Origin: Candidatus Bathyarchaeia archaeon
Lineage (GTDB): Archaea > Thermoproteota > Bathyarchaeia > Bathyarchaeales > Bathycorpusculaceae
Assembly (NCBI GenBank): GCA_030019335.1
Contig: JASEET010000001.1
Span: 296,241 to 332,253, forward strand
Length of the DNA: 36,013 nucleotides
Direction: 5' to 3'
The notes below the pieces were generated by a model. That model was not told where the DNA came from. It saw only the letters and a list, made by a program, of their open reading frames with translations, and ran no database searches. A program made the translations under genes and the position numbers. Shown one piece after another: positions 1 through 36,013 of the stretch (the first letter of the stretch is position 1; each line of letters begins with the position of its first letter).

Positions 1-226
1 GCAAGTTTGGTTTTTCACCAGTTCCCTTAAGGCGTGTGATTACGTTACCCCTTCCACGTGCAGACTCAAAAAGTTCGCATTTGAAACCATCTTTTTCTAA
101 GGTTTCAGCCAAGTATTTTGCTGCTTCTGTTTCATTTCCGGGTGGATTTGTTGTGTTTATGCGAATTAAATCGCTTAGAAGGTTAGTGGTCTCTTCTTCT
201 ATTTCTCTTAACAATTGTACGGGCAT
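1..226 (-). CDS. M20-family metallopeptidase, N-terminal part (cut by window edge)
   Basis: Only the first 75 codons are in the window; the rest lies to the left. Read on the minus strand from ATG at 226, the protein begins MPVQLLREIEEE and continues through a segment with INTTNPPGNE. This 'NPPGNE' signature near residue 30 is typical of M20 deacylases (ArgE, DapE, CPG2-like). These are two-zinc amidohydrolases that remove N-acyl groups from amino acids or act as dipeptidases. The zinc ligands would lie in the missing part, so the substrate cannot be assigned. The family call is fairly safe; the exact enzyme (acetylornithine deacetylase or succinyl-diaminopimelate desuccinylase type) is open. 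Confidence 0.75.
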   Translation of the reverse strand, partial: MPVQLLREIEEETTNLLSDLIRINTTNPPGNETEAAKYLAETLEKDGFKCELFESARGRGNVITRLKGTGEKPNL

Positions 227-297
227 TGTAATAATTCACCTATTGCTCAGATGTATAACTCTAATTCACTTAAGATTTTGTTTTTGATTTGTCAATT

Positions 298-645
298 TTA
301 ACATGTGAGGTGAAAGGCTCCGGTAACTCGCCTGTTAGACTTTAAAAGTTCGTTGAACGTTTGACATGCTTCCCTTGTCGATTGAGTCACCAACTCGATT
401 CCATGAGATTTTAGAGTGTTTTCAACTTCAGGTGAAACTTTCACAAGTCCATAATAGCCTGTGCCAACAACAAGCACTTCTGGCTTTGGTTCACGCCTAA
501 GGATTTCCTTTAAATCTTCGACGCAAAGCCTATGGCCCTCTCTCCTCCACCAGCCGTCAATAACTCGTTCTGGAAAAACTATGATGTCACTTGTGTATCT
601 CTTACCATTTATGGCTATCACGCCAAAATCGTAAGAGTCAATCAA
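298..645 (-). CDS. Mth938-like domain protein
   Basis: This 115-residue protein matches the Mth938/DUF498 fold family, which includes human AAMDC and the complex I assembly factor NDUFAF3. Visible landmarks are the glycine-rich loop VVGTGYYGLV near residues 59-68, the segment VIDGWWRREGH near 28-38, and the characteristic ending GAFHLTC. The molecular function in archaea is not established. The best start is TTG at 645, with a GGTGGT-like stretch about 6 nt upstream. It is divergent from the glycosylase gene, and the two share an intergenic region with TATA-like sequence around 678-690. The gene is complete. Confidence 0.75.
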   Translation of the reverse strand: MIDSYDFGVIAINGKRYTSDIIVFPERVIDGWWRREGHRLCVEDLKEILRREPKPEVLVVGTGYYGLVKVSPEVENTLKSHGIELVTQSTREACQTFNELLKSNRRVTGAFHLTC

Positions 646-768
646 TCAGGACCACCAAATTATTCTATGTTCCCAAAAGGTTTAAAAGTTAATTCGCAGA
701 ATGTTCAAAACTTTTACTTATCATAGACATTATTTCAGATTTGAAAGGGAGAGTGTGAAGGAGTGAAC

Positions 769-1344
769 ATGCTTTCAAAGGAGTTTTACGAGAGGGACCC
801 GGCACTAGTTGCGAGGGATTTGCTTGGAAAAATCTTGATAAGAAAGCTGGATTCTGAAGTTTTGTCTGGAAAAATTGTTGAAACCGAGGCTTATTATGGA
901 GAAAACGACCCAGCTTCCAGGGCGTATAGAGGAAGGAAAATGTTTAACGAGTTAATGTTTATGGATGTTGGAAAAACTTTCATTTACATGGTTCATGGGA
1001 ACTGGCTCCTAAATATAGTTGCTCATCTGAAAGGCGGTGTTGGAGCCGTTTTGATAAGGGCTATAGAACCTCTTCAAGGGATAGAAACTATGCGAAAGAA
1101 TAGGAATGTAAAAAACATATGGGATTTAACTAGTGGTCCGGGAAAGTTGACGAAAGCATTAGCTATAACAAAGGAGTTGAATGGAATTGACGTTACAGAA
1201 AGGAATAGTCTGTTAATGGTGGTTGAGGGAGAAAAGGAAAGCTTTGAAATTTGTTCTTCTCGTAGAATCGGTGTAAAGGTGGATTTGCAGCAGAAATTGA
1301 GATTTTTTATTAAGAGAAACAAGTTTGTCTCAAAAATTTCCTAG
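769..1344 (+). CDS. Alkyladenine (3-methyladenine) DNA glycosylase, AAG/MPG family
   Basis: The protein removes alkylated or deaminated purines from DNA in base-excision repair. The active-site segment KIVETEAYYGENDPASRAYRG carries the family's catalytic glutamate and the neighbouring tyrosine, followed by the MFNELMFMDVG segment of the fold. The family normally has His in 'DPASHA'; here it is Arg. Length (191 aa) is usual for prokaryotic members. I chose ATG 769 over an in-frame GTG at 763, because GAAGGAG (757-763) is a strong ribosome-binding site 5 nt before the ATG, while GTG 763 overlaps it. The 3' end overlaps the next gene by 20 nt if that gene starts at 1325, which suggests translational coupling. 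Confidence 0.88.
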   Translation: MLSKEFYERDPALVARDLLGKILIRKLDSEVLSGKIVETEAYYGENDPASRAYRGRKMFNELMFMDVGKTFIYMVHGNWLLNIVAHLKGGVGAVLIRAIEPLQGIETMRKNRNVKNIWDLTSGPGKLTKALAITKELNGIDVTERNSLLMVVEGEKESFEICSSRRIGVKVDLQQKLRFFIKRNKFVSKIS

Positions 1345-1897
1345 CAAACTTTATTCTCGGAAGCATCCCTTTCTATATGATATGGAAGTGGTTTTGACTT
1401 CGCATCGTTACGGAGAAAGAGAACTGCTAGAACAGTTGAGAGAGCTTGGAGACTTCTACCAGACAGGCTTTAAGGATGTTGTTAGAGGTAGAGTTGAAAA
1501 CCTTGAGGCTTTTCTGCAGGAACTTGAGAAAGGAAACATTTTCACTCTATCTAGGGTTGTTCCCATCGAAAAATCTTCCATTTTCTCTTCTAGCAGAATT
1601 GTTGAGGAATTTTGTAAAGCTGTGGAACCCCTCCTAGAAAAAATCCGGAAGGGCGAGTCCTTCAGCGTTATAGTTGAACGACGTGGTCTTAAAGGAGCTT
1701 TTTCCTCACAGGAAGTTGCTAGGGACGTTGGAACCTTCATTTCTAAAGTTTTAGAAGAAAGAGACGGAGAGAAACCAGAGGTTAACCTTAGGGATCCGGA
1801 TAGAGCCGTTATTTTTGAAACTCTTGGGAGATGGTGTGGTGTTGGGATAATTTCGAGGGAGATGAGGGAGAAATACTTCTATTTGAAACTTCCATAG
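1325..1897 (+). CDS. THUMP domain protein (possible Tan1-like tRNA acetylation partner)
   Basis: The C-terminal two thirds (about residues 90-190) form a THUMP RNA-binding domain. It has the typical strings ESFSVIVERRG, FSSQEVARDVG, NLRDPDRAVIFE and CGVGI. Stand-alone archaeal THUMP proteins of this size resemble eukaryotic Tan1/THUMPD1, which assists N4-acetylcytidine formation in tRNA. That role is inferred from family resemblance only. The start is uncertain. TTG 1325 overlaps the glycosylase gene by 20 nt and has only weak AAGAGA upstream. ATG 1382 gives a protein beginning MEVVLTSHRYGE, which fits the usual family N-terminus better but lacks a ribosome-binding site. Confidence 0.8.
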   Translation: MSQKFPSKLYSRKHPFLYDMEVVLTSHRYGERELLEQLRELGDFYQTGFKDVVRGRVENLEAFLQELEKGNIFTLSRVVPIEKSSIFSSSRIVEEFCKAVEPLLEKIRKGESFSVIVERRGLKGAFSSQEVARDVGTFISKVLEERDGEKPEVNLRDPDRAVIFETLGRWCGVGIISREMREKYFYLKLP

Positions 1898-1992
1898 CTT
1901 ACTGGGCTTCAGAACGGCATTTAAAATCTTTATTTGCGGTAAAATTCTTTATTTAGAAAGAAGCTCTTAAAATGTTGAAGAGGACTGTTTGA

Positions 1993-2538
1993 ATGGTTAG
2001 CCAAGGATCACAAGTCCTTCTTAGGCTTCGTGAATCTGGTTTGATGAAGACTGTTGGCTTAATAGCGGATACGCATATACCTGTTAGGGCTAGGGAGATT
2101 CCGAGAAGGGTTTTTGAAGTTTTCGAGGGAGTGGACTTCATAATTCATGCTGGAGACTTGGTAGATTTATCTGTTATTGACGAGTTAGAGCAGCTTGCAC
2201 CTGTTTTGGCTGTTTATGGGAACATGGATGGACCAGAAATCCGTGGGAAACTGCCCAAAACGAATTCCGTTAAGGTTTCTGATTGGAAAATCGGAGTTAT
2301 GCATGACCCTGGAGCATTATTCGGAATGGGAAAAATAAGGGAAATTGCCAAGCAAAACGGCTTTAACGTGCTCGTTTATGGGCATACACATAATCCAAGC
2401 ATAAAATGGGAAGGAAAAACCCTATTCATAAATCCTGGAAGCCCAACGAACCCATTGCCTCCTTTTATAACTAAGCCAACAGTGGCTTTACTAAGAATAA
2501 CAAAGGAAAAGATAATGCCCGAAATAATCCGCATTTAG
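1993..2538 (+). CDS. YfcE/MJ0936-type metallophosphoesterase
   Basis: This is a calcineurin-like phosphodiesterase. Metal-ligand motifs are in order: IADTHIP (DxH), HAGDLVD (GDxxD), YGNMDG (GNxD), MHDPG and YGHTHNP (GHxH), then INPGSPTNP near the end. Family members hydrolyse phosphodiesters with two metal ions; natural substrates are largely unknown. ATG 1993 has an upstream GAGGA with about 8 nt spacing and gives 181 aa. The family usually starts right at the first strand, which would be ATG 2044 (MKTVGLIADTH). A TATA-like run lies near 1920-1932. The start is therefore ambiguous, the family is not. Confidence 0.9.
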   Translation: MVSQGSQVLLRLRESGLMKTVGLIADTHIPVRAREIPRRVFEVFEGVDFIIHAGDLVDLSVIDELEQLAPVLAVYGNMDGPEIRGKLPKTNSVKVSDWKIGVMHDPGALFGMGKIREIAKQNGFNVLVYGHTHNPSIKWEGKTLFINPGSPTNPLPPFITKPTVALLRITKEKIMPEIIRI

Positions 2539-2631
2539 AGCAGATCGCTTAAAATGTAAGAGTTAGGTTGCCTCTGCTTTCACTTTAACTTATCTCTCTC
2601 CACAGTGCAGAAATGTTGTTTCACAGAGGAC

Positions 2632-2682
2632 TTTAAAAGCAAAAATGGTTGAGCATTTTGACTGTGGTTTGCCACTGGAGGT
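2632..2682 (+). promoter_or_regulatory. TATA-like box and strong ribosome-binding site for the Cys-rich small gene
   Basis: TTTAAAAG at 2632-2639 is a good archaeal TATA box, with a predicted transcript start near 2665. GGAGGT at 2677-2682 is a near-perfect Shine-Dalgarno sequence 8 nt before ATG 2691. Together they support the 45-residue gene at 2691 as translated. Confidence 0.6.
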
Positions 2683-2690
2683 CCGCATTA

Positions 2691-2828
2691 ATGGAACGTT
2701 GTAGAAACCCTTGGAATGGAGAATGTAAAAACACGAATATTGAAGTCTATATTCTCTTTAAAGGAAGAAAACTGCCTATTTGTAGGTGTTGCTGGAGTAA
2801 AATAGCCAAAAAGGATTTGGAGTGGTAA
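2691..2828 (+). CDS. 45-residue Cys-rich (zinc-ribbon-like) protein
   Basis: ATG 2691 opens a 45-codon frame ending in TAA at 2826. Four cysteines stand out: C4 and C12 near the start, and a CRCCW cluster with C31, C33 and C34 near the end (five Cys in all). The two groups are joined by a short beta-like stretch, VYILFKGRKLPI. This arrangement suggests one structural zinc site. A TATA box and a perfect ribosome-binding site precede it, and the following gene starts only 3 nt after its stop, with GGAG overlapping its 3' end. I do not recognise a named family. The expression signals and the two-gene layout make it likely real. Confidence 0.6.
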   Translation: MERCRNPWNGECKNTNIEVYILFKGRKLPICRCCWSKIAKKDLEW

Positions 2829-2831
2829 TTT

Positions 2832-3074
2832 ATGGAAGGATTTAGCATAAACACAGCAAAGTCTTTTCTCGGAAGAAACGTGAACCTTCACTTAAAAGAC
2901 GGCTCAGTAATAATAAATGTTCTGCTAGCTGAAATCCAAAAAGACGAGTTTAGAGAAAAAGCTTTAATTAAATGTGTCCCGTATGGAAGAAGAAAAAACG
3001 CATTTAAAATACCGTTAAAAAGCATAGCTTGGGCAGAACTACTAAACTTAAACTTAATTTCGGCTGGTGGATAG
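2832..3074 (+). CDS. Small protein of unknown function, possible Sm-like barrel
   Basis: This 80-residue protein has no family I can name. The pattern GRNVNLHLKDGSVIINVLLAEIQKD followed by KIPLKSIAWAEL alternates hydrophobic residues like a small beta barrel. It resembles LSm/Sm proteins, where 'v.l.LkdG..i.G.l' precedes the hairpin and an 'i....i' strand closes the barrel; this is only a visual resemblance. GGAG at 2819-2822 lies 9 nt before ATG 2832. The gene sits 3 nt behind the Cys-rich small gene and is probably cotranscribed and translationally coupled with it. Confidence 0.6.
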   Translation: MEGFSINTAKSFLGRNVNLHLKDGSVIINVLLAEIQKDEFREKALIKCVPYGRRKNAFKIPLKSIAWAELLNLNLISAGG

Positions 3075-3237
3075 ACTCAGCGAATTAATCTACTTCTCCT
3101 TCTTGTAAAGCATATTTGCAAGATTCATTACATTAATCTTTAATTTTTGCTTATGAATTCTAAAAAGAGTTGATAAGGAAGCGGAATCTGCCAGTTCTCC
3201 ATTTTCCGGTCTCAAGACCTCATGTTGTTTCATCGCA

Positions 3238-3337
3238 TTTATAAGGAGGCTTATACACTATAGTGCAAGTAGCGTTCTGTCGTTGAAGGACAAACAGATA
3301 CAGCAACGCTATACGCAACAATCAATAATAAAAGGAG
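3238..3337 (+). promoter_or_regulatory. alba promoter and start-deciding ribosome-binding site
   Basis: TTTATAAG at 3238-3245 is a TATA box, placing the transcript start near 3268 and leaving a leader of about 75 nt. AAGGAG at 3332-3337 lies 8 nt before ATG 3346 and fixes that codon as the Alba start. Upstream in-frame codons would add a tail not seen in Alba proteins. Confidence 0.55.
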
Positions 3338-3345
3338 TGATGGAA

Positions 3346-3633
3346 ATGGCTGAAAATTCGGGAATTGTTTTCATTGGAAGGAAACCTGCAATGAGCTATG
3401 TACTGGCAGTCATCACAAGCCTATCGGCATCCAATGCTAAAAAAATAACTTTGAAGGCACGCGGACAAGCAATCACAACAGCTGTTGATGTAGCCGAAAT
3501 AACTAGAAGCCGCTTCATCAAAGACTTGAAAGTGAGCAAAATCGCAATCGGAACAGAGGAAATGCCGCCAAGAGAAGGCGAAAACAGGACAAGGATGGTT
3601 TCAACAATGGAAATAACGCTTACAAAAGAGTAG
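3346..3633 (+). CDS. alba: Alba (Sac10b) chromatin and RNA-binding protein
   Basis: Alba is an abundant small archaeal protein that coats DNA and RNA as dimers. The 95-residue product begins MAENSGIVFIGRKPAMSYVL and shows the family's core: IGRKP at the N-terminus, then ITLKARGQAITTAVDVAEI with the conserved K.RG..I..AVD segment, and the IGTEEM loop before the final strand. The lysine of IGRKP corresponds to the region that is acetylated in Sulfolobus Alba. A longer frame back to 3283 exists, but length and ribosome-binding site favour 3346. The OB-fold gene follows after 7 nt, so the two nucleic-acid-binding proteins probably form one operon. Confidence 0.92.
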   Translation: MAENSGIVFIGRKPAMSYVLAVITSLSASNAKKITLKARGQAITTAVDVAEITRSRFIKDLKVSKIAIGTEEMPPREGENRTRMVSTMEITLTKE

Positions 3634-3640
3634 GAAAACA

Positions 3641-4318
3641 TTGCGAAACAAAGTATCAGTTGGCGAATACCTCGCTTTTCTTTCAATAAAATATGAAGTT
3701 GACCCCGACAAACTTTTTTATGCATTGATCTCAGCATGGGAAAACCAAAAATCCACATGTGGAAAACTTTCAGTCAAATGCCGTGAGAAAACACGTGACA
3801 AAGCTGCCTTTCTGATAATGGCCGATTCAAAAGTTGTTGCACAATTCCCAATACCCAAAAACTTCCTTCTGGAACAAAACAACCCTATTAAAAATCTCAT
3901 AAAAATTGACATGCTCCGCAGACATCTAATTAAGAAAAATAAGGGACCGCATTCCCTTCACATCAGAGATTTAAGAACCGGAATGAAACAAATTAATCTA
4001 AAGGCTAAAGTCTTAGGAATTCCGAGAGCAACATCCGTCTTTACGAGATTTGGAAACTACGCCAGCGTAGCCAACGCTTTAATAGCGGACGAAACTGGAA
4101 CAATCAAACTATGCTTATGGAACGAACAAATAAACTCCATCTCCGTAGGAGACACCGTTCAAATTGAGAATGCACGCGTGTCCATGTTCAGAGGTGAAAG
4201 ACAATTAAGAATTGAAAAATGGAAAACTAAACATCATAAAGAGCATAGAACATCCTCCATTAGAGAAAACCGCATAATTTATCCACACATCCGAAAGAGA
4301 GATTATAAAATTAATTAA
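3641..4318 (+). CDS. OB-fold nucleic-acid-binding protein (RPA/SSB-like)
   Basis: The 225-residue protein carries one OB fold at about residues 115-195. It is recognisable by INLKAKVLGIPR, the variant strand FTRFGNYASVANALIADETGTIKLCLW, then SVGDTVQIENARVSMFRGERQLRI. This matches the archaeal RPA-type single-stranded DNA-binding OB domain ('aDeTGtI.l.lW'). The first 110 residues are a helical region I do not recognise, and the C-terminus is basic. TTG 3641 is the start, with AGGA just upstream overlapping the alba stop. The protein is probably an accessory ssDNA or RNA-binding factor cotranscribed with alba; it lacks the several OB folds and zinc finger of a full RPA. Confidence 0.75.
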   Translation: MRNKVSVGEYLAFLSIKYEVDPDKLFYALISAWENQKSTCGKLSVKCREKTRDKAAFLIMADSKVVAQFPIPKNFLLEQNNPIKNLIKIDMLRRHLIKKNKGPHSLHIRDLRTGMKQINLKAKVLGIPRATSVFTRFGNYASVANALIADETGTIKLCLWNEQINSISVGDTVQIENARVSMFRGERQLRIEKWKTKHHKEHRTSSIRENRIIYPHIRKRDYKIN

Positions 4319-4350
4319 ACATGTTTTCTACACGAAGCTGGCAAACAATC

Positions 4351-4358
4351 TTAAATAA
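4351..4358 (+). promoter_or_regulatory. purA TATA box (near-leaderless transcript)
   Basis: TTAAATAA at 4351-4358 would place transcription start near 4381, only about 7 nt before ATG 4388. No good ribosome-binding site precedes the ATG, which agrees with leaderless or very short-leader initiation. Confidence 0.5.
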
Positions 4359-4387
4359 TTCTCGACAAATTCTGTTCACGGAGAAAA

Positions 4388-5383
4388 ATGCCCTGCACAG
4401 TTGTTACTGGAGCTTTTTGGGGAGACGAAGGAAAAGGAAAAATAATTTCATATTTAGCCCTAAAAGATCAGCTTGACGTTTGTGTGAGAACAGGCTCAGT
4501 TAACGCCGCACACACAGTTTGGTATCAAGGTAAACGTTATTCATTACACATGGTTCCAGCAGCCTTCGTAAATGGAAAATGCCGCTTGCTAATTGGTGCC
4601 GGCGCAAACGTTCACATTCCACAATTTCTCAAAGAAGTTGAAGCAACAAACGTGAAAAACCGTATAGGCATAGACCAGCAAGCATCAATAATAGAGGAGA
4701 AACATTCCATACAAGATAAAACAAGGGCACACCTAAAGGGTATAGGCACAACCGGATGGGGTGTAGGGCCAGCAATTGAAGAGCGCGCAAGCAGAACAGC
4801 AAAGCTCGCAAAAGATATTCCAGAACTACAGCCATACCTAACGGACGTGACAAAAGAAGTCAACAACGCAATAGACAACGGCAAAAAAGTTCTATTAGAA
4901 GGCGTACAGGGCTTGATGCTTTCGCTTTTCCATGGAACATATCCATACGTGACCAGCAGAGACACAAGTGCCTCAGCAATATGCTCAGAAGCAGGCGTAG
5001 GTCCAACAAAGGTCGACGATGTCTTAATAGTGTTTAAGGCATTCATGACCCGCGTTGGTGGTGGACCTTTACCTGGAGAATTGCCGAGGGAAGAGGCTAT
5101 AAAACGCAGATGGTTTGAAATATCTGCAACAGGACGCGAGAGACGTACCGCCCCATTCAATTTTGAACTAGCTAAAAAAGCTGTGATGATTAACAGTGCA
5201 ACGCAAGCAGCAGTGACAAAACTTGACATTCTATATCCACAATGCAAGGGCGCAAAAACTTATGATGCACTTCCCGGAGAAGCAAAACAATTCATAAATG
5301 AAATTGAAAAACAAGTGGGCATCCCCGTTATGCTCATAGGCACAGGACCCGAAGCCTTAGACATCATTGATAGAAGAAAATAG
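4388..5383 (+). CDS. purA: Adenylosuccinate synthetase, archaeal short form
   Basis: PurA joins IMP and aspartate using GTP, the first committed step to AMP. The P-loop GDEGKGK is at residues 12-18, with the catalytic aspartate D13, and the conserved histidine H42 lies in NAAHTVW. Other landmarks are GVQGLMLSLFHGTYPYVTSRDT (substrate-binding region), GVGPTKVDDV, TRVGGGPLPGEL and SATGRERR. At 331 residues it is about 100 shorter than bacterial PurA, as is usual for the compact archaeal form. All catalytic motifs are intact. It acts downstream of the purE, purC and purP genes found 10-13 kb away in the same window. Confidence 0.96.
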   Translation: MPCTVVTGAFWGDEGKGKIISYLALKDQLDVCVRTGSVNAAHTVWYQGKRYSLHMVPAAFVNGKCRLLIGAGANVHIPQFLKEVEATNVKNRIGIDQQASIIEEKHSIQDKTRAHLKGIGTTGWGVGPAIEERASRTAKLAKDIPELQPYLTDVTKEVNNAIDNGKKVLLEGVQGLMLSLFHGTYPYVTSRDTSASAICSEAGVGPTKVDDVLIVFKAFMTRVGGGPLPGELPREEAIKRRWFEISATGRERRTAPFNFELAKKAVMINSATQAAVTKLDILYPQCKGAKTYDALPGEAKQFINEIEKQVGIPVMLIGTGPEALDIIDRRK

Positions 5384-5465
5384 CTTCAATTCGTTGTTTG
5401 ATTCGCCAACTTTTAAGATTAAAATATTTATTGACGAATGTGAGAAATAGCGAGAAAACTATTAG

Positions 5466-7400
5466 GTGTTAGATGTGTCAGCCGCTGGAGAAACAGCATC
5501 CAAAACATCCAAAATTGAATATCCACCACAATTGAGATTGATGCTTAGAAGAGCTTTAGAAAACCCTGAAGGCTTCTGGGGCGAAGTTGCCGAGGAATTG
5601 CACTGGTTTAAAGGTTGGGACAAAGTCTTCGAATGGAATTATCCCAACTTCACCTGGTTTAAAGGTGGAGTAACAAACCTCTCGTACAATTGTTTAGAAT
5701 GTAATATCAAAAAGGAAGGGGGCAACCACGCTGCTATAATATGGGAAAATGGTGAAGGCTTACCAACCCGAGTCTTAACATATAACCAACTTCTATACGA
5801 AGTTAAACGGTTCGCCGCTGCCTTGAAGGCTTTGGGAGTTAACAAAGGCGACAGAGTGACAATTTACATGCCGATGGTTCCAGAAGCCGCTGTTGCAATG
5901 TTAGCTACTACGCGAATTGGAGCAATCCACTCAGTTGTTTTTGGAGGATTCGGCTATGGAGCCTTAGCGGACAGGATAACAGATGCAGAATCAAAAATTG
6001 TTGTCACAACGGATGTTGGTTACAGACGCGGCAAAATGGTTAACCTTAAGGGAGTTGTGGACGAAGCCCTAAAAATAAGTGGAAAAAGTGTAGAAAAAGT
6101 TATCGTTTTGAAAAGAAGCGAAAAGACCCCGGCCATAATGCCTGGAAGAGACATACTATGGGAGGAAGCCATAGAAAAGGGCAAAGGAATAAACGCTGAA
6201 GTTGAAAAGATGCGGGCAGACGAACCAGCATTTATCCTATACACTTCTGGAACCATGGCTAAACCTAAAGGCACAGTTCAGCCTCATGGAAGCTATCAAG
6301 TTTACATTTATGCCATGGGCAAATGGGTTTATGACATGCATGAAACAGATGTCTGGTGGTCCACTTCAGACATCGGCTGGATAGTAGGCCACAGCTACGT
6401 TATTTACGCACCTCTACTCTTTGGCTGTTCAACAATAATGTATGAGGGAACCCCTGACTATCCATCACCAGACATTTGGTGGCATATAATCGAGAAAAAC
6501 CATGTAACAAAGTTCTGGATTTCACCAACAGGCGTCAGGGCCTTAATGAGATATGGTGATGAATGGCCAAAAAGGCACGATTTAAGCTCTGTTGAGCTGG
6601 TGGCGTGCGCAGGAGAAGTGTTAAATCCTCCGGCTTGGGAATGGCTCCAAAAGAAGGTTTTCGAAGACAGAATCCCTGTCATCGATCACATGTGGCAAAC
6701 TGAAAGTAGCGGACCAATGGTTGGCAACCCTTATGGCATAGTATTACTGCCAATAAAGCCTGGCTCCGCAACAATTCCGCTTCCAGGAATTGACGGAGAA
6801 ATCGTCGATGAAGAAGGCAAGCCTGTTCCAGTTGGTGTTGAAGGAACATTCGTTTGTAAGCGACCGTTTCCTGGTTTAACGCCCACCCTATGGCGGACCC
6901 ATGAACGCTACGTGCAAGATTACTGGAACCGAATTCCAGGCGTCTATTACACTGGCGACGCCGCAATGAAAGATGAAGACGGATACGTATGGTTCTTAGG
7001 TCGAGTTGACGAAGTCATCAAGATTTCAGCCCACAGGATTGGCACAATTGAAATTGAAAGCGCCCTACTTCAACATCCAAGCGTTGCTGAAGCTTCCGTT
7101 GTCGGACGCCCAGACCCATTAAGGGGTGAAACTGCATGTGCATTCGTTGTTTTAAAGGACGGATACGAGCCCGATGACGCTTTAAAGCAGACCTTAAAGG
7201 ACTTAGTTAAGAAAACCTTAGGTCCGATAGTAATCGTCAGCGACGTATTCTTCGTGAACAAGATTCCTAAGACAAGAAGCGGCAAGATAATGCGCCGACT
7301 CATCAAGGCAATAATCACGGACAAGCCTCTGGGGGACTATTCAACCATAGAAGATGAAACAGCAATAGAAGAATTGAAAAAAGCCGCAGAAAAACCATAA
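5466..7400 (+). CDS. acs: AMP-forming acetyl-CoA synthetase (short-chain acyl-CoA ligase)
   Basis: The enzyme activates acetate, or another short acid, to its CoA thioester through an acyl-AMP. Length (644 aa) matches Acs. The P-loop YTSGTMAKPKG (residues 259-269) differs from the usual YTSGSTGKPKG. The segment STSDIGWIVGHSYVIYAPL matches Acs well. The tryptophan just before QTE (W410), which restricts the Salmonella enzyme to acetate, is kept. The C-terminal hinge and catalytic region ends in PKTRSGKIMRR with K607, the lysine that is the target of regulatory acetylation in the family. GTG 5466 is the start; no clear ribosome-binding site is seen, and a TATA-like run at 5422-5430 suggests a short leader. 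Confidence 0.9.
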   Translation: MLDVSAAGETASKTSKIEYPPQLRLMLRRALENPEGFWGEVAEELHWFKGWDKVFEWNYPNFTWFKGGVTNLSYNCLECNIKKEGGNHAAIIWENGEGLPTRVLTYNQLLYEVKRFAAALKALGVNKGDRVTIYMPMVPEAAVAMLATTRIGAIHSVVFGGFGYGALADRITDAESKIVVTTDVGYRRGKMVNLKGVVDEALKISGKSVEKVIVLKRSEKTPAIMPGRDILWEEAIEKGKGINAEVEKMRADEPAFILYTSGTMAKPKGTVQPHGSYQVYIYAMGKWVYDMHETDVWWSTSDIGWIVGHSYVIYAPLLFGCSTIMYEGTPDYPSPDIWWHIIEKNHVTKFWISPTGVRALMRYGDEWPKRHDLSSVELVACAGEVLNPPAWEWLQKKVFEDRIPVIDHMWQTESSGPMVGNPYGIVLLPIKPGSATIPLPGIDGEIVDEEGKPVPVGVEGTFVCKRPFPGLTPTLWRTHERYVQDYWNRIPGVYYTGDAAMKDEDGYVWFLGRVDEVIKISAHRIGTIEIESALLQHPSVAEASVVGRPDPLRGETACAFVVLKDGYEPDDALKQTLKDLVKKTLGPIVIVSDVFFVNKIPKTRSGKIMRRLIKAIITDKPLGDYSTIEDETAIEELKKAAEKP

Positions 7401-7505
7401 AATTCCAAAACAGCCAGTGTTTTTTCCATTTTTACTCTTAGATAGGATTATAAGAAAAGTATACTATTTCGATGAGGTTAATAAGCAATTGCAAGAGGCT
7501 TTAGA

Positions 7506-8699
7506 TTGACTTTAACCAGACATCGTAAAATCCTGAAACTCGGCTTCCCCTTCGAAGTGTTAAACAAAGACTTAAAACTTATTTTTGCCTCTAACCTTGT
7601 AGGCGCTTTTGGAGACGGCCTTTACGCTTATCTTCTACCCTACTACATGGCTGAAATGCTCAGAGCTAGTCCTGTGGAGGTTGGAATACTTTATGCTGTA
7701 ATGAGCCTAACTGCAGCTTTTACTTTGCTTATCGCTGGAATGATTGCAGATGAGTATGACCGCAAAAAAATTATGATTGTCGGATGGATTATGTGGTTGC
7801 CAGCACCACTAATTTTCTCTCTTGCTGGAAACTGGATTCAAATGTTGCCGGGAATGATCCTATGGGGTTTCTGGCTTGGTGGACCAACAAGCACAGCTTA
7901 CATCACGACAGCCGCCGACAAAAACAAGGTGACTTTAACCTTTACAGCGCTTTCAGCCGCGTGGTCCTTCGGCTATATCTTCTCTCCAGCGTTAGGCGGC
8001 TATCTAGCTGAAATCATAGACATGCAAATCGTTTTCTATTCAGCCTTTACCCTCTACGCTTTAGCTGGTTTCATCCTCATCTTCATTAGCAGCCAACATG
8101 CAAAAAGCTATAAACAGCGTCCTTCAGAAGAACGTTATTCCTTTTTCAAACTTTTAAGAACAAGAAAACTGCTAATCCTATCGCTTTTTTTCGCCTTAAC
8201 AATGTTTATTTTAATGCTATTTCGTCCTTTTGTTCCCCAGTTTCTCGCTGATGCATATGGCTATGGCGATTTTGAAATAGGCGTCTTAGGCTCGGTTTCT
8301 TTCTTTGGCTCAGCGGTTTTAGGGATTCTTTTAGGTAAACTCGGAGACAAGTGGAGAAAAACGTATGCGCTTGCCGCCTCCATGAGTCTATGCTGCATTT
8401 CACTAATTCTTCTTCTGTCGTTTGGTGATTTCCAGATTCTAATAGTTACCTTCTTTGTAGCTGGAGGCTCCTATGTGACATGGTCTTTAATGAGCGCTGT
8501 TGTCGGACCTCTTGCTCCAGAATCAATTAGGGCTCGTTGGGTTTCTATCCCACAAACATTAGGCATGTTCAGCTCGTTCATAGCACCTTACATCGGCGGC
8601 GTTCTCTATGATTTCTCACCTTACTATCCTTTCCTTGCTGCAATAACAATAACACCCTTTCTTGCGTTATTGGCATCCGCAAGACTGTTTGATGAATAA
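7506..8699 (+). CDS. MFS transporter, 12-helix type
   Basis: A 397-residue integral membrane protein with about 12 hydrophobic segments in two halves, split by a basic loop near residues 196-220. The first inter-helix loop carries the MFS signature GMIADEYDRKKIMIVG (residues about 77-92), close to the canonical GxxaDrxGrr.l. A weaker copy, GKLGDKWRKTYAL, appears in the second half. Substrate is unknown; the overall pattern resembles drug or metabolite exporters. TTG 7506 is the start, with GAGG about 8 nt upstream and a TATA-like ATTATAAG at 7447-7454. A small hairpin follows directly behind the stop. Confidence 0.85.
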   Translation: MTLTRHRKILKLGFPFEVLNKDLKLIFASNLVGAFGDGLYAYLLPYYMAEMLRASPVEVGILYAVMSLTAAFTLLIAGMIADEYDRKKIMIVGWIMWLPAPLIFSLAGNWIQMLPGMILWGFWLGGPTSTAYITTAADKNKVTLTFTALSAAWSFGYIFSPALGGYLAEIIDMQIVFYSAFTLYALAGFILIFISSQHAKSYKQRPSEERYSFFKLLRTRKLLILSLFFALTMFILMLFRPFVPQFLADAYGYGDFEIGVLGSVSFFGSAVLGILLGKLGDKWRKTYALAASMSLCCISLILLLSFGDFQILIVTFFVAGGSYVTWSLMSAVVGPLAPESIRARWVSIPQTLGMFSSFIAPYIGGVLYDFSPYYPFLAAITITPFLALLASARLFDE

Positions 8700-8700
8700 T

Positions 8701-8716
8701 GCCTTGCAGGGAAGGC
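8701..8716 (+). terminator. Weak hairpin after the MFS gene
   Basis: GCCTT (8701-8705) and AAGGC (8712-8716) can pair around a 6-nt loop, two nucleotides after the stop codon. A T-rich stretch follows at 8726-8735, but it may rather be the htrA TATA box. Termination activity is a guess. Confidence 0.25.
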
Positions 8717-8771
8717 TTGCGGAACTTTTATTTAACAAAGTGCTTGATTTTCATTTGAAAGGTGAAATGAT

Positions 8772-9917
8772 ATGGGCGAATTCAATGAACGCTATATCAA
8801 ATTCTCCTCTGCCTTCCTCATACTAATATTTGTAGCTGGACTTATAGTTGGAGGAATAGTTAGCTGCTACATAACCTTCCAGCAAATTAACGGCTTACAA
8901 AATGAAGTTTCAAACCTTAAAAATCAAGTCTCCAAACTGAGAGGTTCCCAAAACATCACTTGTCAAAACATCACAATCTACCAAAACAGCACTGCACTCG
9001 CAGAAATATACGAAGGAGTGAAAGATTCAGTTGTTTTGATACTTGGAAGGACAGGTGGAGGAACTGTCCAAGGCTCCGGGTTCGTTTATAACTTCTCAGG
9101 GATAATGGTTGTAATAACGAATTACCATGTCGTTCATAGAACAACAAGCATAAGCGTAACACTTTCAAACGGAAACGGATATGTTGCTACAGTAAATGGA
9201 ACAGACCCATATGCGGATTTAGCTATACTCTCAGTTGACGCCCCTGAATATGAATTCAAACCGCTTGAGGTTGTTAGTTCTTCGACATTGAGGGTAGGTG
9301 ACCCTGTGATAGCCATTGGGAACCCGTATGGCTTAGTTGGTTCTATGACTACTGGTGTGATAAGCGCCCTTGGAAGAACAATTACTGGAGAGTACACTGG
9401 AGGCTTTGGGATAGCTAACATTATACAAACAAGTGCTCCTATAAATCCTGGAAACTCTGGTGGTCCATTGTTAAACTATTGTGGCAAAGTAATAGGCATA
9501 ACAACAGCCATAGTTGCTGACTCTCAAGGCTTAGGCTTCGCCATTCCATCAAACACTTTAATTAAAGAAATAGCATCCTTAATCGAAAACAGCACTTACA
9601 AAGGTCACTCATACTTGGGCCTGAAAGGAACAGACATGAATTATGAAATAGCTCAAGAGATGGGTGTGAACGTAACTTATGGCTGGAGGATAGTTGAAGT
9701 TGTACCAAGAGGCCCATCGGACGAAATATTGGAAGTTAATGATATAATAATTGCTATGAATGAAACGCGTATCAAAAATGGTGATGACTTGGCAAGTTAT
9801 CTTGAAGAAAACACATTGCCTGGAGAAACCGTAATTTTAACTATTGTAAGGGGAAGCCAGACATTAAAAATACCAGTTGTTTTGGAGAAAAGACCCCCAC
9901 CCCCGCCACCCGTCTAA
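8772..9917 (+). CDS. Membrane-anchored HtrA/DegP-like serine protease with PDZ domain
   Basis: The protein is a trypsin-fold protease facing the cell exterior. One membrane anchor spans about residues 11-35, followed by a short coiled coil (LQNEVSNLKNQVSKL) and several N-glycosylation-type NxT/NxS sites. The catalytic triad is visible: H119 in TNYHVVH, D149 in DPYADLAIL and S229 in NPGNSGGPL. A C-terminal PDZ domain spans about residues 280-370, with EVVPRGPSDEILEVNDIIIAMN. The end is a run of prolines. HtrA proteins handle misfolded extracytoplasmic proteins. AAAGGTGA at 8757-8764 is the ribosome-binding site, and a TATA-like box lies at 8726-8735. The gene is intact. Confidence 0.92.
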   Translation: MGEFNERYIKFSSAFLILIFVAGLIVGGIVSCYITFQQINGLQNEVSNLKNQVSKLRGSQNITCQNITIYQNSTALAEIYEGVKDSVVLILGRTGGGTVQGSGFVYNFSGIMVVITNYHVVHRTTSISVTLSNGNGYVATVNGTDPYADLAILSVDAPEYEFKPLEVVSSSTLRVGDPVIAIGNPYGLVGSMTTGVISALGRTITGEYTGGFGIANIIQTSAPINPGNSGGPLLNYCGKVIGITTAIVADSQGLGFAIPSNTLIKEIASLIENSTYKGHSYLGLKGTDMNYEIAQEMGVNVTYGWRIVEVVPRGPSDEILEVNDIIIAMNETRIKNGDDLASYLEENTLPGETVILTIVRGSQTLKIPVVLEKRPPPPPPV

Positions 9918-9944
9918 ATTCTCTTATGTTTTGAGGATACTCAC

Positions 9945-10058
9945 ATGAAGTTCAACCTTGAAGGTGATGCTGCGCGAATTAGCATTTCAACATTAGCCTT
10001 GTGTTTAGGGTTCTGGTGGGGCTACCCGTACTTATACCTAATTGGGTTCGAGTACTAA
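9945..10058 (+). CDS. 37-residue single-span membrane peptide
   Basis: ATG 9945 opens a 37-codon frame closed by TAA at 10056. The product has a short charged N-terminus (MKFNLEGDAAR), then one hydrophobic segment rich in aromatic residues (LALCLGFWWGYPYLYLIGF), long enough to span a membrane. GAGGA at 9933-9937 lies 7 nt before the ATG, a good ribosome-binding site. It starts 27 nt after htrA and may be cotranscribed with it. I recognise no family. The translation signal and clean membrane segment make it a plausible real small protein. Confidence 0.45.
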   Translation: MKFNLEGDAARISISTLALCLGFWWGYPYLYLIGFEY

Positions 10059-10077
10059 ACACCAAGTTCGTCCGTAA

Positions 10078-10132
10078 TGGGCGGGTTGGGATTTGAACCT
10101 CACCCACAGTGGAGATATCTCCTGCGCACTCT
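10078..10132 (-). pseudogene. tRNA 3'-half remnant
   Basis: Read on the minus strand, the segment ends like a tRNA: a T-loop GGTTCAAATCC, then a seven-base acceptor strand CCCGCCC and discriminator A. Upstream are an AGAGTGCGC typical of the end of a D arm and a GGAGATATCTCC palindrome where the anticodon arm should be. The matching 5' acceptor GGGCGGG and the first part of the D arm are missing; an A-run sits there instead. The T stem has two mismatches. It cannot fold as a working tRNA. It may be a relic left by integration, since many archaeal elements target tRNA 3' ends. Confidence 0.5.
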
Positions 10133-10189
10133 TTTTTTTATCTGTTTTTCATTGAGAGGTTGGGGTTCACGATTAAAATTTCAGAATAA

Positions 10190-10393
10190 TTAATGCACCT
10201 TAGTTTGAATTTGTCTTCGAATATAATTTACCATATTCTCCGCCCAGAGTTCTAGATATTCTTCTCCCTTCTTTGCCTCTGCTTTAGAGCGCGCTAGGCT
10301 GTTTAGAAATTGTTGTTGATTTTTGTGGTTGCTGTTGTTTCTGGAGCTTCTATGCTTGTTTTTTCTGTTTGACGGGGTGTTTCTGTCTGAAAA
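10190..10393 (-). other. Open frame without start, hydrophilic; possible decayed gene end
   Basis: The minus strand holds 67 open codons between two stops, with no ATG, GTG or TTG at a sensible place. The translated end (AKKGEEYLELWAENMVNYI) looks like a genuine amphipathic helix, while the upstream half is rich in Asn, Ser, Arg and Lys. It may be the tail of a lost gene in the accessory region. No family is recognised. Confidence 0.25.
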
Positions 10394-10483
10394 CTAGTGT
10401 TCTGACCTGTCTTCTGCATTTTTGCTGGTTTTTTGTTATGATCAACTCTATCTTTGCGTCTCTTTGACGTCTCTTCTTCACGC

Positions 10484-10762
10484 TTATTGGGTTGCGTAGT
10501 GTTTGATGCTTCTTATGAGATGGAGTTTATGCTGCTTGACAGCTGTCAAAGCCACGGCCAGCATGACTGAGAAACTTAGGCAAGCATGAATGAACGCTTG
10601 CTGTAAGCCTCTAACTCTCAAGTGGTCTAGGAGAAGCCATTCTTTAGCTCTGCTGAAAACCCTTTCAATGCTTACTCGTCTCCCGAAGAGGATGACTAGA
10701 CGCTTAATTCCGCGAGCAATGAAGTCTTTACCAACCTTTAAGCCATTCTTAATCATACACAA
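10484..10762 (-). pseudogene. DDE transposase C-terminal remnant
   Basis: The translated 92 residues match the C-terminal end of IS4/IS5-type DDE transposases. The string RVSIERVFSRAKEWLLLDHLRVRG contains the family's 'R..iErvF...K' motif with the third catalytic acid (Glu), followed by the usual hydrophobic tail helix. The two Asp residues and the N-terminal half are absent. The sequence upstream on the minus strand carries stops in all likely continuing frames. No terminal inverted repeats were found. This is a dead insertion-sequence relic. Confidence 0.65.
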
Positions 10763-10922
10763 CTACATATTTTTAAGCTAAACTCTTCCCACACAGCAGT
10801 AAAAACATATGTCCCGCATACACCTTTTATAGCGAAAACACTTTCCGATTGCGAAAATGAAATTAGAAAGCAAGCACCTAGAGAATTGTCAGGTTCGTTT
10901 ATTAGCTGTGAGTTGATGATGG

Positions 10923-11168
10923 ATGCCTTACTATGTTTACATCCTTCTCTGTAAAGACGGTGGCTACTACACTGGACACGCCAAGAACGTGAAACGCCGG
11001 GCTGAACAGCACAAAAAAGGTCAAGGCGCTAAATACACGAGAATGCATGAACCTGAGAAAATAGTGTACGTGAAGAAGTTCGACACCCGTAGCGAGGCCA
11101 TGAAGAGAGAACGAGAAATCAAATCGCTCAGCCACAGGAAAAAACAACAATTAGTAAAATTTATATGA
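10923..11168 (+). CDS. GIY-YIG nuclease domain protein (UPF0213 type)
   Basis: The 81-residue protein is a single GIY-YIG domain. It begins YYVYILLCKDGGYYTGHAKNV (the 'GIY' part reads YVY and the 'YIG' part YTG), followed by the conserved arginine in KRRAEQH and the glutamate-containing helix AMKREREIKSL. Stand-alone GIY-YIG proteins of this size are related to UvrC and homing endonucleases; the cellular role is unknown. The usual Ile-Gly of YIG is Thr-Gly here, as in many UPF0213 members. A TATA-like CTTTTATAG lies near 10822-10832. The gene sits in a remnant-rich accessory stretch. Confidence 0.8.
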   Translation: MPYYVYILLCKDGGYYTGHAKNVKRRAEQHKKGQGAKYTRMHEPEKIVYVKKFDTRSEAMKREREIKSLSHRKKQQLVKFI

Positions 11169-11263
11169 CGAATCAGATTTAACGTGCGCGCTATCCGCCA
11201 CTGCGGTTGATAAATTAAAGTGTTTGTTTTTTTGGAAGTTTAACTATCTCAATATTTGAGCTT

Positions 11264-12313
11264 TTATTGCTTAACTCTTTTCAACATGTAAAAATTTAGT
11301 GCCGCAGTTGCCAAGAACGTAATCATGGATAAATTTACAAAGCCTTTCCATAATTCTCGAAGATCCCCTGTACCGAATATATATTTGAAAACAAAGAATG
11401 TTGAGAAAAACTGCCAACTTTGATATGCGTCGTCACCTGTACTGGAACTGAAAATCTGTAAAAGAGAATTAAAATCAGAGAAATTGAAAGAAATGAACCA
11501 AATGGTGAATAAGAAATTGATGAAAAGTAAGCCTGGCACTCCCAGTTTCCTGAGTGGAGTTATGCGGGTTGTAGTCTGATTTGTTAGGAGGGTTACTAAG
11601 AACACGATTAAAGAAAGGTTAAGAAGGCTCGCTTTTGCTGTTGCTATGAAAAAGACGTTCCAGTCACATGGTATGTTTGTGAGAGCAGAAGCTGCATTCC
11701 AGTCAAGAAAATTGCATACTACAGAGACAACGGTAAGAGGAACATTAACCCAAAGCATTATATGAAATGGGCTGGCTAAAGCTACAGGAGCAATCACTCC
11801 AACAAACGTGATGATCTTTACAAAGAGTGAAGTATCGGTTGGTTTAGGTGTTTTTGCTTCTGGCATTATTGATTTTGCATAGGTTATCTCATTTACAGCA
11901 GCGTCTATGTCAGATTCGTTCATTGAATGATAGAACATTATATTGTAAACTAGATGAATTCCTCCCATGAAGTGATCATGGAAATCCTCGTACTCTTCTA
12001 ATGCTGTTAACCTATGTGCTTCACCGTCAATTATTTTGATGGATGAGTAATAATCGAATCTGCGAAATCTAAGAGTAACTTGATCAATAGTGCCATCCAA
12101 ATACTCATTGATAGTTTTCGAATACTGATCCAATAGATCAGACGATCTATCGAGCAAAACTAACGCTTTGTCACGATATGTCCACTCTTCTCCCATCAAA
12201 ACTGGTTTATAGATTTTTTGATGAAATACCATCAAAGTTTCTGTGTAAAAATAAGATAAGCACATAAGGGTAAAATTCCACACAATACATGAAAATGAAC
12301 TTTTACTCTCCAT
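11264..12313 (-). CDS. Orphan multi-span membrane protein
   Basis: No family is recognised. The 349-residue protein has a hydrophobic N-terminal segment (about 8-30), then a soluble acidic domain of about 130 residues rich in Asp, Glu and Tyr with DFHDHFMGG. Five or six hydrophobic segments follow between about 165 and 345. A helix-rich soluble domain before a membrane bundle suggests sensing or transport, but nothing specific can be said. ATG 12313 is used; a TATA-like AAATAAAATATC on the minus strand lies near 12350-12360. It is divergent from the HTH-MNT/HEPN pair and may belong to the same accessory insertion. Confidence 0.6.
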   Translation of the reverse strand: MESKSSFSCIVWNFTLMCLSYFYTETLMVFHQKIYKPVLMGEEWTYRDKALVLLDRSSDLLDQYSKTINEYLDGTIDQVTLRFRRFDYYSSIKIIDGEAHRLTALEEYEDFHDHFMGGIHLVYNIMFYHSMNESDIDAAVNEITYAKSIMPEAKTPKPTDTSLFVKIITFVGVIAPVALASPFHIMLWVNVPLTVVSVVCNFLDWNAASALTNIPCDWNVFFIATAKASLLNLSLIVFLVTLLTNQTTTRITPLRKLGVPGLLFINFLFTIWFISFNFSDFNSLLQIFSSSTGDDAYQSWQFFSTFFVFKYIFGTGDLRELWKGFVNLSMITFLATAALNFYMLKRVKQ

Positions 12314-12480
12314 AAATCAAACTTGATAGGCGCGTGCGATTGAGCGTGCTGAAGATATTTTATTTGACTGACAATGTTGGCTACCGCAGACCACTATTTT
12401 TGATAGTTACTAAGCAACATGAAAAAGTACAAATTAAGAAAGGCTAATCACTGCTCTATGTGAAAGCCCCTGATTTTTGT

Positions 12481-12518
12481 ACTTGATAAAGTTTCTATAC
12501 TTAGTAAAGCTTAATAAC
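12481..12518 (+). promoter_or_regulatory. Operator-like direct repeats and TATA box before the MNT gene
   Basis: Two 14-nt copies, ACTTGATAAAGTTT (12481-12494) and ACTTAGTAAAGCTT (12499-12512), match at 11 of 14 positions and are 18 nt apart. The first has mirror-paired arms ACTT/AAGT. They run into TTAATAAC (12511-12518), a TATA-like box that puts transcription start at about 12541, right at ATG 12542. A repressor bound here would block the promoter. The downstream protein's own winged helix is the obvious candidate. Confidence 0.4.
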
Positions 12519-12541
12519 TTCAACTCCATAACATATTTACC

Positions 12542-13168
12542 ATGAGAAAGAAAACGCTGATGCTATTCGCATTTACACCTGAAGGAAGAATTGTGCGTGC
12601 TTTATCCAGTGGCGAGAAGTCCTTTTCAGAACTGGTTAAAGCGACAGGTCTCAGCGAAAGGTGGCTCTCAATAAAACTAAAACAGCTTCTTCAACTCGGT
12701 GTAGTAAAGCTTAGCGGTAAGGGCTATCAGGTTGACCATGAGAAGTTACAAGCCATTTTGATCCCCTCTTTAAAAGAGACTGCTTGGATAGCGGCTTATG
12801 AAATTGTCGAAAAACACCCCCAAGTTTTAAGCGTTTTGCTTTATGGAAGCGTAGCAAAGGGAAAAGCTCATGAAGAAAGCGACGTAGACCTCCTTGTTAT
12901 TTCCGAGAATCCGTTGAATCTATCCAATGACGAGTATGAAATATCTATGAAGTATGGAGTAGCCTTCGAGATAACTTCAGTGGCTCTCATAGAATTCCTT
13001 GCCATGCTCCACTTTAAATCCGCATTACTTTTTGGAATCCTAGAAGGATACGACGTGCTTTTTGACCGTGCCGGAATCACGGCATTATTGAAGGTGTTCA
13101 TGAAGGATATTCACAAAAATTGGCGCTATAACAAGGATGAGGAATTATGGCTGAAACTGAGGAAATAA
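12542..13168 (+). CDS. Winged-helix-MNT nucleotidyltransferase antitoxin
   Basis: The N-terminal 70 residues form a helix-turn-helix domain (FSELVKATGLSERWLSIKLKQLLQLGVVKL). A minimal nucleotidyltransferase domain follows, with the motif G102-S103, ten residues, then D114-V-D116, the Pol-beta-type metal site. In HEPN/MNT toxin-antitoxin pairs, the MNT protein neutralises its partner by transferring AMP to the HEPN protein. The next gene is such a HEPN protein and overlaps this one by 22 nt. The fused DNA-binding domain suggests the antitoxin also represses its own promoter. Transcription appears leaderless from the box at 12511-12518. The motifs are intact. Confidence 0.85.
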   Translation: MRKKTLMLFAFTPEGRIVRALSSGEKSFSELVKATGLSERWLSIKLKQLLQLGVVKLSGKGYQVDHEKLQAILIPSLKETAWIAAYEIVEKHPQVLSVLLYGSVAKGKAHEESDVDLLVISENPLNLSNDEYEISMKYGVAFEITSVALIEFLAMLHFKSALLFGILEGYDVLFDRAGITALLKVFMKDIHKNWRYNKDEELWLKLRK

Positions 13169-13587
13169 AAGCTTTTATTAAGAATGCAAAAGAACAGCTG
13201 ATTGATGCAGAGGTCAGTTTGCGTGGGAAAAGATATCACTTATCTTTTTTGTGTAGTGCGTTGAGTGCTGAGAATGTAACTTCCGCGCTCATCATTGCTC
13301 TTGGAAGAAGGACCAGTAAGAAACATAACAACTGGATGATTCTTGGAAGCATAGCGGCAGACGTAAATGAGGAAATGAAAGCAACAATCCGAGAAATCTC
13401 TATAAAACTCCATGAAATTGAACCGCACATACCAAAACTTTTACGGTACCCCTTCCGCTTTAGAGAAAGATGGCTAATACCCCCAGAATACTACACCAGC
13501 GAAATGGCTGAAGAATCCCTACAAAAAGCTAAACACATCTTAAAACTTACCTTAGAGTGTTTAAAGGAGCTGAAAATAGCCATATAA
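13147..13587 (+). CDS. HEPN domain toxin
   Basis: The 146-residue protein is an all-helical HEPN domain. It carries R55-TSKK-H60, matching the R-x4-6-H ribonuclease motif of active HEPN toxins. The N-terminal helix AFIKNAKEQLIDAEVSL and the helix HLSFLCSALSAENVTSALI fit the family. HEPN toxins cleave RNA and are held inactive by their MNT partner. ATG 13147 overlaps the MNT gene's end by 22 nt, a typical coupled layout with the antitoxin first. About 260 nt without a recognised gene follow, ending in a TATA-like stretch near 13767-13785 for the kinase gene. Confidence 0.85.
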   Translation: MAETEEIKAFIKNAKEQLIDAEVSLRGKRYHLSFLCSALSAENVTSALIIALGRRTSKKHNNWMILGSIAADVNEEMKATIREISIKLHEIEPHIPKLLRYPFRFRERWLIPPEYYTSEMAEESLQKAKHILKLTLECLKELKIAI

Positions 13588-13846
13588 AAATCACGCCATG
13601 CAACTCTCACAAACACTTTAGGAACCGTAACCTTCCCACCCTAAAACCCCGCGCAACAAACTGCTCCACAAAACAACTAAACAACAAAAAGTTACCAATT
13701 CAAAAAACTCCTACACACAACTTCTCCCTCGCCGGGGCTTTCTCAACTGTTTTTTGCACATTTTTCCCATTAAAACTTTAAGATGCCACTTGTAACGCTT
13801 TATTCAGAAGAATACAAAAGCAGAACAGTGTTAGAGGGGTTAAATC

Positions 13847-14605
13847 TTGAAAAAAGTATTGGTGATAACTCTTGAAAAACTAAGCGAAGAACCTTACGCA
13901 TCCATATTATGCTATCCCAGACCCAGCAAGGCAGAACTAAAAAAACGTTTAAAAGAACTGCAAAAACTAAACGTCAAGGCTCTAGAATTTAGCGGAGAAA
14001 AACAAGCTTTCAACACCCCAGTTTTAGGCAAAGGCTACGTGGGCATAGTTGTAATAGCCTACAGAAACATGGAGAAAATGGCTATAAAAATTCAAAGGGT
14101 AGACGCTGCCCGCTCCAGAATGCAGCAAGAAGCAAAAATGCTTAAAAAAGCAAACTCGGTCCGTGTCGGACCAAAACTTTTAGGCATAAGCAAAAACTTT
14201 CTTCTAATGCAGTTTATCGATGGTGATTTACTTCCGAAATGGCTAGAAAAGCGCATAGAAAAAGCACAAGTACGGAAAGTTTTACGTGAGGTTTTGGAAC
14301 AATGCTGGAGACTGGATGAAGCGGGTTTAGACCATGGAGAACTAAGCCGCGCCCCAAAACACATAATCATCAATAAAAAAAGTAAACCGTTCATAGTTGA
14401 TTTCGAAACAGCCAGCATAATCCGAAAACCATCAAACGTAACATCAATTTGCCAGTTTCTCTTCATCAGCGGCTTAGTCGCGAGAAAAGTGGCTGAAAAC
14501 CTCGGCGAAAAAGACAGGGCAACAATTATTGATGGGTTAAGACGCTACAAAAATGATAGAACTCGTGAAAATTTTGAAAGAGTGTTGAAGGTTTGCAGTC
14601 TCTAA
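13847..14605 (+). CDS. RIO-like serine/threonine protein kinase (COG2112 type)
   Basis: The protein is a small archaeal kinase. It has a glycine loop GKGYVGIV (about 62-69), the ATP-anchoring lysine in MAIKIQR, a linker ending LLMQFIDGDLL, the catalytic loop HGELSRAPKHIII (H163) and the metal loop VDFETAS (D185). The catalytic aspartate expected after HG is Glu (E165) and the metal loop reads DFE. Both fit what I recall of the predicted-kinase family COG2112, but activity is not assured. Targets are unknown. TTG 13847 is preceded by GAGGGG with 8 nt spacing. Confidence 0.78.
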   Translation: MKKVLVITLEKLSEEPYASILCYPRPSKAELKKRLKELQKLNVKALEFSGEKQAFNTPVLGKGYVGIVVIAYRNMEKMAIKIQRVDAARSRMQQEAKMLKKANSVRVGPKLLGISKNFLLMQFIDGDLLPKWLEKRIEKAQVRKVLREVLEQCWRLDEAGLDHGELSRAPKHIIINKKSKPFIVDFETASIIRKPSNVTSICQFLFISGLVARKVAENLGEKDRATIIDGLRRYKNDRTRENFERVLKVCSL

Positions 14606-14732
14606 ACAACATAATCCATCGTTGAGCGTGTGAAAAAATAGAAAAAAATTCTAGAACTAAATTCTGAAACTGTTTTACGGCTAAATGTGAAAAAGATTTA
14701 AAACATTGAATGTTAGATTCCTTAGCTAAACT

Positions 14733-14737
14733 GGTGA
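14733..14737 (+). promoter_or_regulatory. Ribosome-binding site that decides the purP start
   Basis: GGTGA at 14733-14737 is complementary to the archaeal 16S tail and lies 5 nt before ATG 14743. A TATA box TTTAAAAC at 14697-14704 predicts transcription from about 14725. An upstream in-frame ATG at 14710 would then lie outside the transcript. Confidence 0.5.
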
Positions 14738-14742
14738 ACTTT

Positions 14743-16176
14743 ATGGTTGTCAGCAGAGAGGAAATGCAAGAAATAGTGAAAAAATACAAAGAGCCCATCG
14801 GGTTAAATTTAGGTTCTCATTCAGCTTTGGATGCTTGGGGAGGACAACGCAACTACGGTTTAAGAAGCATAATCTACACAACGCCAAGCAGAGCACGAAT
14901 TTACCTTCAAAATCCCATGGTCGGCAAACCAGATGAATCTGTAGAAAATTTACCAAGCCTTGTAAGGAGAGACCTACGCGTTGTAAACGACTCAAAAGAC
15001 ATAAGAAAAACTGATGACTGGAGAAGCCTCATACTAATCCTTGACAGGTACTCAGACATAGTCAAAAATGTTGATGAACTGGTCAATCTGGAATGTTTGC
15101 AGATTCCAAACAGGGCTTTCTCAGTTTATGTTGGCGGAGACGAATACTGCAGCGTAATCGAGAACAAATTTGCAGTCCCAATAGTTGGTTCGAGAACTCT
15201 CCTAAAAATAGAAAACAGAGGCGAAATCGAAAAAGACTATTACTGGTTTGCAGAGCAAGCCGGCATCCCATACCCAAAATCCTACCAATACGAAGTTCAT
15301 GAAGGCGGAATAAGATTTAAAGAACCAATTGATGAGCCCATGCTTCTAAAGGCTGAGCACGCCCATAGAGCCTTCGAAAGAGAATTCATCTTCGCTGCAA
15401 ATTCACAACACCTAGAGGAAAAAGTAGCACGAGAAGTTGAGGCTGGAAACCTAAACAGAGAAGGCTTAGAAAACGGTCGTGTTGAACAAATTGTGTTAGG
15501 ACCGCATGCCAACTTTAACTTCTTCTTTTCGCCTTTAGACGCAAAAAGCGATTGGGGAGATGTAGACGACTGGTTTACAAAACTCTACAATGTAAGCATG
15601 GAAGAGGCAAGGATCTGCTTAGCCAACCAGCTTCTGTCGGTAGATGAGCGAAGAGAAACCATACTTGACGGTTTGAAAAGGCTTCCAATAGATGTTCAAC
15701 AAAAAATAAGAAAGATTCCATCCTTCGAGGTTACAGCCCACGCCATTTTAAGCCTTAGAGAATCACTCTTAAAGGATATTCACCGTTACGCAGACCGTTT
15801 CATGCTTTCGTGCCGAGAACACGCTTATCCAGGAATAATCGGCGCATGGTGCCTACAGACGTTAATTACATGGGACCGCGTATCCAAATACGAATTGAAA
15901 ACCGCGATTAAGCTGGATTTCACAAGCGGTGTAGAAGCCAAAACAGCAGCAGACTACGGCTTATACGACGTGCCTGAAGAAAGAGACCCATACATGCACA
16001 TCCCAGTAACACAAGACATTGCTTTAAGGCATGGGGGAGGAACAAACGTTCACATGGGCATAGGCTCCCAATACGCAAACGCAAAATACAAGAAGCCCAT
16101 GAGCATGGGAGACCGCATAGCCCTAGAAATCAGAAGAGCCTGGAAAACAAACCAACTACACGAAATAGTCACTTAA
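14743..16176 (+). CDS. purP: PurP-family formate-dependent FAICAR synthetase-like ATP-grasp enzyme
   Basis: PurP makes FAICAR from AICAR, formate and ATP in archaeal purine synthesis. Matching segments are NLGSHSALDAW and NPMVGKP-type loops at the N-terminus (DUF1246), VPIVGSRTLLKIENR, the ATP-grasp core, HANFNFFFSPL, and the ending GAWCLQTL...HGGGTNVHMGIGSQYANAKYKKPMSMGDRIALEI (DUF1297). At 477 residues it is over 100 longer than Methanocaldococcus PurP (about 360). Much of the excess seems to lie in the middle and before the HGGGTNVH segment. It may be a PurP variant or a paralogue with another substrate. Its stop codon overlaps that of the convergent purC gene by 3-4 nt. Confidence 0.82.
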   Translation: MVVSREEMQEIVKKYKEPIGLNLGSHSALDAWGGQRNYGLRSIIYTTPSRARIYLQNPMVGKPDESVENLPSLVRRDLRVVNDSKDIRKTDDWRSLILILDRYSDIVKNVDELVNLECLQIPNRAFSVYVGGDEYCSVIENKFAVPIVGSRTLLKIENRGEIEKDYYWFAEQAGIPYPKSYQYEVHEGGIRFKEPIDEPMLLKAEHAHRAFEREFIFAANSQHLEEKVAREVEAGNLNREGLENGRVEQIVLGPHANFNFFFSPLDAKSDWGDVDDWFTKLYNVSMEEARICLANQLLSVDERRETILDGLKRLPIDVQQKIRKIPSFEVTAHAILSLRESLLKDIHRYADRFMLSCREHAYPGIIGAWCLQTLITWDRVSKYELKTAIKLDFTSGVEAKTAADYGLYDVPEERDPYMHIPVTQDIALRHGGGTNVHMGIGSQYANAKYKKPMSMGDRIALEIRRAWKTNQLHEIVT

Positions 16177-17228
16177 TTTGTATCTACATAATTCCTATAT
16201 TTTTTAATTACATCTGCAAGACGAAGGACATCAAACAGTTTCCGATTTGTTAACTCGTTTGTTGCAGCCATATACATCTCGCTTATTATAACTTTTAAGG
16301 CTGGGTCAAGTTTCGGAGGATTAGATTTGCATAGTTTTCTCCAGTCTTGAATTCCTTCAGTTTCCGCTCTTTTCTTCGCCTCTTCAACATCCCTATGCCA
16401 GTCTGTTTTCCTATAAAATTGTCTGGCTATTTCCTTGCTCACATGCAACCCATCATAAGTGAACCTGCACTCGTCAAGGGTTCCAACAACATCAACAACC
16501 ATAAGCCTTCTTTCAGGGTCAAAAGCCAATTCTACTTTTCCATCCTCGTTCTCCAAACCAGCTTTGGACGCAATCCGCGTTATTGTTTCGTCCACTTTTA
16601 AAAGCAGAGCCTTAACCTCTTCTAACTCTTCATCTGTCAAGCCAGCAATTTTTCGTGTTTCTTCCCATGTGACATATCTGTCTTTTTCCTCAAGTTTTGT
16701 GCTTGCATCAAAAATCGGCTTTGAAAGCCTTTCTCCAGGTTTCGGATAATGGTCTAAGCCTAAGTCTTCAACGGTGATTAAGCCTTTCTCAAGTCTTTTA
16801 AATATCGAAGAACCTTCTGGGAGCCCATTTCTGTACATTATTTCAAGCGGAATCAGATAGTTTTTGAGGCTTGGCGTGAACATGCCATAATCATGTTTGA
16901 CTTTTCCATCCTCCTTGTAGGTTTTAGGTCTAAACACATTAACTAAATTAAACTCCATAATGTTTGTTGACTGCTCCACCTCTTCAAAAGATACAAGCCT
17001 TCCATCTTTGGCGACTAATCCTCTGTAATGGGTTTTTATACCCTTTTCTTCAAGTCTTTCAAAGCAGTAGGCGCCCATTAGGCATAAGGCAGCTCCTTTA
17101 CCTTCAATTTGATCTGGCATTTCACCCCAGTCAAAAACCGAGTAACGGTCTGAAAAATGAAATCTTCCAATACCCATAGCGTCTTTTGTCGGTTTCTTAA
17201 TTACTTCTAGGTCTTTTACACTACCCAT
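16173..17228 (-). CDS. purC: SAICAR synthetase, long archaeal type
   Basis: PurC joins CAIR and aspartate with ATP. Landmarks are GIGRFHFSDRYSVFDWGEMPDQIEGKG (the substrate and nucleotide entry motif 'f.DriSvFD'), then NIMEFNLVNVFRP, PLEIMYRNGLPEGSS (the conserved 'iE.i.R....GS') and LAFDPERRLMVVDVVGTLDECRF. At 351 residues it is longer than bacterial PurC (about 240), with a C-terminal extension seen in some archaeal forms. It starts 9 nt behind purE on the minus strand, so the two form an operon. Its 3' end touches purP from the other side. Confidence 0.92.
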   Translation of the reverse strand: MGSVKDLEVIKKPTKDAMGIGRFHFSDRYSVFDWGEMPDQIEGKGAALCLMGAYCFERLEEKGIKTHYRGLVAKDGRLVSFEEVEQSTNIMEFNLVNVFRPKTYKEDGKVKHDYGMFTPSLKNYLIPLEIMYRNGLPEGSSIFKRLEKGLITVEDLGLDHYPKPGERLSKPIFDASTKLEEKDRYVTWEETRKIAGLTDEELEEVKALLLKVDETITRIASKAGLENEDGKVELAFDPERRLMVVDVVGTLDECRFTYDGLHVSKEIARQFYRKTDWHRDVEEAKKRAETEGIQDWRKLCKSNPPKLDPALKVIISEMYMAATNELTNRKLFDVLRLADVIKKYRNYVDTN

Positions 17229-17237
17229 GGCTTTGCA

Positions 17238-17726
17238 CTACTTCAACTTTTTAACAGACTCATCAGCCCTTTCAATTTCTCCCTTTTTCGCCAACTGATA
17301 CTCTCTAACACGTTTTGCTAATTCTTGATCTTCAACGGCGAAAATTTTTGCAGCAGCAATAGCAGCTCCTTCAGGCTCAATCGTCACAACAGAACCTATT
17401 CCGCTCGGAACCCTAAGTGAAGAGTATATGTCTGCTCCCCCGAACTTTTCCGAGTATGGGGGACAAGCAATAACAGGCTTTGTAGTGTTTGCATCAACAA
17501 AAGCGCTTAAAGCATTGGATCTTCCCGCAACCGTGACGTGAACAACCCTTTCCTCTTCATATTCCCTCAGAATCTCTAAAACTTTCTCCGGAGTCTTGTG
17601 AGCAGAAGCCACACGAAACTCATAACTTAAGCCTAAAACTTTCAAATGTTTGGCTATTCTACTGGAAAACTCAAAGTCTTTTCTGGAACCCATCAGTATG
17701 ATAACTTTCTTTTCCATATTTTTCAC
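17238..17726 (-). CDS. purE: PurE, AIR carboxylase / N5-CAIR mutase
   Basis: PurE forms CAIR, the substrate of the adjacent PurC. Motifs are IILMGSRKDFEF (phosphate-binding loop 'GS.sD'), VASAHKTPE (catalytic histidine), VAGRSNALSAFVDANTTKPVIACP and GGADIYSSLRVPSG. 'AGRSNALS' replaces the usual 'aGgaAHLpGm' of bacterial class I PurE, so this is a divergent type. The start may be GTG 17726 or ATG 17717. A TATA-like TTATAAAA (minus strand, 17734-17741) lies so close that transcription is probably leaderless near the ATG. The divergent gene at 17814 uses the same intergenic region. Confidence 0.9.
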   Translation of the reverse strand: MKNMEKKVIILMGSRKDFEFSSRIAKHLKVLGLSYEFRVASAHKTPEKVLEILREYEEERVVHVTVAGRSNALSAFVDANTTKPVIACPPYSEKFGGADIYSSLRVPSGIGSVVTIEPEGAAIAAAKIFAVEDQELAKRVREYQLAKKGEIERADESVKKLK

Positions 17727-17813
17727 TTCACAGTTTTATAATGCTACAAAAGCTTAACGCACTAATTAAATTTTTAAGCTAGAAATTCAGTTTCGATTTT
17801 GGGGAAAACACAC

Positions 17814-18128
17814 ATGTCTTCCAAAAGAAGGCGTAGGAGAAGCATAATAGACGAATTATTTGGAGGCTCTATATTCAACGAAATGGAAACATTTTTCGAT
17901 GAATCTCCAAAAAGCGGATACTCCATAAACATAACACAAACTCCGGAAGGAACGAAGGTTCGAGTCAAGGTTGGAAAAGACACAAACGTAAACACGCTAA
18001 GGAAACAACTTCAACAACAATATCCAAACGCGGAAATAGAGATAGAAGGCGGCAAAAAAGAGCCGCTAATCAGAGAAATATCAACAAAAACCATCAAACA
18101 AGAAAACGAAAATCAAAACCATAAATAG
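17814..18128 (+). CDS. Conserved-looking small basic protein of unknown function
   Basis: The 104-residue protein starts with a run of Lys and Arg (SSKRRRRRSIIDELFGG). It continues with an acidic amphipathic stretch, then a beta-rich part with GYSINITQTPEGTKVRVKVG and a helix, LRKQLQQQYPNAEIEIEGG, before a charged tail. I cannot name the family. The middle part vaguely recalls small heat-shock-like beta strands, which is too weak to assign. ATG 17814 is preferred to an in-frame TTG at 17799, because a TATA-like TTTTTAAG at 17771-17778 predicts transcription from near 17800. It is divergent from purE. Confidence 0.6.
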   Translation: MSSKRRRRRSIIDELFGGSIFNEMETFFDESPKSGYSINITQTPEGTKVRVKVGKDTNVNTLRKQLQQQYPNAEIEIEGGKKEPLIREISTKTIKQENENQNHK

Positions 18129-18162
18129 CCCCACATCTTAAACCAAAAACTAATTTTAAACC

Positions 18163-18170
18163 CTTATAGC
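18163..18170 (+). promoter_or_regulatory. TATA box for tRNA-Pro
   Basis: CTTATAGC at 18163-18170, preceded by TTTTAAAC, predicts transcription from about 18192. That is 12 nt before the mature 5' end of the tRNA. Confidence 0.45.
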
Positions 18171-18203
18171 CATAAACTTTATTGAAAGCCACTTTCAGTC
18201 TAT

Positions 18204-18279
18204 GGGGTCGTCGTCTAGTTTGGTCAAGGATACCAGCCTGGGGCGCTGGCGATCCGGGGTTCAAATCCCCGCGACCCCA
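18204..18279 (+). tRNA. tRNA-Pro (anticodon GGG)
   Basis: The acceptor stem GGGGTCG pairs fully with CGACCCC (18272-18278), followed by discriminator A18279; CCA is not encoded. The anticodon arm is CCAGC-CTGGGGC-GCTGG, giving anticodon GGG for proline. The T arm CGGGG-TTCAAAT-CCCCG pairs perfectly. No intron is present. Decayed accessory genes start about 120 nt downstream, which fits a tRNA-linked insertion hotspot, although I found no second copy of the tRNA 3' end to mark a right border. Confidence 0.96.
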
Positions 18280-18419
18280 TATTTAAGCAAGAGTTAAAAT
18301 AAGTTTGGAGAGTTGGTGAAATAATGTTAGCTACTCAGTTCTTATAAATTGTTAAACACTAGATACGTTGACAGTCGAGCAGTCTAGAAGGCAGTGTGTT
18401 ATGCGAAAGGTTAAAACTG

Positions 18420-18662
18420 GTGAAAGTTCTTTTAATCTTTGTGAGGCTAGATGAATTGAAGACTGGGCTTTTAACTCCTGAAGAGAAGAAACTCCTTACT
18501 AAAGCCGCATCTTTAATGGATGAGTTGATTGAGACGCTTGAGGTTATGTCTGATGAGGAAATGGTTCAAGACTTGAAGAAAGCGTTAAAAGAGGTTAAGG
18601 AAGACAAGATGATACCTTTAGGCGAACTTATCAAGGAGTTAAATCTTGAAGCCGAAATTTAA
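18420..18662 (+). CDS. RelB-like antitoxin
   Basis: This small acidic helical protein (core about 70 residues, LKTGLLTPEEKKLLTKAASLMDELIETLEVM) has the look of archaeal RelB antitoxins. It ends in the short toxin-wrapping segment PLGELIKELNLEAEI. The downstream RelE-like frame starts inside its last codons (17-nt overlap), with AAGGAG well placed in this gene's 3' end. The start is uncertain: GTG 18420 has GAAAGG about 10 nt upstream, GTG 18441 gives MRLDELKTG, and GTG 18396 is also open. A TATA-like CTTATAAA lies near 18340-18347. The frame is intact, unlike its toxin. Confidence 0.6.
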   Translation: MKVLLIFVRLDELKTGLLTPEEKKLLTKAASLMDELIETLEVMSDEEMVQDLKKALKEVKEDKMIPLGELIKELNLEAEI

Positions 18663-18901
18663 AATCGAGTTTACTCCTCGCTTTAGAAGAAAATTTAAGG
18701 CTTTAAACAAGCTTACACAGATTAGAATTTTACATGAGATAAAATTGTTAGAAGATAATCCGTATCTGGGAAGCCGTTGCATGGAATCTGGAGTGGAATA
18801 TATTCGCTCAGAATAAGCAATTACCGAGTGCCTATCAAGTATCAGAAGACAAGGTATTTCTGCTAACCGTCGGCCATCGAAAGGCCATTTATAGAAAATG
18901 A
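18646..18901 (+). pseudogene. RelE-family toxin, broken by two frameshifts
   Basis: TTG 18646, with AAGGAG at 18633-18638, opens a frame that reads like RelE: KPKFKIEFTPRFRRKFKAL and then NPYLGSRCMESGVEYIR, stopping at 18814. The next frame continues the expected sequence ISNYRV (around 18813-18830). The third frame gives YQVSEDKVFLLTVGHRKAIYRK to a stop at 18899-18901. All three frames together rebuild a standard RelE of about 84 residues, ending in the usual 'H.....Y' tail. Two single-base changes therefore inactivate the toxin. RelE cleaves mRNA on the ribosome when active. Confidence 0.75.
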
Positions 18902-18989
18902 AGGGAAATTGCAGTAAATGCGAGAACAAGAATTAAATGGAAAATGTTAACCCATACAATGTCCCTTTTATACTTTCAAGTGTTAGGCT

Positions 18990-20086
18990 ATGACTTCGAA
19001 CAAAACGGAAAAGACTACAAAAATCAAAGTGAGAAAAGTTGAAAAACCGCCCTACCTTATTGACCGACTAAGCTTCGACGCTTCCACAGTAAGAACATAA
19101 TTTTTGAAAGAGTAATGTGGGATTCATCATGGGAAGGCTACAAGCAAATGTATGATGAAAACGTGTTTAACATAATTGCAAATAGAAAGCTTGGCTATTC
19201 AAGAGTTGACTTTGCATTAGCCTATGCCTCTTGGATAGTGCATGATACTTTTGAAGGCGGTTTTTCATGGAAGAAAATCAAACCGTTTGGAACTTCAGCA
19301 GCCTCGATTGGAATTGATTGGACAAAAATGAAATATGAAGTTGATGATGCGTGTAAAATGAGCAGTTATGTAAAGCGAGCGGCAAGGCTTTTCGGCGCAT
19401 CACTCGTTGGAATCTGCAAGCTTAACAGAAACTGGCTATACGCAGACGTTGACATTCCAGAGAAATTTGAAAATGTTATCGTTATGACGGTTGAAATGGA
19501 TGCGGATGGAATTGCAACTTCTCCGGCTGCTCCTGCCGCGGCTGCCACTGGAGTGGGCTACTCAAAAATGGCTTTTATGCTCGCATGCATGGGCGAATTC
19601 ATCCGAAATCTCGGATACGAAGCGATCCAGTGTGGAAATGATACTGCACTAAGTATTCTACTTGCGATTGACGCTGGACTAGGAGAACTAGGTCGCAACG
19701 GCTTATTGATAACTCCTCAATACGGTCAAGAGTTAGACTCTGCAAGATTTTCACAGACCTTCCACTGAAACCCGACAAACCCATAGAGTTCGGCGTAAAA
19801 GAATTCTGCAAAAAATGCATTATGCGCTGAACATTGCGAGACAGACGCGATTTCTATGGATGATGAGCCAAGCTTCGAAGTAGCATGTCGATCCAATAAT
19901 CCAAGAGCATTGAAGTGGTATGTTGATGTTGAACGATGCTACCTTTACTGGTGCGAAAACGGCATAGACTGCTCCACATGCATAAAAGTTTGCCCATATA
20001 ACATCGCATCAGCGGGAAAAGCAAATCTTCGCCCAGAAGAATTTTGGAAACAGCATAAACCGAAAACGAAAATAAAAAGAAAGTAA
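18990..20086 (+). pseudogene. Reductive-dehalogenase-like (RdhA/QueG-type) iron-sulfur protein, three frame breaks
   Basis: Four reading frames join into one protein of about 365 residues. Frame one is ATG 18990 to the stop at 19098. The second reads IIFERVMWDSSWEGY to about 19725. The third reads RVRLCKIFTDLPLKPDKPIEFGVKEF to about 19825. The fourth runs from CAEHCETDAI to the stop at 20084-20086. Rejoined, it shows a corrinoid-binding-type core (LGELGRNGLLITP), then two 4Fe-4S sites, C-x2-C-x2-C-x3-C and CENGIDCSTCIKVCP. This fits reductive dehalogenases and related epoxyqueuosine reductases. No Tat signal is present, so the ancestor was probably cytoplasmic. Each break is a small indel. 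Confidence 0.75.
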
Positions 20087-20107
20087 TAGTCAATACGAAG
20101 AAAAGCC

Positions 20108-21361
20108 ATGTCAACAGTTATTGAAGATATAATTGCGAGAAAAGTTTTCAACAATCGTGGAGAAGAAACTATAGAAGTTGACGTTGTAACAACTTCAAGT
20201 TTTGGAAGAGCTTCGGCTCCCGCTGGAGAAAGCCGTGGAAAAGCTGAGGTGGTTTATTACCCTAAAGGCGGAGTGGACCAAGCGATTAAAAAAGTTGAAG
20301 AGCTTATAGCTCCTGAACTTGTTGGATTAAACTCAGATTTTCAAGAAGAAATCGATAGAACGCTGCATGAAATAGACAGCGCGAAAGATTTTAGGGTTAT
20401 AGGCGGAAACACAGCCTTTGCCATTTCACTAGCAACCGCTGAAGCTGCAGCAAATTCTTACGGTTTACTCCTCTTCCAGTATCTAGGCGGATACATCGCC
20501 CATGAACTACCCTACCCCCTCGGAAACGTAATAAGCGGCGGAAAACACACTCAAGGGAAAACTCCAGACATACAAGAATTCTTGGTTCTTCCTCAAGGAG
20601 CTGAATCCTTTTTGGAAGCCGCAACAGCGAACGCTCAAATCCATAGGAGAGTAGGCGCCATGTTAATAAGAAAGAATAAGCTTTTTGGTGGCGGAAGAAG
20701 CGATGAAGGAGCTTGGGTTGCAAACGTTGGAGATGTGGAGGCTTTAGAAGTTTTGGCTGATGCGTGCGAAGAAGTTAGCAATACGTTAGGTTTTGAATGC
20801 AGTTTAGGCGTTGACGTTGCAGCCTCCTCTCTATGGAACGCTAAAAGGAAAAGCTACGTTTATCAGACAGAAGGGAAAAAGCGAGACTCAGGTGAACAAT
20901 TAGAGTTTATTCTGAGGCTTATCAAGAAATATCATCTCGTCTATGTTGAAGACCCCTTCCATGAAGAAGACTACAGAAATTTTGCAGAACTCACAAAAAA
21001 AGCCAAAAATTGCTTGATTTGCGGCGACGACCTATTCGCCACAAACAATGAAAGATTAAACCACGGAATAAAAATGCATGCGGCCAATGCAACTATAATA
21101 AAAGTGAATCAAGTTGGCACGCTTACTGATGCTTGGGAAACTATTGAAACGGCGAAGAGAGCTGGATGTGTCCCAGTCATGGCGCATCGTTCAGGTGACA
21201 CATGCGATTGGCACATAGCCCATTTAGCCGTAGCCTTCAAGTGTCCAATAATAAAGACGGGGATTGTTGAAGGAGCAAGAATAGCGAAGATAAACGAACT
21301 GATAAGAATGGAAGAATATTTAGGGGATAGAGCTAAAATGGCTGATCTCCAGATATTTTAG
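20108..21361 (+). CDS. eno: Enolase
   Basis: Enolase interconverts 2-phosphoglycerate and phosphoenolpyruvate. Catalytic positions are all visible: H147 in ISGGKH, E157 in IQEFLVLP, a glutamate in SDEGAWV, acidic metal ligands in VEDPF and CGDDL, K332 in the signature IIKVNQVGTLTDA, and the MAHRSGDT loop. Some loops differ from textbook enolase (GGKHTQGKTPD in place of GG.HA.N..D; SAPAGESRG in place of SVPSGASTG). The length of 417 is normal. It begins the long core operon. rpsB follows 12 nt later and its ribosome-binding site touches the eno stop codon. Confidence 0.94.
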   Translation: MSTVIEDIIARKVFNNRGEETIEVDVVTTSSFGRASAPAGESRGKAEVVYYPKGGVDQAIKKVEELIAPELVGLNSDFQEEIDRTLHEIDSAKDFRVIGGNTAFAISLATAEAAANSYGLLLFQYLGGYIAHELPYPLGNVISGGKHTQGKTPDIQEFLVLPQGAESFLEAATANAQIHRRVGAMLIRKNKLFGGGRSDEGAWVANVGDVEALEVLADACEEVSNTLGFECSLGVDVAASSLWNAKRKSYVYQTEGKKRDSGEQLEFILRLIKKYHLVYVEDPFHEEDYRNFAELTKKAKNCLICGDDLFATNNERLNHGIKMHAANATIIKVNQVGTLTDAWETIETAKRAGCVPVMAHRSGDTCDWHIAHLAVAFKCPIIKTGIVEGARIAKINELIRMEEYLGDRAKMADLQIF

Positions 21362-21373
21362 GAGAGGAAAAAG

Positions 21374-22069
21374 TTGTCTGAAACAGGAGAAAATAAAGAA
21401 ATTAAAGATGAAAAGTTTGGAAAAGAAGGAGAAACACCAAGTGTAAGCATGGAGGAAGAGCTTCTATTACCGCAAGATATGCTTCTCTCCGCGGGGATAC
21501 ACATCGGAACGAGAATGAAGACGAAGGACATGGAACAATTCATATACCGCGTTAGACCAGACGGCTTATTCGTTTTAGACGTTAAAAAGACAGACGAACG
21601 GATAAGAATAGCAGCAAAATTTCTAGCCAGATTTGAACCGTCAAAAATCGCCGCATCTGCAGCCAGACTTTACGCACAAGACCCTGTTAGAAAATTCTGC
21701 GAAGTAACCGGAGGAATTCCCATAGCAGGACGCTTTACTCCAGGACTTTTATCAAACCCATTATATTCTAATCGCATCGAACCAGACGTTTTAATCGTAT
21801 CTGACCCAAGGGCGGATTCCCAAGCAGTCAAAGAAGCATCTTCAACAGGCATACCCGTAGTAGCCCTATGTAGCACAGACAACGACTTTTCAGGGATAGA
21901 CCTAGTGATTCCAACAAACAACAAGGGTAGAAGAGCTTTAGCCGTTATCTACTGGCTTCTAGCAAGGCAAATATTGCGGGAGAGAGGTCAACTGCCGCTG
22001 GATAAAGATTTACCCTTAACAGTTGATGATTTTGAGGCTAAGCTTTCAAGGGAAGAGGAGTCAGGCTAG
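21374..22069 (+). CDS. rpsB: Small-subunit ribosomal protein S2 (archaeal uS2)
   Basis: The protein binds the 30S subunit between head and body. Archaeal uS2 features are [90 protein letters not shown] and [23 protein letters not shown] charged N-terminal tail of about 35 residues precedes the core. TTG 21374 has GGAGAGG at 21361-21367 upstream. Its place between eno and the Memo gene matches a widespread archaeal gene order (rpoN-rpoK-eno-rpsB-memo-mvk). The stop is 2 nt before the next start. Confidence 0.96.
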
Positions 22070-22071
22070 GG

Positions 22072-22923
22072 ATGGTGAAGATTCGGCGTCCATGCCAAGC
22101 CGGAGCCTTCTATGCAGGAACAGCTGAATCGTTAAAGAGCCAGATAGAAAATTGTTTTCTCCACGAACTTGGACCCGGAAAAATCCCGGAAGTTGCCAAA
22201 ACTGGTCCAAGACAGGTGATAGGTTTAGTTTGTCCACATGCAGGTTACATGTTTTCGGGTCCTGTGGCAGCCCACGCCTATTATAAGCTAGCTTTAGACG
22301 GTAAACCTGACGTTGTGGTTCTTTTCGGACCAAATCATGCGGGTTATGGCAGCGCTTTGGCTGTTATGAATGAGGGTTTTTGGCGTACACCTTTAGGTGA
22401 TGTTAAAGTAGATAGCGAACTGGCTACCAGAATTACGCATGAATCACGTATTGTTGATGTGGATGATTCCGCCCACCGTTTTGAACATTCAATTGAGGTT
22501 CAGCTTCCGTTTCTTCAGTATCTTTATGGTTCAGATTTCAAGATTGTGCCCATCTGCTTTTTGATGCAGGATTTATCCTCAGCCAGAGAGGTCGGGCAAG
22601 CTGTAGCCAAAGTTTTGGCCGGGAAAAACGCGGTTATCATAGCTTCTTCAGATATGACGCATTATGAGCCGCAGGAAAATGCGAAAAAGAAGGATGAGAT
22701 GGCGCTTGAAGCAGTTGAGGCTATGGATGAAGCAAAATTTTACTCGGTTATTGAAGCTCATCGCGTAAGTGCTTGCGGTTATGGTCCAATAGCTGCTTTG
22801 ATTACCGCTGCGAAGATTTTGGGGGCGAAAGAGGCAAAATTATTATGTTATAAGACTAGTGGAGATGTTATTGGCGACTACTCAAGTGTGGTTGGGTATG
22901 CCGCTGTGTGCTTCACAAAATAG
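22072..22923 (+). CDS. MEMO1-family protein
   Basis: The 283-residue protein belongs to the Memo family, a dioxygenase-like fold whose archaeal role is unsettled. Conserved strings are RRPCQAGAFYAG at the start, VCPHAGYMFSGPVAAHAYY, LFGPNHAGYG (metal-binding histidines), EHSIEVQLPFLQYLYG, IIASSDMTHYE and ACGYGPIAALI. Its fixed place between rpsB and mevalonate kinase is widespread in archaea and is the main hint at a link to translation or isoprenoid synthesis. ATG 22072 follows rpsB by 2 nt. Confidence 0.92.
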   Translation: MVKIRRPCQAGAFYAGTAESLKSQIENCFLHELGPGKIPEVAKTGPRQVIGLVCPHAGYMFSGPVAAHAYYKLALDGKPDVVVLFGPNHAGYGSALAVMNEGFWRTPLGDVKVDSELATRITHESRIVDVDDSAHRFEHSIEVQLPFLQYLYGSDFKIVPICFLMQDLSSAREVGQAVAKVLAGKNAVIIASSDMTHYEPQENAKKKDEMALEAVEAMDEAKFYSVIEAHRVSACGYGPIAALITAAKILGAKEAKLLCYKTSGDVIGDYSSVVGYAAVCFTK

Positions 22924-22931
22924 TGGTATGG

Positions 22932-23915
22932 ATGGGAGTCGTTGCCTCAGCTCCTGCTAAAGTGATACTTTTTGGGGAACACTTCGTAGTGTACGGCGCG
23001 CCAGCCATAGTACTAGCCATAGACAAAAGAGCCTATGCAAAAGCTGAGTTGCGCGACGATAAACGATTATATTTACGTTCAGTAAACCTCAACCTCGCCG
23101 GATACTTCGAAAGCGGAATTTTTAAGGCAGAACAAGGCAATGCAAAGGAAGCAAAATTAAAATTTGAACCGCTGAAGCTTGCTGTGGAAAAAGTCCTAGA
23201 AATTCACGGAGAAAACGTTGGTTTAAACATTGAAGTTAATTCAACGGTTCCGGTTGCCGCTGGATTAGGGTCCTCAGCAGCCGTGGCAGCGGCCGTAACA
23301 GCGGCTGTTGGTGCCCTCTTAAACGTGAAAATGTCGAAAGAAGATGTTTTCCGCATTTCTTTTGAAGCTGAAAAGATTGTGCATGGAACTCCATCGGGAG
23401 TGGACCCGGCAATTTCAACCTTCGGGGGCACACTTTTGTTTCAGATGGACACCGGATTTAAACCGTTAGATGTTAAGGCTGATGTTCCGCTCGTTATAGG
23501 CGATACTGGTGTTAAAAGGTCTACGCGTGTTCAAGTTGCGAAGGTGCGAGATTTAAAGGATAAGTATCCACGACCCGTGGATCCTATGATGCGGGCTGCC
23601 CGTGAAATAGTTTTAAGGGCCATAGACGCCCTCAAGAAAGATGATTTGGAGACCCTCGGGGATTTAATGAATATCAACCACGCCTTGCTTTGCGGGTTAG
23701 GAGTTTCGGATGAATCATTAGAGTGGCTTATAAACGCTGCACGAAAAGCTGGCGCCTTAGGTGCAAAATTAACTGGTGCCGGCGGAGGCGGATGCATGAT
23801 AGCCCTAGCAGAAAATGAAAGGCTTGAACAGGTTTTGGAAGCTATTCAAAGAGCGGGTGGAAGAGCGTTCATAGCAAGGAAAACAGATGAGGGTGTTAGG
23901 ATTGAGCGAACCTAA
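22932..23915 (+). CDS. mvk: Mevalonate kinase
   Basis: The enzyme phosphorylates mevalonate with ATP. All three GHMP motifs are present: PAKVILFGEHFVVYG at the N-terminus, VPVAAGLGSSAAVAAAV (ATP loop) and KLTGAGGGGCMIAL near the C-terminus. The catalytic Asp lies in GTPSGVDPAIS. ATG 22932 (MGVVASAPAKV) is the natural start, 8 nt after the Memo stop; codons back to 22908 are open but not needed. The downstream kinase gene overlaps the 3' end by 29 nt. This is the first of four consecutive genes for archaeal lipid precursors. Confidence 0.95.
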   Translation: MGVVASAPAKVILFGEHFVVYGAPAIVLAIDKRAYAKAELRDDKRLYLRSVNLNLAGYFESGIFKAEQGNAKEAKLKFEPLKLAVEKVLEIHGENVGLNIEVNSTVPVAAGLGSSAAVAAAVTAAVGALLNVKMSKEDVFRISFEAEKIVHGTPSGVDPAISTFGGTLLFQMDTGFKPLDVKADVPLVIGDTGVKRSTRVQVAKVRDLKDKYPRPVDPMMRAAREIVLRAIDALKKDDLETLGDLMNINHALLCGLGVSDESLEWLINAARKAGALGAKLTGAGGGGCMIALAENERLEQVLEAIQRAGGRAFIARKTDEGVRIERT

Positions 23916-24702
23916 ACCTACAATTTTGAAAATTGGTGGTTCAGTAATCACGGACAAGAGTAAAGAACTCGATGTGCAAATGCAAGCCATAAACCGTTTA
24001 GCAGAGGAAATACGGGAAGCAAATGTTCAAAATTTGATAATAGTTCATGGCGGCGGAAGCTTTGGGCATCATCTTGCACAACGATACGCTATAACAGAAG
24101 GATTCAAAAAAGAAACTCAGAGAATTGGTTTTTCAGAAACACATCACGTCATGACTGTGCTTAACGGGCTATTCATGGATGCATTAATATGGCGCAACGT
24201 TCCAGCAGTAAGCATCACACCTTCCTCGTGCATAATAACAAAAAATGGCAGAATCCAATGCTTTGAAGATGCACCGTTAAAGATGCTGTTGAAAATGGGT
24301 TTCTTACCAGTTCTTTACGGAGATGCAGTCTTAGACACAAAGTTAGGCTTCGCAATACTGTCCGGCGACCAACTGGTTTCAGTGCTTGCCACAAGGTTTA
24401 ATGCAGAACGCATCATAATAGGTGTTGACGTAGACGGATTGTATGATGTGGATCCGAAAGTTAAGAAAACTGCAAAAAAGTTTACGCATTTAACATTAGA
24501 AGAGCTTAAAGAACTTCAGAGCAAACTAGACAAGTCAACGGCTTGGGATGTTACGGGCGGCATGTTCGGCAAGATAGCCGAGCTTTTACCAGCCATAGAG
24601 CAGGGAATCCCAGTGACCATTGTGAATGCCGCAAAGCCAAACTATATTTACAAGGCCCTTAAAGGAAAAAAGGTGAAAAGTACCTTAATAGAGAAGGAGT
24701 AG
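23887..24702 (+). CDS. ipk: Isopentenyl phosphate kinase
   Basis: IPK turns isopentenyl phosphate into IPP, the last step of the archaeal form of the mevalonate pathway. It is an amino-acid-kinase fold protein with PTILKIGGSVITDK (about 11-24), HGGGSFGHHLA with the substrate-binding histidine that marks IPK, PVLYGDAV, LSGDQLVSVLA, GVDVDGLYDVDP and DVTGGMFGKI. ATG 23887 overlaps mvk by 29 nt; TTG 23902 would place the start nearer the conserved first strand. Mevalonate kinase upstream and IPP isomerase downstream confirm the pathway. Confidence 0.94.
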   Translation: MRVLGLSEPKPTILKIGGSVITDKSKELDVQMQAINRLAEEIREANVQNLIIVHGGGSFGHHLAQRYAITEGFKKETQRIGFSETHHVMTVLNGLFMDALIWRNVPAVSITPSSCIITKNGRIQCFEDAPLKMLLKMGFLPVLYGDAVLDTKLGFAILSGDQLVSVLATRFNAERIIIGVDVDGLYDVDPKVKKTAKKFTHLTLEELKELQSKLDKSTAWDVTGGMFGKIAELLPAIEQGIPVTIVNAAKPNYIYKALKGKKVKSTLIEKE

Positions 24703-24704
24703 AG

Positions 24705-25808
24705 TTGGCTAAAGAAACAAGAAAGCGTAAAGCAGACCATATCAGAATCTCCCTAAACCAGAATGTTCAAGCAAGAACGACAACAACGGGCTTCGAAGAC
24801 ATCCATTTTATTCACAAGGCTTTGCCAGAAATTGACAAGCATAAAATAGACCTGTCCACAACCGTTTTTAACCACAAGTTTGCCGCACCATTAATTGTAG
24901 GCGCCATAACTGGTGGAGCACCGGAATCAACGAAAATAAATGCAACAATAGCTGAAGTCGTGGAAGAGTTAGGTTTAGGAATGGGTGTGGGAAGTCAACG
25001 GGCAGCAATAGAGGATAAACAACTTGAAAAAACCTTCGCCATAGCCAGAAAAAAGGCTCCAACGGCCTTCATAATCGCCAACGTCGGCGGAGTACAGCTT
25101 GTTAATGGATACAGTCTAAAAGAAGTAAAAAAAGCCGTAGAAATGATTGATGCAGATGCCATTGCAATACACTTAAATTCATTACAAGAGGCTGTTCAAC
25201 CAGAAGGCCAAACAAACTTTCAAGGAATACTTGAAAAAATAGGTAAGATTGCAAAAGAGCTGAACAAGCCTGTAATTGCAAAGGAAACAGGCGCTGGTAT
25301 AGCCGCTGAAGAAGCAAAGAAACTTGAAACTGTTGGTGTGAAAGGCATAGACGTAAGCGGAGCAGGCGGCACAAGCTTCGCTGCAGTTGAGTTTTATCGT
25401 GCAAAAGGGCGTGGAAACAGTTTCCAACGCAGATTGGGCGATGTTTTCTGGGACTGGGGCATTCCAACAGCAATAAGCATTGTTGAGGTTTCACAAACAG
25501 TGAACATTCCAGTTATTGCTTCCGGAGGAATACGCGACGGAGTAGACATGGCTAAGGCTTTAGCCCAAGGTGCAAGCCTCACAAGTCTTTCCCAACCAGT
25601 GTTGCGGGCAGCAGTTAAAGGCGTAAAAGAAACAAAAGATACTCTTTCACTTTTAATAGAAGAACTGAGAAATAGCATGTTCCTCGTGGGAGCAGGTTCT
25701 GTTCAAACTTTGCGGGAGACTCCACTTGTTATAACGGGTAAAACAGCAGAATGGTTAAGGATGAGGGGTTTCAACATAGAAAACTATGCGCGGAAAGGAA
25801 GGAATTAA
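24705..25808 (+). CDS. fni: Type 2 isopentenyl-diphosphate delta-isomerase
   Basis: This FMN- and NAD(P)H-dependent isomerase exchanges IPP and DMAPP. Motifs are RKADHIRISLNQNVQ, FAAPLIVGAITGGAPES, GLGMGVGSQRAAIED, IANVGGVQL, AIHLNSLQEAVQPEGQTNF (active-site segment), KETGAGI, GVKGIDVSGAGGTSFA and VIASGGIRDGVDMAKALAQGA (FMN phosphate site). TTG 24705 follows ipk by 2 nt, with AGAAGGAG just upstream spanning the ipk stop. Length (367 aa) is standard. The next gene starts 2 nt later. Confidence 0.95.
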   Translation: MAKETRKRKADHIRISLNQNVQARTTTTGFEDIHFIHKALPEIDKHKIDLSTTVFNHKFAAPLIVGAITGGAPESTKINATIAEVVEELGLGMGVGSQRAAIEDKQLEKTFAIARKKAPTAFIIANVGGVQLVNGYSLKEVKKAVEMIDADAIAIHLNSLQEAVQPEGQTNFQGILEKIGKIAKELNKPVIAKETGAGIAAEEAKKLETVGVKGIDVSGAGGTSFAAVEFYRAKGRGNSFQRRLGDVFWDWGIPTAISIVEVSQTVNIPVIASGGIRDGVDMAKALAQGASLTSLSQPVLRAAVKGVKETKDTLSLLIEELRNSMFLVGAGSVQTLRETPLVITGKTAEWLRMRGFNIENYARKGRN

Positions 25809-25810
25809 CT

Positions 25811-26881
25811 TTGGATATTGAAAAATTTCTTGCAGAGAAAGCCGCCTTAATAGACAATGTTATTGAGAAATATATTCCAAGATTTTTCTCGGAGAACGCT
25901 GTTCTTTTTAGGATTAATCCGCCACGCTACGCATACAACCTAGAAGCCTTAAACAAAGCGGTTGCCAAGCCCATATGGGAGTTTCTCGACAGAGGCGGAA
26001 AACGATGGCGCCCAGCCCTTTTCCTACTAATCTGTGAAGCCCTAGGCAAAAACCCTGAAGATTTCATTGATTTTGCTATCATTCCGGAAGTAATTCACAA
26101 CGGAACACTGATGATAGATGATATAGAAGACGCATCCGAGTTTCGAAGAGGAAAGCCGTGCACATACAAGATTTACGGCTTAGACATAGCCATAAACGCT
26201 GGAAACGCCATGTACTATCTACCACTTTTATCACTAATAGGAAATAGGAAAAAAGTTTCCACGGAAAAACTATGCAAAATCTATGATATTTACGTGCTGG
26301 AGATGATTAGCCTAAGCCTTGGTCAAGCAGTGGACATAGCATGGCATAGAGGCTTGGCAGATGCAGACGCAATAGATGAAAAGAACTATCTACAGATGTG
26401 CGCCTACAAGACTGGAACCTTGGCGAGGATGGCTGCAAAAATTGCCGCCGTATTGGCGGATGCAAATGATGAACTCGTTGAAAAGCTTGGACATTTCGCT
26501 GAAAGCATCGGCGTAGCCTTCCAAATGCAAGACGACATCCTAGATTTAACAAGCACGGAATTTGCAAAAAAGAAAGGCGGACGCGGACAAGACATAACAG
26601 AGGGAAAAAGAACTCTAATAGTTATCCATGCCTTGAAGGTTGCAGATGCTAAAGATAGGGAAAGACTTATCGAAATTCTGAAAATGCATACTTCAGACCA
26701 GAAACTTAGAGACGAAGCTGTAGCAATAATGCAAAAGTCTGGCTCCATAGAATACGTTAAGCAATTTGCAAGAAAAATTGTTGAAAAAAGCTGGAGAGAA
26801 GTTGAAAGGCTTCTGCCAGCTTCAGATGCGAAGGAAAAATTAAACACTTTCGCAAAATTTCTAATTGAAAGAAAAATCTAA
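25811..26881 (+). CDS. Geranylgeranyl/farnesyl diphosphate synthase (polyprenyl synthetase)
   Basis: The enzyme extends DMAPP with IPP units to make the C20 chains of archaeal lipids. The first Asp-rich motif is in LMIDDIEDASEFRRGKP, the second in FQMQDDILDLTS, and the entry GGKRWRPALFLL matches the family. A short-chain product is likely, but chain length cannot be fixed from sequence alone. TTG 25811 is the start, just after fni with GGAAGGAA upstream; codons back to 25751 are open but overlap fni by 58 nt. It closes the mvk-ipk-fni-prenyltransferase block. Confidence 0.93.
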   Translation: MDIEKFLAEKAALIDNVIEKYIPRFFSENAVLFRINPPRYAYNLEALNKAVAKPIWEFLDRGGKRWRPALFLLICEALGKNPEDFIDFAIIPEVIHNGTLMIDDIEDASEFRRGKPCTYKIYGLDIAINAGNAMYYLPLLSLIGNRKKVSTEKLCKIYDIYVLEMISLSLGQAVDIAWHRGLADADAIDEKNYLQMCAYKTGTLARMAAKIAAVLADANDELVEKLGHFAESIGVAFQMQDDILDLTSTEFAKKKGGRGQDITEGKRTLIVIHALKVADAKDRERLIEILKMHTSDQKLRDEAVAIMQKSGSIEYVKQFARKIVEKSWREVERLLPASDAKEKLNTFAKFLIERKI

Positions 26882-26904
26882 ACACCATAACAGAGTGTTA
26901 ACAA

Positions 26905-28659
26905 TTGACATTTGGAAAAGATGCTGAACTTAAGGAACTAATTCGAAAAATCGCTTTGCTAAACGCTATTAGACATGATGGCAAAGCACGAACAGGTCCG
27001 GTTATTGGGAAACTTTTGGGTGAAAAACCAGAGTTAAGGGCAAAAGTAAAGGAAATTTCTAGTCTTGTTAGCAATGTTGTTCAGGAAGTTAACAGTCTTT
27101 CATTAAACGAACAGAAACGCATTGTTGAGGAGAAATGGCCTGAAACCCTCGTAAAGGAGAAGATTGAGGAGGAAAAACGTCTTCCACCTTTGCCCAACGT
27201 GGATAAATATGCCCAAGTTGTTACGCGTTTTTCGCCAAACCCAGACTGTGTTTTACACTTGGGTTCAGCCAGAGCCATAATCTTATGCTACGAGTACACA
27301 CGCATGTACAAAGGAAAATTCATCCTACGCTTCGAGGACACAGACCCGAAACTGAAAAGACCAGTTTTAGAGTTTTACGACCGTATTAGAGAGGATTTGG
27401 CTTGGCTTGAATGCAAACCAGACGAGGAATATATCCAAAGCGACAGAATCCCCATCTATTACGAGTACGCTGAAAAGCTGCTGAAGGACGGCGACGCCTA
27501 CGTCTGCACATGCCCGCCAAAACTGTTCCGAGAAAAAGTGTTAGCCAGTAAACCATGCGAATGCCGTAATTTGCCGCCAGACGAGCGTCTTGTAAGATGG
27601 AAACGCATGCTTGAAGGCGACTACAAGGAAGGAGAAGCCGTAGTCCGCGTAAAAACGGATCTGAACCATCCAAACCCAGCGGTTCGAGACTGGCCAGCGC
27701 TCCGCCTTATAGATGCTGAAAAGCATCCACATCCACTGGTTGGAAGCAAATACTATGTCTGGCCTCTATACAATTTCGCATGTGGCATAGACGACCATCT
27801 GATGGGTGTGACTCACATAATCAGAGGAAAAGAGCATTTAACAAACATGGTTCGGCAAGGGTTCATGTATAGGTACTTGGGCTGGCAGTATCCAGAAGCC
27901 ATACACTACGGCAGGCTCAAAATTACTGGGGCTTCCTTAAGTAAGTCAAAAATTGTTCAGGGGGTAAAGGAAGGTATTTATAAAGGTTGGGATGACCCTC
28001 GTCTGGCAACATTTGCAGCCTTGAGAAGACGGGGAATAGTGCCTGAAACAATTAAAAAGTTGATGATTGATGTTGGACCGAAAACTTCAGACGTTGTTTT
28101 AAGCTGGGAAAATCTTTATGCATATAACCGCAAAATTCTAGACCCAGAGGCAGACAGGTACTTCTTCGTGTACAACCCAATACAATTAACGGTTAAAAAC
28201 GTCTCGGAAACGTTCAAGGCAAAACTTCGCTTGCATCCAGACTATCCTGAAAAAGGATTCAGAGAATACACAATAATCCCCAAAGGAGACGATAATTCCG
28301 TAGTCTTGTGGATTTCAAGAAATGACATAGATGCATTGAAAGTTGAAAAAATGATACGTCTCATGGGCTTATTCAACATAAAAATTGAGAAAGTGAAAGC
28401 ATATTCTGCTGAAGCATCCTTCATTAGTGAACCCTACGAAGAAGCAAGAAAAACTGGAGCACCATTGATCCATTGGATACCCATCGGAGCTGACATGCCT
28501 TGTCAAGTTATTATGCCCGATGCAACAATAGCGGAAGGAATTGCTGAAAGTCTGTGCAAAAGGTTGAAGCCAAACGATCTAATACAATTTGAAAGGTTCG
28601 GCTTTGTGAGAGTTGACGAGATTAATATGAAGTTGACAGTTTACTACGCCCACAGATAA
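26905..28659 (+). CDS. gltX: Glutamyl-tRNA synthetase, archaeal/eukaryotic type
   Basis: Class I synthetase with the HIGH-like VLHLGSARA (H118) and the KMSKS-like ASLSKSK (K347). A roughly 100-residue N-terminal helical part (KARTGPVIGKLLGEKPELR) and a beta-barrel anticodon domain at the C-terminus mark the archaeal/eukaryotic GluRS-GlnRS branch. In most archaea it is non-discriminating and also charges tRNA-Gln for the amidotransferase route; that is inferred here. A cysteine cluster CTCPP...CECRN near residues 190-220 resembles the zinc knuckle found in some GluRS. TTG 26905 starts 23 nt after the prenyltransferase stop. Confidence 0.94.
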   Translation: MTFGKDAELKELIRKIALLNAIRHDGKARTGPVIGKLLGEKPELRAKVKEISSLVSNVVQEVNSLSLNEQKRIVEEKWPETLVKEKIEEEKRLPPLPNVDKYAQVVTRFSPNPDCVLHLGSARAIILCYEYTRMYKGKFILRFEDTDPKLKRPVLEFYDRIREDLAWLECKPDEEYIQSDRIPIYYEYAEKLLKDGDAYVCTCPPKLFREKVLASKPCECRNLPPDERLVRWKRMLEGDYKEGEAVVRVKTDLNHPNPAVRDWPALRLIDAEKHPHPLVGSKYYVWPLYNFACGIDDHLMGVTHIIRGKEHLTNMVRQGFMYRYLGWQYPEAIHYGRLKITGASLSKSKIVQGVKEGIYKGWDDPRLATFAALRRRGIVPETIKKLMIDVGPKTSDVVLSWENLYAYNRKILDPEADRYFFVYNPIQLTVKNVSETFKAKLRLHPDYPEKGFREYTIIPKGDDNSVVLWISRNDIDALKVEKMIRLMGLFNIKIEKVKAYSAEASFISEPYEEARKTGAPLIHWIPIGADMPCQVIMPDATIAEGIAESLCKRLKPNDLIQFERFGFVRVDEINMKLTVYYAHR

Positions 28660-28677
28660 ATAGGAGAACGGAAAGAC

Positions 28678-28977
28678 ATGCGCAAACAAGATAAAATAAT
28701 CATATGGCCAGCATATTTCGATTCAACAAAAACGAGAAGCGATGGAAGACGAATCCCCAAAAGTTTAGCTGTGTCTTCTCCAAAAATTTCAGAGATAAAG
28801 GAAGCCGCGGAAAAACTGGGCTTAGACTATGAACTTGTGTTGGATGCTGGCTATCCGAAAACTCCATGGCTGAAAACCGGCATGCTCCTCGTAACAAAAA
28901 AAGAAACAAAGAAACACATAATCAAAAGAATTGCTAAGCAGCTACTGAAAATCCGCAGCGCAACCAAGACAAAATAA
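28678..28977 (+). CDS. srp19: Signal recognition particle protein SRP19
   Basis: SRP19 binds the 7S RNA helices 6 and 8 and prepares it for SRP54. The 99-residue protein begins with the family pattern IIIWPAYFDSTKTRSDGRRIPKSLAV, followed by KISEIKEAAEKLGLDYELVLDAGYPKTPW and a basic tail. ATG 28678 follows gltX by 18 nt, with AGGAGA upstream. It is the last plus-strand gene of the core run and converges on the LSm gene. Confidence 0.93.
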   Translation: MRKQDKIIIWPAYFDSTKTRSDGRRIPKSLAVSSPKISEIKEAAEKLGLDYELVLDAGYPKTPWLKTGMLLVTKKETKKHIIKRIAKQLLKIRSATKTK

Positions 28978-28994
28978 GGTTTAACTTATCTTAT

Positions 28995-29009
28995 GTAGCG
29001 CACGGCTAC
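28995..29009 (+). terminator. Small hairpin between convergent srp19 and lsm
   Basis: GTAGC (28995-28999) pairs with GCTAC (29005-29009) over a 5-nt loop in the 51-nt gap between the two convergent genes. It is too short to be convincing alone; position is the only support for a bidirectional terminator. Confidence 0.2.
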
Positions 29010-29028
29010 TTGCACATCCAGCCATGCT

Positions 29029-29268
29029 CTACACCAGAGGGTACGATTTAGGAGGCGAAACAGTCACTATGTTATCTCCGCGCAGTATTATTGAGCCGAG
29101 CTTTTTAACGTTCCTAGCATCGCTTATATTTTCAGCATCCCTAAGCACCAAGTTTAGATGTTCGTCAAATCCTTCCAGTCTTCCTCTTAGACTTCCTCGG
29201 TTTTTTAACCTTACAAGCGCAGTCTTTCCAAGACTTTTTTCAAGAATATCGATAACCTTGTCGCTCAT
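29029..29268 (-). CDS. LSm/Sm-like archaeal RNA-binding protein
   Basis: The product is an Sm-fold protein that forms rings on U-rich RNA. Sm1 is visible as ALVRLKNRGSLRGRLEGFDEHLNLVLRDAE with the conserved D.h.N, and Sm2 as LGSIILRGDNIVTVSP with the 'iRG..i' signature. ATG 29268 (MSDKVIDIL) is preferred; a further ATG at 29280 adds four residues. The usual downstream partner L37e is not present here. The Cys-rich gene at 29316 lies upstream on the same strand, 47 nt away, and may be cotranscribed. Confidence 0.9.
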   Translation of the reverse strand: MSDKVIDILEKSLGKTALVRLKNRGSLRGRLEGFDEHLNLVLRDAENISDARNVKKLGSIILRGDNIVTVSPPKSYPLV

Positions 29269-29315
29269 TTTCCAAAGCATCTCTTTTTCGGATCATTCTT
29301 CTTTACAAGTTTAAA

Positions 29316-29528
29316 TCACATTAATTTTGTTGGCTTTGAGAGATAACGCTCATTTCTCTTAACTTCTGAACAATCAACAAGAAAACATAATCCCCTTATG
29401 CTTCTTAAGCCATGAATATGTCGTTGCAAACACTTAACGATGCATCGCTTTCCATCTCGGCTGACGTAAACAACACGGGCTTTACCGCCACAGACAGGAC
29501 ATACAACGTGATCACCAACATCAACCAT
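29316..29528 (-). CDS. Small putative zinc-ribbon protein
   Basis: The 70-residue protein has C10-x2-C13 in VVCPVCGGKARVVYVS and C29-x3-C33 in RCIVKCLQRHIHG, with histidines next to the second pair. This looks like a zinc ribbon or zinc knuckle. I do not recognise the family. ATG 29528 is preceded by a purine-rich GAAAGTGAG. Its place just upstream of the LSm gene on the same strand suggests an RNA-related role, by association only. Confidence 0.55.
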   Translation of the reverse strand: MVDVGDHVVCPVCGGKARVVYVSRDGKRCIVKCLQRHIHGLRSIRGLCFLVDCSEVKRNERYLSKPTKLM

Positions 29529-29560
29529 TTCTGTCTCACTTTCAATGGATTAAGTAACCT

Positions 29561-29896
29561 TTAAGCAACCATTTCCCGTGGAGGTTTTCCTATGATCTTT
29601 TTAACTCGCTTTAAGACCTCTTCTGAAGGTTTTTTAGGACTAAGGCTCAACTCAACATACCCTTTTGTTGCAGCTTTGTAGATGAGTTTACCGGTATATC
29701 CTAATTTAATCGCCAAGTATACAGGAATCGTCCCTTTCAATGTAACCATATGTAATAGCAGCTGATACAGCTTCGTCAAGTTAGGAGGTATGCATTCCAG
29801 TGTCCCAAACCACGTGTCAAGAAATTCTAAGCCTTTGACCTTTAACACCAAATACCTTCTTTGATGGACAAAAGAGGTTCTCCGCATTATAATCAT
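29561..29896 (-). CDS. Hypothetical protein, basic, possibly nucleic-acid-binding
   Basis: A 111-residue basic protein with no recognised family. It starts MRRTSFVHQRRYLVLKVKG, has a hydrophobic middle (LTKLYQLLLHMVTLKGTIPVYLAIKLGYTGKL) that could form helices of a winged-helix-like fold, and ends in a Lys-rich stretch. ATG 29896 or 29887 can serve as start; a TATA-like ACTTTAAAT lies unusually close upstream. Its 5' end overlaps a small plus-strand frame, so both may not be real. It precedes the Cys-rich and LSm genes on the same strand. Confidence 0.45.
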   Translation of the reverse strand: MIIMRRTSFVHQRRYLVLKVKGLEFLDTWFGTLECIPPNLTKLYQLLLHMVTLKGTIPVYLAIKLGYTGKLIYKAATKGYVELSLSPKKPSEEVLKRVKKIIGKPPREMVA

Positions 29897-30046
29897 TTAA
29901 AGTATGTTGAGACTACACCACAACCATCCATTTCGAAACTAGAAGTTACCTTGGATGCAGATCTAATGAGCAAGCTGAAGACGGCTGGCGCTGCAAACAA
30001 AACACCATCAGAAATTGCAGAACTTCTCAGACAGCAATTGAGGTAA
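29861..30046 (+). CDS. Possible ribbon-helix-helix small protein
   Basis: The last 38 codons read SKLEVTLDADLMSKLKTAG and then a helix PSEIAELLRQQLR. This fits the strand-helix-helix pattern of RHH DNA-binding proteins. The first 20 residues look unnatural and overlap the start of the opposite gene, so the true start may lie further in, although no good start codon is seen after the TATA-like CATTTAAAG at 29894-29901. It could be a short remnant. It lies just upstream of the RpoH-like pseudogene. Confidence 0.35.
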   Translation: MMDKRGSPHYNHLKYVETTPQPSISKLEVTLDADLMSKLKTAGAANKTPSEIAELLRQQLR

Positions 30047-30120
30047 ATCTGGAGGTTTTACATTGCAATGCCTTATTTTCCTCTTTTTTAGTGGCGATAC
30101 TATTAAGAAAAGCCTAGTCC

Positions 30121-30682
30121 GTGAGTGTGCGTTCTCCAGTGAAAATCCAAACAGTTGAGGAAAGAAAAGCTCTAATTCTTATTGAATTTAGGGGTTATAA
30201 GCTGATAAGACGCGAGGAACAAGAGGACGTCATCAACTTTATGGTTAAACTTCGTGGGGGAAAAAGGCAGTTATTGTGTGCATACTGAACCGCAAAGTAG
30301 TAGGAGTAGCGTTTGTTAGAAAACTAAGAAAATTTATGGATGTAATTGGACTTGAAAAAGGAGTTATAGTTGCTAATGCACGATACACTTTTGCTTCTAA
30401 AAGAGAAGCAAGGAAATATAGTATAGAGCTAATTCCGAGGCGTTTTCCAGCCTTCAACATTTTTAAACACAAGTTGGTGCCAAAACATGAAATTCTTCTA
30501 CCAGAAAAAGCAAAAGACCTGTTAGAGAAGCATCATATAAAGCCATATCAACTTCCCCGAATCAAATCATCGGATGTCGCTGTAATTGCAATAGGTCGAA
30601 ACCCGGAGACATCATCAAGGTTACGAGAAAAAGCCTCACAGCAGGAAAACACATTGCATACAGATTTGTTGCTCCGGGATAA
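30121..30682 (+). pseudogene. RpoH/Rpb5-like protein with extra N-terminal nuclease-fold domain, two frameshifts
   Basis: Three frames join into about 187 residues. Frame one (GTG 30121 or 30127) gives IEFRGYKLIRREEQEDVINF and breaks at GGGGGAAAAA near 30256-30265. Frame two gives KKAVIVCILNRKVVGVAFVR, KGVIVANARYTFASKREARK and IELIP, then the RpoH core HKLVPKHEILLPEKAK and IKPYQLPRIKSSD, to about 30600. Frame three gives PGDIIKVTRKSLTAGKH and AYRFV to a TAA at 30680. The C-terminal 80 residues are the archaeal RNA polymerase subunit H domain. The first 105 resemble an Mrr-like restriction fold, also the fold of the eukaryotic Rpb5 jaw. The conserved DP reads DV. Confidence 0.7.
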
Positions 30683-30721
30683 TGCATAAATCTGAAAAAT
30701 TTCAAAATAGATAAGTGAAAC

Positions 30722-31942
30722 ATGGGTAATGACATGTTAAAAGACTGGCGTAAACGGAGCAAGCGCGGCTATTTCGTCAGCACATCTTCTGAATATAAAT
30801 TGTTGCTGAAAGATGAGAGCGTCGAAAAATGGATTTCGAATCTAAAAAAGAAAGCTGGATGGAGAACAACTGTTCCCAGTTTTCTCAGAACCTTATACAA
30901 GTTTACTGAATACTCAAGTAAAAGTCCGAACGAGCTGATTGCTATTGCGTCTACTGCTAAAAAACTTGACCAGCCGGAAGAATTGACTTCTGCAACTTCT
31001 GTAATCACGGAACTTGTGCAAGGGTTTATAAATGAACTTCTAAGTTCTGGCAAACGAGAAAGAGCAAGACATGTAAGGACATGTCTGAAATCTTTTTTTT
31101 AAAAGCGAACGGCATCTCTTTAGAACTTGACAGCATTCCTAGAGTGACCAAAAAAGAAGAGTTTATTCCTAACAAAGAGCAAGTTTATGCTATGGCAGAC
31201 TATGCTGGTTCTCCTCGAAACCGAGCCATAATCCTGTGTATGTATCAGAGCGGGCTTGGAATAACAGCCTTACGGAATCTTAATTATAGACATGTGAAGG
31301 AACAGCTTGAAAAAACAGGATTCCTGTAAGGATTCGCATCACGTCTCGCATTAATAAAAAAGCTTCACGGGTGCCGTTTTATGCTTTTTTTGGAGCTGCG
31401 GCTCTCGATTCTTAAGAGCGTATATTAACGAAAGAAGAAGAAAAACTCAAAAAATGAGGGAAAAAGGAGCTAAAGTGAGAGAATTAACGGAAAGCAGTCC
31501 CTTATTTGCGTCTGAAGGAAAAAACGTACCCTCTGGAGACAGAATGGCTGTCTCAAGCATCTGGCGCGTCGTTAAAGACTCAGCAGAGCGGACTGGATTG
31601 CAAAAAGAAAAGATTCAACCCAATTCTCTAACAAAGGCGTTCGAAGCAGAGTTAAAGAGATCGACTATAGACGAAGAAATTACGAAATATTTGATGGCAA
31701 GTCCCATTCAAGGTATAAAATACAACGTCGATGAAGTCGAACAAAAATATTTGATTTGCAACTTTGGTGGATCAAAACTTAGCAAGCTGACAATTGTCAA
31801 AGAGTTTGTGCAATCGCTCGGAATAAAAGGGCTTGAAACAAAAATACAAGAAATCCTAACACTTAACCCACAAATGACAGAAATGGAAGCCATAAGATTC
31901 ATTGTGCGCAAAGAATTTGCATCCTACTCTAAAAAGAATTGA
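30722..31942 (+). pseudogene. Tyrosine recombinase (integrase), frameshifted and catalytically degraded
   Basis: Rejoined over three breaks (a T8 run at 31093-31100, around 31310-31325, and near 31410), the frames give a protein of about 400 residues. An SAM-like core-binding N-domain is followed by a catalytic domain with ILCMYQSGLGITALRNLNYRHV (first Arg kept), RITSRINKKASRVPFYAFFG (Lys hairpin), then PNSLTKAFEAELKR, where integrases have HxLRk, and KYLMASPIQG, where they have GHp. The His, second Arg and His/Trp are thus lost; a Tyr remains in GIKYNVDEVEQKYL. A helical tail of about 50 residues follows. It is a dead integrase or, less likely, a former integrase kept as a DNA-binding protein. 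Confidence 0.72.
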
Positions 31943-32070
31943 AATGGACATATCACGCGCGAAAGCGCTGCGGAAACCAAACTTCGTAATTTTTCCACTC
32001 TTAGAAGGAAATTTCGTTGATTTCATAGTTTAAACTCTTTTTATACATATTTCATAAGTGTAGAGTTGAC

Positions 32071-32469
32071 CTAACTTATCTTTTCTTCGCCAGTTAAAAC
32101 AGCGTTTATCACCCCGTTTTGTCCTGGACGCGAAGTGACGCGAGCCAATCCCTTGGAAGTTTCTATGATTGCTCCTTTGGTTATTACGCCTCTGCGGTCG
32201 TAATCCACATTTGTCGGATTCTCAACGACACGCCTTATCTCAACTTTCTCTGTTTTTCCGCTTTTCGGGTCGGTTACACATGCGTATTTGTCGCTAAAGA
32301 TTTTGATTTTTATGTTTCCACTTCTTCCTCGTTTAACCTTCCTTTTCGGTTCGCCCAACGTGGTTTCGGTTGGAAACGAGCCTTGCTCAAATTTTCTCTT
32401 TGTTCTGTAGGTTCTCTTTCTGCCTCCTGAAGGTTTTTTCTTTTGCAAGTCTCCGTGCCAAACCGACAA
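32071..32469 (-). CDS. rps8e: Ribosomal protein eS8 (S8e)
   Basis: The 132-residue basic protein begins VWHGDLQKKKPSGGRKRTYR and continues KRKFEQGSFPTETTLGEPKRK and VVENPTNVDYDRRGVITKGAIIET, ending in GRVTSRPGQ-type text typical of archaeal eS8. It sits on the small ribosomal subunit. TTG 32469 is the start; the minus-strand AAGGAG (32479-32484) lies 9 nt upstream, and a TATA box at 32525-32532 predicts a leader of about 30 nt. It is separate from the smc-scpA-scpB operon by 90 nt. Confidence 0.95.
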   Translation of the reverse strand: MSVWHGDLQKKKPSGGRKRTYRTKRKFEQGSFPTETTLGEPKRKVKRGRSGNIKIKIFSDKYACVTDPKSGKTEKVEIRRVVENPTNVDYDRRGVITKGAIIETSKGLARVTSRPGQNGVINAVLTGEEKIS

Positions 32470-32524
32470 TTTTCACTTCTCCTTTAGTTGCTAAACTTGA
32501 GTGTGGACTATCATCACTATTTAA

Positions 32525-32532
32525 CATATAAA
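32525..32532 (-). promoter_or_regulatory. rps8e TATA box
   Basis: The minus strand reads TTTATATG here, a good archaeal TATA box. It places the transcript start near 32501, with a ribosome-binding site at 32479-32484 before TTG 32469. Confidence 0.45.
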
Positions 32533-32559
32533 CCTATCCATGTTGCCTTTAGAGGTTTT

Positions 32560-33156
32560 TCACTTTTCTTCGGATGTCATTTCTTGTTGGAAAACTTTCT
32601 TTAACTGTCTTTTCATGGTTGAGAGATCATGGCTTAAACCAAAATAGTCAGCGAAATACTCTGTTGTTCTCAGAACAGTTAAGCGTCCCCTTCTTTCACC
32701 TACGACTAAACCCATTTCCCTCAGCAGTTTGATGTGACCGTAGACATGATGTCCTCGCACTTCAACAACTCTTTTTTGAGAAACTGGTTGTCTGTAAGCT
32801 ATGTAGGCAAGCGTTTTTAAGGGACCTGTGGAAAGCAACGGTCTCTTAACAAGTTTTCTAACATGCGGCGTGAATTCAGCCTTTAACTGCAAAACGTATC
32901 TTTCATCCTTCAACTCCAAAATCTTAAGGGCCGTATTTCTACTGGCGTATTCTTGCAAAAGCATTTTTGCAAGCTTTCTAGCCTTGTTTTTTGAACGGGT
33001 TTTCAAAACCGAACACAATTCTTTAAGGTCTAATGGGCGACCCGCCACATATAATGCAGCCTCCACTAGGGCTAGCTCCCGTTGAGTTTTCTCCACAGCT
33101 TGTTTCCGCTGGGAAGCATCATCAAGCTTAAGTGCTTGCTTTTCTACACTCTGCAA
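32560..33156 (-). CDS. scpB: Segregation and condensation protein ScpB
   Basis: ScpB is a double winged-helix protein that binds ScpA in the SMC complex. Family strings are LALVEAALYVAGRPLDLKEL at the start of the first winged helix, LELKDERYVLQLKAEF, PLLSTGPLKTLAYIAYRQPVSQKRVVEVRG (the highly conserved 'LSkaaLEtLaiIAY.QPit...i..iRG') and a C-terminal helix-wing. The frame overlaps scpA by 29 nt from the ATG at 33156; an internal GTG at 33096 is another possible start. Gene order smc-scpA-scpB on the minus strand supports the call. Confidence 0.92.
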   Translation of the reverse strand: MQSVEKQALKLDDASQRKQAVEKTQRELALVEAALYVAGRPLDLKELCSVLKTRSKNKARKLAKMLLQEYASRNTALKILELKDERYVLQLKAEFTPHVRKLVKRPLLSTGPLKTLAYIAYRQPVSQKRVVEVRGHHVYGHIKLLREMGLVVGERRGRLTVLRTTEYFADYFGLSHDLSTMKRQLKKVFQQEMTSEEK

Positions 33157-33826
33157 TGTCTAAATCTCCAACGATTACGTATATCTCTTCGGATTCTTCA
33201 TCTTGCCATAGTTTTACTCTCCCGTCTTGTGCCAAAAACAGTAGGAGAATGAATGTGCGGATGGCTTCCAGCCGGCTTGTATTTTTTATCAGAGTCGAAA
33301 ACTCTATTATTCCTGTGCCTTTTACCCTCCGCGAGAGAGAAGCATAGAGTTTTTTCATCTGTAGCTCAATTTCCATCAGGTATATGTCTAGTTGCGGCAG
33401 AATCTCTGAGGGAGTTGGAAGGATGGGTTCTGGAATGGTTTTTTCTAGACGAATGAGTTTCTCACCCTTTAAAACGTCATCTAAAACTTCTAGTAAATGC
33501 CGTATAGTTGTTGAAGTTAATTCATGTCTGAGAGGTAGAAATAGAGGTGGAGGAAGAAAGTCTTGTAGAGCTTTCGGTGGCGGCGGTGGTTCTTCAAGTT
33601 TAAGCAGAAGCTTCGACTTCATCAGATATATGAGAGCTGAAGAGTCGAGGGCTACGCCTGAAGCCCTAAAGTCTATCTGCCCGGTTTTCTCCATTTCTTC
33701 GAGAAATGTTGTAAGCAAATATGCGATGTTGATGTTCCAAGGAGTAAGCTTTTCAAGTTTGCGAAACTCGAAGAGAACGTTCCATGGGGGACGTAGATAA
33801 AACGGCTTTTTAATGGTTGTAGCCAT
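33128..33826 (-). CDS. scpA: Segregation and condensation protein ScpA (kleisin)
   Basis: ScpA is the kleisin that bridges the SMC heads. The 232-residue protein has an N-terminal helical domain (PWNVLFEFRKLEKLTPWNINIAYLLTTFLEEMEKTGQIDFRASGVALDSSALIYLMKS, in part) with the usual 'p.dii...........i...f...l' pattern. A Pro-rich linker with EEPPPPPK follows, and the C-terminal winged helix (TGIIEFSTLIKNTSRLEAIRTFILLLFLAQDGRVKLWQ in part) matches kleisins. ATG 33826 shares one base with the smc stop (TAATG), so translation is coupled. Confidence 0.92.
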   Translation of the reverse strand: MATTIKKPFYLRPPWNVLFEFRKLEKLTPWNINIAYLLTTFLEEMEKTGQIDFRASGVALDSSALIYLMKSKLLLKLEEPPPPPKALQDFLPPPLFLPLRHELTSTTIRHLLEVLDDVLKGEKLIRLEKTIPEPILPTPSEILPQLDIYLMEIELQMKKLYASLSRRVKGTGIIEFSTLIKNTSRLEAIRTFILLLFLAQDGRVKLWQDEESEEIYVIVGDLDIAECRKAST

Positions 33827-36013
33827 TAACTTGGCACCTCTAGAAATTTCGCTGAGATAACGTTTGAAACTCCGTTACGCTCATAAACCCCGTAAACTTT
33901 CTGTGCTTTATTCACTATCTCAGACTTTAATGTGATGACTATGAACTGGGGTTTCTCCGACTCTTCCAAGAGAAGGTCAGCGAGTTTTGATACGTGGAAT
34001 GCATCTAAATGTGCATCTATCTCGTCAAGGACGTAGAATGATGCAGGGGTAAACTCCTGCAAAGCGAAAATGAAGGCAACCGCTGCAACTGAACGTTCAC
34101 CACCGCTGGCTCCGCTCACAACTATTGAAGGCTTATGAGGAAACTGGACAAGCATGTCAATACCGCCTGAGAACGGTTCATCAGGCTTTTCAAGCTTCAA
34201 TGCAGCGTTTCCACCTTCCGTGAGCTTTAAGAAGTATTTTTGCAGGTTTCGGTTGATTTTCTCAAAGGCTTCCATGAAGACCTTGCGTTTTTTGCGTTCA
34301 ACTTCATCCATAAACTTTAGGATTACTTGTTTTTCTCTTTCGAGTTCATTCATTCTTAGTGAAAGTTCTTTGTAGCGTGAAATTTGTTCAGCATAATGGG
34401 ATAGGGCAAGTTGGTTTACTGCGCCTATTCTTTCGAGTTCAAACTGCATCATTCTTATGGATGTTTCGGCTTCTTCAACTTGTTTCGGTGTTACAGCTAA
34501 TGGTTGTTCATAACCAAATTGTCTAAGCTGGTTTCGATATTGCTCAAGCTGCAGCGAGGATGTTTGGATGTTTAGTTGAAGCTGGTTCAGCAAACGGTCA
34601 GCTTGCTCATATTCCGAGTCAAGCTTGCGCAGTTCCTTGTCTATGTCATCTATTTGAACAGTGAATTTTTTGGATTCTCCCCTTGCAGACAAGACAGTCC
34701 TAGAGAGTTCAATACGGCTTTTTTCCAGTTCCGATAGCTCCTGTTTTAGCGATTCCCTCTCCTGGAGCGCAACCTCTACTTCCTTCTCAACTCTTCTCAG
34801 CTGTTGTTCAACTTTCGCGAGTTGAATTTTTGCATTTTTATATCCAACTCTTAAAACGTTGTCAAATTGTGATTGAAGGGTTGAGATTTCTGTTTGAATT
34901 GTGCCAAGTTTCTGCCTTAAAGTGATTATTTCTTCGGCGAGCTTCTCCCTTTTAGTTTCCATTTCTTGAATACGTGTAAGGTCTGTTTTCCGTCTTAGGG
35001 CAGCTAGCTCATTCTGAAGTTTTCGCATTTCCTTCTGGATGGAGCTTCTTTCAGCCCTGCGCAGCCACATCCGTGTTTTTTCGTTTCCAATTTCCTTCTC
35101 AAGCCGTGTAACAAAACGGTCTACTCGTCTAACATTGGCTTTTGTTCTTTTAACGCTTCTTTTAACTCTGGCTATTTCCCTATCAAGCGTGGTTATAGCC
35201 TCTGACAAACGAACAATTTCAACACGAGTTCTATCTATTTCCTCATCAAAAGATGTTACGTCGCTGCCCCTTCTTGAAAGATGCTGTCGGAGAGCATTCA
35301 CGGCCTCATCAAGGCTTTTGATGGCTGCTTCGCTTGGGATAATAGCAGAAAAGTCTATTGGAGCACGGTAGTAACCACTTTCAATGGCGCCACCTGCCTC
35401 GTAGAGGTCTCCGTTGACTGTGACTGCACGGTAGCCTTCACTAGATAAAGTGAAAGCTGTCTTGTCATCTGAAACTATTAATGTGTCGCCGAAAACGAAA
35501 TGAACTGCCGGCTCATAATTTCTTGCACATTTTATGAAGAATGGGGCTGCACCGTTAACGCCCTCTTTTTTCGGGATTTTTAAGGGCTTGGGGTTTAGTA
35601 CTCCCTGGACTGGAATTATTTTGATTCTTCCAAGTTTCATTCTTCTTAATGTTTCTGTGCATGTGAAGGCTGCGTCAAAATCCTTTACGATTATTGCGTC
35701 AAGCCATCCTGCTGCTGCAGCTTCTATTGCCCGTTTATAGGCTCTATCAACCTTGATTAGGTTGCGTAGTCTGCCATATACACCTAGAATGACACCTAAC
35801 TCGCCTAGTTCTTCTATGCTTCTCAAGGCTTTCTGTTCCGCAGCCACGTTTTCTGCAAGTTCCCTTTGCGTCACAAACTCTATGACTGCCTCTCGTGCTG
35901 ATTCAGCTATTTTTCCAGCCTCAGCTATTTCCTTTTCTACGTCTTCTTTTTGTGCGATTCTCCGTTCAAGCACCCGCTCCAAGTTTCTCAGCTGGATTTT
36001 CTGTTCCTTCTGC
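33826..36013 (-). CDS. smc: SMC chromosome segregation ATPase, C-terminal 728 residues
   Basis: The visible part starts inside the first coiled coil, because the N-terminal Walker A head lies beyond the window. The hinge follows, seen at about residues 55-215 with AAAGWLDAIIVKD, VTVNGDLYEAGGAIESGYY and similar hinge glycines. A long coiled coil runs to about residue 600, then the C-terminal head: signature SGASGGERSVAAVAFIFALQ and Walker B FYVLDEIDAHLD, ending in a D-loop/H-loop region QFIVITLKSEI. SMC with ScpA and ScpB compacts and segregates the chromosome. The frame is open to the edge, with no break seen. Confidence 0.95.
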   Translation of the reverse strand, partial: QKEQKIQLRNLERVLERRIAQKEDVEKEIAEAGKIAESAREAVIEFVTQRELAENVAAEQKALRSIEELGELGVILGVYGRLRNLIKVDRAYKRAIEAAAAGWLDAIIVKDFDAAFTCTETLRRMKLGRIKIIPVQGVLNPKPLKIPKKEGVNGAAPFFIKCARNYEPAVHFVFGDTLIVSDDKTAFTLSSEGYRAVTVNGDLYEAGGAIESGYYRAPIDFSAIIPSEAAIKSLDEAVNALRQHLSRRGSDVTSFDEEIDRTRVEIVRLSEAITTLDREIARVKRSVKRTKANVRRVDRFVTRLEKEIGNEKTRMWLRRAERSSIQKEMRKLQNELAALRRKTDLTRIQEMETKREKLAEEIITLRQKLGTIQTEISTLQSQFDNVLRVGYKNAKIQLAKVEQQLRRVEKEVEVALQERESLKQELSELEKSRIELSRTVLSARGESKKFTVQIDDIDKELRKLDSEYEQADRLLNQLQLNIQTSSLQLEQYRNQLRQFGYEQPLAVTPKQVEEAETSIRMMQFELERIGAVNQLALSHYAEQISRYKELSLRMNELEREKQVILKFMDEVERKKRKVFMEAFEKINRNLQKYFLKLTEGGNAALKLEKPDEPFSGGIDMLVQFPHKPSIVVSGASGGERSVAAVAFIFALQEFTPASFYVLDEIDAHLDAFHVSKLADLLLEESEKPQFIVITLKSEIVNKAQKVYGVYERNGVSNVISAKFLEVPS

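Follow-up and report, generated by a model that had tools for sequence, protein, structure and literature searches.

A restriction-nuclease-fold domain in front of RpoH in one clade of Bathyarchaeia, and a frame-broken second copy beside a recombinase gene

The window, by which is meant the whole 36,013-nucleotide stretch of Bathyarchaeial DNA that was analysed, contains a frame-broken gene for a two-domain form of RNA polymerase subunit H (RpoH) within the features listed in Table 1. Its three successive frames, when rejoined, give one continuous protein of 187 residues; the place, the content and the number of frameshifts, two, are as an earlier note made from the letters alone had read them. 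Profile searches with the rejoined protein find Mrr_cat (E 2.3e-6) and, C-terminal to it, Rpb5_C (E 1.6e-27), which bears out the proposal of that note that an RpoH domain stands behind an N-terminal domain of nuclease fold. The PF01191 score of 95.5 bits is above the curated cut-off, and the Mrr_cat score is 28.1 bits (38.4 bits for the homologue L005) against a cut-off of 21. The gene is called RpoH2 here, after the second clade of long proteins to which it belongs, and the ordinary copies are called RpoH1; intact members of both kinds score 105–107 bits against NF007129, the NCBIfam equivalog for RpoH, whose cut-off is 83. A sequence similar to the 61-aa open reading frame upstream also precedes RpoH2 in L114 (78%) and, in part, in L112; by eye it resembles a small ribbon-helix-helix protein.

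Table 1. Coordinates of RpoH2 and the features around it (positions of the window).
Feature	Position	Strand	Remarks
61-aa ORF 5′ of RpoH2	29861..30046	+	perhaps a third gene of the unit; matches no family
RpoH2, frame-broken two-domain RpoH copy	30121..30682	+	GTG start aligned with the L110 start; TAA stop 30680-30682
RpoH2 frame 1	30121..30261	+	47 aa; N-terminal restriction-fold domain begins
Mrr_cat match	30184..30437	+	residues 22-106 of rejoined RpoH2; catalytically dead restriction-endonuclease fold
RpoH2 frame 3 (second piece)	30264..30596	+	remaining N-terminal domain, linker FPAFNIF, most of Rpb5_C
RYTFASK loop of RpoH2	30381..30401	+	aligned to the DNA-touching TPSA loop of eukaryotic Rpb5 (PMC6690254)
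Rpb5_C / RpoH assembly domain	30453..30682	+	match at residues 112-184 of rejoined RpoH2
DV codons in place of DP	30573..30578	+	RpoH2 clade signature
RpoH2 frame 2 (third piece)	30599..30682	+	end of Rpb5_C (KPGDIIKVTRKSLTAGKHIAYRFVAPG); stop included
XerA-like tyrosine recombinase directly 3′ of RpoH2	30722..31942	+	frame changes at three places; gene order shared with L110, L112, L114

The genome of the window (1.64 Mb, estimated to be 100% complete) carries rpoH at two loci only: one is the window copy, the other an intact 188-aa gene with the same two domains on contig C7. A canonical rpoH beside rpoB, which the earlier note had expected, is not there: no short rpoH was found in this genome, the region in front of rpoB on contig C13 included, and its ordinary RpoH is the long form, sited elsewhere. 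Intact homologues, which that note had proposed to look for, are present in the same genome and on 21 named contigs, where they are unbroken, 180–200 aa long and 64–88% identical along most or all of their length. These 21 loci all come from Bathyarchaeota or archaeal metagenome-assembled genomes, one of them titled miscellaneous Crenarchaeota group. The possibility that the extension is an artefact of misjoined frames was rejected in view of these unbroken two-domain homologues.

Within the family of the window, rpoH was detected in 76 of 91 genomes, and its frames are all at least 182 aa long save the fragments of the window and one truncation at a contig end. Across the class, long RpoH is found in families f1–f9, f16, f21, f22 and f23, and short RpoH in f10–f15 and f17–f20; a 76-aa RpoH in G127, the sole case of that length in the class survey, is cut by the end of its contig. 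Elsewhere in the phylum the RpoH open frames are 79–152 aa among the matches listed. When 250 genomes of the phylum were searched with an N-domain profile, RpoH bearing the domain turned up in this class only, the matches outside being weak and chiefly to large Mrr-like proteins. All of 35 diverse homologues (35/35) match Rpb5_C, Mrr_cat and the inactive-REase family PF22722. Three long RpoH genes lie on separate contigs of G173, of family f23 (L083, L084 and L134), and G113 has two divergent ones (L061 and L062). A viral origin of RpoH or RpoH2 was discarded, as no relatives of either were found in viral contigs. A subclade of Bathyarchaeia carries the long two-domain protein as its only RpoH. 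Being the sole RpoH of these genomes implies that RpoH1 would be incorporated into RNA polymerase, as a predicted subunit.

Gene position separates the two forms. Short rpoH lies directly in front of rpoB at 18 of 18 loci, whereas the long rpoH loci with wide flanks, of which there are more than 60, all lack rpoB nearby. No RpoH was found 5′ of rpoB in the 34 genomes classed as long; one of these, G155, is so labelled in the RpoB tree from its family, RpoH itself not having been detected there. The position before rpoB is a genomic habit that the long RpoH lacks, and is not essential to membership in RpoH. An RpoB tree built from 51 genomes puts those with long RpoH on one side of a single branch, nested within the Bathyarchaeia that have short RpoH; the support (SH-aLRT 92) is good, not overwhelming. 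Distant families also share neighbours of long rpoH, such as a small conserved protein downstream. Since the long genomes form one clade, and rpoH has gone from the side of rpoB in them and stayed there in the short ones, a single event of relocation with gain of the N-domain is indicated. One move plus one fusion is the best account of the long RpoH.

The suggestion of a paralogue of the polymerase subunit is upheld for the window copy, which in a tree of 40 long proteins falls in the second clade, RpoH2, with support of 100/98. RpoH2 copies occur in families f1, f2 and f4. Of 94 homologues 89 retain DP; the other five, with DV or DI, are the intact RpoH2 members and no others. DV is a signature of this clade and not the mark of decay for which it had been taken. 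In four f1 genomes a XerA-like recombinase gene lies 15–40 bp 3′ of RpoH2 on the same strand, at a locus adjoining rps8e-scpB-scpA-smc, and it is confined to the same four of 91 genomes as RpoH2, with a 38% relative in one further genome. The recombinase scores 44.5 against a cut-off of 27.1 for Phage_integrase (PF00589), and 68 bits against a cut-off of 220 for the XerA equivalog NF040815. Both genes have dN/dS of 0.15–0.27 and no in-frame stops. RpoH2 is likely an accessory or alternative subunit.

Against three near relatives the window RpoH2 has lost single bases at two places, and the recombinase has three indels. In other genomes one gene of the pair is broken, namely the recombinase of L110 (1111-2139 and 923-1111) and the start of RpoH2 in L114. 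Because the pair is broken in other genomes too, it seems prone to loss.

Two other readings of this locus have to be weighed. Assembly or sequencing errors could have produced the breaks, with RpoH2 intact in the cell; this would agree with the low dN/dS and the want of in-frame stops in the window copy, and some of the indels do lie within or beside homopolymer runs. Yet all five fall in two adjacent genes, with gltX, SRP19, Lsm, rps8e, scpA and scpB around them open, and the near relatives named above carry single breaks in the same pair, so that error is a minority prospect, if a serious one, and recent decay is the likelier explanation. That this copy may be dying, as was proposed earlier, hence stands on the frame breaks as possible decay. 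Alternatively, RpoH2 may serve the recombinase instead of the polymerase, for instance as a targeting factor or as part of a domesticated mobile element. The tight and exclusive pairing in the four family genomes, the patchy occurrence of RpoH2 and the breakage of several copies of the pair would all suit such a role. However, intact RpoH2 genes in L060 and L068 have no recombinase alongside, the assembly domain is well kept except for DP to DV or DI, and the locus is a shared chromosomal one where no other mobile-element genes were seen. A role as recombinase partner is consequently judged unlikely.

The N-domain is a restriction-nuclease fold without the active-site residues. Modelled alone by AlphaFold2, it has an alpha-beta-beta-beta-alpha-beta core (pLDDT 86.7, pTM 0.79); in the model of the full protein (pTM 0.55) the mutual placement of the two domains is uncertain. 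A fold search with the N-domain model returns EndoMS/NucS (4e-5), yeast-type Rpb5 (1.7e-4), MspJI (1.9e-4) and human Rpb5 (7e-4), that is, Rpb5 and restriction-type nucleases together, and with the full model Rpb5 takes ranks 1–33. A profile of the N-domain only, run against the PDB, has Rpb5 chains as its seven best matches, aligned within the jaw. By profiles, models and fold search alike, the architecture resembles that of Rpb5, a restriction-fold domain and then the assembly domain, as the earlier note had supposed. The Pfam family Rpb5_N (PF03871) has no match in 35 long RpoH at E<=1, and across 121 genomes it gives only noise, with one RpoH at E 1.34. Closest to the N-domain is a family of Bathyarchaeal ~190-aa proteins in which a domain of like kind is joined to a Cys-rich tail (hhalign 99%); Rpb5 stands below this at 88–94%. 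Members of this ~190-aa family (L118:983-1549, L117, L119–L130 and L135) retain the PD-type Asp but have an Arg on strand 3, and their tail, CRAKCG...ESDCKG...SDNASFHFERGW, has no Pfam match. Stand-alone Mrr-like proteins of 112–122 aa (L131:1029-1394 in contig G000:C33, and L132), weakly related to the N-domain of RpoH, are kept in many genomes of the order.

In eukaryotes the Rpb5 jaw lies at the downstream end of the DNA channel, where its TPSA loop touches DNA (PMC6690254). The jaw has been stated to be eukaryote-only (PMC2675907, PMC3906176, PMC6690254), and archaea are said to have in its place an open groove, filled by Rpo13 in Sulfolobales (PMC2675907). The RpoH loop aligned with TPSA has T in 27/30, A in 26/30 and K or R in 28/30; the T and A are features of the domain family as a whole, unlike the basic residue. 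The T-x-x-A loop also occurs in Mrr-like proteins outside polymerase, and so does not by itself single out a DNA-holding role. We infer that the N-domain most likely acts as a downstream-DNA jaw.

A working nuclease tethered to RNA polymerase, one of the options first raised for this gene, would be in keeping with an Mrr_cat score beyond the Pfam cut-off and with the fold matches to EndoMS/NucS and MspJI. But 30 of 30 RpoH N-domains lack the PD-motif Asp and none of the 30 has (D/E/Q)xK on strand 3, whereas the related ~190-aa Bathyarchaeal family keeps the PD-type Asp in 15/15. Without these residues the domain does not qualify as a conventional nuclease, and the tethered nuclease is almost certainly to be dismissed. 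Common descent of the Bathyarchaeal jaw-bearing RpoH and eukaryotic Rpb5 from one fusion is another alternative, whether the fusion was ancestral and lost in most archaea or was passed between a Bathyarchaeal lineage and a proto-eukaryote. If true, an archaeal clade would preserve, or have handed on, the step by which the lower jaw of eukaryotic polymerases arose. The preference of the N-domain profile for Rpb5 in the PDB speaks for it, as do the identical domain order and linker position and the hhalign result by which Rpb5-N is nearer to RpoH-N than to the Bathyarchaeal Mrr-like family (17%). Nevertheless, the long RpoH is one clade inside short-RpoH Bathyarchaeia, N-domain-bearing RpoH was not seen outside the class among the phylum genomes searched, the closest matches of the N-domain are Bathyarchaeal Mrr-like proteins, and in the C-domain tree, whose domain is too short to resolve the inner forks, the eukaryotic sequences stand apart at 100/100. 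A late single origin together with separate eukaryotic C-domains favours parallel evolution; common descent appears improbable, and the proposed route to the eukaryotic subunit is not supported by these data. The likeness to Rpb5 most likely reflects parallel recruitment of one domain family to a common site.

Taken together, a scheme can be proposed in which rpoH departed from the front of rpoB in one subclade of Bathyarchaeia and gained there, once, an N-terminal Mrr/restriction-endonuclease-fold domain devoid of an active site, the two-domain protein then serving as the sole RpoH of the subclade. The window gene belongs to RpoH2, an older second paralogue whose gene, in four related genomes, forms a pair with that of a XerA-like recombinase. 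It stayed under purifying selection, and both members of the pair would have lost their reading frames recently in the genome of the window. This whole account, with relocation, single fusion, a jaw-like but catalytically dead domain of nuclease fold and an RpoH2 paralogue, is considered probable, with some reserve.

The open-access literature that was searched yielded no account of a jaw domain in an archaeal RpoH. The portion available of a 2026 survey of archaeal small subunits treats the contacts of Rpo5 and mentions no such domain (PMC13257274). Against the eukaryote-only statements, a whole archaeal clade carries, in its only RpoH, a jaw-like domain that has the same fold and the same position, and the origin of the eukaryotic jaw thereby becomes a comparative question. 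The clade also offers a natural one-polymerase system in which to ask what a jaw does, a case of a dead restriction-type domain recruited to the core enzyme of transcription, and a duplicate of subunit H that forms a pair with a recombinase.

Among known systems, the closest in layout is eukaryotic Rpb5 (RPABC1), which likewise has a restriction-fold jaw and then Rpb5_C, at 210–215 residues against ~185; the N-domain profile matches it at E 1.7e-4 with the T-x-x-A loop aligned. Unlike Rpb5, the long RpoH is ~25 residues shorter and has no Pfam Rpb5_N match, its N-domain is nearer to Mrr_cat, its C-domain is separate in the tree, and the fusion arose inside Bathyarchaeia. With canonical archaeal RpoH/Rpo5 (~80 aa) it shares a C-terminal domain that scores above NF007129 and PF01191, and differs in the extra domain of 105 residues and in a gene away from rpoB. 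The N-domain matches the profiles of both the Mrr_cat endonucleases and the NACHT-associated inactive REase (PF22722), and its fold is common to EndoMS/NucS, MspJI and AF1548; unlike the Mrr_cat endonucleases, it lacks catalytic residues and is joined to a subunit of polymerase. Rpo13 of Sulfolobales, which fills the groove left by the missing Rpb5 jaw and for which contact with downstream DNA has been proposed (PMC2675907), is in contrast a separate small helical subunit of unrelated fold.
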